In this document: positions 1 to 64,000 of the stretch, in pieces | Layout of the letters: each line of letters starts with the position of its first letter | Numbering within the stretch: position 1 is the stretch's first letter | NCBI GenBank assembly: GCA_905235575.1 | Contig: CAJOLZ010000008.1 | Span: forward strand, 1-64,000 | Direction: 5' to 3' | DNA from: an uncultured Bacteroidaceae bacterium | GTDB lineage: Bacteria > Bacteroidota > Bacteroidia > Bacteroidales > Bacteroidaceae | DNA: 64,000 nt | The notes under the pieces: model-generated | Database searches by the model: none | Told to the model about the DNA's origin: nothing | The model's input: only the letters and a program-made list of their open reading frames with translations | Translations under genes and position numbers: made by a program

Positions 1-44
1 TCATGATACAATAACAGTTGTAGATATGTGCACTATTGCGACTG

Positions 45-52
45 CAAAGGTA
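45..52 (-). promoter_or_regulatory. -7 box of a gene leaving the left edge
   Basis: On the minus strand this reads TACCTTTG, a perfect Bacteroidota -7 element (TAnnTTTG). The minus strand then has an ATG at positions 4-2, so a gene probably starts here and runs off the window. Only its start codon is visible, so nothing can be said about its product. No clear -33 TTTG was seen. Confidence 0.5.
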
Positions 53-127
53 CAACGAAACTACAACTACTAAAACGTGTATTTCTACGGATGCTTACAT
101 TTCTCTGTAGATGAGTTTTTCGGGGGG

Positions 128-396
128 CGTGACGTGGTGTGCTGCTTGTCGCACCACACTGCGCAGGCTGTCGCAGCACGGTGCGTTTCTCTTCGATGCA
201 CGTTCACGACGGAATTTCGGGGCAGGGGAGGGGGAAATGTGAAAAATTGCAGTGCTGATAATCAGGCGCTTACAATCGCGCCGTTTCTGCCTCTTCACTC
301 CTGCGCAGCCAGCCTCATGCATTCTCACTCCTTCTCACGCCATTTTCCGAAGCCTCTCGGAGAGAATGCTGTTTTGCAATCTTCCGATTTCCTTAC
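128..396 (+). repeat. Composite intergenic repeat, copy R1 (269 bp)
   Basis: The left end is three units of a 14-bp near-palindrome at 22-bp period (128-141, 150-163, 172-185). Exactly 69 nt from the end of the last unit, at 254, is the box GCTGATAATCAGGCGCTTA. A TTCTCAC pair follows from 322, and the right end is AATCTTCCGATTTCCTTAC at 378-396. The distances match copy R8 (62673-62941) to the base. The element fills most of the gap between the left-edge gene and the amidase. No protein is supported here: open frames across it are by-products of its GC-rich units. Confidence 0.8.
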
Positions 397-475
397 ATTC
401 TTGTTTTTGTTTCCGTTAGCCGATGGAACATCTTCCCACTTATTCGTCCTCTCAAGGAGAAAAGCATCGATAAAT

Positions 476-506
476 TTTGCTTTTCGCTCGTTTTTCCGTA
501 CCTTTG
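476..506 (+). promoter_or_regulatory. Promoter of the amidase-MCE operon
   Basis: TTTG at 476-479, a 19-bp spacer and TACCTTTG at 499-506 match the Bacteroidota sigma-70 consensus. The ATG at 526 lies 19 nt beyond the -7 box, which gives a very short leader. Confidence 0.75.
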
Positions 507-525
507 CGGCATAAAACGAGCAGGG

Positions 526-1275
526 ATGAAGAAAATGCTTATCGTCGTAGTGGGCCTGATGCTCAGCCTGACCACCCAGGCCTTCACGCTGGTCATAGAC
601 GCCGGACACGGTGGTAAAGACCCGGGTGCCATCGGCCGCAAGTGCAAGGAAAAGGAAATCAACCTGGCCGTGGCCCTCGAACTGGGACGGCTGGTGACAC
701 AGAACTGCCCCGACGTGAAGGTGGTTTACACGCGCAAGACTGACACTTTCGTGGAACTGAACGAACGTGCCGACATTGCCAACAAGGCCAAGGCTGACCT
801 CTTCATAAGCATACATGTGAACAGTACCGCCGCAAAGGTGGGACCACAGGGCACCGAGATATATACGCTCGGAATGCACCGCGCTGCCGACAACCTCGAA
901 GTGGCCAAACGTGAGAACAGCGTGATCACCCTCGAGAGCAACTATGAGCAGCGCTACGAAGGATTCGACCCCAAAAGCAGTGAGAGCTACATCATCTTCG
1001 AACTGATGCAGGATAAGAACATGGAAAAGAGCGTCGCACTGGCCAAACAGATACAAAAGCAATTCCGCTCCACAGCCAAGCGCGTGGACAAAGGCGTGCA
1101 TCAGGCCGGATTTCTCGTTCTCAGAGCCACGGGAATGCCGAGCGCACTCGTAGAACTGGGCTATATCAACAATCCGACCGAGGAGCAGTACCTGGCCTCT
1201 ACCGCCGGACGTGCCGCTCTGGCAAAAAGCATCTATAACGGATTTGTCGCATACAAGAAAGCTAACGGAAAATAA
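526..1275 (+). CDS. N-acetylmuramoyl-L-alanine amidase (Amidase_3)
   Basis: This is a secreted zinc amidase that cuts the bond between N-acetylmuramic acid and the stem peptide, normally used in daughter-cell separation or wall turnover. Residues 1-19 form a signal peptide. The Amidase_3 domain follows at once: zinc ligands are His28 in DAGHGG, Glu42 in KEKE and His97 in SIHVNS, and the catalytic Glu is about residue 210 in VELGYINN. A helical insertion of about 80 residues sits between the third ligand and the catalytic Glu, as in AmiC-like enzymes where it blocks the active site. No LysM or SPOR wall-binding domain is visible. The start is set by the promoter just upstream. Six bases separate it from the MCE gene, so the two form an operon. 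Confidence 0.92.
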   Translation: MKKMLIVVVGLMLSLTTQAFTLVIDAGHGGKDPGAIGRKCKEKEINLAVALELGRLVTQNCPDVKVVYTRKTDTFVELNERADIANKAKADLFISIHVNSTAAKVGPQGTEIYTLGMHRAADNLEVAKRENSVITLESNYEQRYEGFDPKSSESYIIFELMQDKNMEKSVALAKQIQKQFRSTAKRVDKGVHQAGFLVLRATGMPSALVELGYINNPTEEQYLASTAGRAALAKSIYNGFVAYKKANGK

Positions 1276-1281
1276 GAAAAC

Positions 1282-2169
1282 ATGAAACTGAGCAAGGAAC
1301 TGAAGATAGGCGTCACGGGCGTGGTGGCCCTGGTTGTCCTCTTCATAGGCATCAACTTCCTGAAAGGAGTGAATCTCTTCTCGAACCAATCTACCTATTA
1401 TATACGTTTCAGCAACGCCAAGGCGCTCAGCAAGAGCAGCACGGTATATGCCGACGGCATCAACGTGGGCATCGTGAGTGGTGTCCTCTACGACTACCGC
1501 CGTCCCGGCGAAGTGTTCGTGCAGATTGCCGTGGACCACAAACTGCGCATACCCAAGGGCAGCACGGCGCAACTGGACGAAGCCATGCTGGGCGGATGCA
1601 CGCTCAACCTGCTGCTGGCAACCAACCTGCAGGAGGCATATCACCCGGGCGACACCATTCCGGGCTCTGATGCTACCGGGCTGATGGCGAAAGCTGCCGA
1701 CATGGTGCCACAGCTCGAGGGCGTGGTGGCAAAACTCGACACGCTGCTCGCCTCGCTCAATAAACTGGCCACCGACTCCAGTCTGCCTCTCATCATGCAG
1801 AACACCGAAGGTGTCACCGCCAACCTCAACCGCAGCACCGTACAGCTCAACCATCTGCTCGAGAAAGACATACCACTGATGGCTAACACCTTCACCAAGG
1901 CCGGAGAAAACGTCGTGACACTCACCGACCGCCTCAACCAGCTGCAGATGCAGACCACGCTCGACAGCCTGAACAACGCCATTTCGAGCATGCACCAGCT
2001 GATGACTCAGGTTCAGAGCACCGACGGAACACTGGGCCTCATGATGAACGACCCGCAGATTTACAACAACCTGAACCATACAATTCAGAGCGCAGACAGC
2101 CTGATGAACGACCTCAAGAATCATCCCAAACGATACGTTCACTTCTCTGTCTTCGGAAAAAAACAGTGA
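1282..2169 (+). CDS. MlaD/MCE family lipid-transport protein
   Basis: This is a single-MCE-domain protein of 295 residues. One N-terminal transmembrane helix (about 9-28) anchors it in the inner membrane, the MCE domain spans about 38-115, and a long helical region (about 130-280) follows. MCE proteins are the periplasmic substrate-binding parts of ABC systems that move phospholipids between inner and outer membranes. The permease and ATPase (MlaE/MlaF) are not in this window. It is co-transcribed with the amidase. The pairing of wall and envelope-lipid functions is seen; a joint role in envelope maintenance is inferred. Confidence 0.88.
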   Translation: MKLSKELKIGVTGVVALVVLFIGINFLKGVNLFSNQSTYYIRFSNAKALSKSSTVYADGINVGIVSGVLYDYRRPGEVFVQIAVDHKLRIPKGSTAQLDEAMLGGCTLNLLLATNLQEAYHPGDTIPGSDATGLMAKAADMVPQLEGVVAKLDTLLASLNKLATDSSLPLIMQNTEGVTANLNRSTVQLNHLLEKDIPLMANTFTKAGENVVTLTDRLNQLQMQTTLDSLNNAISSMHQLMTQVQSTDGTLGLMMNDPQIYNNLNHTIQSADSLMNDLKNHPKRYVHFSVFGKKQ

Positions 2170-2448
2170 AACACCTCTATTTGAATTTCATCTAAATTAA
2201 CGCAGCCTAAAGTCTCATCGTAACAGAGAGCCGATAAATAGGTTATTTAACGAAAGTTAACAGCCCTCGAGACGCATTGCACAACGCATTCGGCGTAAAT
2301 CCATAAGAATTTGATATATAGCATAATAGCTATATTTTGAGACCCAATAAAAAGTCTGTTTTTGCACCTCATCGCCGAGAAATTGTAATACAGACATTTA
2401 GCACAAAATAGGGCATGATTTTGCCCTTCCCGACCAACTAAAAATTAT
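2170..2448. other. Gap upstream of dnaA, examined for an origin
   Basis: With the promoter that follows, this gap is 365 bp. I looked for TTATCCACA-type DnaA boxes and saw none, and there is no AT-rich 13-mer cluster. Several short hairpins occur, for example around 2325-2345 and 2412-2430. They lie upstream of the dnaA promoter, so they are not in its leader. No gene is supported. Confidence 0.4.
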
Positions 2449-2479
2449 TTTGTAGAATCAGAAAAAGTGCATACCTTTG
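2449..2479 (+). promoter_or_regulatory. dnaA promoter
   Basis: TTTG at 2449-2452, 19 bp, then TACCTTTG at 2472-2479. The leader to the ATG at 2535 would be about 50 nt. No DnaA box overlaps the promoter, so autoregulation by DnaA is not apparent from sequence. Confidence 0.75.
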
Positions 2480-2534
2480 CCGAGCAAAAAGGGATTAAAA
2501 AGACCTTAAAACCGTAACTTGTAAACACTCATAG

Positions 2535-3941
2535 ATGGCAGAAAACCCACATATATTGTGGCAACGTTGCCTGGAGATTTTCCGCAGCAACGTAAATGGA
2601 CAGCAGTTCCAGACATGGTTCGTGCCGATGAAGTTCAAGTCGTACGATTCGCAGAGGAATCAGCTCACGGTATACGTACCCACGCAATTCTTCTTCGAAT
2701 ATATCGAGGCGAACTTCCGGAAACTGATATGTCTGGCCATCTATCGTGTCTTCGGTGCCGAAACACGTCTCGTGTACGAAGTTGAGGTGGCCAGTCGCGA
2801 AACAGTGCGCATGGAGAGCGACAACGTGCCCGTGGAGCAGGATAAACCGTCGGCTACACCAGCCAACAAGGCTCCGAGCACATTGCAGGCCGTGGGACAG
2901 CCGCAGGATCTGGACTCGCACCTGAACGTAAACCAGAACTTCGCAAACTTCATCGAAGGTACGAGCAACAAGCTGCCGCGAAGTGTTGGTCAGGCCATCG
3001 CCGAGAATCCCAGTCAGCAAGTTTTCAATCCATTGTTTATATATGGTCCGAGTGGTGTCGGAAAGACTCATCTTGTGAATGCCATCGGTACGCGACTGAA
3101 GGAACTGCATCCAGAGAAGCGTGTGCTCTACCTAAGCGCAAACCTCTTCCAGGTACAGTATACCGACTCGGTGCGTCACAATACGTTCAACGACTTCATG
3201 CACTTCTATCAGAGCATCGACGTGCTCATCATGGACGACATACAGGAGTTGATGGGCGTGACCAGAACGCAGTACGCCTTCTTCCACATCTTTAACCATC
3301 TGCGTCAGAACGGGCGCCAGATAATATTGACGAGTGACCGTCCGCCAGTGGCACTGCAGGGAATGGAAGACCGACTGATAACCCGCTTCAAGTGCGGACT
3401 GCTGGCCGAACTGGAACGCCCCGAGGAAGAATTGCGCCGCAATATATTAGAGAGCAAAATCAAGCACGATGGTTTGAACATACCACGCGACGTCGTCGAA
3501 TATATCTCGTCGAATGTGTCGGACAGCGTGCGTGAACTGGAGGGCGTCATCCACAGTCTGTTGGCATACTCGGTGGTCTACAACCGCAATGTCGACCTGG
3601 AGCTGGCTCAGCGCGTGATGCGCAACAATGTGCGCTCGGAGCAGAAGGCGCTCACTATGGACCAGATTATAGAATGTACGTGCGAGTACTGTCACATCAG
3701 TCAGGCCGATGTCTATGGCAAGAGTCGCAAGGCAAACATCGTGCTGGCACGACAACTGAGCATGTACTTTGCACAGCACCTGACGAAACTCACCACAAGC
3801 AGGATAGGCACACTCGTGGGAAACCGAAACCACGCCACCGTAATACATAGTGTGAAAACTATTGAGAATCGACTGAAAACCGACCAAGAGTTCCGCAAAA
3901 ACGTGGAGGAATTGGAGAATAAGCTGAAGCAAAGGACATGA
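2535..3941 (+). CDS. dnaA: Chromosomal replication initiator DnaA
   Basis: DnaA binds origin boxes, forms an ATP-dependent filament and opens the duplex. All four domains are visible: domain I (about 1-85), a variable linker (about 90-130), the AAA+ ATPase with Walker A GPSGVGKT (171-178) and Walker B IMDDIQ (about 232-237), and the C-terminal helix-turn-helix DNA-binding domain (about 375-468) with the signature around VGNRNHATVIHS. The length of 468 residues is usual. Its stop overlaps the start of the next gene (ATGA at 3938-3941), so the nitroreductase fusion is translationally coupled to it. Confidence 0.97.
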   Translation: MAENPHILWQRCLEIFRSNVNGQQFQTWFVPMKFKSYDSQRNQLTVYVPTQFFFEYIEANFRKLICLAIYRVFGAETRLVYEVEVASRETVRMESDNVPVEQDKPSATPANKAPSTLQAVGQPQDLDSHLNVNQNFANFIEGTSNKLPRSVGQAIAENPSQQVFNPLFIYGPSGVGKTHLVNAIGTRLKELHPEKRVLYLSANLFQVQYTDSVRHNTFNDFMHFYQSIDVLIMDDIQELMGVTRTQYAFFHIFNHLRQNGRQIILTSDRPPVALQGMEDRLITRFKCGLLAELERPEEELRRNILESKIKHDGLNIPRDVVEYISSNVSDSVRELEGVIHSLLAYSVVYNRNVDLELAQRVMRNNVRSEQKALTMDQIIECTCEYCHISQADVYGKSRKANIVLARQLSMYFAQHLTKLTTSRIGTLVGNRNHATVIHSVKTIENRLKTDQEFRKNVEELENKLKQRT

Positions 3942-5188
3942 ACCTGAAAACACGAAAAACCATCCGAAAGTACACACAGCAGCCCATCACCGATGAGCTG
4001 CTGAATCGGTTATTAACAGAGGCAGCCCGCACACAGACGATGGGCAATCTGCAGTTGTACAGTGTCGTGGTAACACGCGATGCTGAGATGAAGCAACGTC
4101 TGGCTCCGGCTCATTTCAACCAGCCGATGGTCACTGAAGCCCCCGTCGTGCTGACCATCTGTGCCGACTTTCGTCGCACCAGCGACTGGTGTGCCCAGCG
4201 CGAGGCTACACCAGGCTACGACAATATGTTCGGCTTCCTGAACGCAGCTACTGACGCACTGCTCTACACGCAGACGTTCTGTTGCCTGGCTGAGGAGATT
4301 GGACTGGGACTGTGTTACTTGGGAACGAGCATCTATCAGCCTCAAGCCATCATCGAAGCACTCCACTTGCCGCAACTGGTGTTCCCCGTGGCAACGCTCA
4401 CCGTGGGATGGCCTGCAGAGAATCCGGAACAGACCGAACGTCTGCCCTTGGAAGCTTTCGTGCATCAGGAGACCTATCAGGCCAATACGCCTGAGCGAAT
4501 AGATGCGTTATATCAGGAGAAGGAAGCCTTCCCGACCAATCAGAAATTCGTTGAGGAGAACAACAAGCAAACACTTGCGCAACTGGTTACCGACATCCGA
4601 TATACAAAGAAAGATTTCGAAGCGATGTCGCAAAACCTATTCAGTGCTCTGCATCAACAAGGATTCCTCAAGGATACAGACCTGACGAGTTCGATACTGC
4701 CCATGATAGAAACACGTCCCGAGGTGCTCGATTGTGACGTGGTACGATTCCAAAACCAGAAAGAGAAGTGGGTTGCTTTCGTCGGATTGATGAATAATAA
4801 CCCTTACGAGATATTCACGGGCCTGATGGACGACGAAGAGGGTATCTCGCTGCCAAAGAGCGTAACCACTGGTCGCATCATCAAGCACATAGACCGTGAC
4901 GGACGTAAACGCTACGATTTCCAGTTCGAGAACAAACGTGGTTACAAGACTACGGTGGAAGGATTGAGCGAGAAGTTCAATCCTGAGTATTGGAACTATG
5001 CAAAGCTGATCAGTGGTGTGCTGCGTTATCGTATGCCGTTGGACAATGTCATTCGTCTTGTGGGTTCGCTTCAATTGGATGGAGACAGCATCAATTCCTG
5101 GAAGACCGGTGTGGCACGAGCCTTGAAGAAGTATATCCCCGGTGCAGCCCCTGAGCCGTCTGAAATCACCAACGACGAGGATAATTGA
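3938..5188 (+). CDS. Nitroreductase fused to a class II RNR-like C-terminal domain
   Basis: Residues 1 to about 235 are an FMN-dependent nitroreductase-fold NAD(P)H oxidoreductase of the NfsA type (RKTIRKY start, mid-domain GLGLCYLGTS, end LVTDIRYTKKDFEAMS). Such proteins usually stop there, at about 235-250 residues. Here the frame continues without a break for about 180 more. Part of that extension (about 265-400: VVRFQNQKEKWVAFVG, NPYEIFTG, GYKTTVEGLSEKF, WNYAKLISGVLRYRMP, INSWKTGVARALKKYIP) resembles, from memory, the C-terminal tail of Bacteroidota adenosylcobalamin-dependent ribonucleotide reductases. The reductase catalytic barrel is absent, and so is the usual cysteine-rich end. It may have formed by deletion between adjacent genes, or it may be a purposeful fusion. 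The nitroreductase call is firm; the origin of the tail needs a database search. Confidence 0.75.
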   Translation: MNLKTRKTIRKYTQQPITDELLNRLLTEAARTQTMGNLQLYSVVVTRDAEMKQRLAPAHFNQPMVTEAPVVLTICADFRRTSDWCAQREATPGYDNMFGFLNAATDALLYTQTFCCLAEEIGLGLCYLGTSIYQPQAIIEALHLPQLVFPVATLTVGWPAENPEQTERLPLEAFVHQETYQANTPERIDALYQEKEAFPTNQKFVEENNKQTLAQLVTDIRYTKKDFEAMSQNLFSALHQQGFLKDTDLTSSILPMIETRPEVLDCDVVRFQNQKEKWVAFVGLMNNNPYEIFTGLMDDEEGISLPKSVTTGRIIKHIDRDGRKRYDFQFENKRGYKTTVEGLSEKFNPEYWNYAKLISGVLRYRMPLDNVIRLVGSLQLDGDSINSWKTGVARALKKYIPGAAPEPSEITNDEDN

Positions 5189-5192
5189 GTTT

Positions 5193-5555
5193 ATGACGAT
5201 GGATATCCACATCACACGTTTGCGTCTCCGTGGTTATCATGGAGTGATGCCGCAGGAACGGATTGTGGGTGCAGACTTTTTGATTACGCTGCAGGCAACT
5301 GTCGAAGTTGATGAACAATCCATAGAGCAGGACGCTTTGCTGGGGACCGTAAGCTATGCGGACATCGTGGAAGTCATCAAGCAAGAGATGGACACTCCAT
5401 CGAATCTTCTGGAGAATCTCGCAATGCGCATCGGGCGTCACTTGCTCCGTGACTTTTCGCGTATCAAATATCTCACCCTGCAGGTAGAGAAGGAGAATCC
5501 TCCAATTGGCGTTATTGCCGAAGGAATCGGAGTAAGCATTACCCTCTCACGATAA
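5193..5555 (+). CDS. folB: Dihydroneopterin aldolase
   Basis: FolB converts 7,8-dihydroneopterin to 6-hydroxymethyl-7,8-dihydropterin and glycolaldehyde in folate synthesis. The 120-residue protein has the family length and pattern: RLRGYHGVMPQER near the start, the VSYADIVEVI segment, LLENLAMRIG with the catalytic-region Glu, and LQVEKENPPI near the end. The ATG at 5193 is chosen because an upstream in-frame start would lie inside the preceding gene. An alternative start is two codons later at 5199. It lies 4 nt after the nitroreductase fusion and is probably co-transcribed with dnaA. Confidence 0.9.
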   Translation: MTMDIHITRLRLRGYHGVMPQERIVGADFLITLQATVEVDEQSIEQDALLGTVSYADIVEVIKQEMDTPSNLLENLAMRIGRHLLRDFSRIKYLTLQVEKENPPIGVIAEGIGVSITLSR

Positions 5556-5616
5556 AAGCATTTTTTTATTCTGTATCGTTTCCTGCTCTTTTTGCACTTT
5601 TGAAATAAATTCTTAG

Positions 5617-5647
5617 TCCCGACTGAACATTTAGTCGGGATTTTTTT
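5617..5647 (+). terminator. Rho-independent terminator after folB
   Basis: Perfect 8-bp stem TCCCGACT / AGTCGGGA (5617-5624 and 5633-5640) with an 8-nt loop, followed at once by seven T. It ends the dnaA-folB transcription unit. Confidence 0.9.
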
Positions 5648-5648
5648 G

Positions 5649-5656
5649 TAAATTTG
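5649..5656 (+). promoter_or_regulatory. -7 box of the oad operon
   Basis: TAAATTTG matches TAnnTTTG and sits 2 nt after the folB terminator. The -33 region would fall inside the terminator, where only ATTTA is found, so the promoter is weak by consensus. The ATG of oadG is 43 nt downstream. Confidence 0.45.
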
Positions 5657-5699
5657 TGCCAAATTTTGTTTTCAGACATTATTTTAGGTAACAAAAAGT

Positions 5700-5954
5700 A
5701 TGGAAAATATTGGTTTAGGCCTCGAGCTTATGGTAGTAGGAATGAGTACGGTGTTTCTCATCCTGCTGATTGTTATTTATGGAGGAAAATTACTGATTCG
5801 CGTTGTCAACAAAGTTGCGCCCGAGGAAGAAGTATCGCCCAAGAAAGCTCCGGCAGCAGCTCCCATCGACTCTCAGACGATGAGTGTACTGCAGGAAGTG
5901 GTAAAACAGCTGACGGGTGGCCGTGGACATGTGGCCGACGCTAAGAAGGTTTGA
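5700..5954 (+). CDS. oadG: Oxaloacetate decarboxylase gamma subunit (OadG family)
   Basis: An 84-residue protein with one N-terminal transmembrane helix (about 5-30, rich in V, L and I) followed by a charged, Ala/Pro-rich cytoplasmic tail. This is the usual form of OadG/MmdD subunits, which hold the carboxyltransferase (alpha) and the membrane decarboxylase (beta) together. Identification rests on this form and on being first in an operon with both partners. The substrate could be oxaloacetate or methylmalonyl-CoA; the alpha subunit points to oxaloacetate. Confidence 0.85.
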   Translation: MENIGLGLELMVVGMSTVFLILLIVIYGGKLLIRVVNKVAPEEEVSPKKAPAAAPIDSQTMSVLQEVVKQLTGGRGHVADAKKV

Positions 5955-5990
5955 AGTTTCAGAGTTTAAGGTTTAATGAGAATTCATAAG

Positions 5991-7835
5991 ATGAAAAGAG
6001 AAGTTAAGTTTAGTCTGGTATTCCGCGACATGTGGCAGAGTGCCGGCAAGTATCAGCCAAGGGTAGACCAGTTAGTAAAGGTTGCACCTGCCATCATACG
6101 CATGGGATGTTTTGACCGCGTGGAGACCAATGGTGGCGGCTTTGAACAGGTTAACCTGCTTTATGGCGAGAACCCCAATATCAGTGTGCGTCAGTGGACA
6201 AAGCCTTTTCACGAGGCCGGCATACAGACCCACATGCTCGACCGTGCACTCAACGGCCTGCGTATGAGCCCCTGTCCTAAGGATCTGCGCAAACTCTTCT
6301 ATAAGGTAAAAAAGGCTCAGGGCACCGATATCACCCGTATCTTCTGTGGACTGAACGATCCTCGCAACGTGATTCCTTCCATACAATATGCCAAAGAGGC
6401 TGGCATGATTGCGCAGGCAGCACTGTGCATCACACACAGCCCCATCCACACGGTGGAATACTACGTGGGTCTGGCAAAGCAGTTTATTGAAGCTGGTGCA
6501 GAGGAAATCTGTCTGAAAGACATGGCTGGCATTGGACGTCCTGTTTCCCTCGGTAAGATTGTGGCCGGCATCAAGGCTATCGCTCCGGACATCATTATCC
6601 AGTACCACAGCCATGCCGGTCCTGGCTTCAACATGGCTTCCATCCTGGAGGTGTGCGAAGCAGGATGCGACTATGTGGACACCGGTATGTCGCCCCTTTC
6701 GTGGGGAACCGGCCATGCCGACATCATTGCCGTGCAGGAAATGCTCAAGGATGCTGGATTCCAGGTGAAGGAAATAAATATGGAAGCCTACATGGAAGTC
6801 CGCACTCAGATTCGCGAAATGATGGACGACTTCCTCGGATACTACATTCCCAAACTGAATCATATTAACAACTCGCTGCTCGTCAAGCCCGGTCTGCCTG
6901 GTGGTATGATGGGTTCACTGATGACCGACCTTGAGGATAACCTTAAGAGTCTCAACAAGTGGAAGCAGAAGAACAACCAGCCCGAACTTACTACCGACCA
7001 GTTGCTCGTCAAGCTATTCGACGAGGTGGCATACGTGTGGCCCAAGGTGGGTTATCCTTGCCTCGTGACTCCGTTCAGCCAGTATGTGAAGAACCTTGCT
7101 TTGATGAACGTCATTCAGATGGAAAAAGGCAAGGAACGCTGGAGCATGATAGCCGACAACATCTGGGATATGATTCTGGGCAAGAGCGGACAGTTGCCTG
7201 GTCCCGTGGCCCCCGAATTGGTACAAATGGCCAAGGAGCAGGGACGTGAGTTCGAGACTAACGACCCGCAGAGCTACTATCCCGATGACCTGGAGGACTA
7301 CAAGAAGAAGATGCAGGAGAACGGTTGGCCGTTGGGTGAGGACAACGAGGAGCTCTTCGAATACTCGATGCACCCGTCGCAGTACGAGGCATATAAGAGC
7401 GGAAAGGCTAAGGCAGACTTTGAGAAAGACTTAGCTGAGCGTAAGGCTAAGAAGAATGCTCATGGTGCACCTGCCGACCTGCCAAAGAGCATCACCGTTT
7501 CTGTGAACGGACAGAACTATCTGGTGAACATTGCTTATGGCAACGAGACTCCTGCTGCCACCGCTGCACAGCCTGCTGCAGCTGTTCCTGCTGGCGAAGG
7601 CGAGGACATCCTTGCTCCGCTCGAGGGCAAGTTCTATCGTGTGAAGGATGCACAGGAGACACCGAAGCAGGTGGGTGACGAAGTGAAGACTGGCGACGTG
7701 ATTGGATACATCGAGGCCATGAAGACCTACAATGCCATCCGTGCCGACTTCGACGGCGTGCTCGCTGCCATACTGGTGAACAGCGGCGATAGTGTTGAGG
7801 AGGACGATCCCATCATGAAGATTGCCCGCAAGTAG
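5991..7835 (+). CDS. oadA: Oxaloacetate decarboxylase alpha subunit (biotin-containing)
   Basis: The alpha subunit moves the carboxyl group of oxaloacetate to biotin, which carries it to OadB. Residues 1 to about 300 form the HMGL-like carboxyltransferase barrel (FRDMWQS near the start, metal-site HSHAGPG around 210), then comes the conserved carboxyltransferase domain. A Pro/Ala-rich hinge (about 520-545) leads to the biotinyl domain, with the biotinylated Lys in EAMKT about 30 residues before the end. I start at MKREVKFSL, five codons after an upstream in-frame ATG at 5976, because family members begin there. The usual RDAHQS motif reads RDMWQS, as I recall from other Bacteroidota. Confidence 0.93.
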   Translation: MKREVKFSLVFRDMWQSAGKYQPRVDQLVKVAPAIIRMGCFDRVETNGGGFEQVNLLYGENPNISVRQWTKPFHEAGIQTHMLDRALNGLRMSPCPKDLRKLFYKVKKAQGTDITRIFCGLNDPRNVIPSIQYAKEAGMIAQAALCITHSPIHTVEYYVGLAKQFIEAGAEEICLKDMAGIGRPVSLGKIVAGIKAIAPDIIIQYHSHAGPGFNMASILEVCEAGCDYVDTGMSPLSWGTGHADIIAVQEMLKDAGFQVKEINMEAYMEVRTQIREMMDDFLGYYIPKLNHINNSLLVKPGLPGGMMGSLMTDLEDNLKSLNKWKQKNNQPELTTDQLLVKLFDEVAYVWPKVGYPCLVTPFSQYVKNLALMNVIQMEKGKERWSMIADNIWDMILGKSGQLPGPVAPELVQMAKEQGREFETNDPQSYYPDDLEDYKKKMQENGWPLGEDNEELFEYSMHPSQYEAYKSGKAKADFEKDLAERKAKKNAHGAPADLPKSITVSVNGQNYLVNIAYGNETPAATAAQPAAAVPAGEGEDILAPLEGKFYRVKDAQETPKQVGDEVKTGDVIGYIEAMKTYNAIRADFDGVLAAILVNSGDSVEEDDPIMKIARK

Positions 7836-7937
7836 GAGCATTTCGACCTTGCCGGACGGCGCTGTCGGAATTGTATCCGCATTGCCGTGGCAAGAAAATG
7901 TGCATTGAATGTGAAATCGGTATAAATCCTTTCGAAC

Positions 7938-9194
7938 ATGGAAATAATATCAGATATACTGCAAAAGCTATATGAGATGACGGCGATTCAGGCCATTGTC
8001 GAGAATCCGTTGTTCATTGTCATGTATCTGCTTGCCTTCACGTTGCTTTACTTGGGTATCGTGAAGAAATACGAGCCATTGTTGCTTGTGCCCATTGCTT
8101 TCGGCGTGCTCATCGCCAACTTCCCTGGTGGAGGCATGGGCGTGTTGCAGGCCAACAGTGAGGGATTGGTCCCCGTGACGGTCAATGGCGTAACAGAGAT
8201 GAAGAACATCTACGAGATGCCGCTTCACGAGATTGCCCACGATCTGGGTCTCATGAACTATCTCTACTATGCGCTCATCAAGAGCGGCTTGCTGCCTCCC
8301 ATCATCTTCATGGGTGTGGGTGCGCTTACCGACTTCGGTCCGATGTTGCGTAACCTCAAACTGGCCATCTTTGGTGCTGCTGCCCAGATGGGTATCTTTG
8401 CCGTACTCCTGGTGTCACTGCTCGTTGGTTTCACACCTCAGGAGGCCGGTTCGCTGGGTATCATCGGCGGTGCCGATGGTCCTACAGCCATCTTCACCAC
8501 CATCAAGCTGGCTCCCCATTTGCTCGGCCCCATTGCCATTGCCGCATACAGCTACATGGCACTCGTGCCCGTCATCATTCCGCTGGTGGTGCGTTGCCTC
8601 TGTACCGAGAAAGAACTTCGCATCAACATGAAGGAGATGGATCGTCTCTATCCCGACAATACGCAGATTAAGAACATGCGTGTGCTGAAGATTATCTTCC
8701 CCATCGCAGTTACTACCATCGTGGCCATCTTCGTGCCTACGGCTGTCTCGCTTGTGGGTATGCTGATGTTCGGTAACCTGCTGAAGGAAATCGGAAACGA
8801 TACCAGTCGTCTTTTCGATGCAGCCAGCAACGGCATCATGAATGCGGCAACCATCTTCCTGGGGCTCTGTGTGGGTGCCACGATGACGGTCGATGCCTTC
8901 ATCAACGTCACCACGCTGGGCATCGTAGCAGGTGGCTTCTGCGCTTTTGCACTGAGCATTGCCAGCGGTATTTGCATGGTGAAGATTTGGAACCTCTTCG
9001 CGCGCAAGAAAATCAATCCGCTCATTGGCGCAACCGGCCTCAGCGCCGTGCCCATGGCAAGCCGCGTCTGCAACGGTATCAGTACGAAGTACGACCCCAA
9101 GAACCACGTCCTCAACTACTGTATGTCGTCCAACATCTCGGGCGTCATCGGCAGTGCTGTGGCGGCCGGCGTGCTGATTAGCTTCCTGGGATAA
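7938..9194 (+). CDS. oadB: Na+-translocating decarboxylase beta subunit
   Basis: This is the membrane part of the pump. It decarboxylates carboxybiotin and exports Na+, turning the free energy of decarboxylation into a sodium gradient. It is a 418-residue polytopic protein with the family's conserved blocks: LTDFGPML, GGADGPTAIF (Na+/carboxybiotin site region) and the C-terminal GATGLSAVPMASR and SSNISGVIGSAVAAGV. Length and end are as in OadB/MmdB. It follows oadA by 102 nt, with short inverted repeats but no terminator between them. Confidence 0.95.
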   Translation: MEIISDILQKLYEMTAIQAIVENPLFIVMYLLAFTLLYLGIVKKYEPLLLVPIAFGVLIANFPGGGMGVLQANSEGLVPVTVNGVTEMKNIYEMPLHEIAHDLGLMNYLYYALIKSGLLPPIIFMGVGALTDFGPMLRNLKLAIFGAAAQMGIFAVLLVSLLVGFTPQEAGSLGIIGGADGPTAIFTTIKLAPHLLGPIAIAAYSYMALVPVIIPLVVRCLCTEKELRINMKEMDRLYPDNTQIKNMRVLKIIFPIAVTTIVAIFVPTAVSLVGMLMFGNLLKEIGNDTSRLFDAASNGIMNAATIFLGLCVGATMTVDAFINVTTLGIVAGGFCAFALSIASGICMVKIWNLFARKKINPLIGATGLSAVPMASRVCNGISTKYDPKNHVLNYCMSSNISGVIGSAVAAGVLISFLG

Positions 9195-9216
9195 GCGTAA
9201 GATTCAAGCAATATAG

Positions 9217-9255
9217 AAGAGGGAGATGCCTGTCTGATGGCATCTCCCTCTTTTT
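9217..9255 (+). terminator. Terminator of the oad operon
   Basis: Perfect 14-bp stem AAGAGGGAGATGCC / GGCATCTCCCTCTT (9217-9230, 9239-9252), 8-nt loop and a T run. Because the stem starts with AAGA it may also work weakly on the opposite strand for the convergent thiD gene. Confidence 0.9.
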
Positions 9256-9308
9256 CGTTTTGGGCCCCTTGGAGGTCGTGCGGCTGAGCACTGCGTTTCT
9301 TCGAATGA

Positions 9309-9366
9309 GGCACCACGCTGCATCGCCTGTCGCACCACGCTGCGTTGCCCGTCGCACCACGGTGCG
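9309..9366 (+). repeat. 22-bp palindrome array R2 (array only)
   Basis: Three units of the 14-bp near-palindrome at 9309, 9331 and 9353, exactly 22 bp apart, the last being CGCACCACGGTGCG. A degenerate fourth unit (GAGCACTGCG around 9286) may precede them. The rest of the composite element is not found at the expected distance on either side. The array lies between the convergent oadB and thiD genes. Confidence 0.8.
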
Positions 9367-9385
9367 TTCAGCGTATCTCTGTGAA

Positions 9386-10168
9386 CTACTTCTCCGCTTG
9401 CTTCCCTGCCGTGATGATATAACGGGGGTTGGCCAGAAAGTATTGCATGTATGCTTCGGCACGCGAGAGGGCGGTCTGCATGTCGCACCCCAGAGCCAAG
9501 TGTGTCGCAATGGACGAAGCCAGCGTGTCGCCCGTGCCGTTTCGGTCGGTCAGTTCAAGACGTTTCTTCGGAAATGGAGTAATCGTATCGTTCTCTACCT
9601 CATACAGATAGTCCACCAGATATTTCCCTTCTTCCACCGATTTCACGAGCACCGAGCATCCCCAGCGGGAGAGTTCGCGCAGCGATACATCCACGTCGTT
9701 CAGCGGATGTCCCAGCAGCACTTCGGCCTCGCGGCGGTTGGGCGTGATGAGTGTGGCCAGTGGAAAGAGGCAGTTTTTATAGGCCTCGATGGCTTCGTCG
9801 CTCACCAGCTGCTCGCCGGCGAAGTTCACCACCACGGGGTCTATCAGAATGGGTTGAAAAGGGTAGGCGCGGAGCACGCCGGCCACCGCCTCGATGATTT
9901 CAGGTGTGGGCAGCACGCCCGTCTTGATGCAGTCTGCTCCCACGGTGCTCAGGAACGATTCGGCCTGCGATGCTATCAGCTGAGCCGGCAAATGGTGGAT
10001 GCCTTTGATGCGTTCGGTGTCTTCGTCCACGATGCATGTGAGTGCCGCTGCAGCCCATCCGCCACAGCGCGTGATGGCTTTTATGTCGGCCTGTACGCCC
10101 GCACTGCCCAGCGGCTCGCTGCCTGCAATCAGGAAAACTTTGCCTGTGTTGAATCTGTTTTCTTTCAT
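9386..10168 (-). CDS. thiD: ThiD-like hydroxymethylpyrimidine/phosphomethylpyrimidine kinase
   Basis: A ribokinase-fold enzyme that should phosphorylate hydroxymethylpyrimidine (and its phosphate) in thiamin synthesis or salvage. Family marks in the 260 residues are IAGSEPLGSAGVQADIK near the start, TGVLPTPEII, the LITPNRREAEVLLG block and the anion-hole motif NGTGDTLASSIA near residue 220. Two differences from classical ThiD stand out: GSDSSGGAG reads GSEPLGSAG, and the catalytic Cys of GTGC is Asp, as in pyridoxal kinases and other ribokinase-family members. The substrate may therefore be a different B-vitamin alcohol. The start at 10168 is forced, because the in-frame ATG at 10180 lies inside the -7 promoter box. 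Confidence 0.8.
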   Translation of the reverse strand: MKENRFNTGKVFLIAGSEPLGSAGVQADIKAITRCGGWAAAALTCIVDEDTERIKGIHHLPAQLIASQAESFLSTVGADCIKTGVLPTPEIIEAVAGVLRAYPFQPILIDPVVVNFAGEQLVSDEAIEAYKNCLFPLATLITPNRREAEVLLGHPLNDVDVSLRELSRWGCSVLVKSVEEGKYLVDYLYEVENDTITPFPKKRLELTDRNGTGDTLASSIATHLALGCDMQTALSRAEAYMQYFLANPRYIITAGKQAEK

Positions 10169-10177
10169 AAGTCGCTG

Positions 10178-10208
10178 CAAAGGTACGAATTAGCGTGCAA
10201 ATAGCAAA
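10178..10208 (-). promoter_or_regulatory. thiD promoter
   Basis: On the minus strand TTTG (10208-10205), 19 bp, TACCTTTG (10185-10178). The ATG at 10168 is only 9 nt past the box, so the mRNA is nearly leaderless. Confidence 0.75.
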
Positions 10209-10250
10209 GGCTTCTTCTGGCTTTTTGGCTTGAAAACAATCATCTTGTGT

Positions 10251-10290
10251 AAAAATAAAAGAAGCCGATCTTCTCACGAAGACCGACTTC
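10251..10290 (-). terminator. Second terminator after the beta-helix gene
   Basis: On the minus strand a 13-bp stem with two G-U pairs (GAAGTCGGTCTTC / GAAGATCGGCTTC, 4-nt loop) is followed by TTTTATTTTT. The wobble pairs exist only in the minus-strand RNA, which fixes the direction. Confidence 0.75.
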
Positions 10291-10362
10291 CCCTCGGGGG
10301 TTAGGGGAGACCCCCTTCGTAGTAGTGCCTTCACAAGTCATTAAGTCATTAAAGAAAATTCA

Positions 10363-10406
10363 AAAAAAACATCCGATTTATGGCACTACTATCGGGACTC
10401 GGATGT
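10363..10406 (-). terminator. Terminator overlapping the end of the beta-helix gene
   Basis: On the minus strand ACATCCGA (10406-10399) pairs with TCGGATGT (10376-10369), followed by a run of T. The 5' arm lies within the last codons of the protein gene and the loop contains its stop codon. Confidence 0.65.
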
Positions 10407-12614
10407 ATATGTTGTAGCTGTTATACTATTCGATGTTGAACCAATGTTTACTGTGTATTTACTGCCTGCCGTGAGGCCTGCACAACTTATGAGTACGTTT
10501 TTTCTGCTGTTGCCTCCCATTCCTCCCATGCCACCCATTCCACCTGAGCTACTGGGTGAGTAGTTGCTCGGGACGGTGAATGATGCCAGCGTTGTATTGC
10601 CGCTCTTCACGCTGATGCTTGTGTTGGCACTGGTTGTGCCCGAAGTGCTGAGCACGCACTGCGAGCCCGTCGTGGCGTTGACGGCGTTGTTCGAACCTCC
10701 AATGGCCAGCACGGTGCCTCCCAAGATGTTCAGCGTGCCGCGCTCTATCACGTCAAGACCACATTCGGGAGTGTTGCCTCCGCATGCGATGATAGTTCCA
10801 CCAGAGATGGTCATGTTGCCGTTCGAGTCGATGCCGTCGTTGTTGCTTGCGACAGCTGTGATGTTTGCGCCGCTCAGCTTCATGGTGCTGGCCGAGTTGA
10901 TGGCATCGTCATAGGCCGAGACATTGAGTGTCCCGCCCGTGAGTTCGATGGTGCTCTTGCTCTCGATGCCTTCGTGGCTCGACGATGAAGCAGTCACGTT
11001 GCCGCCGCTCATGGTCAGTGCTCCGTCGGCCTTGATGGCCTTTGGCCGTGCATAACTCCGACCGGAACTGTACGAACTTCCAGTGCTTGTGGCCGAGAGG
11101 GTTCCGTCGCTGATAACGAGCGTTCCGTCGGATTTCAGTCCCTTGCCACCTGTACCGGTGCTCTTCAGCGTGATGTCTCCGCCGCAGATGACTGTGTTCA
11201 GGTCGCTTTTCAGTCCGGCGCATCCCTTTGCGTCGCTCTCGGTGTAGTCATACGCGCCGCTTCCTGTGGTGGTCACGTTCAGCGTGCCTCCTGCGATGGT
11301 CAGTGTACCGTCGGCCTTGATTCCCTTGCTGGCAGCTCCGCTCGTCTGTATTGTCAAGTCGCCGCCGTTGATGTTCACGGTGGTGGCTTTCAGTCCGCGT
11401 GCGGTGCAGAAATACTTGTTGCTGCCGCTGCTCGATGTGGATGCGCTGATGGCTCCGGTGTTTGTAACATTCAGTGTTCCGCTGTTGGTCGTGAGGATGT
11501 CCGTTACGGCAATGCCGCGTCCTGCTTTTCCGCTCACGTTAACTTCGATGTTGCCGTCGTTCTGTACAAAGTCGGCAGCCTTGATGCCTGCGGTATATGA
11601 TGGGTCGGTCGTGTCTGTAAGGTCGATGTCGCCTCCAGCGTTCAGCGTGAGTGAGCCTCCGTTCATGAAGAATGTGCCATCGGCTTTTATGCACTTCGCA
11701 GCTGTGGCTGTAGCGGTCACGTTGATGCTGCCTCCTGTTTGGTAGATGTTACCTGAGTCTTCGTCTGCATGGTTGGGCATCTCTCCTGTCGAGGTTGTTC
11801 CTTCCAGGTCGCATTGTATTCCGTCATCGCCAGTGCCGCTGATGGTCAGTGTGCCACTCTCCATTACGAAGTCGTTAGCGCAGTTGATGCCGTCTGCCAC
11901 TGCTGTGGTAATGTTGACGGTGGCATCTTTCATCGTCAGGTATTCACCGATCTTGATGGCGTGCTTTGTGTTGCCTGCCACGTTGAGTGTCCCACTCTTT
12001 TTTATCTCGGCATGTCCTTTCACGTAGAGACATGCTTTCTGTGTGCCGTCTGCTACGTCAGTGAGTGTGTTTGTGGTGCCGTCAATTACTTTCAGGTCGA
12101 TGCGCTTGCCGTTCTGTATGTGTATGGCAGCACCGCTGTATTGGGGCGTGATGTTGGTAAGTGTGAGACCGTTGAGCTCGACGGTGGCTTTGTAGGAACC
12201 AGTCATGTAGAACTCGCCGTCGGTTGTCGAGCCGGAAAGTGTGTAAGTGATCTCACCGATGTTGTCGTCGCTCACTTCGTCAAGTTGCGTAATCGAGACA
12301 TGTGCATCGTTCACCTCGGGCGCAATATATCGTGCCACGTTGCCTGCCACGTCTATAGTGGCCGACGTGCCGTTGTATGCGATGTTCACACAATTGTCCG
12401 TCACGTTGGTGTCGTCAATGGTTATGCTGGTTACATCGCTCAGCGTGAATTCCTTGCCCATGACGGTCAGTGTGGTGCCGTCGGTGTATATCATTTCGCC
12501 TGTCTGTGCGGCAGGGAAGTGATATGTCACGTTGCCCATGCTCACGTTCAGTGTCTGGGCTTCGGCTGAAATCGTCAGTGCGAGTGCGGCTATGAGAGGT
12601 GTCATCCGTTTCAT
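10389..12614 (-). CDS. Secreted beta-helix carbohydrate-binding protein (Cthe_2159-like)
   Basis: A 741-residue exported protein with a signal peptide (1-19). A short N-terminal beta module (about 20-70, ending VTSITIDD) leads into a very long repetitive region of Ser/Thr/Gly/Asn-rich strands with recurring G-x-L-N-V/I-T, GIKADG and KGLKSDG turns. This is typical of right-handed parallel beta-helices of the carbohydrate-binding PF14262 type, which includes a polygalacturonate binder. Near the end is SSGGMGGMGGMGGN, a flexible glycine linker, followed by a small beta domain. No catalytic motif is visible. Its start codon overlaps the stop of the gene upstream, so the two are translationally coupled. 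Binding of a glycan such as pectin is inferred from the family only. Confidence 0.78.
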   Translation of the reverse strand: MKRMTPLIAALALTISAEAQTLNVSMGNVTYHFPAAQTGEMIYTDGTTLTVMGKEFTLSDVTSITIDDTNVTDNCVNIAYNGTSATIDVAGNVARYIAPEVNDAHVSITQLDEVSDDNIGEITYTLSGSTTDGEFYMTGSYKATVELNGLTLTNITPQYSGAAIHIQNGKRIDLKVIDGTTNTLTDVADGTQKACLYVKGHAEIKKSGTLNVAGNTKHAIKIGEYLTMKDATVNITTAVADGINCANDFVMESGTLTISGTGDDGIQCDLEGTTSTGEMPNHADEDSGNIYQTGGSINVTATATAAKCIKADGTFFMNGGSLTLNAGGDIDLTDTTDPSYTAGIKAADFVQNDGNIEVNVSGKAGRGIAVTDILTTNSGTLNVTNTGAISASTSSSGSNKYFCTARGLKATTVNINGGDLTIQTSGAASKGIKADGTLTIAGGTLNVTTTGSGAYDYTESDAKGCAGLKSDLNTVICGGDITLKSTGTGGKGLKSDGTLVISDGTLSATSTGSSYSSGRSYARPKAIKADGALTMSGGNVTASSSSHEGIESKSTIELTGGTLNVSAYDDAINSASTMKLSGANITAVASNNDGIDSNGNMTISGGTIIACGGNTPECGLDVIERGTLNILGGTVLAIGGSNNAVNATTGSQCVLSTSGTTSANTSISVKSGNTTLASFTVPSNYSPSSSGGMGGMGGMGGNSRKNVLISCAGLTAGSKYTVNIGSTSNSITATTYTSESR

Positions 12615-13033
12615 TTCACTGCGATTTTATAGGTTCTACCCATTGCTTTCACTACGTAGATTCCACTTTCCAAGGCTGTGCGGGCCTGCGAGATGTTGTC
12701 GTAGGTACCCATCTGAATGCCTGTCAGGGAATGAATCTCCACGGGTGTGTCTTCGGCAAATGTAGTTGCCTTCAGGCCGGTTGTGTTGTTCGTAGTGAAA
12801 TACATCTTGCTCAGTTCTGTCAGCGCAAAGGTCTGCGTGCCGGCTGTATTTGTGAGTACGAGTCTGCCGTCTGAGATGGCCAGCGTCAGCGACGATAGTG
12901 CTACCGACTGTGTTGTGCCGTCGGAGGTTTCGAGGGTCAGATAGGCATAGGCGGCGTCATCGGCATGCATGGCGGTACCCTGAAAGAGTGCCACCAATGT
13001 GACGATAATATAATATCTGCATTTTGCCATCAT
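12611..13033 (-). CDS. Small secreted protein with a T9SS-like C-terminal domain
   Basis: A 140-residue protein with a signal peptide (about 1-24). A beta module of about 60 residues follows (YLTLETSDGTTQSV ... ELSKMYF), and then a short linker and a terminal segment (VEIHSLTGIQMG ... ALESGIYVVKAMGRTYKIAVK). That last segment has the pattern of type A type IX secretion C-terminal signals, which normally direct large cargo to the cell surface. Here almost nothing precedes the signal. It shares the style of N-terminal module with the 741-residue protein it overlaps by 4 nt. The two may act as a pair at the cell surface. The function is unknown. Confidence 0.6.
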   Translation of the reverse strand: MMAKCRYYIIVTLVALFQGTAMHADDAAYAYLTLETSDGTTQSVALSSLTLAISDGRLVLTNTAGTQTFALTELSKMYFTTNNTTGLKATTFAEDTPVEIHSLTGIQMGTYDNISQARTALESGIYVVKAMGRTYKIAVK

Positions 13034-13082
13034 CTTACTGTACTTTTTCTGAATTATCCGATATCTGAGCCATTTTGCGCTG

Positions 13083-13090
13083 CAAAGTTA
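13083..13090 (-). promoter_or_regulatory. -7 box for the secreted-protein pair
   Basis: TAACTTTG on the minus strand, about 50 nt before the ATG at 13033. No TTTG at the proper distance, so an activator may be needed; the divergent AraC-type gene is a candidate. Confidence 0.45.
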
Positions 13091-13177
13091 TAAGTAAAAT
13101 TGCAAAGAATATCTATCCAGATTACTTATTTATATTACAAAAATTCCCAATTTTGATTTTGTTTGCCATAAAAGTGG

Positions 13178-13185
13178 TATATTTG
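13178..13185 (+). promoter_or_regulatory. -7 box of the AraC-type gene
   Basis: TATATTTG fits TAnnTTTG. TTTG copies upstream leave spacers of 16 or 22 bp rather than 19, so the promoter departs from consensus. It lies back-to-back with the promoter of the secreted-protein pair. Confidence 0.45.
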
Positions 13186-13205
13186 CAATAGAATGTTTGA
13201 TAATT

Positions 13206-14066
13206 ATGAAAATAAGTGAGCCGAATCATCCATTGAACAGTTATGCCGACGTGATAGAAAAGCGTGGCATAGTCGTTTTTGAAAAAGTGAATACGTTGCT
13301 TGCCCTCAAAGAACCATACGCGACGTCCAATATGGCTATTGGGCTGAATCTGGGTGGGCACTTGAAGGCGGAGTGTGACATGAAGGAGGTGGATTTCAAG
13401 CCGCACGACATTGCAGTCCTCGGTCATCATCAGGTGCTCACGCCCATCGATGCCACTCCTGACCATCATATCATGCTCGTCGCCCTTTCGCGTGGTTTCC
13501 AAGACGAGTTGCGGCGTCTCTATCCCGATATTTATCGGTCCGACCACAATTTCATTCATTGTCCGTCTTTTCATCTGAACGACAATCAGTTTGAGGTGAT
13601 ACATCGTATTTTCAAGCTCTTGCGCGATGTCAGTCTCCTGGACAATCCTAACTATAAGCTGATGGCGGGTCGCTTGCTCGAGGTGCTCTTTATTTTCGTG
13701 CTGCATTATCGTCGTGAGAATGGAATCGACACGCAGCCGATGACTGCAGAGGGAGAGCTCTTCGCAAATTTCTACGATGCGCTGGTGGACCATTATACCG
13801 AGAGCCGTGAGGTGCGTTTCTATGCCGAACTGATGTGCATCTCGCCCAAGTATTTCTCGTCGGTCATCAAGCAGCACACCGGTCTCACCGTGGCACAGTG
13901 GATCAGCAATTACGTCATCATCCAGGCCAAGTCGCTGCTCAGACACCATCGCCACCTCTCCATACAGCAGGTGGCACTGCGGCTCGGCTTCACCGACCAG
14001 TCGGCCTTCAGCCGATATTTCAGGGACCGCACGGGCCTGTCGCCCTCGGCCTATCGTGCGCGTTAG
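13206..14066 (+). CDS. AraC-family transcriptional regulator
   Basis: A 286-residue regulator. Residues 1 to about 180 form a cupin-like sensor (LNLGGHLKAECDMKEVDFKPHDIAVL), and the last 100 residues are the AraC double helix-turn-helix: YAELMCISPKYFSSVIKQHTG is the first HTH, and the second has the hallmark IQQVALRLGFTDQSAFSRYFRDRTGLSPSAYR. An alternative ATG lies three codons upstream at 13197. It is divergent from the secreted-protein pair and followed 52 nt later by the FNT channel gene. Either or both may be its targets; this is inference from position. Confidence 0.9.
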   Translation: MKISEPNHPLNSYADVIEKRGIVVFEKVNTLLALKEPYATSNMAIGLNLGGHLKAECDMKEVDFKPHDIAVLGHHQVLTPIDATPDHHIMLVALSRGFQDELRRLYPDIYRSDHNFIHCPSFHLNDNQFEVIHRIFKLLRDVSLLDNPNYKLMAGRLLEVLFIFVLHYRRENGIDTQPMTAEGELFANFYDALVDHYTESREVRFYAELMCISPKYFSSVIKQHTGLTVAQWISNYVIIQAKSLLRHHRHLSIQQVALRLGFTDQSAFSRYFRDRTGLSPSAYRAR

Positions 14067-14118
14067 CGTGTATACCTTATATATTATATATAATGCCATT
14101 CCCTTTTTACGAGCCGAT

Positions 14119-14727
14119 ATGAAAGAAACTTTCCGCACTCATTTCCCGCTGGCCATATTGGCTGGCCTGTGCATTTCCATCGGATGCACCGTCTACATGC
14201 GCGTGGGCGGCGTGGCCGGTGCCGTGCTTTTTGCCTTTGGCCTTACCACCGTGGTCTATTATGGGCTGAAACTCTACACCGGTACGGCCGGATTCATACG
14301 TCGCAGTGGCGACTGGGGCATGCTCCTCATAGTCCTTTTGGGCAACATCGTGGGATGTCTGTTCACGTCGCTGGCGCTCCGCTATGCTCATCCCGATCTG
14401 GTCGACAGCGCTTCGGCCATCCTTTCCGCCCGTCTGGCCAAGGGGCCGCTGGCGTGTTTCCTGCTAGCCGTGGGGTGCGGCTTCATCATGACCACAGCCG
14501 TGCAGTTCGCCCGTCAGGGCAAGATGCTGCCTCTGCTGCTCGGCGTGCCCGTCTTCATCCTGTGCGGTTTCGCACACTCCATAGCCGATGCTTTCTACTT
14601 TCTCACGGCACCCTGGTCCCAGGTTTTTCGTTGGTCCGTGCTGCTGGTGTATGTAGCCGAGGTGCTGGGAAACTTCGTGGGATGCAACCTCTACAGATGG
14701 GTGAAACCGAGAGAGGTGCAGGCTTGA
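14119..14727 (+). CDS. Formate/nitrite transporter (FNT) family channel
   Basis: A 202-residue membrane protein with about six hydrophobic segments. The family signature is in GFAHSIADAFYF (residues about 155-166; compare GFEHSIANM in FocA/NirC), and an early AILAGLCISIGCTVYM block is typical of helix 1. FNT channels conduct formate, nitrite, hydrosulfide or lactate with a proton. The protein is shorter than FocA (about 285) because the soluble ends are missing. The start is the ATG directly before KETFRTHFPLA; longer upstream frames overlap the AraC gene. Substrate cannot be read from the sequence. Confidence 0.85.
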   Translation: MKETFRTHFPLAILAGLCISIGCTVYMRVGGVAGAVLFAFGLTTVVYYGLKLYTGTAGFIRRSGDWGMLLIVLLGNIVGCLFTSLALRYAHPDLVDSASAILSARLAKGPLACFLLAVGCGFIMTTAVQFARQGKMLPLLLGVPVFILCGFAHSIADAFYFLTAPWSQVFRWSVLLVYVAEVLGNFVGCNLYRWVKPREVQA

Positions 14728-14745
14728 TGTTTGATTGATAAAAAA

Positions 14746-14825
14746 CGCACCACGGTGCGACGCGTGTCGCAGCGTGGTGCGTTGCCTGTCGCAACGTGGT
14801 GCGTCGGACGTAGAACCACGGTGCG
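14746..14825 (+). repeat. 22-bp palindrome array R3 (four units)
   Basis: Units start at 14746, 14768, 14790 and 14812, period exactly 22. The central dinucleotides run AC, GT, GT, AC, so units 1-2 and 3-4 are complementary to each other and could form two long hairpins. It lies in the 136-bp gap between two convergent genes. No rest of the composite element is seen. Confidence 0.85.
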
Positions 14826-14863
14826 TCATACATACGTTCCCCGGAGGAGCGTTTTTCGTTATG

Positions 14864-16270
14864 TTATTGTTTCGTTCTCCACGCTTCGATGTCGGCCTCG
14901 GGGAACATGTCTGGGTCGAAGACGGGGTCCTTGCCCTGGCGTCGCTGCTCCAGATAGTCCTCCAGCAGGCGGAACGCATATCGGCCCAGCAAAACGACGG
15001 CAATCAGGTTGAGGATGGTCATTATGGCCATCAGCAGGTCGACTATGGTCCATGCCTCCTGCAGCGTGATGTATCCGCCGGCCAGTACGACAGCTCCGCT
15101 GGCCAGACGAAACACCACTAAGGGCCATGTCTTGGAGGAGATGAAGCGCACGTTCGACTCACCATAGAAATAGTTCCCGATGATGGTGCTGTAGGCGAAA
15201 AGCGTGATGGCAAGCGTCAGAAACCATCTTCCCATTGAACCCAGATGATAGTCCATGGCGCGCGACGTAAGGATGATGCCGTCGTCCGTCCCATTGTAGA
15301 GGCCGCTCAGCAGAATGATGAAGGCCGTGCATGAGCAAACCAGCAGCGTGTCGGTGTATACGCCCAGACTCTGCAGGAGTCCTTGCTTCACGGGATGTGA
15401 GACGGATGCCGTGGCAGCCGCATTGGGCGCACTTCCCTCACCGGCCTCGTTGCTGAAGAGACCTCGTCTGACACCCATCGTAATGGCCATACCCACCGTT
15501 CCTCCGGCTGCCTGTTCCCATCCGAAGGCGCTCTTCACGATGAGCATCACAATGCCGGGAATCTCAGTGATGTGGACTGCCAGTACATAGATGGCTATCA
15601 GCAGATAGCCCAGCGCCATGATGGGCACCACGATGGAACTGAAACGCGCAATGCGGTGTATGCCGCCGAAAATGATGAACAGCGTGAGAAACATCAGCAC
15701 GATAGCCACTATGTGGACGTTTACGGAGAAGGTGTCGGCAATGGCATCGCAGAGGGTGTTGCTCTGCACAAGCTGGTTGGAAAGGCCGAAGCCGCAGATG
15801 ATGGAGATGGCAAAAAGGATGCCCATCCAGCGCTTGCCCAGTCCGTACTGCATGTAGAAGGCTGGCCCGCCGTAGAAACTCGTCTTGCCATGACGCTTGA
15901 ACAACTGAGCCAACGTGGCTTCCATGAACGCCGTGCTCGCTCCCAGCATCGCCATCACCCACATCCAGAATATAGCGCCCGGTCCACCTACGAAGATGGC
16001 ACTGGCCACACCTGCGAGGTTGCCTGTCCCGACGCGGCTCGACAGGCTCACTGCGAAGGCCTGGAACGAGGAGATGTGCTTGCGATGTGTGCTCGGCATG
16101 TTCGTGTCCTGCCCGTTGTGGAAGAGGTTGCGGAACATTTCGCCCAACTTCGTGAACTGCACTCCACGCAGTCCCCACGTGAAATAGAACGCGCATACCA
16201 CCAGCATGGTGATGACTATGTAGCTCCACAGAACCCCGTTAATCTTGTCAATTAGTCCGAAGATATTCAT
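14864..16270 (-). CDS. Sodium:alanine/glycine symporter (AGCS family)
   Basis: A polytopic 468-residue transporter that brings in small neutral amino acids with Na+. Family blocks are clear: VGTGNLAGVASAIFVGGPGAIFWMW (part of the substrate and Na+ site, about 81-105), FYGGPAFYMQYGLG, and GVRRGLFSNEAGEGSAPNAAA (about 270-290), the AGCS signature. The hydrophilic C-terminal tail is short. It lies 33 nt after the HAD phosphatase and is last in a three-gene operon. It could use the sodium gradient made by the OadGAB pump encoded upstream. Confidence 0.93.
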   Translation of the reverse strand: MNIFGLIDKINGVLWSYIVITMLVVCAFYFTWGLRGVQFTKLGEMFRNLFHNGQDTNMPSTHRKHISSFQAFAVSLSSRVGTGNLAGVASAIFVGGPGAIFWMWVMAMLGASTAFMEATLAQLFKRHGKTSFYGGPAFYMQYGLGKRWMGILFAISIICGFGLSNQLVQSNTLCDAIADTFSVNVHIVAIVLMFLTLFIIFGGIHRIARFSSIVVPIMALGYLLIAIYVLAVHITEIPGIVMLIVKSAFGWEQAAGGTVGMAITMGVRRGLFSNEAGEGSAPNAAATASVSHPVKQGLLQSLGVYTDTLLVCSCTAFIILLSGLYNGTDDGIILTSRAMDYHLGSMGRWFLTLAITLFAYSTIIGNYFYGESNVRFISSKTWPLVVFRLASGAVVLAGGYITLQEAWTIVDLLMAIMTILNLIAVVLLGRYAFRLLEDYLEQRRQGKDPVFDPDMFPEADIEAWRTKQ

Positions 16271-16303
16271 GTCTTATCGTTTCTGGGTTTATATAAGTTT
16301 CGT

Positions 16304-16969
16304 TCACGCAGTGCCGCGCAGGCTGTCGGTCTCGGCAAAGGAAAGTATTTCGCTCGGGTGACTGACAAAGACGGTGGCACCGTGCTGCATCAGGAAATCG
16401 CGGTCGCGAAAGCCCCACAGCACACTTACACAGGGCAGTCCTGCATTGCGCGCCGTGGCCAAATCGACATCGCTGTCGCCCACGTAGATGCAGTCGCTGG
16501 CCTGCACACCCAGTCTTTTCATGGCCAGTCGTACCATGTCGGGCGCCGGCTTGCGTGCCACTCCCTCGTGCTCACCGATGGCCACCTGGATGGTGTCCTT
16601 AAACCAGCGCTCAGCCAACTCCGTCACTCCGGCCTGCAGCTTGTTGCTCACCACGGCCATGGGCACTCCGCGCCGTTTCAGTTCCGTCAGCATTTCGTGG
16701 ATGCCGGGATAGAGCTTCGTGTTGTCTTGGCAGTGACGTACGTAGTGCTCGCTGAACACTTGCAGGCAGTGCGCCGTATCTTCCTCCGATGTTCCCGTCG
16801 GCACAGCACGTCGTATGAGTTGTCCGATGCCGTTGCCCACGAACTGTCGCACTTCGTCGAGTGTGCGTTGAGGCATTCCGCAGGCATGCAAGGCGTGGTT
16901 CGTGCTCCGATGCAGGTCGTCGAGCGTGTCCATGAGCGTGCCGTCCAGGTCGAATATAATGGCTTTCAT
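16304..16969 (-). CDS. HAD-family phosphatase (phosphoglycolate phosphatase-like)
   Basis: A 221-residue HAD hydrolase of subfamily IA. Motif I DLDGTLMDT carries the nucleophile Asp at residue 7, the helical cap spans about 15-85, motif II is VVSNK (about 114-118), the motif III lysine is in ARKPAPD, and motif IV is GDSDVDLATARNAG. Most similar in outline to Gph, which removes phosphate from 2-phosphoglycolate formed in DNA repair, but many such enzymes act on other small phosphates. The start MKAIIFDLDG is canonical; longer frames upstream are spurious. It lies 17 nt behind the PPDK-like gene. Confidence 0.88.
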   Translation of the reverse strand: MKAIIFDLDGTLMDTLDDLHRSTNHALHACGMPQRTLDEVRQFVGNGIGQLIRRAVPTGTSEEDTAHCLQVFSEHYVRHCQDNTKLYPGIHEMLTELKRRGVPMAVVSNKLQAGVTELAERWFKDTIQVAIGEHEGVARKPAPDMVRLAMKRLGVQASDCIYVGDSDVDLATARNAGLPCVSVLWGFRDRDFLMQHGATVFVSHPSEILSFAETDSLRGTA

Positions 16970-16986
16970 CGGTTTCTTTGCATGTT

Positions 16987-19974
16987 TTATTCGCTCGTCA
17001 TCAACACCACAGCTTCCTTCTTGCTGCCGTCCACTTTGATGCTGAGCGGCTGTGGCAGGCGTATATGCCGCACGTGTTCCGTTTCCTCCACTGCTGGCAT
17101 CGCGTCGAGCACTTCCTGCCGATAGATGCCGTCGCCGCGGAAGGCGTTGATGGTGAGGTAGCATACGCCGAGGCTCGTCAAGTTCTGGAAGAAGTGTGTT
17201 CCTTGGCTGGGATCCACCTGGAACGAGTTCAGACCGGCCTCCACAATGACCTGCGATGCACTGATGTGCGGCCATTTCACGGGAATGCCGAGCCATGGGT
17301 CGCTGCTCCCCCAACGTCCGGGACCGATGAGCAGATAGGTAGATGTGTTGCCTGTCTTCTCTCCGTTTGCGTTCATTGTTCCGCTTGTTGACAGGAATTT
17401 GCGGTTGATGTGCTCAATCTCATCGGCAATCTCGGTGTTCTGACTGGGACTGTAGCCCTCGGTTTTCACGTAGACGATGTCCTGAATATCGTTGAAAATG
17501 CCGTGCCCGATGGCACTGTGCGAGCGCAGGAGACAGTCTTCGTCGGGTATAGATGCGATGTCTTCGTTGAGTTCCATCCTGTTGTCCACCATGGGGCGAA
17601 TCTGCAAAAGGTAGAACTCGCCGGTGCGGTCGGGGCGCAGATTCACGGCAAACTCTATTTCCACAGGGCGTTTCATCTCCTCGGCACCATATTTCAACAC
17701 CTTCCTCATCAGTTCTGGCAGTGGGAAGACATCGTGTTGCAGGACGCCCGAGAAGGAGATGATCTTGCGGTTGCGCCCTTCGTAGAAGCCGTCGTAGATG
17801 CATTGGTCCAGCGGGTCGAACGTGCTGCAAATCCACTGCAGTGTGCCGTCTTGTTCGGCGTCGCGCACAGACCATCGGCGCAGGTTGAACCCGTCGTCGA
17901 CGCTGAAGACGCTCTCGTGCGAGGCTTCCTGGTTCAGTTCGAGTGCCAGGAAGTGGGTCTGTGTCTCCCGCAGGGCTATTTCCATCTCGCTCATCTGCAG
18001 CACCTGGTGCGGATGTGCCGGGCATACGCGCAGGCACTCTCCTCCGTCCACGATGTATTTCCCCAGTCCGAGTGCCAGGTTCACGGTGCCTTCTTCGGGC
18101 CGTTCGTCACCGATGGGGTAGTAGTTGATGCTTCGTGCCACACCGCTGATGGTGGGGTAGTATCGTGTGCCGTGCTGTTCGCCTACCACCTCCTGCAGGA
18201 TGACGGCCATTTTCTCCTGGTCAATCACGTTGCTGGTGGCAGTCATATAGTCCTTGCTGTTGCGATAGAAGACGCTGGCGTAGACGGCTTTAATGGCGTT
18301 CGAAAGCATGGCGAGACGCTCGTATTTGTCGGGTGCGTAAGGTATCATGTAGGTGCTGTAGACACCGGCGAAGGGCTGATAGTGTGAGTCTTCGAGCAGG
18401 CTGCTGCTGCGGATGGCTATGGGGCGGTCCACCACGTGGAGGAAGGCCTCGAGGTCGTCGAGCAGGCGCAGGGGGAGCCGGCCGCGCAGGAAGTGCTGCA
18501 GAATCTCGTCGTCAGGTACGTCGCTCAGGGCAATCTGATAGAGCTCGTTGTTGTCCATGAACTCGTCGAAGATGTCCGTACAGAGCACCACCGTCTTGGG
18601 AATCATCACGTGTGCACCCTCGGTGTCGTTCAGGTCGGTATGGCGTTTTAGCAGATGTCCGATGAAGGCCAGTCCGCGTCCCTTGCCGCCCAGACTGCCC
18701 TCGCCGATGCGTGCGAAGTTGCTGTACTGGTCGAAGCGTTCGCGCTGGAATACGGCCACCACGCCTTGGTTCTTCATGCGGCGATAGGCCACGATGGCGT
18801 CGAGGATAATCTGTCGGTGCGCGTCCACGTCCTGCAGGCTGTCCCACGTGATGTCCTTTAGGAATTCCGAGATGGGGAAGAGGGCTCGGCTGGCCAGCCA
18901 GCGGCTCACGTTGTTATGTGTCAGGTGGTAGAGCAGGCTGTGGGCAGGCACGGTCATGATGTTGTCCTGCAAGTCCTTCAGGTTCTGTATGCGTGCCACC
19001 TCTTCCATCGTGTCGGGGTTGCGGAAAACGAAGTCGCCGAAACCGAAGTAGCGCAGCACCAGGGCGCGCAGGTCGACATCCATCTTCTTGCTGTTCTTGT
19101 CGATGAAATGTGCCTTGCAGCGTTTGGCCATCTCCTGATTGCCTATCTCGCTGGAGTTCATGATGAGGGGTATGTACGGGTCGCGCTTGCGGATGGCACT
19201 CAGCAGTTTGAAGCCGGCGTTTTCGTCCTTCTCGCCACCCTCGTCCATGGGGAAACGGCAGTCGCTGATGACCCCCAGCGTGTTGTCGCCAAACTGCTCG
19301 TAGAGCTGCCATGCCTCCTTGTAGTTGCGCGCCAGCACAATCTTTGGGCGGCCTCTCATGCGCAGTGTTTCCAGCGAACTGTTCAGCGCCTCGGTGGCAA
19401 ATGCCAGACTCTGTTGCAGCACGAAATTGTAGAGGCGGGGCAGGATGCTGCTGTAGAAGCGGATACTGTCTTCCACCACCAGAATCATCTGTACTCCAGC
19501 GCTTTCGATGTCGTGCTGAAGGTTCAGACGGTCCTCGATCAGTTTGATGATAGAGAGCAGCAATTCCGTGTTGCCCAGCCAGCAGAAGACATACTCGAAC
19601 GGACTGAGGTCCTCGTTCTGCATTCTGCGCGTGATGCCGTGGCTGAAGGGCGTCAGCACCACTATGGGTATCGTGGGATTTTCCTGCTTGATGCTGCGGG
19701 CTATGTCGAAAACGTCGTTGTTCTCGGCCGCCGGCATACAGATGACGAGGTCAATGTTTCCCTGGCTCATCTGTTCTTCGGCCTCCTCCTGGCTGTTCAC
19801 CTGAATGAATCGCGGCGGGAAACGCAGGCCGAGGCGGGCATATTCCGAGAAAATTTTCTCGTCCACGCGGCCGTCGTCCTCCAACATGAAGGCGTCGTAG
19901 GGGTTGGCAAGCAGCAGCACGTTGCACACGCGACGCAGCATCAGGTCGACGAAGGAGGTATCTTTAAGTGTCAT
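16987..19974 (-). CDS. Double-receiver protein with PPDK N-terminal (ATP-binding) domain
   Basis: A 995-residue multidomain protein. Residues about 15-150 are a receiver-like fold whose phospho-acceptor position reads Met80 (DLVICMP), so it is probably inactive. Residues about 162-312 are a second receiver that keeps the acidic pair E168/D169, the acceptor Asp238 (VISDCRFP), Ser274 and Lys293. From about residue 400 runs the PEP/pyruvate-kinase nucleotide domain (SLGGKGRGLAFI, RSSSLLEDS, VALGLGKYIVDGG-like block, EIEFAVN). The swivelling phosphohistidine domain and the PEP-binding barrel are absent, so it is not a complete PEP synthase or PPDK although homologues are often so named. It may be a regulatory kinase or phosphotransferase. 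It heads an operon with a phosphatase and a transporter. Confidence 0.75.
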   Translation of the reverse strand: MTLKDTSFVDLMLRRVCNVLLLANPYDAFMLEDDGRVDEKIFSEYARLGLRFPPRFIQVNSQEEAEEQMSQGNIDLVICMPAAENNDVFDIARSIKQENPTIPIVVLTPFSHGITRRMQNEDLSPFEYVFCWLGNTELLLSIIKLIEDRLNLQHDIESAGVQMILVVEDSIRFYSSILPRLYNFVLQQSLAFATEALNSSLETLRMRGRPKIVLARNYKEAWQLYEQFGDNTLGVISDCRFPMDEGGEKDENAGFKLLSAIRKRDPYIPLIMNSSEIGNQEMAKRCKAHFIDKNSKKMDVDLRALVLRYFGFGDFVFRNPDTMEEVARIQNLKDLQDNIMTVPAHSLLYHLTHNNVSRWLASRALFPISEFLKDITWDSLQDVDAHRQIILDAIVAYRRMKNQGVVAVFQRERFDQYSNFARIGEGSLGGKGRGLAFIGHLLKRHTDLNDTEGAHVMIPKTVVLCTDIFDEFMDNNELYQIALSDVPDDEILQHFLRGRLPLRLLDDLEAFLHVVDRPIAIRSSSLLEDSHYQPFAGVYSTYMIPYAPDKYERLAMLSNAIKAVYASVFYRNSKDYMTATSNVIDQEKMAVILQEVVGEQHGTRYYPTISGVARSINYYPIGDERPEEGTVNLALGLGKYIVDGGECLRVCPAHPHQVLQMSEMEIALRETQTHFLALELNQEASHESVFSVDDGFNLRRWSVRDAEQDGTLQWICSTFDPLDQCIYDGFYEGRNRKIISFSGVLQHDVFPLPELMRKVLKYGAEEMKRPVEIEFAVNLRPDRTGEFYLLQIRPMVDNRMELNEDIASIPDEDCLLRSHSAIGHGIFNDIQDIVYVKTEGYSPSQNTEIADEIEHINRKFLSTSGTMNANGEKTGNTSTYLLIGPGRWGSSDPWLGIPVKWPHISASQVIVEAGLNSFQVDPSQGTHFFQNLTSLGVCYLTINAFRGDGIYRQEVLDAMPAVEETEHVRHIRLPQPLSIKVDGSKKEAVVLMTSE

Positions 19975-19996
19975 GAATCGTTCTTTTTTTGCGCCC

Positions 19997-20004
19997 CAAA
20001 GTTA
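19997..20004 (-). promoter_or_regulatory. -7 box of the PPDK-like operon
   Basis: TAACTTTG on the minus strand, 22 nt upstream of the ATG at 19974. The -33 region has TTGG rather than TTTG. Confidence 0.5.
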
Positions 20005-20138
20005 CTCATTTTTTGCCGAATCTCCAAGCAACGGTCAGCATTTCAGACCTTATATGCGTCCGAAAACGGTGTTTTCCTGTGCGATTTATCTTTACACCTA
20101 ACTGAACGCGTTTTTCATCCGAACTCAAAAACTGCCGT

Positions 20139-20397
20139 CGCACCGCGCTCTTCACGATGTCGCACCACGGTGCGTTTGCCCTCTCAACGTGGTCTTCATG
20201 CTCCGTGGCTGCGATATCTCGCCGCAAAGACGGTCGCGCTCAGAAAAACGCGATTTTCAGAAGCGTTGATAATGAGGTGGTTACTTCGGACGTTTTCTCC
20301 GAAAGGGCACAAAAAACGCCTGAAAAGGGCATTTTTCGACCCTTTTCAGGCGCACTCTCAGAATGGGTGGAAGATGAAAATCTTCCGATTTTGTTAC
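20139..20397 (+). repeat. Composite intergenic repeat, copy R4 (259 bp)
   Basis: Three units at 20139, 20161 and 20183 (22-bp period; only the middle one is a perfect CGCACCACGGTGCG). The conserved box GTTGATAATGAGGTGGTTA starts at 20265, 69 nt after the last unit. The far end AATCTTCCGATTTTGTTAC is at 20379-20397 and includes the gdhA stop codon (20394-20396). The interval from box to end is 10 nt shorter than in R1, R7 and R8, and that middle part is occupied by the gdhA terminator hairpin. It fills the 419-bp gap between gdhA and the PPDK-like gene. Confidence 0.75.
20311..20352 (-). terminator. gdhA terminator
   Basis: Perfect 13-bp stem CGCCTGAAAAGGG / CCCTTTTCAGGCG with a 10-nt loop. 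On the minus strand it is followed by six T (20316-20311). A smaller hairpin, GGAAGAT-GAAA-ATCTTCC at 20369-20386, lies between it and the gdhA stop. Confidence 0.88.
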
Positions 20398-21731
20398 AGT
20401 ACTCCCTGAGCCATCATAGCTTTGGCAACCTTCATGAAGCCGGCAACATTGGCGCCCTTCACGTAGTTGACATAGCCGTCGGCCTCGGTACCATACTTCA
20501 CGCAGTTCTGGTGGATGTTCTCCATGATGGCGTGCAGACGTGCGTCCACTTCTTCGCTTGTCCAGCTCAGACGCTCGCTGTTCTGCGACATCTCCAGACC
20601 GCTCACGCTCACGCCGCCGGCGTTGGCAGCCTTACCGGGAGCATACAGTATCTTAGCCTCCTGGAATACGCGGATTGCACCGGGAGTTGAAGGCATGTTG
20701 GCGCCCTCGCTCACGGCAAACACACCGTTGGCAACGAGTGCCTTGGCAGCCTCCTCGTTAATTTCGTTCTGTGTAGCCGAAGGCAGTGCGATGTCGGCCT
20801 TCTCGAACCAGGGCTTTGCACCTGCTACGTACTTGGCTGTGGGGTACTTCTCAACATACTCCTTGATACGTCCGCGATAGACGTTCTTCAGTTCCATTAC
20901 ATAGTCCAGCTTCTCGCGGTCGATGCCGTCGGGATCGTATACGTAGCCGTCCGAGTCGCTCATGGTGAGCACCTTGCCGCCCAACTGGAGCACCTTCTCA
21001 GCTGTATACTGCGCCACGTTACCGGCACCACTGATGAGCACGCTCTTGCCCTTCAGGTCGATACCCTTGGTCTTCAGCATCTCGCAGAGGAAGTATACGT
21101 TACCGTAACCGGTAGCCTCGGGACGAATCAGCGAACCACCGAACTCCAGACCCTTGCCCGTGAGCACGCCGCTGAACTCGTGGGTCAGCTTCTTGTACAT
21201 GCCGAACATGTAGCCCACTTCGCGACCGCCTACGCCGATATCACCGGCAGGTACGTCAACGTCGGGACCGATGTGGCGTGTCAGCTCCAGCATGAAAGCC
21301 TGGCAGAAACGCATCACCTCAGCATTAGACTTGCCGCGCGGAGAGAAGTCGGAACCACCCTTTGCACCACCCATGGGCAGTGTCGTCAGGCTGTTCTTGA
21401 ACGTCTGCTCGAAAGCCAGGAACTTCAGGATGCCCAGGTTCACGCTCTTGTGGAAACGGATACCACCCTTGTACGGGCCAATCACGTTGTTGTGCTGCAC
21501 ACGGTAGCCCATGTTCGTCTGGATGTTGCCCTTGTCGTCCATCCAGTTCACGCGGAACTGATAGATGCGATCGGGAATACACAGGCGCTCAATCAGGTTC
21601 ACCTTGTCAAACTCGGGGTGCTTGTTGTACTCTTCTTCGATAGTGCCCAGCACCTCTTCCACGGCCTGATGGTATTCAGGCTCATTGGGGAATCTTTGTT
21701 TCAGATTCGCCAAAACTTCTTTTGCATTCAT
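20394..21731 (-). CDS. gdhA: NADP-specific glutamate dehydrogenase
   Basis: It makes L-glutamate from 2-oxoglutarate and ammonium, the main route of ammonium assimilation in many Bacteroidales. The 445 residues match the hexameric small-subunit class I enzyme. YKGGIRFH (87-94) precedes the catalytic Lys124 in PMGGAKGGSDF, followed by VPAGDIGVGGREVGYMFGMYK. The Rossmann domain has SGAGNVAQYTAEK, then SDSDGYVYDPDG where the Ser after the second strand favours NADP, and GANMPSTPGAI. It stands alone, with its own promoter and terminator. Confidence 0.97.
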   Translation of the reverse strand: MNAKEVLANLKQRFPNEPEYHQAVEEVLGTIEEEYNKHPEFDKVNLIERLCIPDRIYQFRVNWMDDKGNIQTNMGYRVQHNNVIGPYKGGIRFHKSVNLGILKFLAFEQTFKNSLTTLPMGGAKGGSDFSPRGKSNAEVMRFCQAFMLELTRHIGPDVDVPAGDIGVGGREVGYMFGMYKKLTHEFSGVLTGKGLEFGGSLIRPEATGYGNVYFLCEMLKTKGIDLKGKSVLISGAGNVAQYTAEKVLQLGGKVLTMSDSDGYVYDPDGIDREKLDYVMELKNVYRGRIKEYVEKYPTAKYVAGAKPWFEKADIALPSATQNEINEEAAKALVANGVFAVSEGANMPSTPGAIRVFQEAKILYAPGKAANAGGVSVSGLEMSQNSERLSWTSEEVDARLHAIMENIHQNCVKYGTEADGYVNYVKGANVAGFMKVAKAMMAQGVL

Positions 21732-21776
21732 ACGCTAAAAATAAACTATGTTTAAATTGTGTGGCATTTCTGTGTG

Positions 21777-21784
21777 CAAAGGTA
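21777..21784 (-). promoter_or_regulatory. -7 box of gdhA
   Basis: Minus-strand TACCTTTG, 45 nt before the ATG at 21731. The -33 position reads GTTG, a partial match. Confidence 0.55.
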
Positions 21785-21908
21785 AGTAAAAACTGCATTC
21801 CGTGCAACTTTTCGTCACAAAAAGTTGCAGAAAACTTTCAATTTGTAATAAATCGGGGCTTTTGAGAGGGTTTTCGTTCTTTCTTTTGAATGTTTTCCCG
21901 ACGTTTCG

Positions 21909-22592
21909 TCATTCGGAAAGAGCCAGTGTGAAGACACTCACAGAGGCCGACGGGTCGGCATCCAGAATGGCCTGTGCGCAGGCCGAGAGAGTGGCGCCCG
22001 TGGTCATCACGTCGTCCACCAACAGGATGTGCTTTCCTTTCCAGTGTTCGGGGATGCGTGCCGAATAGATGCCTTGCACGTTGGTCAGACGTTCGTGTGC
22101 CGAGAGGTGCTTCTGGGTGGGACTCTCTTTGCGCCGCAGCAGTTGTGCGACAGGCACCTGGTACTCGTCAGCCACGCCGCGCGCTATCATCAGTGCCTGA
22201 TTGTAGCCTCGACGTAGGCGGCGCAGACGGCTCAGCGGCACGGGCACCACCACGTCGGTCCACTCACGCAGAGGCGATGTGTCGAATTCGTGGGCACCCC
22301 ATCTGCCCAGTGTCTCGGCCAGGTCGGTGTGGCCATTGTACTTGATGCTCATCAGTATGTTGTGGAAAGGCGAGTTGCTGCGATAGCGGATGAGCGATGC
22401 GCCATAGACGACGGGAAAGAAAGACCACAGCTGGCGTACCATGCGGTTGTCAGAAATGTCTTCGATGCCGCAGCTGGGCCATGCAACACTGCATTCCAGA
22501 CAAATGAACGATTCGTTCGGGGACAAACGGTTCCTGCATACGGGGCAGCAGCGGGGTATGAGCAACGAATAAAGGTCGGTGAGGATGCTCAT
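21909..22592 (-). CDS. comF: ComF family phosphoribosyltransferase-like protein
   Basis: A 227-residue ComF protein. A zinc-finger-like N-terminus (CCPVCRNRLS ... FICLEC, Cys15 to about Cys34) precedes a type I phosphoribosyltransferase fold with PVPLSRLRRLRRGYNQALMIA and the PRPP loop ILLVDDVMTTGATL near residues 185-198. ComF family proteins take part in natural DNA uptake in some bacteria; in others the role is unknown. It follows the beta-propeller lipoprotein by 11 nt and is last in the DUF6057 operon, with no other competence gene nearby. Confidence 0.9.
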   Translation of the reverse strand: MSILTDLYSLLIPRCCPVCRNRLSPNESFICLECSVAWPSCGIEDISDNRMVRQLWSFFPVVYGASLIRYRSNSPFHNILMSIKYNGHTDLAETLGRWGAHEFDTSPLREWTDVVVPVPLSRLRRLRRGYNQALMIARGVADEYQVPVAQLLRRKESPTQKHLSAHERLTNVQGIYSARIPEHWKGKHILLVDDVMTTGATLSACAQAILDADPSASVSVFTLALSE

Positions 22593-22603
22593 GCTGAGTG
22601 TCT

Positions 22604-24082
22604 TTAGCGAGCCTGAATGGCTTGGCTGCGTACCACACGTGCCAGTTCCTGCGGACCGATGTTCACGGGACCGTTGATAAACTCGGGGATATTGTAGCTG
22701 CGCATCAGTTCGCGATGGTAGAGTGGGTGCTGCGCTGGCAGTTCGAACGGTTTCGTCATGTGCCCGTCAGCGTCAACGTGGGCGAAGTAGGGGCGTGTGT
22801 AATTGCCATCGTCGCGGCGGCTGCTGAAGACGATCCATCGTCCGTTGCTGCTCCACGAGTGATAGCTCTCCACGCGCGGGCTGTTCACTTCGTCGAGCGG
22901 ACGCGTCTCTCCTGTGGGAAGATGCATCATATAGAGGTCGGCATCGGTGTGCCAGATGTGGAAGACGCCGTGTCCGCCCATGGTGAAAAGCAGCCACGTG
23001 CCGTCTGGCGATATGCGCGGCAGTGTGGCGCTGCGTCCTTCCGATGCAGCATCAACAATGATATGTTCGGGACCGAAACTGCGGTTCTTCAGGTCGAAGT
23101 CGCGTGCGACGATGTTGTATTTCAGCCTCTCGAAGTGGCGCAGCATGTCGCTCTGACGTGGCAGCAGGCTGTCGGTGGGCGTATAGGTGGCCGAGCAGTA
23201 GTAGAGCGTCTGCCCGTTGGGGCTCCACCACGGGAAACAGTCCAGGCGGTTGGTGTCGCGCGGCAGGGGCGTGACCTCGTTGCGTTCCACGTCGTAGAGC
23301 ATGAGGTTGCTGTACGTGTCCTGCACCTCTACCTTTTTTATATCGCGCGTGTGAAAGAGTTGGATGGTGTTGTTGGTGCTGTATGCGATGAGTTTCTCTG
23401 TGGGATGCCATGCCGGATAGACACCGGCGCTGATTGTGCTGTCTGTCTTCAGGTTCACTTTGCGTGTCGTTCCGTCGCAGGTTATGACGGTGCCGCCCAT
23501 GCCTTGACGCACGTGGAACTGCATTCTGTCGGGGTTGTAGTTCTGGAAGGCGTGGCAGTTGATGCACTGTCCCTCGCTTTCCTTGCTGTTTATCATGTTG
23601 CCATAGACCACGCGTTCGTCGTAGTTCGTGAGGTTGCGCTGACAGATGGTGAGGTCTTCGTATGCCACGTACGAGGGTGCTATGAGGCGGTAGGCCATGT
23701 AGGGGTCAATCTCGTCGGGCGAGATGTGGATGGCGAAGGGGCGGAGATGCTGCCACTTGCCTTCGTCAGAGCGTACGTAGATGTCCACCCTTATCTCCTG
23801 CTGTCCGTCGGTGAGGCGTTGCCAGTCCTTTATGCTGGGGCAAACGTCGGAGCCGCGCAAGGTGAGCGTGCTGCCCGGAGTGGAGAAGTTGCACACGAAG
23901 TCTTTCCCCTCCTCCTCAATGTGGAAGCGCAGCGGAGCCATGTTGCGCGGAACGGTCACCTCGGTATATTCGGGATAGATATGCGGCAGGCTGTCTGCCT
24001 CGGAATACGACGCGGGCACGGTGGCGTGGCGGCAAGAGGCCAGTACAAGCAGGGGCAGGAGTGTGAGGAGAAGTCTTTTCAT
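22604..24082 (-). CDS. Beta-propeller (PD40/TolB-like) lipoprotein with a CxxCH motif
   Basis: A 492-residue lipoprotein. The signal peptide ends in LASC with the lipid-modified Cys17. Residues about 45-150 are a beta domain, and then comes EGQCINCHAF with Cys173-x-x-Cys176-His177, a match to a haem-c attachment site. The remainder holds WD40-like PD40 blades (YPAWHPTEKLIAYST, FPWWSPNGQTLYY, LPRISPDGTWLLF, YHSWSSNGRWIVFSSRR). I recall homologues annotated as cytochrome c biogenesis proteins, though it looks more like a structural or electron-carrying surface protein. It overlaps the DUF6057 gene by 4 nt (ATGA). I start at MKRLLLTLLP, since longer frames would bury the signal peptide. Confidence 0.75.
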   Translation of the reverse strand: MKRLLLTLLPLLVLASCRHATVPASYSEADSLPHIYPEYTEVTVPRNMAPLRFHIEEEGKDFVCNFSTPGSTLTLRGSDVCPSIKDWQRLTDGQQEIRVDIYVRSDEGKWQHLRPFAIHISPDEIDPYMAYRLIAPSYVAYEDLTICQRNLTNYDERVVYGNMINSKESEGQCINCHAFQNYNPDRMQFHVRQGMGGTVITCDGTTRKVNLKTDSTISAGVYPAWHPTEKLIAYSTNNTIQLFHTRDIKKVEVQDTYSNLMLYDVERNEVTPLPRDTNRLDCFPWWSPNGQTLYYCSATYTPTDSLLPRQSDMLRHFERLKYNIVARDFDLKNRSFGPEHIIVDAASEGRSATLPRISPDGTWLLFTMGGHGVFHIWHTDADLYMMHLPTGETRPLDEVNSPRVESYHSWSSNGRWIVFSSRRDDGNYTRPYFAHVDADGHMTKPFELPAQHPLYHRELMRSYNIPEFINGPVNIGPQELARVVRSQAIQAR

Positions 24083-25914
24083 AGCGTTGTGAGGCCTCGC
24101 ACGAGGAAGTAGTAATAGTAGAATGTTTTGCCGTAGGCTGGGTAGAAGGCTTTCTTCTTCTGTTCCAGCGTCATCGTGCCGCATTGTTCGTTGAACTGCA
24201 TGAACTCGGCATACGTGCGCCGCACCTCGTCGTCAAAGGGCATGTGGCTGGTGTCCACCGTGTGTTCCAGTTGCCCGTAGAGATAGGCTGCCTCCTGAAA
24301 ATGGAGCGGCATGTGCTGCTGCGCGTGGGTGGGGACGTATTCGAAGAAGCGTTGCCAGAAGGTGGGAATGTCGCGCGAGAGCATGGCAAAGAGCAAGTTG
24401 AGCTCTTGGCGCAGTGGGTCGGAGCCTGTGCTGGTGGAGAAAGTGTTCACGAGGTAGTTTTCCACGTGCATGTTGTCCGTGTCCAGATGATTGTCGCCTT
24501 CCATCAGGTGGGTGATGGGCTCCATCTCGGCGTCCTGGCGGATGAGTTCGGGATGGTTCAGGTAAGTCTCGTAGTGCTCGGCCCATGCGCGGTGGTGTAG
24601 GGTGTGCTTCAGCAGCCCAAGGTATTTGCGCGCCACGTCATACTCGCCGTTCAGCAGCGAGGCTTTGGCCATCAGTCGGAGTCCGTCGACGCTCCACCCC
24701 GTCTCGATGCCCTGCTCCATGCACCAGCGGTAGCAGAAATTCTCGAGCCCGTAGTGGTAGTAGAGTTGCCGTCCGTTGACCCTCGAAATGCTCACGGGCC
24801 ATGGCGCGTTGGGCAGTGCGTCGCCCTCGCGATAGTGGAACACCTCGTCGCCAGCGCGTCCCAGCCGGAAGAGTGCCAGATTGCGGTTGAGCACCATGAT
24901 GCGTGTGGGCATCTCGTCTGTGCGCTCGCGTGCTATGCGCAATACGCCTTCCCAGTCCTGCCGTTCGATGGCCAGGCTCTGGCGTATCTCGCGGTGGAAA
25001 TTCGCGTCGGTATACCACACCCGTCTCAATCCGACAAGGGCGGCTGCGAGCACGAGCAACGAGATGGCTGCCGCATGCCAATGTTTCGGCAGGAAGCGTT
25101 CGGGCTTCAGTGCGCAAAGCATGGCTGGAACGAGCGAGAGCATGATGCCATAGTAGGGGAGTCGGTATTGGGGAAAATCGTTGCTGTCGATTCCGAAGGT
25201 GGGCATGGCGGCGCAATAGATTTGCGACAGCTCCACCTGGCTATACACGTGATAGTAAACCCACGGCACCACCGCGATGAGCAGCCCAGCCGCCACGGTT
25301 GGCACAACCATGCGACTCGCCCATCCGTCCCTTCGCCACTCGCCGGGCCACACCATCAGCGCCGTCGCCAGAAACGAGTAGGCTCCCATCAGGGGATAGC
25401 CGGCCGAGGCCGAGAGTATCATCCACACCACACAAAGCCAGGGGCTGCGGCGACGCAGCGTCAGCCCGAAAAGTGCAATGAGGAGCGCGAGCAATACACC
25501 GAGCGTGGGCACCATCATGTGGCCCGAGAGCTTCTGACAGTAGAGCCAGTATCCCGTCTGCGTAAGACACGCCGCCAGCGCCAGCGGAAGTGCAACACCC
25601 ATGAGGCGCCACCAGCCACGCAGGCGGAATAGGCGGCCGACCAGCACTGCACACAGCCCCCACAGGACGGAGAGCATGACGAATGTCCATGCGCGCGAGT
25701 AGAAAACGGTGGTTGCCAGACAGCCCAGCCACGAGAGCGGACCGCCCGGATAGACGGCTTGCGTCGAGAAGAAATGGCGTGTGGTGAGAAACAGGCTCAG
25801 TTCCTGGGCGCGATAGAGCACGTCGCCCTCGAGCCGCACCACGGCCAGCGCCAGAGCAGCCGGAAGCAGCCACAGCAGAGTCCATACGGAAAGGTTTCGC
25901 AGTCTGTCTCTCAT
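24079..25914 (-). CDS. DUF6057-like polytopic membrane protein
   Basis: A 611-residue protein with about ten hydrophobic segments in the first 340 residues and a helical, soluble C-terminal half that looks TPR-like (MLNRNLALFRLGRAGDEVFHY, LLNGEYDVARKYLGLLKHT, LYGQLEHTVDT). The pairing of this family with a PD40 lipoprotein is one I recall from Bacteroides and Prevotella; no biochemical role is known to me. The start at 25914 (MRDRLRNL) lies just after a -7 box; a longer frame upstream runs through repeat array R5 and is not credible. Confidence 0.65.
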   Translation of the reverse strand: MRDRLRNLSVWTLLWLLPAALALAVVRLEGDVLYRAQELSLFLTTRHFFSTQAVYPGGPLSWLGCLATTVFYSRAWTFVMLSVLWGLCAVLVGRLFRLRGWWRLMGVALPLALAACLTQTGYWLYCQKLSGHMMVPTLGVLLALLIALFGLTLRRRSPWLCVVWMILSASAGYPLMGAYSFLATALMVWPGEWRRDGWASRMVVPTVAAGLLIAVVPWVYYHVYSQVELSQIYCAAMPTFGIDSNDFPQYRLPYYGIMLSLVPAMLCALKPERFLPKHWHAAAISLLVLAAALVGLRRVWYTDANFHREIRQSLAIERQDWEGVLRIARERTDEMPTRIMVLNRNLALFRLGRAGDEVFHYREGDALPNAPWPVSISRVNGRQLYYHYGLENFCYRWCMEQGIETGWSVDGLRLMAKASLLNGEYDVARKYLGLLKHTLHHRAWAEHYETYLNHPELIRQDAEMEPITHLMEGDNHLDTDNMHVENYLVNTFSTSTGSDPLRQELNLLFAMLSRDIPTFWQRFFEYVPTHAQQHMPLHFQEAAYLYGQLEHTVDTSHMPFDDEVRRTYAEFMQFNEQCGTMTLEQKKKAFYPAYGKTFYYYYFLVRGLTTL

Positions 25915-25935
25915 CCTTGCGTCTTCTTTTTGCCC

Positions 25936-25943
25936 CAAAGTTA
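25936..25943 (-). promoter_or_regulatory. -7 box of the DUF6057 operon
   Basis: TAACTTTG on the minus strand, 21 nt before the ATG at 25914. It supports this start over the longer open frame. No good -33 match. Confidence 0.5.
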
Positions 25944-26057
25944 CGAAATAATGGGCGAATACGGCGCCTTCTGACGAATTTTCTTGTGCATCGGCCTGCG
26001 CGAAATCTACTAATCGCAAATCATGCTCGAAACAGGGTGGTGAAGAGTGGTTGAAAA

Positions 26058-26137
26058 CGCACCGTGGTGCGACGGCCGTCGCACCACGGTGCGCAGCCTG
26101 TCGCAGCACGGTGCGACAGACGTCGCACTGCGGTGCA
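26058..26137 (+). repeat. 22-bp palindrome array R5 (four units)
   Basis: Units at 26058, 26080, 26102 and 26124. The first two with their spacer form an almost perfect 38-bp palindrome centred on GGCC. The array sits in the 418-bp gap between the DUF6057 gene and the tRNA cluster, which are divergent. Boxes of the composite element are not present at the expected spacing. The rest of this gap shows only the two promoters. Confidence 0.85.
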
Positions 26138-26247
26138 TATCGGCACGCCGCTTTCTTGGACTTCGCGGATTATAATGTCGCAACAGCACGAAAACACGGG
26201 TCGAAAAGCGACTTCAGAAGATTTTTTGAAAAAAAAATGCCAAATGT

Positions 26248-26278
26248 TTTGCCAGTTGAAAAAAATGCCCTACCTTTG
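26248..26278 (+). promoter_or_regulatory. Promoter of the tRNA cluster
   Basis: TTTG (26248-26251), 19 bp, TACCTTTG (26271-26278). The first tRNA begins 54 nt after the box. Confidence 0.75.
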
Positions 26279-26332
26279 CACTCGCAAAACGGAACGATAC
26301 CGAGCGCGGTTTTCAAAAAACGTTCTCGTTTT

Positions 26333-26407
26333 GGGCGCTTAGCTCAGCTGGTTCAGAGCGTCTGCCTTACAAGCAGAGGGTCGGCGGTTCGAATCCGTCA
26401 GCGCCCA
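26333..26407 (+). tRNA. tRNA-Val (TAC)
   Basis: Seven-base acceptor stem GGGCGCT/AGCGCCC, D-loop AGCTGGTTCA, anticodon loop CTTACAA with anticodon TAC, T-loop GGTTCGAATCC and discriminator A. CCA is not encoded. Confidence 0.95.
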
Positions 26408-26421
26408 CGGTAATGAGGGAC

Positions 26422-26495
26422 GGCTCCTTAGCTCAACTGAATAGAGCATTTGACTACGGATCAAAAGGTTGTGGGTTTGAATCCCGCAGGAGTCA
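26422..26495 (+). tRNA. tRNA-Arg (ACG)
   Basis: Acceptor GGCTCCT/AGGAGTC with one G-U pair, anticodon stem TTTGA/TCAAA around loop CTACGGA (anticodon ACG, expected to be edited to inosine), T-arm GTGGGTTTGAATCCCGC. Confidence 0.94.
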
Positions 26496-26518
26496 CACCT
26501 GATGCGAGTCAGTGGACT

Positions 26519-26601
26519 GGGTAGATACCAGAGTGGCCAAATGGGGCAGACTGTAAATCTGCTGGCTTACGCCTTCGGTGGTTCGAATCCATCTCTACCC
26601 A
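26519..26601 (+). tRNA. tRNA-Tyr (GTA)
   Basis: Acceptor GGGTAGA/TCTACCC, anticodon stem CAGA/TCTG around CTGTAAA (anticodon GTA), a long class II variable arm (CTGGCTTACGCCTTC), and T-loop GGTTCGAATCC. 83 nt. Confidence 0.95.
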
Positions 26602-26627
26602 CAATGCTTGTTTGCGAGCGTAGGTCT

Positions 26628-26700
<73 letters not shown>

Positions 26701-26758
26701 CACGGAGTGAATAAAGTGAAATAGACATCAAGTCTCATTTACCGCTCTTAAATTTAAT

Positions 26759-26833
26759 GGTGCGTTAGTTCAGCTTGGTTAGAATACATGCCTGTCACGC
26801 ATGGGGTCACGGGTTCGAGTCCCGTACGCACCG
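26759..26833 (+). tRNA. tRNA-Asp (GTC)
   Basis: Acceptor GGTGCGT/ACGCACC, anticodon stem CATGC/GCATG around CTGTCAC (anticodon GTC), T-arm ACGGGTTCGAGTCCCGT, discriminator G. Confidence 0.95.
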
Positions 26834-26867
26834 CAAAGTGTTTTTCATGGTATTAGATTTTTAAGGT

Positions 26868-26908
26868 AAAGATTCAGGGCCTGTGAAGGTATTGAATCTT
26901 TTTTTTTG
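26868..26908 (+). terminator. Terminator of the tRNA cluster
   Basis: Stem AAAGATTCA / TGAATCTTT (26868-26876, 26893-26901), 16-nt loop, followed by a long T run. It starts 34 nt after tRNA-Asp. Confidence 0.75.
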
Positions 26909-26994
26909 TCTCCATACGAATCATCCGAATCCTTCATTAGATCTTATCCTCAAATCTGTCGTTGGGGTATATCGCTTATCCCGATGTTTACATA

Positions 26995-27035
26995 AAGAAA
27001 TAATAAAGCCCACCGGACATCAGTCCGGCGGGCTT
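26995..27035 (-). terminator. Terminator of the FAS1-Sus locus
   Basis: In the minus-strand RNA a 13-bp stem AAGCCCGCCGGAC / GTCCGGTGGGCTT (one G-U pair, 4-nt loop) is followed by TATTATTTCTTT. On the plus strand the same position is an A-C mismatch, which fixes the direction. It lies 30 nt after the last SusD gene. Confidence 0.8.
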
Positions 27036-27065
27036 CATCTTTAAGTGTATTTCAGCTTTTCTTGC

Positions 27066-29435
27066 TTACTCCTGGGGGAGGGGCAGATACCAGTTCTTGG
27101 GCTGAGACAGCAGGTTGTAAAGCGACTGGTCCATATAACCATTACGCTGTGCAACGCGCTCTGCAAGATAGTTGGGATCGTTGCGGCGCAGAGCCACACG
27201 GCTCAGGTCGCTGAAGCGTGTGCCCTCGAAGGCGAGCTCCATACCCATTTCGTCGATAATGAGGTCTTCTACGCACTTCTGTACGATTGCTTCATTGCCG
27301 TCAGAGTAGATAGCTTCCTTGTTGAGAGTTACTCCATAGTTCTCTTTGGCCTTCTTGATTACCATGTCCACATAGTTGAAGCGGCTGTCATGCTCGTTGT
27401 ATGCCAATCGGCCACCACCATGCGAGTGAATACCCAGAGTAAGTGTCTCATCTTCAGAACCTGTTTGAACAACTCCTTGCAATGTGTTGCGGTTGTATGT
27501 ATCCAGCTTATAGAATATATTATGAGCACCAGCAGTGGATTTCATGTATTCGGTATTCAGATAGAGGTAAGGCGTTACTTCGGCTTTCTCTACCTCGCGG
27601 CGATCCAGGAAGTAGCACACGGCTGCTGTCGCTGCGGAAGGATAGTTCTGATAATCTGTGGCAAGTTCTATTACCGAGCCTTCGATTCCTTCTGCGGCTA
27701 CAGAGTCTGCGTATGCTTCCATTTCTTCTTGTGACTTTGTCTTGAAGGTATATCTCAGACCAATCTTTGTGGGGATTTCGTCTTCTGTCAACTCCATCAG
27801 GGTGCTGTCAACATATGCATATGTTACCTCTATTGGATCGTAGCCTTGGTCGACTCTCCATGCAGCATAATCATCAATGTCATACCATATAACATTGTTT
27901 ATATCCTCGAAGGCGATTGGTCTCTGCGGAATCCAAGTATCGTTGTTGCACAGACCCTTCTGCAGGATGGCAAAGGCATAGCTGGGGAAACCGGCACGGT
28001 TGAGTGCCTCGGCAAAGCGCAGCCATACGGTAGACTTACGATAGACCATAGGATATACAGTCGTAAAGCTAGCACTGTTGGCACGGTTGTGGATGCTTTG
28101 CGGCCATGCCAGGTCGTCGGGGTTCTGCTTGTTGACAAACTTGCCATAGAATGTGCTTTCACCCACGGCAAACGTGTATTGCGGAGCCCAGGACTGACGT
28201 GCATCGCCTACACGGGGAAGCACTGCGATGGTGTTGTGTGTCTCTCCGTCGATGGTAACAGCACCGGTTGGGTTTCTGGCATCGACACCAATGTAAACCT
28301 CATAGGGTACAGAGTCGCACAATGCCTCGTAACGACGGCTGGGAATCAGCTCGCGCTCGGAGAAGGCCGACAATGTGATGCTTGATCTGGAAGCGTCGCC
28401 ACTACCGTTCGAACTGAGGGCTGCCTTGAAACCGAAGAGACGGTTGATGTCAGTGTTCACCTTACCATCCAAACGTCCGCGGTTGCTGGGGATACATGTA
28501 ATGGACTCAGTGGCTCTCGCTACGGCATTTGTCTCGGTGAAGGGGTTACCAACATGACCGTAGATAGGTTCGTCTTCGCCTTCGATTTCATCTCCACGGC
28601 TGTAGAATCCGCTTGGGGTAATGGGGCCACATTCGCGGGTGTTCAGATAGTTGTAGTAGCACTGGGCTGCCTTTTCAAACGCTTCAGTTTCACCTTCACG
28701 GCCCTTCATCAGATAGAGGTCACCCATCACCAGACTTACGGGGAACATGCACTTCGAACTGTGGCATACCAGTGAATTGCCGCCATAGCTCTGGTACGAG
28801 GGGAAGCCATAGAGCTTCTCTATACCCTCCATCGGGATGAGACGGTCTATCAACTTGTCGCACAGCGTTTGTGGATTGACTGTCTCGTGCTTGGGATTGT
28901 TGATGAAATTGTTGATGTCGTCTGTGGTAAGCAGCGGCTCGAGATAGAACGGAACTTCTCCGTAGGCATTTACCAACTGAATGTAGGTCCATGCACGGAT
29001 GGCCTCCACCTGGGCATACTCCTTAATCATGTATCTCTGGTCGAGACCTGTCATGCGGAATGTGTCGCACATGGCTATGTAGGCGTTGCAACTGTTGATT
29101 ACATGATAGTAGTCGCTGGCACGCAGATAGGCACAGGCTCCATCTACGTACTTGTCTTGATAGGGACTCTGTCCGAAGTTCATGATGGCTGCAATGGTAT
29201 CGCTCACGTATTCGCTGGCACCTACCAAATCGCCACGGCATTCGTTGAGTATCACATAACGCTCAGCGATGTTCTGGAGAGACTTCAGGATGCCCCAGTA
29301 GGAATAAAGGGTGTCCTGAGCTACCTCGTACTGATGACGTTCGCTGTCGGGCGTAAGCATATCTTCGCAGGAGGTAGTCATCATACCCATTACCAAGCCG
29401 AAGATAAGCAGGCTTATAATTGATTTTCTTTTCAT
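27066..29435 (-). CDS. SusD/RagB-like nutrient-binding lipoprotein (unit 2)
   Basis: An outer-membrane lipoprotein that forms the lid over its SusC partner and captures substrate. The signal peptide ends TTSC (Cys at about 23). The RagB/SusD fold is shown by the helical TPR-like N-terminal half (EYAQVEAIRAWTYIQLVNAYGEVPF) and the C-terminal DEMGMELAFEGTRFSDLSRVALRRNDP motif. At 789 residues it is longer than usual (500-650), with an insert of about 150 residues around 540-690. It lies 50 nt after its SusC gene, last in a six-gene set. No enzyme gene accompanies it, so the ligand cannot be named. Confidence 0.92.
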   Translation of the reverse strand: MKRKSIISLLIFGLVMGMMTTSCEDMLTPDSERHQYEVAQDTLYSYWGILKSLQNIAERYVILNECRGDLVGASEYVSDTIAAIMNFGQSPYQDKYVDGACAYLRASDYYHVINSCNAYIAMCDTFRMTGLDQRYMIKEYAQVEAIRAWTYIQLVNAYGEVPFYLEPLLTTDDINNFINNPKHETVNPQTLCDKLIDRLIPMEGIEKLYGFPSYQSYGGNSLVCHSSKCMFPVSLVMGDLYLMKGREGETEAFEKAAQCYYNYLNTRECGPITPSGFYSRGDEIEGEDEPIYGHVGNPFTETNAVARATESITCIPSNRGRLDGKVNTDINRLFGFKAALSSNGSGDASRSSITLSAFSERELIPSRRYEALCDSVPYEVYIGVDARNPTGAVTIDGETHNTIAVLPRVGDARQSWAPQYTFAVGESTFYGKFVNKQNPDDLAWPQSIHNRANSASFTTVYPMVYRKSTVWLRFAEALNRAGFPSYAFAILQKGLCNNDTWIPQRPIAFEDINNVIWYDIDDYAAWRVDQGYDPIEVTYAYVDSTLMELTEDEIPTKIGLRYTFKTKSQEEMEAYADSVAAEGIEGSVIELATDYQNYPSAATAAVCYFLDRREVEKAEVTPYLYLNTEYMKSTAGAHNIFYKLDTYNRNTLQGVVQTGSEDETLTLGIHSHGGGRLAYNEHDSRFNYVDMVIKKAKENYGVTLNKEAIYSDGNEAIVQKCVEDLIIDEMGMELAFEGTRFSDLSRVALRRNDPNYLAERVAQRNGYMDQSLYNLLSQPKNWYLPLPQE

Positions 29436-29485
29436 AATCGTTATTGGTATCTTATGAAATTTATATGCGTTGACTGTTCACACGA

Positions 29486-32400
29486 TTAGAGGTCGATGGA
29501 TACACCTACGTTGAAACTGCGTCCAGCGGGAATCATACCTGTGTCGATGCCCTGATAGAGAATGCTGTTGCAGCTGCTCATCTCAGGATCGGTGCCCAGA
29601 TACTTGGTTACCGTGAAGACATTGTTTGCTTCACCCCAAATCTTCAGACCCAGCAACCATGAGTTGCGATAGGGAACTTTGTAAGTGAGGCGTACGTTCT
29701 TCAGCTTCAGGTAGCTGCCATCCTCAATCCAACGGTCCGACATACGCTCGTTGTTGCGCCAGTCGTCGCTGTAGGTGTAGCATGCCTTGGGCATGTCGGT
29801 CTGCTGACCCTCGTAGGTCCAGCGGCGGTTAGCTGCCGTACTCTGGTTGTACGTGGTGTTGAGACCCTCGATGATGGAACGCTGATAGTTGTAGATGTCG
29901 TTGCCTACGCTATACTTGAAGTTGGCGTCCAGACGGAGGTTCTTCCATGTCAGGCTGGTGTAGATGTTTCCGTAGATGTCGGGGTTGGGATTTCCAAGAA
30001 CCACCTTGTCGGCATCGTCAATAACACCATCGTTGTTCTGGTCGACGAAGCGAACGTCACCGGCCTTGAAGTCGTAGTACTTCTTGGTTTCATCAGCAAG
30101 TCCGGTGGGATACTTCAGGTAGCCCATTGCACCGGCAGTTCTGGCTTTCTCGTCACTTTCAATAATGCCGTTGGTCTGCCATCCGTAGAAGCTTCCCATG
30201 GCATAACCTACAGCGGTCAGCACGTTGTCAGTACCATAGACACTGCTTGTGTAGCCATTGATGGTCTGCTTGTTGCCACCGTAAACATCGGCAATTTCAA
30301 ACGAGTTGCTGGAAGGCAGCTTGGTTACGCGGTTGTTGTAGTGACCCATGCTGGCACCGATTTCCCACTTCCAGTCCTTCTTGTTGATGAGGATACTGTT
30401 CACGTTGGCTTCGAAACCTCTGTTCTTCATCTCGCCTTCGTTGGTCCAGTAGTCACGCATACCAGAGATGTAGTGGAGCTGCTTGATGGTCAGCATATTG
30501 TCGGTTTTGTGCCAGAAGAGGTCAAGACCGGCATGCAGACGGTTGTTGAGGAAATTACCCTCGAGACCGATGTTGTACTTGGTGGTTGTTTCCCACTGGA
30601 TGGTACTGTTCTCGATGTTCTTCAGCACGAGACCTACAGTGTTGTGGGTTACCAACTGGCTCTCCCAATAGGTGCGAGCTGCATAGTAGTCGAGGTCGTC
30701 ATTACCGCTCTGGTCTACACCGGCAGTCAGTTTCAGATACTGGATGCCACGGCCTGTACGGAACCATTTCTCGTTGGTTATCAACCAGCCTAACTGCAGT
30801 GAGGGGAAGAGACCCCAGCTGACACCGCCCAGTTGGAAACCGTCTTTGGTGTCGTCACCGAAACGGCTGCTGGCCTGGCTGCTAAGTGTGAACTCTGCAA
30901 AGTAGCGGTTCTTGTAGTTGTAGTTGGCGTTCAGATAGTACGTCATGTCTATCCAGTTGTCGTTTGTACCGCCGTAGTTCACATACTGCATGTTCTTGCT
31001 CAAGTTGGGCAGCTTGTCGTTCTCGTTGTTGTAACCGCTCATGTAGTTGAAGCTGAATGAGTAGTTGTTGTAGCGCCAGCCACCGAATGCACCCACGGTG
31101 TGTGCACCATAATTGTTGCTCCATGCGATGCGGAGGTCGTTCTGCAGTGTGGTTTCCTTTCCAAACTGTGTCTTCAGAACACTGGTGATGTCACCGAGAT
31201 CCTGCAGATTGAACGGTGTGGTACCGGCGATGGGCAGGAAGTATTTCTCGTTGTTGCGCACCATGTTGAAGTTGAAACGGTCGCTAATGGCAAGATTCTT
31301 GTTGAACTGGTACTTAGGACTTACGTTGAGCCCCATTTGTGTAACCTGAGAGTAGTTCTTGTTGTTGCCCTTACCATTTCTCAGAATCCAGTAGGGGTTG
31401 CGCAGTGCCTCATTCACGCGATTTCCAGAGGTGTTCAGCTGATTGGAGAAGCTGAAGGGGTTCTGCACCCACTGGCCGTTGCTTGAGCTGGCATATTTAC
31501 CGGCATATTCCTTCGAGAGTTTCAGACGCTCAGATGGAATGTCAGTTGTAGAGAACTCGTCGTAGTAGTAGGCGTAGGGACTGAGGAAGGGTGCAGAAAC
31601 CAAACCCAGCACATTGGTGGAACCGATGTTCTGCATGGAATAGTCCTCGCTCCATCCGTTGTCCAGAATGTTGTAGGAGTTCTGGTTGAAGGCGATGTCC
31701 AGACCCGTGTAGAGTTTCTCTGTAATCTTAATGTCGGTGTTGAAGCGCAGGTTCAGACGATCCATGTCAGAACCTTTACTGTTGCTCTGGCTCTTTACGT
31801 AACCCAGCGAGAGGGCATACATACCAACTTCGTCACCACCTTCCACGTTAATCTTATAGTTCTGTGTGAATGCAGCATCACGATACATATCCTTCTGCCA
31901 GTCGGTGTTGTTCGTGAATATGTTGCGGTAGTAGTTCGAAGGACTCTTGTCCAGGAAACGATAGTTCGTGATGTCTGTCACTCGGAAGTTCTTAACGGTG
32001 CTGGCCACATCATAGATGTAGTTGGAGTAATCGTCACCGTTCATCACGTCGAGCTTTTTGGGAGTGAGTTCAACGCCACCGAAGATACGCACGCCAATTT
32101 TCGTAGCCATGCTCTTTCCTCGTTTGGTAGTAATGATAATCACACCGTTTGCACCCTTTGCACCATATAATGCAGTGGCATTCTTCAGAACTTGCACGCT
32201 CTCGATGTTCTCAGGATCGATACTTGAAATCAGATTGGTGTAGAAACCCTCATGCAGAGTGGTTCGGTCGTACTGCGGATCGATGATGTTGCCATCAAGA
32301 ACGATGAGAGGCTGTGCGTTGGCATTGATGGAGTTGACACCGCGGATATTCATGTAAAGTCCCATACCGGGCATGCCGTTACGGTTGACGGTATAAATAT

Positions 32401-32923
32401 CTCCGGCCAACTTGTTTTCGATGTCGTTCTCTACAGTTACTCCGCTTGATTCATTTACGAACAGAGTGTTCTGCGAGGTGATGGTGGTACCCTCTGTGTA
32501 GAAGCTTTTGAAGTCGGTGCTGATAAGTTTGCCATCAGCCTTGCCATCCTTCACAACTATTTGCAGGGGTGCGTATCCCTCAGCATAGACATAGACTGCA
32601 TCGGAGAATGTAGGTATATCCAATTTATAGCTACCATTTTCAGCGGTCAGCGTAGAGTAACCTTCCTGAGCGAAGGCCTGTACACGTACACCGCCCATAG
32701 GTTCACCGGTAGCGTCGTCGGTGATGATACCTTCTACGGTTTTAGTCTCGTATTTCTTTGTCTGCGTTCTATTCTTGGAATATATACGGCGTATGGTGGC
32801 ATCGTCGTTATCTTCCTCGTCCTGTGCCATCATCGTTTGAATGTTGAGACAGGAGAGCAGGATGAAGCACAGTGTCGTGCCCAATACCTTTTGCAGAATT
32901 GTATTGCTTGTTCCGTTTTTCAT
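29486..32923 (-). CDS. SusC/RagA-like TonB-dependent transporter (unit 2)
   Basis: An 1145-residue outer-membrane active transporter. A signal peptide (about 1-34) and a charged stretch (EEDNDDATIRRIYSKNRTQ) precede a carboxypeptidase-D-like domain (VEGIITDDATGEPMGGVRV, about 62-130). The plug follows with the SusC marks GMYMNIRG-like (GLYMNIRGVNSINANAQPLIVLDG) and ESVQVLKNATALYGAKGANGVI. The barrel ends RSFNVGVSIDL. I prefer the start at MKNGTSN (32923) because the in-frame ATG at 32947 lies within the end of the preceding FAS1 gene. It pairs with the SusD encoded next. Substrate unknown; uptake depends on TonB/ExbBD encoded elsewhere. Confidence 0.93.
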   Translation of the reverse strand: MKNGTSNTILQKVLGTTLCFILLSCLNIQTMMAQDEEDNDDATIRRIYSKNRTQTKKYETKTVEGIITDDATGEPMGGVRVQAFAQEGYSTLTAENGSYKLDIPTFSDAVYVYAEGYAPLQIVVKDGKADGKLISTDFKSFYTEGTTITSQNTLFVNESSGVTVENDIENKLAGDIYTVNRNGMPGMGLYMNIRGVNSINANAQPLIVLDGNIIDPQYDRTTLHEGFYTNLISSIDPENIESVQVLKNATALYGAKGANGVIIITTKRGKSMATKIGVRIFGGVELTPKKLDVMNGDDYSNYIYDVASTVKNFRVTDITNYRFLDKSPSNYYRNIFTNNTDWQKDMYRDAAFTQNYKINVEGGDEVGMYALSLGYVKSQSNSKGSDMDRLNLRFNTDIKITEKLYTGLDIAFNQNSYNILDNGWSEDYSMQNIGSTNVLGLVSAPFLSPYAYYYDEFSTTDIPSERLKLSKEYAGKYASSSNGQWVQNPFSFSNQLNTSGNRVNEALRNPYWILRNGKGNNKNYSQVTQMGLNVSPKYQFNKNLAISDRFNFNMVRNNEKYFLPIAGTTPFNLQDLGDITSVLKTQFGKETTLQNDLRIAWSNNYGAHTVGAFGGWRYNNYSFSFNYMSGYNNENDKLPNLSKNMQYVNYGGTNDNWIDMTYYLNANYNYKNRYFAEFTLSSQASSRFGDDTKDGFQLGGVSWGLFPSLQLGWLITNEKWFRTGRGIQYLKLTAGVDQSGNDDLDYYAARTYWESQLVTHNTVGLVLKNIENSTIQWETTTKYNIGLEGNFLNNRLHAGLDLFWHKTDNMLTIKQLHYISGMRDYWTNEGEMKNRGFEANVNSILINKKDWKWEIGASMGHYNNRVTKLPSSNSFEIADVYGGNKQTINGYTSSVYGTDNVLTAVGYAMGSFYGWQTNGIIESDEKARTAGAMGYLKYPTGLADETKKYYDFKAGDVRFVDQNNDGVIDDADKVVLGNPNPDIYGNIYTSLTWKNLRLDANFKYSVGNDIYNYQRSIIEGLNTTYNQSTAANRRWTYEGQQTDMPKACYTYSDDWRNNERMSDRWIEDGSYLKLKNVRLTYKVPYRNSWLLGLKIWGEANNVFTVTKYLGTDPEMSSCNSILYQGIDTGMIPAGRSFNVGVSIDL

Positions 32924-32936
32924 TGTCGTAATGTAT

Positions 32937-34910
32937 TTATTGCGCAATAACTATTTCACTATTGTCTTCCTTACTCTTGAGTATGACTTGATCTATGTAG
33001 AGATCACGTATGTAGCCATTCTTGAGGTCGGAGCTTCTCAAGGTTCCACTGCTCTGGATTATAAGCGTTGGGTAGCTGTAGCGCAGATTCTTGTAAGAAT
33101 AGGGGAAAGTGAAGTTTTCGAGCACCTTCACAGTGTCCACCTTAGTTCCGTCATATTCGATATCAGGTGCGGCGTTGACCGAGGCGGGATACATTGCGTC
33201 TTTTGTTCCCACTCCGCTGTTGTAGCGTACCTGAACTTTAATTCTGTTCTTGCACAAGCCGGCGATGGAATCCACGTAAGCTTCATCGTAATAGAGGGAG
33301 TCTATTTCTCCGGCATCAGAGATGTCGCTATACCATTTCGGAACCATAACCACATAGATGTCGTACTTGCCGCTCATCACCTGAGATTCTGTAGGCATAT
33401 ATTGCTCACGAACATTTCCTTGCAAAATGATTTCACCCTTCGGGTTGGATGATCCGTTCTTGAAGGAGATAAAGTTGTTCTTGCCAACCTTGCCATACTT
33501 GTTGGTGACATCCGCGAAGACGGTGTTGTTGAACGATTTGGTTTCAACTCTTCCGGCGAAATACTGTGTATTGGAAGTACCATAGAACATATAACCGCCA
33601 ATTTCCACGATAACGGGGGGCTTGTAGTATTCAATGGGGAAGGCCCATTTGTCAGCCAAATAGGCATATCCGTTGCTCATCTTCTGCAAATTTCCATTGA
33701 AGAGCGATGTCTTGTTCCAGATGATATTATCACCATCAACAACGTTGCGGATAGTATCGCCAAAGGTGTTAATCAGGTATTCGGCTCCTTCACCTCTTGT
33801 CTCGATGAACTTCTCCAACGTCCAAGGTGCTCCATACTCATATCCACCAATCTTGGGCTGTCTGTGGATGTTGTAAACGAGCGGGCTGGCGATATCCATC
33901 ATGATATTGAGACGCTGCAGAGAGTCGGGATCATAATCCTTCAGCGTAATAGTGGTTGCCGGGCTTATATTACCCTTTGACTTATCCTCATAGGTCGGAG
34001 CGTATGTGTAATAGCCCTTCAGCTTCTCGTAGGTTTCCTCTATAGCTTTGTCTGTAGGTATTACCATGATATAGGCAGAGTCCTCAGCCATGATATTGCT
34101 GTTGTTTCCGAAACCTTTCACGATATTCATACACTTCTCTGCGTTTGTGTTCGGCAGCCATGACCTGCTGTTTACCAAACGGTTTGTGGTGTAGTATACG
34201 CTGTCGACGTACGTGGGGTTTCCATTCTCGTCGGGCAGACCTTCGATACTGCGCTCAATGCTGAACATTGTGGTATCATATCCGATAACAAAATCGCTGA
34301 ACTTCGGAGTCATTTCTGCATACTTGATGTATTCGTAGAAATTGTACTCGAAAGTGGTCTTGCCGTTTATTTTGTGCAGCACACCGTTAATGGCGGGGAT
34401 GTTCTTCTCCTTAATCTTGATACCGTCTATTGTCTCGGCATCGCGGTCGAAGAGAATGTTCTTCGCATTCATCATCTTTATTGTGTCTGCGCCGCCACCT
34501 GTGAGGTTGTGTCTCCACAGGGCGATGTGGTTGCGGATAAACTGCTGTTCAACGATGTATCCGTTGGTCTCACACATCTTAAGCCAGTAGTCGCATTCTT
34601 CCTGAGTCAAGTAACCGTTGACCGGCGCCCATACCGTGCTCACCTGGCCGCTCTTCAGCACATCGGCATAGGTATATGTCGCAACGGGGTGCGTGTTGTC
34701 TTTGTAATACTTTGCTTTCTCAAGAATTGCAGCAAACCGACTCAGTTCCTGGTCGCTTTTGATCTGCTCCCAAAGTGTCTCTGTGACAATTGCCCCTTCA
34801 GACTCATCAGGGAGGAAATGATCATCGTAGTCGGAGCAACTGGGAATTGCCATTATGACACCTCCCATGAGTAGTGCGCCGAGGTACTTGTTTAATCTTT
34901 TCTTTGCCAT
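32937..34910 (-). CDS. Fasciclin (FAS1) domain lipoprotein (unit 2)
   Basis: A 657-residue lipoprotein with a signal peptide ending PSCS (Cys at about 25). Residues about 45-185 form a FAS1 domain (SRFAAILEKAKYY, TVWAPVNGYL, VEQQFIRNHIAL, INGVLHKING). A second FAS1-like part has YIMVIPTDKAIEETYEKL near 270-290. The last 270 residues are a different, beta-rich region of unknown kind. FAS1 domains bind proteins or glycans at cell surfaces. The position directly before a SusC-SusD pair suggests a surface-exposed accessory of that transporter. It starts 134 nt after the unit 1 SusD. Confidence 0.82.
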   Translation of the reverse strand: MAKKRLNKYLGALLMGGVIMAIPSCSDYDDHFLPDESEGAIVTETLWEQIKSDQELSRFAAILEKAKYYKDNTHPVATYTYADVLKSGQVSTVWAPVNGYLTQEECDYWLKMCETNGYIVEQQFIRNHIALWRHNLTGGGADTIKMMNAKNILFDRDAETIDGIKIKEKNIPAINGVLHKINGKTTFEYNFYEYIKYAEMTPKFSDFVIGYDTTMFSIERSIEGLPDENGNPTYVDSVYYTTNRLVNSRSWLPNTNAEKCMNIVKGFGNNSNIMAEDSAYIMVIPTDKAIEETYEKLKGYYTYAPTYEDKSKGNISPATTITLKDYDPDSLQRLNIMMDIASPLVYNIHRQPKIGGYEYGAPWTLEKFIETRGEGAEYLINTFGDTIRNVVDGDNIIWNKTSLFNGNLQKMSNGYAYLADKWAFPIEYYKPPVIVEIGGYMFYGTSNTQYFAGRVETKSFNNTVFADVTNKYGKVGKNNFISFKNGSSNPKGEIILQGNVREQYMPTESQVMSGKYDIYVVMVPKWYSDISDAGEIDSLYYDEAYVDSIAGLCKNRIKVQVRYNSGVGTKDAMYPASVNAAPDIEYDGTKVDTVKVLENFTFPYSYKNLRYSYPTLIIQSSGTLRSSDLKNGYIRDLYIDQVILKSKEDNSEIVIAQ

Positions 34911-34933
34911 ATTATATTCTTTATTAGTTCCTT

Positions 34934-34984
34934 TTTCGGATAGTGTCTTTTCTCTTTTGTCTAATCAGCTATCCGAAAGGATAG
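34934..34984 (-). promoter_or_regulatory. Alternative hairpins before the unit 2 FAS1 gene
   Basis: In the minus-strand RNA three segments compete: CTATCC (34984-34979), TTTCGGATAG (34978-34969) and CTATCCGAAA (34943-34934). The middle one can pair with the first (6 bp, tight TTTC loop) or the last (10 bp). There is no T run, so it is not a simple terminator. It lies about 24 nt before the start codon and could set expression of unit 2 relative to unit 1. Confidence 0.4.
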
Positions 34985-35044
34985 GCATTGACATTGTTTT
35001 TGTGATATCTCAATACTGGATGTTCATGAATATTCTGTGCAGAA

Positions 35045-37012
35045 TCAATTGTCATACTTCGACTTGTTCCATACAGGATTCTGGGTTATCTTGCCATCGC
35101 TTGCCTTTACCTCCATGTAGTAGATGGGGCAGTAGAGGCCGTAGCGATTCTTGAACCTGTTCCTCAGTACGGGGTAGAGTTGTTTGTAAGTGTTCTGCAG
35201 GAATGTTTCAACCATCAGTTTTACACCAGTCTGTCCGTCTCCAACGAACTGCTCGTCGGTGCTTTCGCGCTCGTCGGCAGCTTCTTTCTGGCTGTTGGCA
35301 TTACGTTCGGCATAGCGTACGAGGTCGAACCAGCGTTTTCCCTCGCCAATTAACTCTATCTGACGTTCGTTCATAACCAGTCTTACATAGTCTGTACCTG
35401 TGCTGGCTGCATTGCCAATGGTTGAGCTCTGGTTTACGTCTGTTACGGGAACAGTTCCCTGCTCGTAGTCACAGAATGAACGGCGGTGGATGGCATTCAC
35501 AATCTGCTGGCAACGTTTGTTGTTATCAGCACCACCAATGCAGGCCAGTGCTTCGGCCTTCATCAGCATCACATCGGTCATACGATAGATAATCCAGTTG
35601 TTGTAGGAGGTCGACGATACATACGTTGTGATTTCTTTCGGATTGGAAACGGTTATTTCAACATCCGGACGCATGTACTTCACACAATAGTATCCACCAC
35701 CACCAGCAGATGCGTTGTTACCACCAGCAGCGTTGCCTCTGCCTTCTTCTCCGTTACGAATCTTATCGGTCACAGATGTCCAAGCACGGCTGTCGAACTT
35801 CATTCTATCGCTACCCTTTCCGCCAAAGGCTTCTCCGAGAGCATCCTCGCTCACAGCAAGGTGAGTGCCGTTCGAATATCCGTAAAGTGAATTCACGATG
35901 GGGTTTGCACGTGAGTCGGTTCTGCTGAACTGTATCTCAAAAATACTTTCGATACTGTTCTGACCTTCATCGTCACCTGTGCTACCTGAGCGATAACCTT
36001 CGGCTCTGGCAAAAATGTTATTCTGGGCTTCCATGTTGAGGGGCATTCCGTTGCTTACGCCCTCAAAGTCGTTGTAGATCATCTTGTAGATGTCTCCAAG
36101 TCCCCAGTCTTCTCTTCTTACATCACCGACTCTGGGAGTGCGGTTAAGCAACTCTTTGTATTGCTTCTCCAGTTCCTCCAAAGACTTGTCGGCATACTCA
36201 GAACAGAGTGTGTAGTCACCTACCACTGAGTGAGCTATGAAGCCAGTATCAACTTCGACGGTGTCGGAAGCGTTCTTTCCAAAGCGACCTTGACGAAGCG
36301 ATGCACGCCAGAGGTACATGTCAGAAAGCATTGCATAGATTGCAGTGTTGGTAATCATACCCTTGGTATCTCTGACTTGTGTGTAGCTTGTGCGGGCTTG
36401 TCCGACGATGCTTTCGCAATCCAAAATAATGGAGTCGAGTACATCAAGCTGCATTGTCAGAGGGAAGGATTCGATTTCCGAGTCATTGTTGATAACCTTT
36501 GTCGTGTAGGGGATGTCCTTGAATGCACGTATCAGATAGAGGTAGTTCAGGGCTCGGATAGCAATCATCTCGGCACGCATTCTCATCCATTCAGCCGATG
36601 TGAACTGCTTATCTTTCTCAAGCACTTCCTCTCCATGCTGGAGCACCTTGTTACAGTAGTTGATGGTTTTGTAGAAATCATCCCATTCGAACTCTGTCAT
36701 ACTGGAGTCGGGCATACCTTGCATGATTTCCTGATATCTGTCACGGTTAGCCTGAGCATTGTTCGTGTTCACTGGGTTCAGGATGTATGAGTCTGAACGC
36801 AGGTCACCCCAAATGGCCATCTTGGTTACCGATGCTGCCATTTGCTTGTACGCAGCGTAACGCACACCTTCCAAGTCGTTCTTGTCTTCCCAGAAGTTTT
36901 CTTCTACCACACGGTCTTGAGGATAGACGGTCAGCCAATCATCGCAAGAGGAAAAACTTACCGCTACCAAGGCCAACAGGCAGGCGTATTTGAAATTATT
37001 GTATTTTTTCAT
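35045..37012 (-). CDS. SusD/RagB-like nutrient-binding lipoprotein (unit 1)
   Basis: A 655-residue SusD-family lipoprotein. The signal peptide ends FSSC (Cys at about 23). Family features are DWLTVYPQDRV right after the Cys, MRAEMIAIRALNYLYLIRAFKDIPYT (about 145-170), and VMNERQIELIGEGKRWFDLVRYAERN near 550-575, the hallmark C-terminal motif. An AGGNNASAGGGGYY loop near 430 is unusual in being almost pure Gly/Ala/Asn. It begins 12 nt after its SusC. It is only distantly similar to the unit 2 SusD, so the two units are not a recent duplication. Confidence 0.94.
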   Translation of the reverse strand: MKKYNNFKYACLLALVAVSFSSCDDWLTVYPQDRVVEENFWEDKNDLEGVRYAAYKQMAASVTKMAIWGDLRSDSYILNPVNTNNAQANRDRYQEIMQGMPDSSMTEFEWDDFYKTINYCNKVLQHGEEVLEKDKQFTSAEWMRMRAEMIAIRALNYLYLIRAFKDIPYTTKVINNDSEIESFPLTMQLDVLDSIILDCESIVGQARTSYTQVRDTKGMITNTAIYAMLSDMYLWRASLRQGRFGKNASDTVEVDTGFIAHSVVGDYTLCSEYADKSLEELEKQYKELLNRTPRVGDVRREDWGLGDIYKMIYNDFEGVSNGMPLNMEAQNNIFARAEGYRSGSTGDDEGQNSIESIFEIQFSRTDSRANPIVNSLYGYSNGTHLAVSEDALGEAFGGKGSDRMKFDSRAWTSVTDKIRNGEEGRGNAAGGNNASAGGGGYYCVKYMRPDVEITVSNPKEITTYVSSTSYNNWIIYRMTDVMLMKAEALACIGGADNNKRCQQIVNAIHRRSFCDYEQGTVPVTDVNQSSTIGNAASTGTDYVRLVMNERQIELIGEGKRWFDLVRYAERNANSQKEAADERESTDEQFVGDGQTGVKLMVETFLQNTYKQLYPVLRNRFKNRYGLYCPIYYMEVKASDGKITQNPVWNKSKYDN

Positions 37013-37024
37013 AGTCGTACTAAT

Positions 37025-40000
37025 TTAGAAACCGATATTTACACTACATGTGAATGACTTGCTACGCGGTGTACGGCTGTTATCCGATGCTACGGCGAAA
37101 CCACCTACTGATACGTCGGGGTCTACACCTGTATACTTGGTCCATACCCAAAGGTTGTCAACCGAAGCATAGAGCTTCAGGGACTTGATACCATACTTCT
37201 TGAGTTTCTTCACGTCGAAGTCGTAGTTTACCTGCAGATACTGGAAGCGCAGATAGTTACCTTTCTCTACGTAACGGTCGCTGGGCAGTGAGTTGTAGCT
37301 GCGGAAACCATTCTTTGATGTGAGGGCACGCGGGATGACTGTCTCATCGCCGTTCTTGCGCCAACGCCATGTTGTAGCGTAGCTCTGGTTGGTGTTGTTG
37401 AGCATGCTCTCATAGTTCATACGGGCAATGTTCACAATCTTGTTGCCGATACGGAAGTTAAGACCCGTGTTAATGGAGAAACGTCCGTAGTAGAAGGTTG
37501 CACCAAAACCACCATTACACTTGGGGTTCGAGTTGCCCAGATAAACCATGTCGTAGCGGTCAATCTGTCCGTCGCTGTTTATATCCTCATAGATGGCATC
37601 ACCACCCTGGAACTGATAGCGATAGGTCTCGTTGTAGCAGTAGTACATGGGAAGGGGTATACCCTTGGCATCGGTCAGCATGTTGCCGTCTGCATCGTAA
37701 GCGATGGGGCAGGTGCTGATGTCACCACGGCGCTCTGCGGCTGCCGAAGTATTGATCTTGTAGTCCTGTTCCCATTGGTTTTTGCTTCTGTTGAAGGTGT
37801 AGTGCCATCCGTCACCACCGGCTGCTGCATCGGCAGGCGATGTGCTGTTGCGATAACCGCCGTTGCCGTCGGGTACGCTCTCGGCATATCCATAGGCATT
37901 CCACGATGCGCTGGTGTAGCCGTTGTGGTCGTAGTCATATTTGTATACACCTTTGTAACGCAGACCGTAGATGGAACCCAATGCGTTGCCAATCTGAACA
38001 CGCTGGTTATAGGAGAGGTTGCCTGGCTGGTAAGTTTCTGAACCATTCAGTGCTTCCAGCAACAGCGGGTGCATCTCTTCAACTTCATTGAAGTTCTGTG
38101 CGATGTTGCCACGGAACTTCACGGAGAATTTACCTAACTTCAGGAGTCTGTCCGTGCTTCCGTTCAACTCCCAACCCTTGTTGCGCAGTGTTCCGGCGTT
38201 TGTCTTGCTGAGTGTCGAGAAACCGTTCGCACTTGGGATACGCAGGCCGCCCATCAGCAGTTCGGTGGTCTTTCTGTTATAAACCTCGAACTGGAAACGC
38301 AGCATGTCATCCAAGAAGTTCACATCGAAACCAAGGTTCCACTGTTTGGTCTTCTCCCAACGGAGTTCTGTCAGTGACAGGTTTTCAGGTATAATCACGG
38401 AGTGTCCGTTGTAGTATCCGCTGGCTGCATAGCGGTTGAACTGGTCGTAACCACCACCGCCGGTGTTACCAGTGATACCCCAGGTGGGACGGAAGGAGAG
38501 CATACTCAGGATGCTGCGGCTCCATTTCATGAAGTCTTCGTCGATGATGTTCCAACGTCCACCCACTGCGGGGAATGTGCCATACTTGTGACCCTTACCG
38601 AAGCTTGTGCTACCGTCGGTACGCAACGATGCGTCAATACTATATTTACTCTTATATGAGTAGTGAGCTTGCTCGTAGAAGCTGTGGCTACGCCATTCGC
38701 CATTGCCGGCTGATGCGCTACGCAGAAGTGCGATAACGGTGGGGTCGGTAATCTCATCGGGTACGTTCCACAGACCCAGACCCTGTGTCGAGCTGGTACC
38801 GGTACGCATTTCGAAACGTGCCAAACCGCCCAGACTATGGTCTTTGTTCTTGAATGCCGAATAGTACTTCAAATCGTGACGTGTTGAGAACTGCATCGAT
38901 TTGTACTCGCTGTTGCTCACGTAGTTTCGTTCGTTCACGAGACCGTTGGTCGAGTTGTCGCCACCCCAAATCCATGCCATGGGACGGAGTTCGCTGGGGC
39001 AGTACTCGTCGCTACTGGTGTTGAAGATATCCAACTGAACGTCTGCCTCGTAGTTCAGACGATGGTGATCGTCGTCAACGCCGAGCAGTTTATATTCGAT
39101 ACTGAACTGCGGTGTCAGGTTGTACTGCTTCTCCTTGTTCCATGCTTTCTTTGCACGTGCAACGGGGTTACCATTGTTGAACATATCGAAGAGTTCGTAA
39201 GATGTATACATACCATTATTATTAATCTGGTCGTTTGCATCTTCTGTCATGATGGCAGCGATGGGCAGCATGTTGAAGTAGTTGCCTGTGCGAATGCCAC
39301 GTGCGTCGAACTCATAGATGCTCATGTTAGGCATGGCTGTGTATGCACGGGAAAGGATGTCGTTACCGTAGTTCTTCTTGTTGTCGGTGAACGTCATGTT
39401 GACGTTACTCTTGAAGGTGATACGGTCGCTCACGAAGTAGTCAAGTGCTGTTGATGTGGTGAAACGGTTAAGCACCTGTCCGATGATGGAACCTGTACTG
39501 TGGTCGTAACCGGCACCGATGCGGAATCGTGCTTTCTCACCACCACCAGACAGTGTCACGTGGTATCTGTGCTCCTTACCGAATTGTCTTACAGCGTCCA
39601 GCCAGTCGGTGTTGTGGCTGTAGTGGTTGTAAACGTATGGGTACGACTGGTTGTAGTCCAGCTCCAGCATGTTTGTGGGTTGCTGATAGGGGTTGTAGTA
39701 AGCTTCCTTGAGCATCATGGTATATCCGTCACCGTCAAGCATCTTGTAACCATCGGGCTGCCATGTACCTTTGAAGTTGTATTTGAAGTTTACTCTCGTG
39801 GGACCACGCTGACCACGGCGCATCTTGATTTCGATTACACCGTTCGAACCTCTTACACCCCACTTGGCTGCCGATGCGGCATCCTTCAGCACGGTGATAC
39901 TTTCGATATCTTCGACGTTCACGTTCAGCAGCGTTGAGAACTGCTCTTCGTTATCCATCGTTTCGAAGTTGATATCCTGTGCATCGTCGGGAAGTTCAAA

Positions 40001-40597
40001 GATGTGGTCGTTAACGACGATCAGAGGCTGAGCATTTCCGTTGATGGTAGATGTACCACGCAGACGCATGGTTGTACCTGAACCCAGGTTACCCGAGTTG
40101 GGCACGATATCCAGACCGGCAATCTGTCCCTGCATAGCTTGGTCAACAGATTCGAATGCCAGACCTTCCACGTCTTCCATGCTGAACTTCTGAACAACAC
40201 CGGCGTATTCACGCTCGGGGATTTCCAGACCTGTGGTAGCGGCTTTCTTGCGTTCCTTCACCACGACTTCGGTCATGGTCTTCGTGTTGTCTTCCATCTT
40301 TATGTCATACACAGTCTTCGAACCGAGTTTCGTTGTCCATTCCTTCATTCCCACGAAGTTGATGTGCAGCGTATTGTTCGGGTCCTTGATATTCATGGTG
40401 AAGTTACCATTCATATCGGTGATGGTCTGTGTGACAATACGGTTATTCTTATCTTTCTCTACAACGGTAGCGCCGGGGAGTACGTCGATGTCGTCAGACA
40501 CGGTACCGGAGATACGCATATTCCGTTGCTGGGCGCTTGCGGGGAGTGTCATTAAGACAACAACCCAGAGCAATATAAGCTTAGTTATTTTATTCAT
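37025..40597 (-). CDS. SusC/RagA-like TonB-dependent transporter (unit 1)
   Basis: A 1190-residue transporter with signal peptide (1-22, ending ASA-QQ). A carboxypeptidase-D-like domain covers about 26-110 (RISGTVSDDIDVLPGATVVE ... ITDMNGNFTM), followed by a TonB-box-like segment (KTMTEVVV). The plug has TTMRLRGTSTINGNAQPLIVVNDH and ESITVLKDAASAAKWGVRGSNGVIEI, and the barrel ends KSFTCSVNIGF. The gene starts 13 nt after the long FAS1 gene and is followed 12 nt later by susD, so FAS1, SusC and SusD of unit 1 are tightly linked. Substrate unknown. Confidence 0.94.
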   Translation of the reverse strand: MNKITKLILLWVVVLMTLPASAQQRNMRISGTVSDDIDVLPGATVVEKDKNNRIVTQTITDMNGNFTMNIKDPNNTLHINFVGMKEWTTKLGSKTVYDIKMEDNTKTMTEVVVKERKKAATTGLEIPEREYAGVVQKFSMEDVEGLAFESVDQAMQGQIAGLDIVPNSGNLGSGTTMRLRGTSTINGNAQPLIVVNDHIFELPDDAQDINFETMDNEEQFSTLLNVNVEDIESITVLKDAASAAKWGVRGSNGVIEIKMRRGQRGPTRVNFKYNFKGTWQPDGYKMLDGDGYTMMLKEAYYNPYQQPTNMLELDYNQSYPYVYNHYSHNTDWLDAVRQFGKEHRYHVTLSGGGEKARFRIGAGYDHSTGSIIGQVLNRFTTSTALDYFVSDRITFKSNVNMTFTDNKKNYGNDILSRAYTAMPNMSIYEFDARGIRTGNYFNMLPIAAIMTEDANDQINNNGMYTSYELFDMFNNGNPVARAKKAWNKEKQYNLTPQFSIEYKLLGVDDDHHRLNYEADVQLDIFNTSSDEYCPSELRPMAWIWGGDNSTNGLVNERNYVSNSEYKSMQFSTRHDLKYYSAFKNKDHSLGGLARFEMRTGTSSTQGLGLWNVPDEITDPTVIALLRSASAGNGEWRSHSFYEQAHYSYKSKYSIDASLRTDGSTSFGKGHKYGTFPAVGGRWNIIDEDFMKWSRSILSMLSFRPTWGITGNTGGGGYDQFNRYAASGYYNGHSVIIPENLSLTELRWEKTKQWNLGFDVNFLDDMLRFQFEVYNRKTTELLMGGLRIPSANGFSTLSKTNAGTLRNKGWELNGSTDRLLKLGKFSVKFRGNIAQNFNEVEEMHPLLLEALNGSETYQPGNLSYNQRVQIGNALGSIYGLRYKGVYKYDYDHNGYTSASWNAYGYAESVPDGNGGYRNSTSPADAAAGGDGWHYTFNRSKNQWEQDYKINTSAAAERRGDISTCPIAYDADGNMLTDAKGIPLPMYYCYNETYRYQFQGGDAIYEDINSDGQIDRYDMVYLGNSNPKCNGGFGATFYYGRFSINTGLNFRIGNKIVNIARMNYESMLNNTNQSYATTWRWRKNGDETVIPRALTSKNGFRSYNSLPSDRYVEKGNYLRFQYLQVNYDFDVKKLKKYGIKSLKLYASVDNLWVWTKYTGVDPDVSVGGFAVASDNSRTPRSKSFTCSVNIGF

Positions 40598-40610
40598 AAG
40601 TCAATAGATT

Positions 40611-43600
40611 TTATTCTTTGATAGCGTATCTCTCGAGATATTTTCTACACTTGCTGGGTGTTGCCCATGTATTGTCATAGCGACCGTCTTCACCAGGTTC
40701 TGTGTGGTTCAGCACACCGGGTATGCTGTGGATTACAGCAGCACTTGATGCATCGAGTGTGATGAAGTTACCACTTACAGCCATGGGACGTCCCACGGGG
40801 TTGGTGTTACATGAAATATCACGTGCCAGCAGGTTCTTCTCACCTACGGTCTCCAGCCATTTATGATTAAGGTCTCCGCTCGCGTTGCGTGTGTCGTCAC
40901 ATACGCGCAGGATGGTCTCACCACCTCGCTTCACGCGCTCCACGTGTACCTTACAGAACAGTCCCAGTTCCTTGTCGTAACTTGAGGTAACCCATTCTTC
41001 TTCGGGCAGGGCGCTCTTGTCAGCAAATACTGAGTTGTCCAGGAAGTGGTAGCGGATGAAGTTGGTCAGGTAGAGAATCTTAGCCTGAATACGCAAACTG
41101 TCCTCAGCTGTAGCAAGAATGTCGGTAAGTACCTCTACAGAATCTTGCGCTTGGTCGTCCCAAATCATTTCGGTCGTACAGTGTTCTGTATAGTCGTCAA
41201 TGATGTCATCCCATGTCGGCAGGCCATTGGCTATGGCTGCATCAATTGCATCGTTCGTGGGAACGAACAAGGTGTAGCGATAGTTGTTGAAGAACTGGAC
41301 ATTCTGATCCAGACCATTGTCCTGTGTGAATATCCTATACTTCTTTATGGCAGCCTCCTGCTGTTTCTGGTTCGGGATGAGATTGATGTCAACGAGACCG
41401 CACTTGTAGATAAGTTGCTCGTCAACCTGGCAAAGATCATAGAACTTGGAATAGGGGTTATCATCGCCGTACTCCTGCTCAGTGTCAGCGATAATGCTGT
41501 ATACGCTTCGATAGGTCGGAACCATGGGAGCGTCGAGAACATAGGTCTGTCCGTTCTTCAGAGCCTCGAAGGGTTTCACAACATTACAAACCTTAATACC
41601 AGTGGTGTCGTTGGGGATGTTCTGGCGTGTGTTCTCAATCTGGAAGCCGCCCCATACCTTTGTGACGGTTCCGTTCTCGTCGCGCTCCAGCTTGACTGCG
41701 GTTCCGTTCTTAGCAAGGAAGTATTCGTCCTCGCCATGGATGGGGTTGGTGCCGTCGTGTACGATGGTGTGGCTTTCCAGCATATCCTTCAGACGGTTCA
41801 CAACCTCACTGTTATCCAATCTTGCAGCGGCACTGGAATATGCACGGCCGAACTCTCCGGTCTTGGGGTTGTATGTGTAGCAAGTGGAATTGATAGGCAT
41901 GCTTGCGTTCGTGTAGTTGAAAGCTACACGGCGGGGTTGCGTGCTCTTGAATGAGATGGGGTCATAGTAGAACTGCAGGGCAGCGTCGCTGGGCAGGAAG
42001 AATGTAAACTCACTCTGCATGGCCTTCAGGTATGCATAGTAGTTAAGTCCCATTCGGTCTGTCTCGGTGCTGTTAGAACCGTTGTAGATGGCCCACTTCA
42101 TTACTCTGTTGGTGGTACTGATGTATGCGGGCGAGGTAACGGACGTGTAGTCGGCAGGACCGTAGATGTCCTTCATCACGTAAACGGCTCCGTTGCAGGC
42201 CAGCAGACAGGTGTCAATCTTATCGATGTCTTCTACATAGAAGAGCTGCTCCTGAGCGTCGTCGCGCAGCTTGGTCATCTTGCTGGCAACCGAACCGGTG
42301 AAGGAGCGCTGCATGATGATATTGATAAGTGACTGCAGGGTTCCCAGAGGAATCTGGTCGATTTGTGCGTAGAGTGCATTGAGCATTTCCTTGGTGAAGG
42401 GGGCACCCTTTGTGTGCATGGAAATCAGGCCGGGCAGGCTCTCTGCATTGGCGTAGGTTTCAATGAGCTGGCGTCCACCACCAGAGGTGTAGTACTCCCA
42501 GAGTGCTGAGTCGCTGGGCACGAACATGGCTGCCATGTCTCTTTCCACACCACTCTCGTCGCGGTATTCGTTCCATCCCGGGTCGAATTTCAGGCTGGGG
42601 ATTACGTCTGCCGAGCTGGGCTTGATATAGGGCTGATAGGGCAGCAAGGTTCCTTCCGGACCGGGCTCGAAGGCGAGTGCCTGGCGTCCGACGCTGTTAT
42701 CCGAGAAGTAGCGCTTTACGAAGATGGAGTCCTGATCGGTCCATTCGATGCCGCGCTGCTTCATTATATTTTTATAGGTAAGCGTGAGGGCGGATGAATA
42801 GAACGGTGCACTGTAGCGGTCGATCATATGGCTGAAGATGCTTGTCTTGCCATTGATGCGAATCACCTCGGCCATGTTTGACAGGGGCACGAGGGGCTTT
42901 TCAGTTACGTTCACGTATCCATTCTCGCAGACAACGTCTTTGTCCATCAGGAGGGCGTCGTAGATATGTACGTCGCTTGTGATGCGCTCACGTCCCATGA
43001 ACTTGGCGAAGTCATCGTCGGTAACGGAGTTCTTTGCCATGTGCTCGCTGGTGAAGTGGAGCATCATAGGCAGTGTTCCGTCCTTGGCCAGATAGAGGCC
43101 ACCTTCGTTGGCCTGACTGGGATCTTCGGGATTCGCATCGCCGCGGAAGCGTGCCCAGTAGTCTTTGTCGTTCTGGCTGTAGCTGTAGGGCAGGTCTTCG
43201 GGCTTGTCAAAAGCAATGGTGTCGGTAAGTTCCACGTCGGTGTAGCGGCGCATATATTCACCGCGGATGGGGCGTGAATTACCGGTGGCTTCGCTGCTGG
43301 CAAGGTTTTCCATCACGATGGCATTGTTCAGCATACTGGTGTGAATCAGCAGCTTCTTCTGTGCCAGCGACAGGTTTTCATAGCTTGTCGCGTTGTGCCA
43401 GGGGTTGATTTCGGGAAGCTTCGCATTGTTGCGGAAGAATGTTTCCCAGGCCTCGTCATCGGCCACAAAGACGGTCTTGGAACCGGTACGACCCAAGACA
43501 TCACTCAGTGGACGCACATTCTCGGGGTTCACGTCGGGGTCTTCCAGAAGCCGCAGGTACGTCTTGAACGTCAGCGTCTTCTTGGTTCCGTCGTCGAGAG

Positions 43601-43769
43601 TGTGCTCAACGCCATCCTGCAAACTCTGGTAGATGCTGGTGTTCAGCCACGACGGTTTTTCATCGTCGAGTGTGAACGGATCCTGACATGCATACAGAAG
43701 TCCGCAAGATGCCAACAGATACGCCATCTTTGATGACTGTCTGCTCCATTTGCTAAAACGATTTCTCAT
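40611..43769 (-). CDS. Large multi-FAS1 lipoprotein (unit 1)
   Basis: A 1052-residue lipoprotein; the signal peptide ends YACQ with the modified Cys at about 28. At least four FAS1-type signatures are visible: TVFVADDEAWETFF (about 93), AAMFVPSDSALWEYY (about 413), FTFFLPSDAALQFYY (about 625) and YTLFVPTNDAIDAAI (about 855). The segments after them have the usual HxxxxN and INGxxYxxD-like patterns (LLIHTSMLNNAIV, CNGAVYVMKDIYGP). It is first in the locus and so sets its expression. Four FAS1 modules in one bacterial lipoprotein suggest a long adhesive or substrate-capturing arm beside SusCD. No enzyme motif is seen. Confidence 0.82.
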   Translation of the reverse strand: MRNRFSKWSRQSSKMAYLLASCGLLYACQDPFTLDDEKPSWLNTSIYQSLQDGVEHTLDDGTKKTLTFKTYLRLLEDPDVNPENVRPLSDVLGRTGSKTVFVADDEAWETFFRNNAKLPEINPWHNATSYENLSLAQKKLLIHTSMLNNAIVMENLASSEATGNSRPIRGEYMRRYTDVELTDTIAFDKPEDLPYSYSQNDKDYWARFRGDANPEDPSQANEGGLYLAKDGTLPMMLHFTSEHMAKNSVTDDDFAKFMGRERITSDVHIYDALLMDKDVVCENGYVNVTEKPLVPLSNMAEVIRINGKTSIFSHMIDRYSAPFYSSALTLTYKNIMKQRGIEWTDQDSIFVKRYFSDNSVGRQALAFEPGPEGTLLPYQPYIKPSSADVIPSLKFDPGWNEYRDESGVERDMAAMFVPSDSALWEYYTSGGGRQLIETYANAESLPGLISMHTKGAPFTKEMLNALYAQIDQIPLGTLQSLINIIMQRSFTGSVASKMTKLRDDAQEQLFYVEDIDKIDTCLLACNGAVYVMKDIYGPADYTSVTSPAYISTTNRVMKWAIYNGSNSTETDRMGLNYYAYLKAMQSEFTFFLPSDAALQFYYDPISFKSTQPRRVAFNYTNASMPINSTCYTYNPKTGEFGRAYSSAAARLDNSEVVNRLKDMLESHTIVHDGTNPIHGEDEYFLAKNGTAVKLERDENGTVTKVWGGFQIENTRQNIPNDTTGIKVCNVVKPFEALKNGQTYVLDAPMVPTYRSVYSIIADTEQEYGDDNPYSKFYDLCQVDEQLIYKCGLVDINLIPNQKQQEAAIKKYRIFTQDNGLDQNVQFFNNYRYTLFVPTNDAIDAAIANGLPTWDDIIDDYTEHCTTEMIWDDQAQDSVEVLTDILATAEDSLRIQAKILYLTNFIRYHFLDNSVFADKSALPEEEWVTSSYDKELGLFCKVHVERVKRGGETILRVCDDTRNASGDLNHKWLETVGEKNLLARDISCNTNPVGRPMAVSGNFITLDASSAAVIHSIPGVLNHTEPGEDGRYDNTWATPSKCRKYLERYAIKE

Positions 43770-44408
43770 ACGCTTAAATTAGTGTTATTGTTATTGAATT
43801 GTTTTTAGTTTCTTTAAGGTTTTTCACACTTTTGTGCCACTTACCAAAGCAAATTTATGTTTTTTTTATAATACAGCGCGACACTGGGCACCTATTTTGC
43901 TTATGTGTTAACGTTATTTAACACTTTTCGCCCTTTTTGACCCTTTTCGCGGCTGTCTTGGGCGGTTTTTTGTTCAAAAAAGTGCCGTTGAACCGTCGAT
44001 TCGGGCTCAACTCTCATGTTCTTTCTCATTTTTTTGTCCCCAGATGGGTGTTTTAACCCGAATCGGACATTAGGTCGACAAAGGTGCTTTTCCTCTTGCA
44101 TGAGAAGTCTTTTTATGCCATAACGATATCTCTTTCTGCATCTTATTGCCAGCGTCTCCTCACCGTAGCCCGCTACGCCATCGAAGACGCTACCAACAAC
44201 CTGTTCGAAACATCTTTCACTCTGACTTAAATCCTACTTCCCGATTAGGGTTAAACCTGAATTATTCGTCTGCTCGAGTTTGCCGTGTTTCAAAATTTCG
44301 ATACCCTGAAATGAGCGAAATTTATGATGTGAAAACCATGCTTGTGTTATGCGAATATTATTTACATAATTCTTTGCGTTTTTTCGTTCTCTGTTTTCCG
44401 ACGAAAAA
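43770..44408. other. Long gap upstream of the FAS1-Sus locus
   Basis: The whole gap to the helicase gene is 901 bp; its last 266 bp are repeat copy R6. In the remainder I see a possible minus-strand -7 box TAAATTTG (43857-43850, no -33 match) about 80 nt before the FAS1 start, and an inverted repeat GTGTTAA/TTAACAC at 43905-43924 that could be an operator. About 44060-44230 has no gene that I can support. No anti-sigma, sigma or hybrid sensor gene, the usual Sus regulators, lies next to the locus. Confidence 0.4.
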
Positions 44409-44674
44409 CGCACCGTGCTGCGACGGCTGTCGCACCACGGTGCGTCTCTGTCCCCAATGTGCTATACCTGCACGAGAATCGTCTAAATGGCGTCAGCCTT
44501 TTCTGCAGCGGAAAATTTCGCAGAAAAATGGTGCGCTGAAAATCAATCGGTTGAATTTTCGTTGGAACTGAAATCGCACAAAAAAGCCCCAAAATGTGCC
44601 CGAAATCGGTCCATTTGGGGTGCACCTCACTTTGAGGGAATTCTTCTCTGCGGTAAAAAATGATTATATTTTAG
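44409..44674 (+). repeat. Composite intergenic repeat, copy R6 (about 266 bp)
   Basis: Units at 44409, 44431 and (degenerate) 44453. The first two are complementary and can form a 17-bp stem with a 4-nt loop. The box GCTGAAAATCAATCGGTT starts at 44535, again 69 nt after the third unit. A diverged far end (around 44658-44674) reaches the helicase stop codon (44671-44673). The TTCTCAC part is not recognisable in this copy. Confidence 0.7.
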
Positions 44675-46683
44675 CTTCGCTTTCCTTTCTTCTTCAGTTC
44701 CTCTGCAAGCTGCCAATACATGGCCGCTGTTTCCTCGTCTCCGAGACGTGCGTGTGCGTCGCCCAGCAACTGATAGGCGCGCGGATGTTGTGGTTTCAGA
44801 CTGGTGGCCCGTTGGAGGTCGTTGATGGCTTCGCTCCACAGGTTGAGTTCCATGAATGCGCGGCCGCGGTTGAAGATGGCCTTGAACGACGACGGCGCCA
44901 GACGGACGGCTTCGTTCAGGTCGTGCATGGCCTCGTGGTGCTGGTTCATGTGCATCAGCGTGTCGGCGCGTCTCACCAGTGCATCGATGCTCGTCGGGTG
45001 GAGTCGCAGGGCCTTCGTATAGTTGGCCACGGCAGCCTTGTCGTTGTGTGCTTGCGTGACGCATTCGTCACCCAGTGCCACAAATTCGCGTGCCAGCGCC
45101 TGCAGTTCTTTATTCTGAGCCTCCATGCGTCGCCGCATCTCGTCGCGTTCTCCGCGCAGGCGGTTCACGATGTTCAGCTTTCGCTGCAGGAGGCGTCGCG
45201 CAGCGGGTTTCTCTATGTCGTAGCGGGCATGTATGGCCACGAAGAAGTGGTCGAGGCATTCCTTCATGTCACCCTTGTCGAAGGCCTGTGCTGCGGCCGC
45301 ATATTCGGTGTCGGCCTTGGCCGTCTGCAGGGCGCGCTGGAGGTCGTTCCCGTCGTTGAAATGACGTGCGAACTCCACCACCTCGGGCCGCACGAAAATG
45401 TCGGAGCGCTGTAGCGGTCGGCACAGTGTGAGCCCCTCGAGCGAGGTGCAGCGGCTCAGTGCCACGTAGGCCTGTCCGCCGGCGAACGTACCGCCCGAGA
45501 AGTCGATGGTGACGCGTGGGAATGTCAGTCCCTGGCTCTTGTGGATGGTGATGGCCCATGCCAGACGGATGGGGAACTGTGTGAAGGTTCCCAGCTCTTT
45601 CTCTACGATTCGCTTCTCGCGCTCGTTGTACTCATAGCGCATGTTGCTCCATCGCTCCGGCTCGACGATGACCTCCCGTCCGTCGTCGGTGCGTATGCCG
45701 AGTGTTCCGCTCTTCGTGTCAATGTGCGTCAGAATGCCCAACGTTCCGTTCACCCAGCGCTTTTCGGGGTCGTTCTTGATGAAGATAATCTGTGCGCCCT
45801 CCTTCACCTCGAGCTGTAGCAGCGTGGGGAGTGACGTCTCGGGAAACTCGCCCTCGACTCGGCCTTGCAGCATGATGGCCTTGCCCGGCAGACGTTCGAG
45901 TTCTTCCTGGTTCACGTGGTCTACGTTATCGCGGCGCGTGGCCAGCAGGATGTTAAGCTCGTCGTTCGTGCGCCGTTTCGGGCTCTCTTCGTGACGCGTA
46001 TTGAGCAATTGCAGTTCGATTTCAGAGACCTGGTTGGCACGTATGTGGTCGAGCGCGGCAATGAAGCCGGCATCTTTCTGTCGGAAGACTTTTTTCAACT
46101 CGATGCTCACGAGCCTCATTTCGCGGAAGACGCGGGCCGAGAAGAAATAGGGATTGGGGTAGAAACGGCTCAGAATCTCCCATTCGTCACTCTTCACCAC
46201 AGGTTCGAGCTGGAAGACATCGCCGATAAGCATCACCTGTTTGCCGCCGAAGGGCTCGCGCATGTTGCGGCAGAAAACGCGCAGCACGCGGTCGATGAAG
46301 TCGATGATGTCGGCCCTCACCATCGAAATTTCGTCGATGATGATGAGTTCGACCTCGTTGAGCAGTTTGATATGGTTCTTGCGGTATTTCAGAAAATCGC
46401 GCAGCCGCGACGGTGCGAAGCGTGGGTCGTCGGGCAGCAACGGGTGGAAGGGCAGTTTGAAAAAGCTGTGGAGCGTGCTTCCTCCGGCGTTGATGGCGGC
46501 GATTCCAGTGGGTGCCAGCACCACGCTTTTCTTCCATTTCTGCTCGACGACGTAGCGCAGGAATGTGCTCTTGCCTGTGCCCGCCTTTCCGGTGAGGAAG
46601 AGCGAGTGATGAGTGAAGCGTATCAGCGAGACTGCGTTGCGCAGTTCGGGTGTGGAAGTGTCGAGTGTCTTCTCCATGCTCAT
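44671..46683 (-). CDS. Pif1-like helicase with C-terminal TPR domain
   Basis: A 670-residue SF1B helicase. Motif I is GKAGTGKST (about 32-40), Ia [31 protein letters not shown] (about 113-121), [17 protein letters not shown]-like KKVFRQKD, and [13 protein letters not shown] with AYVALSRC. Pif1 enzymes unwind G-quadruplexes, R-loops and stalled forks 5' to 3'. Residues about 545-670 add three TPR repeats ([39 protein letters not shown]), a protein-binding part not present in yeast or RecD2-type relatives. Its start overlaps the miaA stop (ATGA), and it closes the long minus-strand housekeeping run. Confidence 0.9.
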
Positions 46684-47597
46684 TGGGTGGGTGGAGTGGT
46701 TGTCTCAGCCTGAGCAGCCACGTATTCGAGGATGAGTTGCTCGTCGTCGGCATCGAACCAGCGTATCTCTGTGTCGCGCTGGAACCATGTCATCTGTTTC
46801 TTGGCATAGACGCGCGTGTTTTTCTTGATTCGTTCAACGGCCATCTGCAGCGGCCATTCGCCGTCGAGGTGGCGGAAAAGCTCTTTGTAGCCCACCGTGT
46901 TGAGGGCGTTCGCATCGCGGTGGGGAAGTAACGTGCGCACTTCGTCGAGCAGTCCGGCCTCCATCATCTCGTCCACACGGCGATTGATGCGCGCGAAGAG
47001 TTCGTCGCGATTGCGTTGCAGTCCAATCTTCACGATACGAAAAGGGCGCTCCCTGCACTCCCTCTTGCGAAAGGATGTGTAGGTGCGCCCGGTTGCGTAG
47101 CATATCTCCAGTGCGTGCATTACACGCTGTGTGTTCTTGCGGTCAACTATTGCATAGTATTCGGGGTCCATCACTCGCAGTTCCTCTGTCAGCGGCTCCA
47201 GACCCTGCTGCTCGAATCTTTCGCGCACGAATCGGCGGGTCTCGGTATCGATGGTGGGTATGTCGTCGATACCTTTGCAGACTGCATCGATGTAGAGCAT
47301 GCTGCCGCCCGATAAAAGCAAGTTGGAATAGGTGGGAGAAAGGTCCTGGATGAGCTGCATGACCTCGGCCTCGTAACGCGCAGCACTGTAGTAGTCTCCA
47401 ATGGCCAGCGTGCCCACGAAATAGTGTCTGACGCGTTGCAGCTGTGCTTCAGTGGGGGCCGCCGTACCGATGTGCATGTCGCGAAATAGCTGTCGGCTGT
47501 CGCAATTGAGAATCGGACAGCCCAGCGTTTCGGCGATTTTCAGCGAGAGCTCCGTCTTGCCTACTGCCGTGGGGCCTAACAGGACGAAGAGTGTCAT
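46680..47597 (-). CDS. miaA: tRNA dimethylallyltransferase
   Basis: MiaA adds an isopentenyl group to A37 of tRNAs that read codons starting with U. The 305 residues show the P-loop [12 protein letters not shown] (7-18), the [14 protein letters not shown] substrate block (about 33-46), [18 protein letters not shown], the insertion with [14 protein letters not shown], and the C-terminal [18 protein letters not shown] motif. Length is normal. It overlaps the helicase gene by 4 nt. Confidence 0.96.
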
Positions 47598-47610
47598 GCC
47601 TCGCGCTTGT

Positions 47611-48138
47611 TTATTCGCTTATCTCGAAACCTTCCAAATCGAGTTCGCTCTCGTCAACATCCTCGCTGCCTCGGAATTCCTCGGCGTGTTCGGATATTGT
47701 CTCCGGTGCGTCGGTGTCCTGTTCGGCCTTGAGATGCTGTGCAGGAGCAATGCCATGACGACGGCTTACTTCGGGTTTAGGCTGTGGCTCGCCGAAGATG
47801 TTTTCGGTGAGCTCCATCAGGAAAAACCTTTTGCCTGCCGGGTCGAAGATGTATGCCAGACGTTGACCTTCGTCTTCCAGAAAATCACTGACAGGGGTGT
47901 CGGCCATCAGGAAGAGGTCCTCTTCGCTCGACACGTCGTTGGGGTCGGTCTGCCGTACAAAGTTCCTGACGCGCCAGTCCTCGTCGCAGATGAGAAACGT
48001 GTGGTTCTGCATGTCGGTGTACTTGCAGGCATCGAGGATGAGGTCGTGAAGCTCGCGGAAAGTGGCGTCGGCATCAATCTTGATTTCCAATACGAAATCT
48101 TCGACTTCCTGACTGAAAAGGGTTAGTTTCTGTGTCAT
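47611..48138 (-). CDS. pRiA4b ORF-3-like protein
   Basis: A 175-residue acidic protein of the family named after ORF-3 of plasmid pRiA4b. Typical features are [25 protein letters not shown] near the start and [21 protein letters not shown] in the middle, with an acidic, low-complexity C-terminal tail ([19 protein letters not shown]). The family is sometimes carried on mobile elements, and its function is unknown to me. Here it lies 6 nt after lpxA and 13 nt before miaA, so it is part of a stable housekeeping operon and not obviously a recent arrival. Confidence 0.75.
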
Positions 48139-48144
48139 GGCAGA

Positions 48145-48918
48145 TTATCGGATGAAGCCTCGCTTGCTGGAACGGATAAAGTCGAGGATGTACTGAATCT
48201 CGGTACTCATGGGTATCTCGTCCTCAACGCGCAGGAGAAGGTCGGTGAGCTTGCCTGTGCCTTGCAGAATAATCTGGTAAGCCTTGTGTATGTTGTCGAT
48301 AATCTCGCGGTCGAAGTTGCGTCGACGCAGTCCCACGGTGTTCAGTCCGCAGAACGCAGCAGGGTCGCGTGCAATGAGGCTGTAAGGCAGGATGTCCTGG
48401 CTGGAGCGTGTTCCGCCGCCCACCATGCAATATCCGCCGATGCGGCAGAACTGATGAATCAGTACCGAGGCACTCAGTATAGCGTTGTCATCCACAATCA
48501 CTTCGCCAGCCAGCTTGGTGCTGTTGCCGATGATGCATCCGTTGCCGATGAATACGTCGTGTGCCACATGCATGCCCTCCATGAGCAGGTTGTTGCTGCC
48601 CACTACGGTCTTGCCTTTAGCGGCCGTTCCGCGATTGACGGTTACATTCTCACGTATCTTGTTGTTATCACCAATCTCGGCCGTGGTCTCTTCTCCTCGG
48701 AACTTCAAGTCTTGCGGAATGGCGCTGATGACTGCGCCCGGGAAGAAGATGTTTCCGTTGCCAATGCGTGCACCGTAGAGCACGGTGACACTGTTCATCA
48801 ATGTATTGTTGTCGCCGATAACCACTCCCTTGTCGATAAAACAGAAGGGACCAATCTCACAGTTCTCGCCGATGATGGCCTCGGGATGGATATAGGCCAG
48901 GGGACTTATCTTACTCAT
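48145..48918 (-). CDS. lpxA: Acyl-ACP--UDP-N-acetylglucosamine O-acyltransferase
   Basis: First step of lipid A synthesis: transfer of a 3-hydroxyacyl chain from ACP to UDP-GlcNAc. The 257 residues form a left-handed beta-helix of hexapeptide repeats (AIIGENCEIGPF, GVVIGDNN, ARIGNGNIFFPGAVI), with the catalytic His in MEGMHVAHDVFIGN (about residue 122) and the helical C-terminal domain (LRRRNFDREIIDNIHKAY). It follows lpxC-fabZ by 12 nt. Confidence 0.96.
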   Translation of the reverse strand: MSKISPLAYIHPEAIIGENCEIGPFCFIDKGVVIGDNNTLMNSVTVLYGARIGNGNIFFPGAVISAIPQDLKFRGEETTAEIGDNNKIRENVTVNRGTAAKGKTVVGSNNLLMEGMHVAHDVFIGNGCIIGNSTKLAGEVIVDDNAILSASVLIHQFCRIGGYCMVGGGTRSSQDILPYSLIARDPAAFCGLNTVGLRRRNFDREIIDNIHKAYQIILQGTGKLTDLLLRVEDEIPMSTEIQYILDFIRSSKRGFIR

Positions 48919-48930
48919 ATTTATACGTAC

Positions 48931-50316
48931 TTATCTGTTTTTGATTACTTGTGCAGTGAATGTGGCTTCCATTACGCAGTTCTCGCCTACGAAGGCATAG
49001 CCCTGCATGGTGCCGATGTTGTGCTGGAGAGGCGCAATGATGTCAACCCTGAACACGAGCGTGTCGCCTGGTACCACCTTGCGACGGAACTTCACGTTGT
49101 CAATGTGCAGCAGATAGGTGCTCCATTGTTCGGGTTGTTCCATGCCGCCCAACACCAGCAGACCGCCAGCCTGAGCCAGCGCCTCTATTTGCAATACGCC
49201 GGGCATAACTGGCTCGGCAGGGAAGTGTCCCTGGAAGAAAGGCTCGTTGCTGGTGATGTTTTTGATGGCCACAATGCTTTTGGGCTTCAGTTCCATCACA
49301 CGGTCGATGAGTTGCATGGGATAGCGATGGGGCAGCAGTTCGCGAATCTTGTTCACGTCCCAAACAGGTTCCTTGTTCATGTCGATGTGGGGCGCCTGCA
49401 CCTCGTGTTTGCGTATCTCCTTGCGCATGATACGTGCAAACTTGTTGTTGATGGTATGACCGGGACGAGTGGCAATGATGCGTCCTTTGATGGGACGCCC
49501 GATGAGTGCCATGTCACCGATGATATCAAGCAGTTTGTGACGGGCAGGTTCGTTTTCCCACACGAGGGGCTTGTGCTGCAGGTAACCCAGTTCGTTGGCG
49601 TTGTGATGTTCGGCACCTGTGAGCTGACATAGTTTGTCGAGGTTCTCCTGGCTTGTCTGGTTCTCGTAGATGACGATGGCATTGTCCAGATCGCCTCCCT
49701 TGATAAGGCCAGCCATCAGCAGCGGTTCAATCTCGCGTACGAAGACGAAAGTTCGGGCTGCTGAAACCTCGGCATCGAAGTCTTCCATGTTGTCGAGCGT
49801 GGCAAACTGACTGCTGAGCACCTTGCCCTGAAACGAAATCATGCTTGTGATGGAGAACTCTTCGTCCGGTAGAAGTGTGATGCATGCTCCCGTTTTCTCG
49901 TCGCGGAACTCCATCTTCTTGGTGATGATGAAATAGTCTTTCGGTGCATCCTGCTCCTTGAGACCCACGCGCAGTATTTCCTTCACGTATAGTTCTGCGC
50001 TACCGTCCAGAATAGGCAACTCGGGTCCGTCAACACGGATGAGCACATTGTCCACGCCATGGGCATAGAGGGCTGCCATGGCATGTTCCACAGTGCTGCA
50101 ACGAGCCTCTCCCTGAGCCAACACGGTGCCTCGTTGTGTGTCCACCACGTTCTCGGCCACTGCATCGATGATTGGCTCACCTGGAAGGTCGACACGCTGA
50201 ATCTTGTATCCGTGGTTCTCGGGTGCGGGGTTGAAAGACGCTGTCAGTTTTAGACCAGTGTGAAGTCCTTTGCCGCTTAACGAGAAACTTTCGTTTAGTG
50301 TGTGTTGCTTAAACAT
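48931..50316 (-). CDS. lpxC-fabZ: Bifunctional LpxC deacetylase / FabZ dehydratase
   Basis: A fusion of two enzymes, common in Bacteroidota. Residues 1 to about 305 are the zinc-dependent UDP-3-O-acyl-GlcNAc deacetylase LpxC, the committed step of lipid A synthesis; zinc ligands lie in STVEHAMAALYAHG (His about 79) and PARHKLLDIIGDMAL. Residues about 315-461 are the 3-hydroxyacyl-ACP dehydratase FabZ, with LLPHRYPMQLIDRV and GHFPAEPVMPGVLQIEALAQ carrying the catalytic His and Glu. Joining the two sets lipid A flux against fatty-acid flux, since both use 3-hydroxyacyl-ACP. Located between lpxD (5 nt upstream) and lpxA. Confidence 0.96.
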   Translation of the reverse strand: MFKQHTLNESFSLSGKGLHTGLKLTASFNPAPENHGYKIQRVDLPGEPIIDAVAENVVDTQRGTVLAQGEARCSTVEHAMAALYAHGVDNVLIRVDGPELPILDGSAELYVKEILRVGLKEQDAPKDYFIITKKMEFRDEKTGACITLLPDEEFSITSMISFQGKVLSSQFATLDNMEDFDAEVSAARTFVFVREIEPLLMAGLIKGGDLDNAIVIYENQTSQENLDKLCQLTGAEHHNANELGYLQHKPLVWENEPARHKLLDIIGDMALIGRPIKGRIIATRPGHTINNKFARIMRKEIRKHEVQAPHIDMNKEPVWDVNKIRELLPHRYPMQLIDRVMELKPKSIVAIKNITSNEPFFQGHFPAEPVMPGVLQIEALAQAGGLLVLGGMEQPEQWSTYLLHIDNVKFRRKVVPGDTLVFRVDIIAPLQHNIGTMQGYAFVGENCVMEATFTAQVIKNR

Positions 50317-50321
50317 ATTCT

Positions 50322-51380
50322 TTATTTGGATTCTGTGAGCTGTGCCAGCTGGTTCTTCAGCTCGGCCATTTGCTTCTTGAGGTTATTCATGTCACTCCAC
50401 ATGTCGGGCAGGTTCTTGAAGACTGCGCTGCACCGCCAGAAGTGTTTGGCGTCGATGGCTGGGCTGCCTTGCAACGTCATGCCTTCCTTTTTTACAGTAC
50501 TTGAGACACCGGCTTGTGCGCCGACAAGGGTTTTGTTGGGCACTGTGGAGTGTCCTCCGATGCCTACCTGTCCGCCGAACATGCACCATTGACCTATCTT
50601 GGTGCTGCCTGCTACGCCTACTTGCGAAGACATCACAGTGTGTTCGCCTACTTCGCAGTTGTGCGCAATCTGGATGAGGTTGTCCAACTTCACGCCACGG
50701 CGGATGTAGGTACTCCCCATCGTGCTGCGGTCAACGCACGTGTTGGCTCCAATCTCGACGTCGTCTTCTATGGTTACGATGCCTATCTGTGGAATCTTCT
50801 CGTAGCCCTCTTCTGTGGGAGCAAAGCCGAAGCCATCGGCGCCGATGACACAACCGGCATGCAGGATGCAGCGGTTGCCCACCTTACAGCCTTGATAGAC
50901 TACGGCGTTGCTGTAAAGGATGGTGTTTTCGCCAATGCTGGCGTTGTCGCCCACCGTGGCATGAGGGTAAATCTGTGCTCCGTCACCGATAACCGCATTC
51001 TCGCCGATGACTGCAAAGGGTGCCAGATATACATCCTTGCCAATCTTTGCCGTGGAAGCTACGAATGCCAGTGGGTCGATGCCTGCACGTTTGGGCTTCA
51101 TGCTTTCATAGATGGTGAGTAACTTGGCTACGGTTTCGTATGCATTGTCCACACGAATCAGGGTGGCTTGTATCTCGCCTTCGAGAACAAAGTCTCGGTT
51201 CACCAGTACCACACTGCTTTTCGTCTCATACAGATAGTGGGCATATTTAGGGTTGGCCAGGAAACTGATACATCCGGGCCGGCCTTCTTCAATCTTTGCA
51301 AAATCATTCACAACGGCTTTGGGGTTGCCTTCAATGGTACCCTGCACCAAGCCTGCAATCATTTCGGCACTAAATTCCAT
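50322..51380 (-). CDS. lpxD: UDP-3-O-acylglucosamine N-acyltransferase
   Basis: Third step of lipid A synthesis, adding the N-linked 3-hydroxyacyl chain. The 352 residues start with the uridine-binding domain (about 1-100), continue with hexapeptide beta-helix repeats ([30 protein letters not shown]) and the catalytic-region His in [15 protein letters not shown] (about residue 240), and end in a helical coiled-coil tail ([17 protein letters not shown]). Its first 11 nt overlap the end of pyrF, so translation is coupled. Confidence 0.96.
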
Positions 51381-52200
51381 ATTTGTTTAATTCGATTTCC
51401 ATTTGTTGTTGCACTTCATGTGCTTTCTGTGCTGCTACCTCTGCGAAACGCTCACTACTGTCGGCATACAGGATGGCACGGCTGCTGTTTACGATGAGCC
51501 CACAGCTCTTGTTCATCCCGTAACGGCATACTTCTTCGAGGCTGCCGCCCTGTGCACCGATGCCAGGCACGAGCAGGAAGTGGTCGGGAACGATGCGGCG
51601 AACCTCCTCGAAGGCTCTTCCTTGGGTAGCTCCCACCACATACATCATTTGGTTTGCATTGCCCCACATCTGACTTTTCTTTAACACGGTCTTGTAAAGA
51701 GACTCCCCAGATTCTTCTGAGGTCAGAAGCTGGAAGTCGTGGCTTCCTTTGTTGCTCGTCAGCGCCAGCAGGATAACCCACTTGCCGTCGTAGCCGAGGA
51801 ATGGCGTTACGCTGTCTTCGCCCATATAAGGCGCTACGGTGACTGCATCTACGTCCATCTCTTCAAAGAATGTGCGGGCATACATCGCGCTGGTGTTGCC
51901 GATATCGCCTCGTTTGGCGTCGGCTATGATGAACTGCTCGGGATACTTCTCGCGCAGGTAACTGATAGTCTTTTCAAAGGCTGTCCATCCCTTCGTTCCC
52001 ATGCTTTCGTAGAAAGCCAGATTGGGCTTGTATGCGATACAGTAGGGAGCCGTGGCGTCGATGAGGGCGCGGTTGAATGCGAAAATAGGGTCTTCCTCTT
52101 GTAATAGGTGTGCTGGTATTTTCTTTACATCTGTATCCAGTCCTACGCACAGGAAGGAACGTTTCTTTCGGATGTTCTCAATGAGTTGTTCTCTGTTCAT
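51370..52200 (-). CDS. pyrF: Orotidine 5'-phosphate decarboxylase
   Basis: Final step of UMP synthesis. The 276-residue protein is of the long type-2 class (PyrF, about 270 residues) and has LCVGLDTD near the start, [10 protein letters not shown], the catalytic [13 protein letters not shown] (Lys-Asp tetrad region, about 93-105) and [11 protein letters not shown] near 215. I start at MNREQLIEN; an ATG four codons upstream overlaps the prfA end. It lies directly after prfA (1 nt gap) and overlaps lpxD. Confidence 0.95.
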
Positions 52201-52201
52201 G

Positions 52202-53314
52202 TTACAATTCACTTTCTTTCATTCGTTCTGCATTTTCGGCCACAATGAGGTGGTCGATGCAGTCTTGTATGTTGCCGTCCATGAAGGCGGCCAGATTGTA
52301 GATGGTATAGCCGATGCGGTGGTCGGTGATGCGTCCCTGAGGGTAGTTGTAGGTGCGAATCTTAGCGCTGCGGTCGCCAGTCGATACCATTGTCTTTCGT
52401 TTGCTGGCTATGTCGTCCAGATATTTCTGGTGCTCTTTATCATATATAAATGTACGTAGGCGCGCGAGAGCTCGTTCCTTGTTCTTGGGTTGGTCGCGTG
52501 TCTCGGTACACTCCACCAGTATCTCTTCTTCGAGACCGGTATTGGGGTTTCGCCACATGTAGCGGGCTCTTACACCGGACTCCACTTTGTTCACGTTCTG
52601 TCCGCCGGCACCGCTCGAACGGAACGTGTCCCATTTGATGGCACCTTCGTTTATCTCCACATCGAATTCCTCAGCTTCTGGCAGCACGGCGACGGTGGCT
52701 GCCGAGGTGTGCACGCGTCCCTGCGTTTCGGTGGCTGGCACGCGCTGCACGCGGTGTACGCCGCTTTCGTATTTCAGGATTCCGTAGACGCCTTCGCCTG
52801 TCACGCTGAAGATGATTTCCTTGTAGCCTCCCACGGCACCTTCGCTGTAACTGCTCACGGCCATCTTCCAGCCTTTCATCTCGATATATTTGCTATACAT
52901 GCGGAAGAGGTCGCCGGCAAAGAGCGCAGCTTCGTCACCGCCTGTACCACCACGTATCTCCATGATGACGTTCTTCTCGTCTTCGGGGTCGGCAGGGATG
53001 AGCAGCAACTTGATTTCCTCCTCCAACTCTGGCATGCGTTTCTCGCTCGTGGTCAGTTCTTCGCGCAGCATCTCACGTGTCTCGGGGTCATCCTCCACTG
53101 CCATCATCTCCTTTGCATCGGCTACGTTTTGGATGCAGCCCATATACTCCTTACGCGCCTCCATGATGCGTCCCAAGTCTTTGTACTCCTTGGTGAGCTT
53201 CACGTAGCGTTTCTGGTCGCCGATTACGTTTGGGTCGGTAATCAGTGTGGCTACTTCCTCGTAGCGTGCCACGAGGCCTTCCAGTTTGTCCAGCAGACTG
53301 TTACTTCCTGCCAT
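52202..53314 (-). CDS. prfA: Peptide chain release factor 1
   Basis: RF1 reads UAA and UAG and releases the finished chain. The 370-residue protein has the GGQ loop in [12 protein letters not shown] (about 240), the upstream [26 protein letters not shown] block with the PxT-type stop-codon reading region, and the C-terminal [21 protein letters not shown]. The Ala after the Met and the overlap with a possible small gene upstream are noted; the ATG at 53314 is the only sensible start. Confidence 0.96.
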
Positions 53315-53402
53315 GCCTGTGCTTACGCTTATTGGTCAGATAGAATTGTCTCCATGCGAAGAACATGACAATCAGGAGAACGATGCCAATGAGATATTCC
53401 AT
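53301..53402 (-). CDS. Possible 33-residue membrane peptide
   Basis: A short frame starting at 53402 encodes 33 residues. Residues 3-17 are strongly hydrophobic (YLIGIVLLIVMFFAW), followed by a basic tail ([10 protein letters not shown]). This has the make-up of a single-pass small membrane protein with its tail inside the cell. It ends within the prfA start (14-nt overlap, different frame), an arrangement that suggests coupling. I do not recognise a family. The 65-bp space before the esterase stop holds no clear promoter. It could also be chance. Confidence 0.4.
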   Translation of the reverse strand: MEYLIGIVLLIVMFFAWRQFYLTNKRKHRHGRK

Positions 53403-53467
53403 ATATCGGGTTGCTGCTTTTGTGTTCAGATATCTTGTGTGTGCTGTGGAGTCTTGTCACGCACGTC

Positions 53468-54325
53468 TCATTTGAAGTTTCTTGAGACGAAAGGCAGGCA
53501 CATGCGCAGGGCGTTGTGCCAATATTCCCAGGTGTGGCCTCCGTCACGTACGCGCAACTGAACAGTGAATTTCCTTTGGCGCATTTCCTTGTAGAAGTCG
53601 ATGTTCTGGTCGAAGAGGAAGTCGTCGTCTCCACAGTCGATGAACCATGCAATACTTCTGAGTTTGTTCTCTTCCTCCTGCGATATGTTCTTCAGCTTCT
53701 CGATGGGGTTGTGGATGCCGACGGCATTGTTCAGCAGTCCCGGCTTGTCATTGTCCTGCACGTTGGGATTTATGCCTGAGGTGAGCCATGCACTCATTGC
53801 ATAGCATGCTGCGAACATGTCTGGATGTGACATTGCATACCCTACGCTGCCGCCTCCGCCCATCGAGAGTCCTGCCACGGCGCGCTGTTCACGGCTGCCT
53901 CCGGCGCGGTATTTCTTCTCGACGGCAGGCAGTAGTTCCTGATAGAAGTGGTCTTCGTACGACCAGCCTTTCATGTTGAAGTATCCGTTCCATGTGTTCC
54001 TTGTGTCGGGACCTCCTGCGCAGGGCATCACGACAACCATCTGCTTTGCCTCGCCGGTGGCCATCAGTTCGTCGCACACGCGGTCCATCTGACCCTTGTC
54101 TTGCCATGCACGTTCGTCGTCGGTGTATCCGTGCAACAGATAGAGGACGGGATAGTGACGGTCGGCATTCTGCTGAAATCCTGCAGGCAGATATACCATG
54201 TAGTACCTGGTTACGCCGCCGAGCACCTGGCTGCGGATGGAGTCACGCAGAACTACGGCATGTGCTGGCACCGTAAGTACGAGCACCGCAAGCATGCAAC
54301 TGATTTTCTGTATAATCTTTCTCAT
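53468..54325 (-). CDS. Secreted alpha/beta-hydrolase esterase (CE1/esterase D-like)
   Basis: A 285-residue exported esterase with signal peptide (1-23, ending AHA). YPVLYLLHGYTDDERAW is the oxyanion-hole region, the nucleophile Ser lies in AVAGLSMGGGGS (about residue 150), an acid is likely in WFIDCGDDDFL and the His in RDGGHTWEYWHNAL near the end. Relatives in carbohydrate esterase family 1 remove feruloyl or acetyl groups from plant polysaccharides; others act on small thioesters. It stands between purM and prfA, genes I recall as neighbours in Bacteroides, so it may be an insertion in this lineage. Confidence 0.85.
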   Translation of the reverse strand: MRKIIQKISCMLAVLVLTVPAHAVVLRDSIRSQVLGGVTRYYMVYLPAGFQQNADRHYPVLYLLHGYTDDERAWQDKGQMDRVCDELMATGEAKQMVVVMPCAGGPDTRNTWNGYFNMKGWSYEDHFYQELLPAVEKKYRAGGSREQRAVAGLSMGGGGSVGYAMSHPDMFAACYAMSAWLTSGINPNVQDNDKPGLLNNAVGIHNPIEKLKNISQEEENKLRSIAWFIDCGDDDFLFDQNIDFYKEMRQRKFTVQLRVRDGGHTWEYWHNALRMCLPFVSRNFK

Positions 54326-54344
54326 AACTCGTTTGTTTATTGTC

Positions 54345-55511
54345 TTAGTAGTTGAATACGCCGTATTTGCTCTGTATGGTCAGGCTGCGAGGACCTTCCT
54401 CGATGTGGCCGACGATTTGGGCGTCGATGTTGAAGCTCTTGCTGATGTCGATGACGTGTTCGGCATCTTCGGGGCTGACATAGATTTCCATGCGGTGTCC
54501 CATGTTGAACACCTTGTACATCTCGGCCCAGTCGGTCTGGCTCTGTTCCTGTATGAGGCGGAAGAGTGGTGGGGTGGGGAAGAGGTTGTCCTTCACTACG
54601 CGGCAGTTCTCGCCTACGAAGTGGAGCACCTTCGTCTGTGCGCCGCCTGTGCAGTGTACCATGCCGTGTATGGCGGGATGCATCTCGTCGAGCAGCCGAC
54701 GAATCACCGGTGCATAGGTGCGGGTGGGGGAGAGCACCAGCTTGCCAGCCGTGAGCGGTGTGCCGGCTATCTGGTCGGTCAACTGGCAGGTGCCGCTGTA
54801 CACCAGTTCCTCGGGCACAGCGTGGTCGTATGTCTCGGGATATTTCTCGGCCAGAAGTTTGCAGAACACATCGTGGCGTGCACTGGTCAGTCCGTTGCTT
54901 CCCATGCCGCCGTTGTACTGTTGCTCGTAGGTGGCCTGCCCCGTGCTGCTCAGTCCCACGATGACGTCGCCGGGGCGGATGTTTGCGTTGTCGATGACGT
55001 CGGCGCGGCGCATGCGGCACGTCACGGTCGAGTCCACGATGATGGTGCGCACCAAGTCGCCCACGTCGGCCGTTTCGCCGCCGGTGCCGTAGATGCCGAT
55101 GCCCATCTGGCGCATCTCTTCCATCAGCTGGTCAGTGCCGTTGATGATGGCGCTGATCACTTCGCCGGGGATGAGCATCTTGTTGCGCCCGATGGTCGAG
55201 GACACCAGGATGCCGTCCACGGCGCCCACGCACAGCAGGTCGTCCGTGTTCATTACCAGCGCGTCTTGCGCAATACCTTTCCATACATCGAGGTCACCCG
55301 TCTCGCGCCAGTAGGCGTAGGCCAGACTGCTCTTCGTGCCCGCACCGTCGGCGTGCATGATGTTGCAGTATGCAGGATCGCCGCCCAGAATGTCTGGGAT
55401 AATCTTGCAGAATGCCTGCGGATAGAGCCCCTTGTCAATGTGTTGAATGGCGCGGTGAACGTCTTCTTTGGCTGCGCTCACCCCGCGCATCATATATCGT
55501 TGATTACTCAT
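54345..55511 (-). CDS. purM: Phosphoribosylformylglycinamidine cyclo-ligase (AIR synthase)
   Basis: Makes aminoimidazole ribotide from FGAM with ATP in purine synthesis. The 388 residues show PurM marks: MHADGAGTKSSLAY (about 54-67), DALVMNTDDLLCVGA, GTGGETADVGDLV and the C-terminal FNMGHRMEIYV. It is longer than E. coli PurM (345), as I recall for Bacteroidales members. The ATG at 55511 is preferred: a longer frame would run through the -7 box just upstream. Confidence 0.93.
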   Translation of the reverse strand: MSNQRYMMRGVSAAKEDVHRAIQHIDKGLYPQAFCKIIPDILGGDPAYCNIMHADGAGTKSSLAYAYWRETGDLDVWKGIAQDALVMNTDDLLCVGAVDGILVSSTIGRNKMLIPGEVISAIINGTDQLMEEMRQMGIGIYGTGGETADVGDLVRTIIVDSTVTCRMRRADVIDNANIRPGDVIVGLSSTGQATYEQQYNGGMGSNGLTSARHDVFCKLLAEKYPETYDHAVPEELVYSGTCQLTDQIAGTPLTAGKLVLSPTRTYAPVIRRLLDEMHPAIHGMVHCTGGAQTKVLHFVGENCRVVKDNLFPTPPLFRLIQEQSQTDWAEMYKVFNMGHRMEIYVSPEDAEHVIDISKSFNIDAQIVGHIEEGPRSLTIQSKYGVFNY

Positions 55512-55541
55512 GCTCGTGTAAAGTCTCTTCTTTCTCGGGTG

Positions 55542-55573
55542 CAAAGATAATAAAATTATCTTAATCTTGCAAG
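55542..55573 (-). promoter_or_regulatory. purM promoter
   Basis: Minus-strand TATCTTTG (55549-55542) with CTTG at 55573-55570, spacer 20 bp. The leader would be about 25 nt. Confidence 0.55.
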
Positions 55574-55665
55574 TCCCATCCTCGCCCACATGAAACTTTA
55601 ACATAAAGATTCGTCGAAAATGACCTTTTTGCTCTCTGTCTCCGTCTTATACGGATAATTCTTTG

Positions 55666-55673
55666 TATTTTTG
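55666..55673 (+). promoter_or_regulatory. -7 box of the LuxR-type gene
   Basis: TATTTTTG fits TAnnTTTG and ends only 4 nt before the ATG at 55678, implying a leaderless or near-leaderless message. No -33 TTTG at 19-21 bp. Confidence 0.5.
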
Positions 55674-55677
55674 CGGC

Positions 55678-56307
55678 ATGAACGCCGAAATAGAGTTGGC
55701 CATCATCGACGCCAATACGCTCACTTGCATGGGGCTGCGTCAGGTGCTGCAGGACATGGTGCCCGGAGCTGCCGTGCGTTGTTTCGGCTCGTTTCGGGAA
55801 CTGATGCAGGACACGCCCTTCGGTTTTGTCCACTATTTCGTTTCCTCCTCCATCTATTTTCAGCAGGTGAACTTCTTTCGCGAGCTGGGCCATCGCGTGG
55901 TGCTACTGGTGCATGGGCGCGAGCAGGCAGCCCATCTGGGTGTGCCGGCGCTCGACGTCACCCAGGACGAGCATGCACTGATACAGCAGATACTGAAAAT
56001 GCGCACCGCAGGAGGCCACCACGGCGACGAAAGACAGCACGAACCCTTCCACGGAACGGCTTTTGCGAAGGTGCCCCGGCAGACGAACACGCAGCAGGAG
56101 CCCGACCTGACGGCGCGCGAGATTGAGGTGCTCTCGCTCCTCGTCCGTGGACTGATAAACAAGGAGATAGCTCACCGGCTGAACATCAGCACAACCACCG
56201 TCATCACACACCGCAAGAACATTCAGGAGAAAACGGGCATCCGCTCTCTCTCGGGCCTCACGGTCTATGCCATCCTGAACAACTATGTCCGTGTGGAAGA
56301 GATATAA
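55678..56307 (+). CDS. LuxR-type regulator with pseudo-receiver domain
   Basis: A 209-residue regulator. The N-terminal part (about 1-115) follows the receiver pattern (ELAIIDANTLTCMGLRQVLQDM). The phospho-acceptor position is lost, reading VHYFVSSSIYF, and the later strand is VVLLVHG, so it is probably not switched by phosphorylation. A linker of low complexity precedes the GerE helix-turn-helix (LTAREIEVLSLLVRGLINKEIAHRLNISTTTVITHRKNIQEKTG, about 142-186). The start MNAEIE directly after the promoter is preferred over an ATG five codons upstream that overlaps the box. Targets unknown. Confidence 0.85.
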   Translation: MNAEIELAIIDANTLTCMGLRQVLQDMVPGAAVRCFGSFRELMQDTPFGFVHYFVSSSIYFQQVNFFRELGHRVVLLVHGREQAAHLGVPALDVTQDEHALIQQILKMRTAGGHHGDERQHEPFHGTAFAKVPRQTNTQQEPDLTAREIEVLSLLVRGLINKEIAHRLNISTTTVITHRKNIQEKTGIRSLSGLTVYAILNNYVRVEEI

Positions 56308-56375
56308 TAAGATGTTATGACCTTTTCGTGACAAATCTCTTTGCGTATTTCTGATAAAAGCTGATTTTGGGCTGT

Positions 56376-56644
56376 CACGACGTGTTCCGACGCATGACGC
56401 ACTGCGGTGTGAAGGCTGTCGCACCACGGTGCGTTTTTGCAAACAATAAGTTTTCTGGCCTGTTTTTCGGCGACGGAAGAAATTTCGCAGAAAATCGGAT
56501 TGCTGAGAATCAGACGGTTAGTTTTTCGGCGTTTTCAGTTCCTCACATCGTCGCAGCTCCTCGCATCTATTCTCACAATTCCTCACGCCGCTTTTCGATG
56601 CCCCATCTTGCTCACCATTTCTGATAAATCGCCGAAATACTTAC
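56376..56644 (+). repeat. Composite intergenic repeat, copy R7 (269 bp)
   Basis: Units at 56376 (degenerate), 56398 and 56420. The box GCTGAGAATCAGACGGTTA starts at 56502, 69 nt after the last unit. ATTCTCAC is at 56569 and GATGCCCC near 56597. The far end (56626-56644) is degenerate but ends CTTAC exactly 124 nt after the box start. It occupies the gap between the LuxR-type and PAP2 genes. Confidence 0.8.
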
Positions 56645-56694
56645 AAATGGGGGCTATCCGCGGCTGCGCTCTTTTGAGAAAATCGAGCCAATTT

Positions 56695-56725
56695 TTGCAT
56701 TTCTCCGCGTATGGTTGTATTTTTG
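56695..56725 (+). promoter_or_regulatory. Promoter of the PAP2 phosphatase gene
   Basis: TTTG at 56695-56698, 19 bp, TATTTTTG at 56718-56725. The ATG is 47 nt further on. Confidence 0.7.
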
Positions 56726-56772
56726 CAGTGCATACGAAGGAAATGTATCACAAAACAAATATCGAAAGAAAT

Positions 56773-57504
56773 ATGAAACGGAAAATACTGGTGGCTTTTG
56801 CCATTACGCTGAACATTGCGGCTGTGCTGGCCCAGGCCGACGTGACGAAGGAACAGTTCAAACCATTCTTTACACGCGAGGAGGCACCCCATCTGGAGAA
56901 CGTGCTGCCCAACCCGCCCGAACTCAACGACCCGCTGTTTTTCTCCGACTGGACGCAATATCGATGGGGCCTCTCCATCCGTCAGACCGAGCGCGGACAG
57001 CAGGCCGTAGATGATGCCGGCATCAATGCTGCTTACTTCATGAAACGCTACAGTCCGGCTGTGGGTGTAGAACTTACTCCTGAGACCCACCCCGAGCTGT
57101 ACCGCCTTTTCTCGCGTCTCCACCTCACGGAGCAGCAGGCCGGGGCCAGCGCCAAGGCCTTCTTCCACCGCATCCGCCCCTATCAGCAGTATAAGGAACG
57201 GTCGGGCGTGCCCAGCCATGAAAGCCCCACCGACTTCACCAGCTATCCCTCGGGGCACACACACGCCTCGTGGCTCGTCGGACTGACGCTTGCCAGCATC
57301 GATCCCGCGCATACGGAGCAGATAATGAAGGTGGCATACGAATTGGGACAGAGCCGCGTCATCGTGGGCTTCCACTACCAGAGCGACGTGGACATGGGAC
57401 GTGTGGCCGGCAGCATAACCTTCGCACGTGTGATGTCGGAACCCGAGTTCCAAAAGCTGTATGAGAAGGCAAAGAAAGAATTTGCCAAGAACAAGAAAAA
57501 ATAA
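56773..57504 (+). CDS. Secreted PAP2 / class A acid phosphatase
   Basis: A 243-residue exported phosphatase with signal peptide (1-21). All three PAP2 motifs are present: K-x6-RP in KAFFHRIRP, YPSGHTHASW (PSGH) and QSRVIVGFHYQSDVD (SR-x5-H-x3-D). Class A enzymes remove phosphate from many organic phosphates in the periplasm; others in this fold act on lipid phosphates, but no membrane helices are seen. The C-terminus is Lys-rich (KKEFAKNKKK). The start follows from the promoter and the signal peptide; a longer frame would run through repeat R7. Confidence 0.9.
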   Translation: MKRKILVAFAITLNIAAVLAQADVTKEQFKPFFTREEAPHLENVLPNPPELNDPLFFSDWTQYRWGLSIRQTERGQQAVDDAGINAAYFMKRYSPAVGVELTPETHPELYRLFSRLHLTEQQAGASAKAFFHRIRPYQQYKERSGVPSHESPTDFTSYPSGHTHASWLVGLTLASIDPAHTEQIMKVAYELGQSRVIVGFHYQSDVDMGRVAGSITFARVMSEPEFQKLYEKAKKEFAKNKKK

Positions 57505-57516
57505 AAGAATGCGTAT

Positions 57517-57834
57517 ATGATACTCACAACAACCCCACAAATCGAAGGTCACCCCATCCGCGAGTACAAAGGCGTGGTGACAGGCGAATCAATTATCGGC
57601 GCTAACTTCGTAAAAGACGCCCTCGCCGGGCTGCGCGATGTCTTCGGCGGACGTTCCGGTTCGTATGAGAAAGTGCTCATTAAGGCGAAGAACGCTTCGA
57701 TGAAGGAGATGACGGTACGCGCGGAAGCTATGGGTGCCAATGCCATTGTGGGTATCGACATAGATTATGAAACCGTTGGCAGCAACGGGTCGATGCTGAT
57801 GGTGGCTACCAGCGGAACTGCCGTGGTCATCTGA
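57517..57834 (+). CDS. YbjQ/UPF0145 family protein
   Basis: A 105-residue protein of the YbjQ (heavy-metal-binding domain) family. Typical segments are [41 protein letters not shown] and [17 protein letters not shown]. It forms pentamers in known structures; its function is not settled. It starts 12 nt after the PAP2 gene. Confidence 0.92.
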
Positions 57835-57926
57835 AGAAAGCGTGCGACGACAGCCAACGGCAGCATCCTTCTCCTTACGCAACGTAAAATGACGTCGGGC
57901 GAAAAGGCCTTCGTCCCCGAACCGAA

Positions 57927-58628
57927 TCAGAACAACTCGCCGAAGAGCGAGGGTTGCTCTGTTGTCTTTGACTTCGCTCCCGTCCCGACCTTCTTGTATA
58001 TTTTCACCAACGCCTGGGCCGTATCGCGAAACTCGCTGCGCAACGACTCGGGTGCCAGCACCTCGGCCACGGTGCCCATCCCCAGCAATATGGCTTTCGT
58101 AGCGTCGTTCAGCGGCAGTTGCAGCGTGATTGTCTCCACGCCGCTCTCGCCATCAGCCTGTCGCTGCACCACGGTGGGCGAGCCCAGCATGCGTAGCAGG
58201 TCGTCAGCCTTTCCTGTGATGCGCAGCGTCACGTTGGCAGTCTCACCACTTGTGGGCAACAGCACCGATGCAGGTTGCGGCACCGTCTCAGCCTCGTCGG
58301 CCATGAGCGAACGTGCCGGGCGCAGCAGTGGGTTCTTCCACTCGAGGTTGATATATCGCAGGATACGTTTGTGGCCGCGACGGAATCGAGGCTCCAGGCG
58401 TGCCCCTTTCTGCTGAAAGAGCGCGACATCGTTCTGCAACATACGCTTGCTGCAGCTGTATTGGCGGTTCATTTGTTTCAGCCGCTGATTTACGTAGTGA
58501 ATGAGACTGCGCGTGTTGCCCGTCTCGTTGGTCTTCGTACGTTCGCCCATGAAATACTCCATCACGGGGTCGCGCAGTGCTTCGTCCAATATCTGCCAGC
58601 GCAGACGCTGTAGGTCGTTTACTATCAT
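57927..58628 (-). CDS. Short WYL-like transcriptional regulator
   Basis: A 233-residue protein. Residues about 1-90 look like the DNA-binding part of WYL regulators (LQRLRWQILDEALR ... YSCSKRMLQNDVALFQQKGA). The last 100 (NVTLRITGKADDLLRMLGSPTVVQ ... DATKAILLGMGTVAEVLAPESLRSEFRDTAQALVKIY) look like the C-terminal WCX extension. The WYL fold itself, usually about 80 residues between them, seems reduced or missing; full members have about 320 residues. The protein ends EQPSLFGELF, whose Q-x-x-L-F fits a sliding-clamp-binding pattern. It follows the rhamnosidase gene by 52 nt. Confidence 0.6.
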   Translation of the reverse strand: MIVNDLQRLRWQILDEALRDPVMEYFMGERTKTNETGNTRSLIHYVNQRLKQMNRQYSCSKRMLQNDVALFQQKGARLEPRFRRGHKRILRYINLEWKNPLLRPARSLMADEAETVPQPASVLLPTSGETANVTLRITGKADDLLRMLGSPTVVQRQADGESGVETITLQLPLNDATKAILLGMGTVAEVLAPESLRSEFRDTAQALVKIYKKVGTGAKSKTTEQPSLFGELF

Positions 58629-58680
58629 ATTCTTTCGTGTTTTTCGTTTCGTCTCTTTATCGTGTGCCGCAGAACGGTCT

Positions 58681-61392
58681 TCAGGATGCGAACGTATGCT
58701 TGCCGCTGCCCACTTCAACCAGAATCACATCGTCTTTTTCCTCGACGGAATGAATGGCTTCGCCAGCCGTGGGGTGGATGCCGAAGCGGACGGGGATGCA
58801 TACAGTCGCAGTGGTGTTGGCCGGGATTTCTATCTGCCAGTTGAGCGTTTCGTCTTGACGTGTCCATTCGCTGCGCACCATGCCGCTGGCAGTCTTTTGC
58901 CAAGCCTTCACGTGGTGAAGTTCGTCAGGAAAACATGGAGCCATGTAGATCTTGTGGTATCCCAGCGCATCGTCTGCGTTGCGGATGCCAGCCAGGTCCT
59001 CATAATACCAAAGCAGGAGGTCGCCCAGCAGCATCACGTGGTTGCCGCTGTTCATCGAGGGGTCGGCCGTATTGCCGTTCCACAGTTCCCAAATGGTTGT
59101 GGCGCCGTTGTCTATCATGTATCCGTAGCTGGGATAGGTGCGCTGGTTGACAATCTTCCATGCGAGGTCGAGGTGGCCGTTGCGTGTCAGTCCGCGCATC
59201 AGATGCTGAATGCCGAGCACGCCGCACGACACATGACTGTCGAACTGACTCTCTGTCACGTCGACAATGTTCTGCATCACACGTTCTTCGAATCCTTGCG
59301 GCACAAGACCCAGTTCGTGCGAAAGAATGTTGGCCGTCACAGTGTTGTTGCTGTATTGTGCCTTTTCTATGTCGAAGAATTCTTTGTTGTATGCAGCCTT
59401 TATCTGTGCAGCCAGTTGTGCGTAGTAGCTTGCGTCGGCAGTGTTACTTATGCGTGTGGCCATCTCGCTCATCATGCGCAGAATGTCGTAGAACACCGTC
59501 GTGCTGAGCACCTTTCCGTCGGTCACGCGTGTCGAGTCTTTGCTGTGGATGAGTTCTTTGCTTTCAGGAGGCATGCACCAGTCACCGTAGCGGTCCACCG
59601 TCAGTATGTTGTCTTTCTGTGTCTTCTCGAAAGTGTAATTCACCCATCTCTGCAGATAGGGATAGAAGCGAAAGACCGCATCCATGTCGCCGTAGCGTCG
59701 GTAGAGCATATAGGTTGCATAGACAAAGGCGCCGGGCCACGTCACGCCGTCGTGCCTTCCGCTGCGGTATTCGGGCGCCAGATGGGCAATCTGTCCCATG
59801 TCGTTCTGTGAATCGGTCAGGTCGTTGAGCCATTTGTAATAGAGCGCCCCGTTGTCCATCAGTATGTTCTCGCCATAGCATCCCGTCACGCGGTCGCCCG
59901 TCCATCCAAGACGTTCGTCGCGCTGTGGGCAGTCGGTAGGTATCCCGTGATAGTTGCTGCGTATGCCCCAGAGTGCATTCTTGTGCAGTTGGTTGAGCAA
60001 CTCGTTGTCGCACTCGAAGCTGGCTCTCTGTTCCATCTGGTCATATTGCACACATCCGGTGATGTCCTCTGTCTTCGGCATTTCGGACAGTCCGCTGATT
60101 TCTACGTAACGAAAACCTTGGTAGACCAGATGCGGCTGATAGGTGAATGTCTTGTTGTTTGCAGGGATGTAGGTGTTGGTGCATCGTGCCGAACGGAGGT
60201 TTGCGACGTAGAGGCTGTCTCGCTGCGGCGTGAGCAGTTCGGCGTGGCGTATCACAACCTGCCGTCCAGCTTCGCCCTTGAGTGTTGCACGCAGTTGTCC
60301 GGCCATATTCTGTCCCATGTCGATGATGCACCGTCCGTTTCCCATGTCGCGTATTTCGATGGGATGTATTTCCATCTGTGTGCGTATGCCGGGGTTGGGC
60401 TGAGCCATCATTGTCCCCTCGGGCACGGGCATCACGTCGGCTGCCGTCCATTTGCTGTCGTCATATCCTGCTCGTGTCCAGTCGCCCAGCTCCTGCCTTG
60501 CGTCGTACAGTTCGCCGTCGAAGATGTTGTTTCGTCTGATGGGCCCACGGTTGGTCGCTTTCCATTCGCGGTTGGTGCCCACGGTGATGGTCTCTTCGTC
60601 GGTTTCCACCACCAGCTGTGCCATCACTCTCGGGCCTCCGAAGTTACGATAGTTCTTGCGCAGTCCCAGTGTGAATCCGTTGCCCAGCTCGGTGCCGATG
60701 GCATTGTGGCCTTTCTGCACGAGGGATGTCACGTCGATGGTGTTGTAGTAGACCGTCTTGTTCCAGTCTGACAGAACAGTCCCGAAGATGTCTTCGCTCA
60801 CACGTTGTCCGTTCAGATAGGTGGTGCTGTGACCCATGCCGCTCACGTAGAGTGTGGCTCTTTTTACACGTGCCGGTATGTCGAATTCGCGACGGACGTA
60901 TCGGGCAGGAAGGTCTTGGCGGTCTCCGTCGAAGATGATGTTTTCGAAGTCCGCCACGCCTATCCATTGCGCTTTCCAGTCAGATATCCGCAGTCCTGTC
61001 AGGAAATGTTGCACGGGGCTTACGGCGTGTTCACCGCTGCTGAGCCACACCTCCACTTGCCAGTATATGATGGCTCCGTATGGCATTCGCCGTCCTTGGT
61101 AGCCCGTTTGCAGCGTCTCGGCGCTCTCCACCTTCTGGCTGTCCCACAGTTGTCCCGTGCCCCCCTTCAGACCCTCGGGAGTGGTGGCCACCGTGATGCG
61201 GTAGGCCGTCTGCACCACGTCGCTCTTGTCCGATGTCACAGACCAGCTGAACTGTGCCGTGCGTGTGATGCCGGTAGGTTCGCTCAGTCGGTTCACGCGC
61301 AGGTCTGTGATGCCGGCTGCGTATGCTCCAACCATCCACCACATGGCCAGCAATGTCACGATATATTTCTTTTTCCAGTCGTTCAACGTCAT
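58681..61392 (-). CDS. Alpha-L-rhamnosidase (GH78)
   Basis: A secreted inverting glycosidase of 903 residues that removes terminal alpha-L-rhamnose, for instance from rhamnogalacturonan or plant glycosides. After the signal peptide (about 1-25) come an Fn3-like N-terminal domain, the Bac_rhamnosid_N beta domain (RREFDIPARVKRATLYVSGMG), a second beta domain (IIDMGQNMAGQLRATLKG) and the six-hairpin catalytic domain. Catalytic-site motifs are GIPTDCPQRDERLGWTGD (about 500) and TTIWELWNG (about 775), with a C-terminal beta domain. It is divergent from an esterase gene, so the two may share control. It is not linked to the SusCD genes. Confidence 0.94.
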   Translation of the reverse strand: MTLNDWKKKYIVTLLAMWWMVGAYAAGITDLRVNRLSEPTGITRTAQFSWSVTSDKSDVVQTAYRITVATTPEGLKGGTGQLWDSQKVESAETLQTGYQGRRMPYGAIIYWQVEVWLSSGEHAVSPVQHFLTGLRISDWKAQWIGVADFENIIFDGDRQDLPARYVRREFDIPARVKRATLYVSGMGHSTTYLNGQRVSEDIFGTVLSDWNKTVYYNTIDVTSLVQKGHNAIGTELGNGFTLGLRKNYRNFGGPRVMAQLVVETDEETITVGTNREWKATNRGPIRRNNIFDGELYDARQELGDWTRAGYDDSKWTAADVMPVPEGTMMAQPNPGIRTQMEIHPIEIRDMGNGRCIIDMGQNMAGQLRATLKGEAGRQVVIRHAELLTPQRDSLYVANLRSARCTNTYIPANNKTFTYQPHLVYQGFRYVEISGLSEMPKTEDITGCVQYDQMEQRASFECDNELLNQLHKNALWGIRSNYHGIPTDCPQRDERLGWTGDRVTGCYGENILMDNGALYYKWLNDLTDSQNDMGQIAHLAPEYRSGRHDGVTWPGAFVYATYMLYRRYGDMDAVFRFYPYLQRWVNYTFEKTQKDNILTVDRYGDWCMPPESKELIHSKDSTRVTDGKVLSTTVFYDILRMMSEMATRISNTADASYYAQLAAQIKAAYNKEFFDIEKAQYSNNTVTANILSHELGLVPQGFEERVMQNIVDVTESQFDSHVSCGVLGIQHLMRGLTRNGHLDLAWKIVNQRTYPSYGYMIDNGATTIWELWNGNTADPSMNSGNHVMLLGDLLLWYYEDLAGIRNADDALGYHKIYMAPCFPDELHHVKAWQKTASGMVRSEWTRQDETLNWQIEIPANTTATVCIPVRFGIHPTAGEAIHSVEEKDDVILVEVGSGKHTFAS

Positions 61393-61423
61393 TCCCGAGG
61401 CAGGTATGTTTGTCTTTTCCCGA

Positions 61424-61431
61424 CAAATTTA
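61424..61431 (-). promoter_or_regulatory. -7 box of the rhamnosidase gene
   Basis: Minus-strand TAAATTTG, 31 nt before the ATG at 61392; no TTTG at the right distance. Confidence 0.4.
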
Positions 61432-61474
61432 ATGATTTTTTGCCGAAAAAGGAAACATATTGCATAAAAAATCA

Positions 61475-61482
61475 TAACTTTG
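61475..61482 (+). promoter_or_regulatory. -7 box of the two-domain esterase gene
   Basis: TAACTTTG, 36 nt before the ATG at 61519. No clear -33. It is back-to-back with the rhamnosidase promoter within 126 bp. Confidence 0.5.
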
Positions 61483-61518
61483 CACTGAAACATACCCATT
61501 ATAAACCTAAACAAAACT

Positions 61519-62676
61519 ATGAGACACAAACTTTCTATTACTATGCTGGCCCTCTGGTTGGCATGCTCCGGCGCAATGGCTCAGGAGGCCATCTTCGAGC
61601 GCCGTGACCAGGGTTCACCCCGTTTCAATGCCGATGGCACCGTCACCCTCAGCCTGCGTGCTCCCGAAGCACAGAAGGTCTATGTCGTAGGCGATTGTGT
61701 GGAAGGGCAGCGTGCCGAGATGAAGAAGGATGGCGACCGATGGTCGTACACCACGGGTCAGCTCGCGCCCGAACTTTACAACTATCGCTTCGTGGTGGAC
61801 GGAGTGGAAGCTCTCGACCCCTCGAATATCGAACGAAGCCGTGACGTACGTTCGTTCATGAGCACCTTCATCGTCACCAAGGAGGTGGGCGACCAGGGCT
61901 ATCTTTACGGCAACCACGACGTGGCCCACGGAAACATGGCCCAAGTGTGGTACGACTCGCCCCAGCTGGGCATTCAGCGCCGCATGAGCATCTATACGCC
62001 TGCCGGCTACGACAAGGGCAAGAATTATCCCGTACTCTACCTGCTGCATGGCGCAGGTGGCGACGAGGAGGCATGGCCTACGCTGGGACGTGTGCAGCAA
62101 ATCATGGACAACCTGATTGCGCTCGGAAAAGCCGAGCCCATGATTGTGGTGATGCCCAACGGAAATGCCAGCGACGACGCTTCGCCCCTTCTCTCGGGAC
62201 TCGCCCGCAAGGACCGCCCCAAGACCTCCTACGAGAAGAGTTTCGACGATATCATGAAATACGTCGAGAACCACTACAAAGTAAAGAAAGATGCCGCCAG
62301 CACCGCTGTCTGTGGCCTGAGTATGGGCGGCTACCACACCTTCATGATCTCCAACCTGCGCCCGGGTCGCTTCAACTATATCGGCCTCTTCTCGGCAGCC
62401 ATACGGATGGGTAACGACAACCGTGCATCATTGCGCGAGCAGTTGGCCAACGACCCCGAAGCCAACAAAATGATATCCAGTGTGTTCGCTGCAAAGCCCT
62501 CGCTCTATTGGATTGCCATCGGACGCGAGGACTTCCTGAAAGACCAGAACGATACCTATCGTGCCTACCTCGACCAGAAGGGGTACAAATACGAGTATTT
62601 CGAGAGTGCAGGCGGCCACATCTGGCGCAACTGGCGCATCTATCTCTCGATGTTTGCACCACGTCTGTTTAAGTAA
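61519..62676 (+). CDS. Secreted two-domain carbohydrate esterase (E-set + CE1-like)
   Basis: A 385-residue exported esterase. Signal peptide 1-21; a CBM48/E-set-like domain (about 30-115: FNADGTVTLSLRAPEAQKVYVVGD, YNYRFVVDGV); and an esterase D/CE1 catalytic domain with YPVLYLLHGAGGDEEAWP (about 173), nucleophile Ser in AVCGLSMGGYHTF (about 264), acid in IAIGREDFL and His in SAGGHIWRNWR near the end. This layout is that of Bacteroidales feruloyl/acetyl-xylan esterases. Its stop codon coincides with the end of repeat R8. Confidence 0.9.
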   Translation: MRHKLSITMLALWLACSGAMAQEAIFERRDQGSPRFNADGTVTLSLRAPEAQKVYVVGDCVEGQRAEMKKDGDRWSYTTGQLAPELYNYRFVVDGVEALDPSNIERSRDVRSFMSTFIVTKEVGDQGYLYGNHDVAHGNMAQVWYDSPQLGIQRRMSIYTPAGYDKGKNYPVLYLLHGAGGDEEAWPTLGRVQQIMDNLIALGKAEPMIVVMPNGNASDDASPLLSGLARKDRPKTSYEKSFDDIMKYVENHYKVKKDAASTAVCGLSMGGYHTFMISNLRPGRFNYIGLFSAAIRMGNDNRASLREQLANDPEANKMISSVFAAKPSLYWIAIGREDFLKDQNDTYRAYLDQKGYKYEYFESAGGHIWRNWRIYLSMFAPRLFK

Positions 62677-62941
62677 GAAAATCGGAAGATTCCACTTCGT
62701 TTCTATCTGCGAGGGGCATCGAAAATCGCTGTGAGAAGCAGTGAGAATCGGTGCCCCTCGTTGCGTTGTGTTGGGTGCTGGGAAATGACGGGAATATAAC
62801 CGTCTGATTATCAACGTTGCGAATTTCTGCGTAGAAGAATGTTTCCTCGTCTTTTTCCTGCAGAAACACGCTTTTCACAAAAACGCAGCGTGCTGCGACA
62901 GCCGTCGCACCACGGTGCGTCATCTGACGAAGCACACTGCG
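62673..62941 (-). repeat. Composite intergenic repeat, copy R8 (269 bp, inverted)
   Basis: This copy is in the opposite orientation. Units lie at 62884, 62906 and 62928. The box, read on the minus strand as GTTGATAATCAGACGGTTA, spans 62815-62797, 69 nt from the nearest unit. TTCTCAC repeats follow (62748-62729) and the far end AATCTTCCGATTTTCTTAC is at 62691-62673. That end overlaps the esterase stop codon (62674-62676). The segment 62711-62760 can fold with GAGGGGCA pairing to TGCCCCTC. Confidence 0.82.
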
Positions 62942-63077
62942 ATGCCCGGAATTCAGTTTTCCTCGAAACTGTGGAGAGATAAATGTAAGGAATAATTTCG
63001 TGTTTGAACGTGCGTTTTCGCTACTTTGAATACCGTCCGGAAGTGCTCGGGAATGGAGAAGGAAAAACAAAATATAT

Positions 63078-63108
63078 TTTGCTTTTCGATGGCTTATTCG
63101 TACCTTTG
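63078..63108 (+). promoter_or_regulatory. Promoter of the J-domain gene
   Basis: TTTG at 63078-63081, 19 bp, TACCTTTG at 63101-63108; ATG at 63147. Confidence 0.75.
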
Positions 63109-63146
63109 TGCTCGTGAAAATGATAAAAGGATAAGGATTCAGGCAG

Positions 63147-63536
63147 ATGATATTCATCTTTTCGCCGGGTTACGGCAAGTGGATTTGCATGTTCTTGGGA
63201 ATGCTTCGCGGAGGATTTCGCGGTGCGTTCGTGGGCTTCATAGTGGGTGCGTTGCTCGACTCCCTCTTTGTGCGTCGTGCGCCGACCTCTTCTTACAAGT
63301 CCGAACCCTCTGTCGCACCACCGCCCTCGGCTTTGCAGCAGGCTTACGCAGAACTTGGGGTGTCGCCCACAGCTACTGATGACGAGGTGCGTGCAGCCTA
63401 CAAGAAAATGGCCATGCTCTATCATCCCGACCGTGTGGCAAGTCTCGGTGAGGATATTCGTCGCACCGCCGAACAAAAGTTGCAGCGAGTCAATGCGGCT
63501 CGCGACTATATTTATAAGGTACGTGGGATAAAATAA
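63147..63536 (+). CDS. Small membrane-anchored J-domain protein
   Basis: A 129-residue protein. Residues about 13-42 are hydrophobic and Gly-rich (MFLGMLRGGFRGAFVGFIVGALLDSLF) and probably span the inner membrane. A short Pro/Ser linker leads to a compact J domain (about 63-127: QQAYAELGVSPTATDDEVRAAYKKMAMLYHPDRV), with the HPD needed to stimulate DnaK. There is no Gly/Phe region, zinc finger or substrate domain, so it would recruit DnaK to the membrane. The layout resembles DjlA without its TerB part. A second possible start is at 63189. The gene is alone, with its own promoter and terminator. Confidence 0.85.
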   Translation: MIFIFSPGYGKWICMFLGMLRGGFRGAFVGFIVGALLDSLFVRRAPTSSYKSEPSVAPPPSALQQAYAELGVSPTATDDEVRAAYKKMAMLYHPDRVASLGEDIRRTAEQKLQRVNAARDYIYKVRGIK

Positions 63537-63564
63537 AAAAGCGCAGCCGAAGCTGCGCTTTTTT
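63535..63564. terminator. Bidirectional terminator between J-protein and Arc genes
   Basis: Stem AAAAAAGCGCAGC / GCTGCGCTTTTTT (13 bp, CGAA loop). A run on one side and T run on the other make it work for both converging genes. Confidence 0.88.
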
Positions 63565-63580
63565 ATTTTGATAAAGGTGT

Positions 63581-63748
63581 TTACTTCTTCTTTCTCCCGC
63601 TCTTCTTCAGCGCTTCGGAAAGAATCCATTGAATCTGTCCGTTGGTGGAACGAAACTCATCGGCCGCCCATGCTTCTATTGCATTCATGGTGGCAGTGTC
63701 GATGCGCAGGATGAAGCTTTTCGTTTCGTTCCCCTCTTTCTTAGCCAT
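63581..63748 (-). CDS. Arc-family ribbon-helix-helix DNA-binding protein
   Basis: A 55-residue protein with the Arc/MetJ-type plan: a beta strand (SFILRID), helix A (TATMNAIEAWAADEF), then helix B (TNGQIQWILSEALKKSG) and a basic tail. Such proteins bind DNA as dimers or tetramers through the paired strand. It lies 30 nt after the gene that enters from the right edge. I recall this small protein next to SPFH-family genes in other Bacteroidales, and here it may control that operon. Confidence 0.8.
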   Translation of the reverse strand: MAKKEGNETKSFILRIDTATMNAIEAWAADEFRSTNGQIQWILSEALKKSGRKKK

Positions 63749-63778
63749 GTCTGTTCGGATTGAGTGGGAGAGGTCCTA

Positions 63779-64000
63779 TTAGTGATTCAGTGTTCCGCTG
63801 TTGATGACGGGCTGTGCCGGTTCGTCGCTGCAGAGCACTACGAGCAGGTTGCTGACCATGGCTGCTTTCTTCTCCTCGTCGAGCTCTACGATGTCTTCTT
63901 CGGAGAGTTTCGAGAGTGCCATCTTCACCATCGATACGGCGCCGTCCACTATCTTTTCGCGGGCGCAGATGATGGCGTCAGCCTGTTGACGACGCAGCAT
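63779..64000 (-). CDS. C-terminal part of a probable SPFH/band-7 protein (partial)
   Basis: Only the last 73 or so codons are in the window; the gene continues past the right edge. The visible part, [19 protein letters not shown] ... [19 protein letters not shown] ... TLNH, matches my memory of the C-terminal end of Bacteroidales SPFH (stomatin/prohibitin-like) proteins, which form membrane-bound rings. The Met at the window edge need not be the true start. The Arc-like gene follows at once, which supports the identification. Confidence 0.6.

What the first reader, a model, noticed from the sequence alone, without database searches (positions are those of the whole stretch)
62673..62941. Dispersed ~269-bp composite element with fixed internal geometry (copies R1, R4, R6, R7, R8)
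Five intergenic regions (128-396, 20139-20397, 44409-44674, 56376-56644, 62673-62941) share the same order: three 22-bp palindromic units, then a box close to GCTGATAATCAGACGGTTA, then (in three copies) TTCTCAC repeats, then AATCTTCCGATTTTCTTAC. The distance from the last unit to the box is 69 nt in all five. The box-to-end distance is 124 nt in R1, R7 and R8, and total length is exactly 269 bp in these. The sequence between boxes has diverged a lot. Retained spacing with diverged sequence suggests selection on structure, or an old non-autonomous mobile element. I know no named family of this form.
Basis: seen in the sequence. Interest (0 to 1): 0.88.

Follow-up and report, generated by a model that had tools for sequence, protein, structure and literature searches.

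The report
Dispersed DNA element with swappable array
An uncultured bacterium carries many non-coding DNA elements whose landmarks stay at fixed distances while the sequence drifts, and two related species show the same frame with a different palindromic sequence in the same slots, as if the sites followed a fast-changing DNA-binding protein.

Summary
R8 is one of about 80 copies (estimate) of a ~326-bp intergenic element (R8: 62672-62997, minus strand). Landmark distances hold (TTACA to 3' end 317 nt in 41 of 46 measurable copies) although median pairwise identity is 58.5%. Its palindromic units form a 22-bp-pitch lattice shared with ~270 stand-alone 4x22-bp arrays (estimate). RNA covariation is absent. 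No target-site duplication and no Y1/REP transposase in this genome. Between paralogues, conserved columns change about half as often as others, with no gaps. 138 congeners lack this two-unit array, yet 17 of 30 sampled congeners show 22-bp-pitch repeats, mostly of unrelated sequence. Congeners G065 (3 copies) and G153 (4) carry the same composite frame; CRYG dyad cores lie at the G000 positions in 19 of 21 slots against 14 of 609 other positions, with different arms. Best reading: a once-mobile double-stranded DNA scaffold for a helically phased nucleoprotein complex whose recognition arms turn over between species. Binding protein, mobilising enzyme and function are not identified.

The parts
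62672..62997 (-). R8, full composite element (326 bp), TTCTCAC subtype
   Evidence: nhmmer 271 bits, model 2-322; edges from 45 aligned copies
62984..62988 (-). conserved TTACA of the 5' end of R8
62861..62942 (-). 22-bp-pitch lattice of R8: good units 62905-62920 and 62883-62898, degenerate units 62927-62942 and 62861-62876
62797..62815 (-). dyad box GTTGATAATCAGACGGTTA
   Evidence: 1 mismatch to the consensus
62731..62747 (-). two TTCTCAC motifs, part of a row of CA dinucleotides at exact 10-bp steps (element columns 225, 235, 245, 255, 265)
62672..62691 (-). 3' end AATCTTCCGATTTTCTTACT; its complement holds the TAA stop (62674-62676) of the esterase gene
61576..62676 (+). putative esterase gene (PF00756) that abuts R8; relatives end RLF, RLFK or RLFKD, so it is not truncated
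56320..56645 (+). R7 composite, TTCTCAC subtype
   Evidence: 249.6 bits
72..397 (+). R1 composite, TTCTCAC subtype; first ~22 nt not recognisable
   Evidence: 217.4 bits, model 23-323
20083..20398 (+). R4 composite, hairpin subtype (TTACA to end 307 nt, as in two G153 copies)
   Evidence: (50.2 bits)
44353..44678 (+). R6 composite, hairpin subtype, 3' end not recognisable (end coordinate inferred from length)
   Evidence: 87.8 bits, model 3-215
9286..9367 (+). stand-alone 4x22-bp array between OAD-beta and a phosphomethylpyrimidine-kinase gene (convergent)
14745..14826 (.). stand-alone 4x22-bp array between convergent genes
26057..26138 (.). stand-alone 4x22-bp array next to a tRNA cluster

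Best explanation
A family of fixed-geometry DNA elements that were spread by copying and now act in place as double-stranded DNA scaffolds for a helically phased nucleoprotein complex. A dimeric sequence-specific protein (not identified) would bind the dyads of the 22-bp lattice, on one face of the helix every two turns. Other proteins would sit at the box and at the CA motifs spaced exactly 10 bp, so that an insertion or deletion would rotate parts out of phase and be removed by selection. The stand-alone 4x22 arrays would be sites of the same protein. Between species the palindrome arms change while the CRYG core, the pitch and the frame stay, as expected if the protein's specificity drifts and its sites follow. 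Most likely role, from placement without a clear gene-orientation rule and likeness to BIMEs: chromosome organisation or insulation between genes. SHOWN: geometry, absence of RNA covariation, intergenic placement, same frame and slots in two congeners, constraint between paralogues. INFERRED: the protein, its drift, the role, the copying mechanism.
For: Landmark distances constant in 41-45 of 46-49 measurable copies; 45 of 51 copies without net length change over the aligned span, median identity 58.5% (copies matching under 250 model positions, i.e. 5 of the 31 in the sample, were left out). Three paralogue pairs: 129 substitutions, 0 gap columns; 43 of 453 high-information columns changed against 86 of 486 low ones, p=3e-4 (first 30 columns of one pair left out; single-pair p 0.01, 0.05, 0.11). 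Pitch: 131 of 135 unit steps are 22 nt, 3 are 44, 1 is 21; runs of four CRYG cores occur 33 times at lag 22, once at lag 23, never at the other lags 15-30 in 395 kb of G000. CA columns at 225/235/245/255/265. No pairing covariation; units 2 and 3 point the same way in 38 of 46 classifiable arrays. Congeners: G065 (3) and G153 (4) copies, TTACA to end 307, 317 or 319 nt; CRYG at 54/76/98 in 19 of 21 slots against 14 of 609, p=2e-25 (16 of 21 before one anchor was corrected; slots and copies are not independent). Congener arrays: 36 in 759 kb of 26 genomes, 34 intergenic where 17.8% of sequence is; dyad score 7-8 of 8 in 13 of 36 against 3.5% for shuffled units.
Against: No protein or binding data. 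In the two pairs with a shared right flank that flank also aligns without gaps for about 100 bp, so a low indel rate could explain part of the length conservation. High-information columns still change at about half the rate of others. Information autocorrelation at lag 10 in the right arm is only 0.18. The frame was recognised in only G065 and G153 (7 copies; G053 unclear) of 138 congeners, by a strict 3'-end pattern whose single hits in 7 genomes are at background (reversed control 12 hits in 11 genomes, at most 2 each). Several of the seven were recognised partly by eye (profile E-values 3e-7 to 3e-3 in a tiny set), and the box patterns for them were written after seeing them. The sequence model, with filters scoring 22 candidates a genome, found only G000 and a G162 fragment that does not look like a composite. 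Composite arms match stand-alone arms clearly in G000 only; loosely in G065; G053 unclear; 46 kb of G153 held no stand-alone array. G034's graded conservation is unexplained.
Confidence: 0.5

Rival explanations
1. A plain non-autonomous mobile element family (MITE or REP-like) with no function in place; geometry is kept only because the mobilising enzyme needs it.
For: Sharp edges with unrelated flanks; pair L058 86% identical with 23-28% identical flanks on both sides; array position not shared in congeners (1 of 29 OAD-beta loci has an array, of another unit); young family in G034 with 57 perfect 22-mers; some array-bearing congeners (G013, G026, G031, G034, G142, G177) do have Y1_Tnp matches.
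Against: No target-site duplication in 49 arrays, 26 composites, 27 G034 cores; no Y1_Tnp match in G000 nor in array-bearing G011, G012, G016, G053; nearest neighbours mostly 62-69% identical, so copies have diverged long in place with few indels.
Confidence: 0.25
2. Arrays (and perhaps composites) are bidirectional transcription terminators or mRNA-stabilising hairpins.
For: Arrays end AAAA..TTTT, fold better than shuffles (mean z -3.8 over 30 arrays), are over-represented between convergent genes (17 arrays for 25 regions >=100 bp against 24 for 76 co-directional, p=0.002) and lie nearer the upstream stop in 20 of 24 co-directional cases.
Against: No compensatory change. A classic terminator precedes the array in 14 of 54 array-bearing 3' ends, for example OAD-beta, against 13 of 33 convergent and 19 of 91 co-directional ends without array; 26 of 54 arrays score as terminator themselves. 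Phasing over 88 bp is not needed for a terminator.
Confidence: 0.12
3. A movable upstream regulatory module: the composite is copied together with the promoter on its right.
For: Two of the three closest pairs share the right flank (92% and 80% over 60 bp) including a TAnnTTTG-like motif (promoter consensus recalled), but not the left flank.
Against: The right edge is sharp over 45 copies; the downstream gene points towards the element in 14 of 31 copies, where there is no promoter to serve.
Confidence: 0.08
4. Neutral relics in a lineage with a very low indel rate.
For: Gap-free shared flanks of two pairs.
Against: Conserved columns spared between paralogues (p=3e-4); same slots kept in two congeners.
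Confidence: 0.05

Closest known systems
REP / REPIN-RAYT elements (abstracts PMC2817692, PMC3116915 seen in listings; details recalled)
   Same: High-copy short intergenic palindromes, sequence varying between species, enriched at gene 3' ends
   Different: No Y1_Tnp/RAYT match in this genome; hairpin pairing not kept; strict 22-bp lattice of about four units; larger composite frame
BIME (bacterial interspersed mosaic elements; start of abstract PMC2817692 seen in listing, gyrase/IHF binding recalled)
   Same: Regularly spaced palindromic units combined with other motifs; protein docking
   Different: Unit 22 bp; nearly fixed count; frame conserved between species while the unit sequence changes
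BrickBuilt minisatellite-MITE of Porphyromonas gingivalis (PMC4596501, passages read)
   Same: Bacteroidales, intergenic, tandem short units flanked by conserved leader and tail
   Different: BrickBuilt: 23-nt direct repeats of varying number, IS5-like terminal inverted repeats. Here: 22-bp dyads, nearly fixed number and length, no terminal inverted repeats on the composite
GTAG/CGTC-tagged palindromes (PMC3733652, passages read)
   Same: Dispersed palindromic repeats; the CGTC class is reported from five phyla incl. Bacteroidetes and lacks a dedicated transposase
   Different: Stem does not begin with AT; congener units share no constant tag

Membership tests
REPIN-RAYT | Y1 (RAYT) transposase gene in the genome | tested here: not met
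   PF01797: 0 in G000 (genome 87.6% complete). Genus: 62 of 139 any match, 53 over cut-off, many marginal; array-bearing G011, G012, G016, G053 none, but G013, G026, G031, G034, G142, G177 do
REPIN-RAYT | short palindromes at high copy in intergenic DNA | tested here: met
REPIN-RAYT | hairpin pairing conserved by compensatory change | tested here: not met
CGTC-tagged REP | CGTC tag next to a stem that starts with AT | tested here: not met
   Unit often reads (C)GTCGCACC, stem starts GCAC; congener units have other sequences
BIME | regularly spaced palindromic units | tested here: met
BIME | binds gyrase or IHF (recalled) | not testable with these tools
   needs binding assays
MITE (incl. BrickBuilt) | terminal inverted repeats | tested here: not met
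   Composite ends read TTACA.. and ..ACA in the same sense (by inspection). Stand-alone arrays do have AAAACGCACC..GGTGCGTTTT ends
MITE (incl. BrickBuilt) | target-site duplication | tested here: not met
   3528 boundary/length tests per set, best p 0.004-0.012; old duplications may have decayed
BrickBuilt | 23-nt direct repeats of varying number | tested here: not met
   22 bp; 39 of 53 arrays 4 units, 10 five, 4 three, counting degenerate ones
Structured RNA (Rfam) | match to a family or covariation | tested here: not met
Intrinsic terminator | hairpin followed by T-run at 3' ends | tested here: inconclusive

The most novel reading that the evidence does not exclude
A genus-wide system in which an unidentified DNA-binding protein occupies 22-bp lattices at hundreds of intergenic loci and its recognition sequence turns over rapidly and in concert across the loci of a species, while the composite frame (ends, box, slots, helical phase) is held fixed: a bacterial parallel to the fast turnover of centromere or PRDM9 recognition sequences (parallel recalled).
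Probability: 0.35. Interest if true: 0.9.

Novelty: new variant of a known kind. Interest (0 to 1): 0.76.

Why it matters
Dispersed palindromic repeats are usually explained as hairpins moved by a dedicated transposase. Here the helical geometry, not the hairpin, is what is kept, and the recognition sequence is exchanged between species inside an unchanged frame. That would make concerted turnover of hundreds of sites testable in a bacterium, and offers a new handle on chromosome organisation in uncultured Bacteroidales.

Tried and rejected
Structured RNA: RNAalifold, named-helix counts with shuffles, Rfam at two thresholds: rejected. Protein-coding: stops in most copies in every frame (frame +3 is open in 13 of 51 copies, +1 in 5, +2 in 2, -1 in 1, -2 and -3 in none): rejected. 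RAYT mobilisation: no gene in G000. Target-site duplication: none. Arrays at orthologous places in congeners: 1 of 29 at the OAD-beta locus, but the neighbouring gene is not kept there in any of the 29, so only suggestive. Array-as-terminator: unclear. Named-genome scan with an exact composite pattern: 0. Viral scan: one phage-like contig with TACGCACC palindromes, taken as unrelated. In other families 2 of 3 lag-22 hits were N runs. Some congener lag-22 hits look like plain direct repeats (for example L085:1228, L242:6329) and were not removed from the counts. Two length statements that I first took were partly fixed by how I had cut the sequences; they are replaced by the free landmark search.

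Full report
WHAT IS THERE. The window is C8:1-64000 of an unnamed 2.49-Mb, 65-contig, 87.6%-complete genome; some relatives of a window protein are called 'Bacteroidaceae bacterium' MAGs. The five copies exist. A profile from 17 of 21 aligned copies scores them at 50-271 bits and finds 26 others in a 459-kb sample (window plus 20 stretches chosen around earlier hits, so biased upwards). With 20 further short stretches chosen by the 3'-end pattern and five search loci, 51 copies matching at least 250 of 323 model positions were compared; shorter matches, including R4 and R6, were left out there.

SIZE AND EDGES. 45 aligned copies show a sharply bounded element of about 326 bp; information falls to background within a few bases at both ends. 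It begins aaat-AATCnTTACA-nTTTTC and ends AATCTTCCGATTTCnnnACA. Searched freely for landmarks, TTACA to box is 174 nt in 45 of 48 copies, box to 3' end 143 in 44 of 49 (133 in two), TTACA to 3' end 317 in 41 of 46 (307 in two, 318 in two, 303 in one). 45 of 51 have no net length change over the aligned span, while median identity is 58.5% and nearest neighbours are mostly 62-69% identical (30 distinct copies). Copy number: 46 3'-end matches in the genome, a pattern present on 18 of 31 sample composites, give about 80 (estimate). Stand-alone arrays: 53 in the sample with 103 of the 519 two-unit matches, giving about 267.

ANATOMY. From 5' to 3': end motif; lattice of dyads at 22-bp pitch (degenerate, good, good, degenerate); 69 nt; box cTGAnAATCAa/g.cG.TTA; then either a row of CA motifs at exact 10-bp steps that includes the TTCTCAC repeats (columns 225-265) or, in R4, R6 and L039, an A/T-rich hairpin; then the 3' end. 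Stand-alone arrays are sharply bounded at four units with A-run and T-run ends (49 arrays). 131 of 135 unit steps are 22 nt. Half-sites GTCGCACC alternate about every 11 bp (by inspection). Units are asymmetric: middle units point the same way in 38 of 46 classifiable arrays, and the two arms do not co-vary (self-pairing reached or exceeded by all 1000 shuffles for each of the four units).

NOT RNA. RNAalifold gives 9 pairs, one with a double change, and no covariation gain. The two best-looking helices do worse than shuffled partners. Rfam has nothing at gathering thresholds for this element, and two chance-level hits at E 2-3. Single arrays and composites do fold better than shuffles (mean z -3.8 and -2.3), which palindromes alone would give.

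CONTEXT. None of the 31 composites or 53 multi-unit arrays of the sample lies inside a called gene (7 single-unit hits inside genes were treated as chance). Arrays are over-represented between convergent genes (17 for 25 regions of at least 100 bp, against 24 for 76 co-directional; p=0.002) and sit nearer the upstream stop in 20 of 24 co-directional cases. Composites have no clear orientation rule: the left end faces a gene start in 22 of 30, the right end in 17 of 31. The 3' end of R8 holds the TAA stop of an esterase gene that is not truncated.

MOBILITY AND CONSTRAINT. The L058 pair is 86% identical with unrelated flanks on both sides, which is what element-only copying predicts. Two other close pairs share the right flank with a promoter-like TAnnTTTG (motif recalled) but not the left flank. 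No target-site duplication was found and no Y1 transposase in this genome; in the genus 62 of 139 genomes have some Y1 match, including six of the array-bearing ones and not four others. In the three pairs 129 substitutions and no gap were counted, and conserved columns changed about half as often (odds ratio 0.49, p=3e-4). Against this, the shared flanks are gap-free too, so indels may be rare in this lineage.

CONGENERS. The two-unit pattern occurs 519 times in G000, in none of 138 congeners, reversed control 0. Single units (<=1 mismatch) occur 1-3 times in 15 of 119 related genomes and not in the rest. Sequence-blind 22-bp self-similarity does occur: 4 of 6, 10 of 20 and 3 of 5 sampled congeners (G031 is in two sets; 17 of 30 distinct). 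Lag 22 leads the first two sets (23 peaks in 400 kb, next 6; 13 in 359 kb, next 10 at lag 21) but not the third (4, against 5 at lag 21); 20 other-family genomes give 1 real hit. Runs of four CRYG cores at lag 22: 10 in 1.2 Mb of congeners (0-3 at other lags), none in 276 kb of other families. The units are mostly unrelated in sequence, intergenic (34 of 36) and dyad-symmetric; G031 and G067 each have one array close to the G000 unit. G034 has a young family with 57 perfect 22-mers.

THE DECISIVE COMPARISON. The composite profile hits congener G065. A 3'-end pattern over 139 genomes gives 40 sites in G000, 4 in G153, 3 in G065 and single sites in seven others; the reversed control gives 12 sites in 11 genomes, at most 2 each. 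The four G153 and three G065 sites carry the same 5' end, a box-like motif 133-134 nt from the end (as in R4; patterns written after inspection) and the hairpin-type right arm. TTACA to end is 307 (two), 317 (two) or 319 (three), against 307 in R4 and 317 in the common G000 type, so the classes differ by about one helical turn. Of the single sites G053 has an array but no clear box; the other six show no composite on inspection. At 54, 76 and 98 nt after TTACA, the phase of the G000 lattice, 19 of 21 slots carry CRYG against 14 of 609 other positions (p=2e-25; positions and copies are not independent). The arms differ: G000 CGCAC..GTGCG, G065 GATGGAA or similar, G153 GGAACAA or similar.

INTERPRETATION. 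Geometry conserved to the base, sequence free to drift, arms exchanged between species and shared between composites and stand-alone arrays in G000: the simplest account is a sequence-specific protein whose sites follow its specificity, assembled with other factors on a rigid DNA frame. Dispersal by copying is likely but its enzyme is unknown. Function in chromosome organisation or insulation is inference from placement and from likeness to BIMEs.

LITERATURE. Read in passages: PMC3733652 (tagged REPs), PMC4596501 (BrickBuilt), PMC5771137. Seen in listings only: PMC2817692, PMC3116915, PMC6006769 and others. The listings showed no description of such elements; they are capped and cover open-licence papers only.

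Noticed in passing
L140-L169 (G034): Around a 22-mer chosen as perfect match (so 2.0 bits by selection), adjacent 22-bp modules of 27 copies are conserved in a symmetric, outward-falling gradient (about 1.6, 0.77, 0.4, 0.28, 0.17 bits; background 0.1), as in layered satellite growth or nucleation and spreading.
   Followed up: partly
L077:6297-6420: A MAG labelled Bacteroides sp. has a three-unit 22-bp array with CGCAACRYGTTGCG units upstream of a dnaK-like gene.
   Followed up: no
L079:5600-5750: A phage-like viral contig with a ParA-like ORF carries TACGCACCACGGTGCGTA-type palindromes at 22-bp pitch, possibly a partition site.
   Followed up: no
L096:16640-16720 and L112:1977-2104: Congeners G067 and G031 each have an array close in sequence to the G000 unit although their genomes otherwise lack it.
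   Followed up: partly
L069:12503-12600 / L050:14045-14140; L063:17704-17820 / window 398-510: Two composite pairs share about 100 bp of downstream promoter-like sequence and, in the first pair, a coding start, but not the left flank.
   Followed up: partly
L085:9290-9520 (G065): Long tract of 9-bp repeats GAGTACTCC/GAGTAATCA.
   Followed up: no
congener stretches L100-L119: Self-similarity at lags 21, 28 and 35 is also raised, which suggests heptamer repeats in this genus.
   Followed up: no
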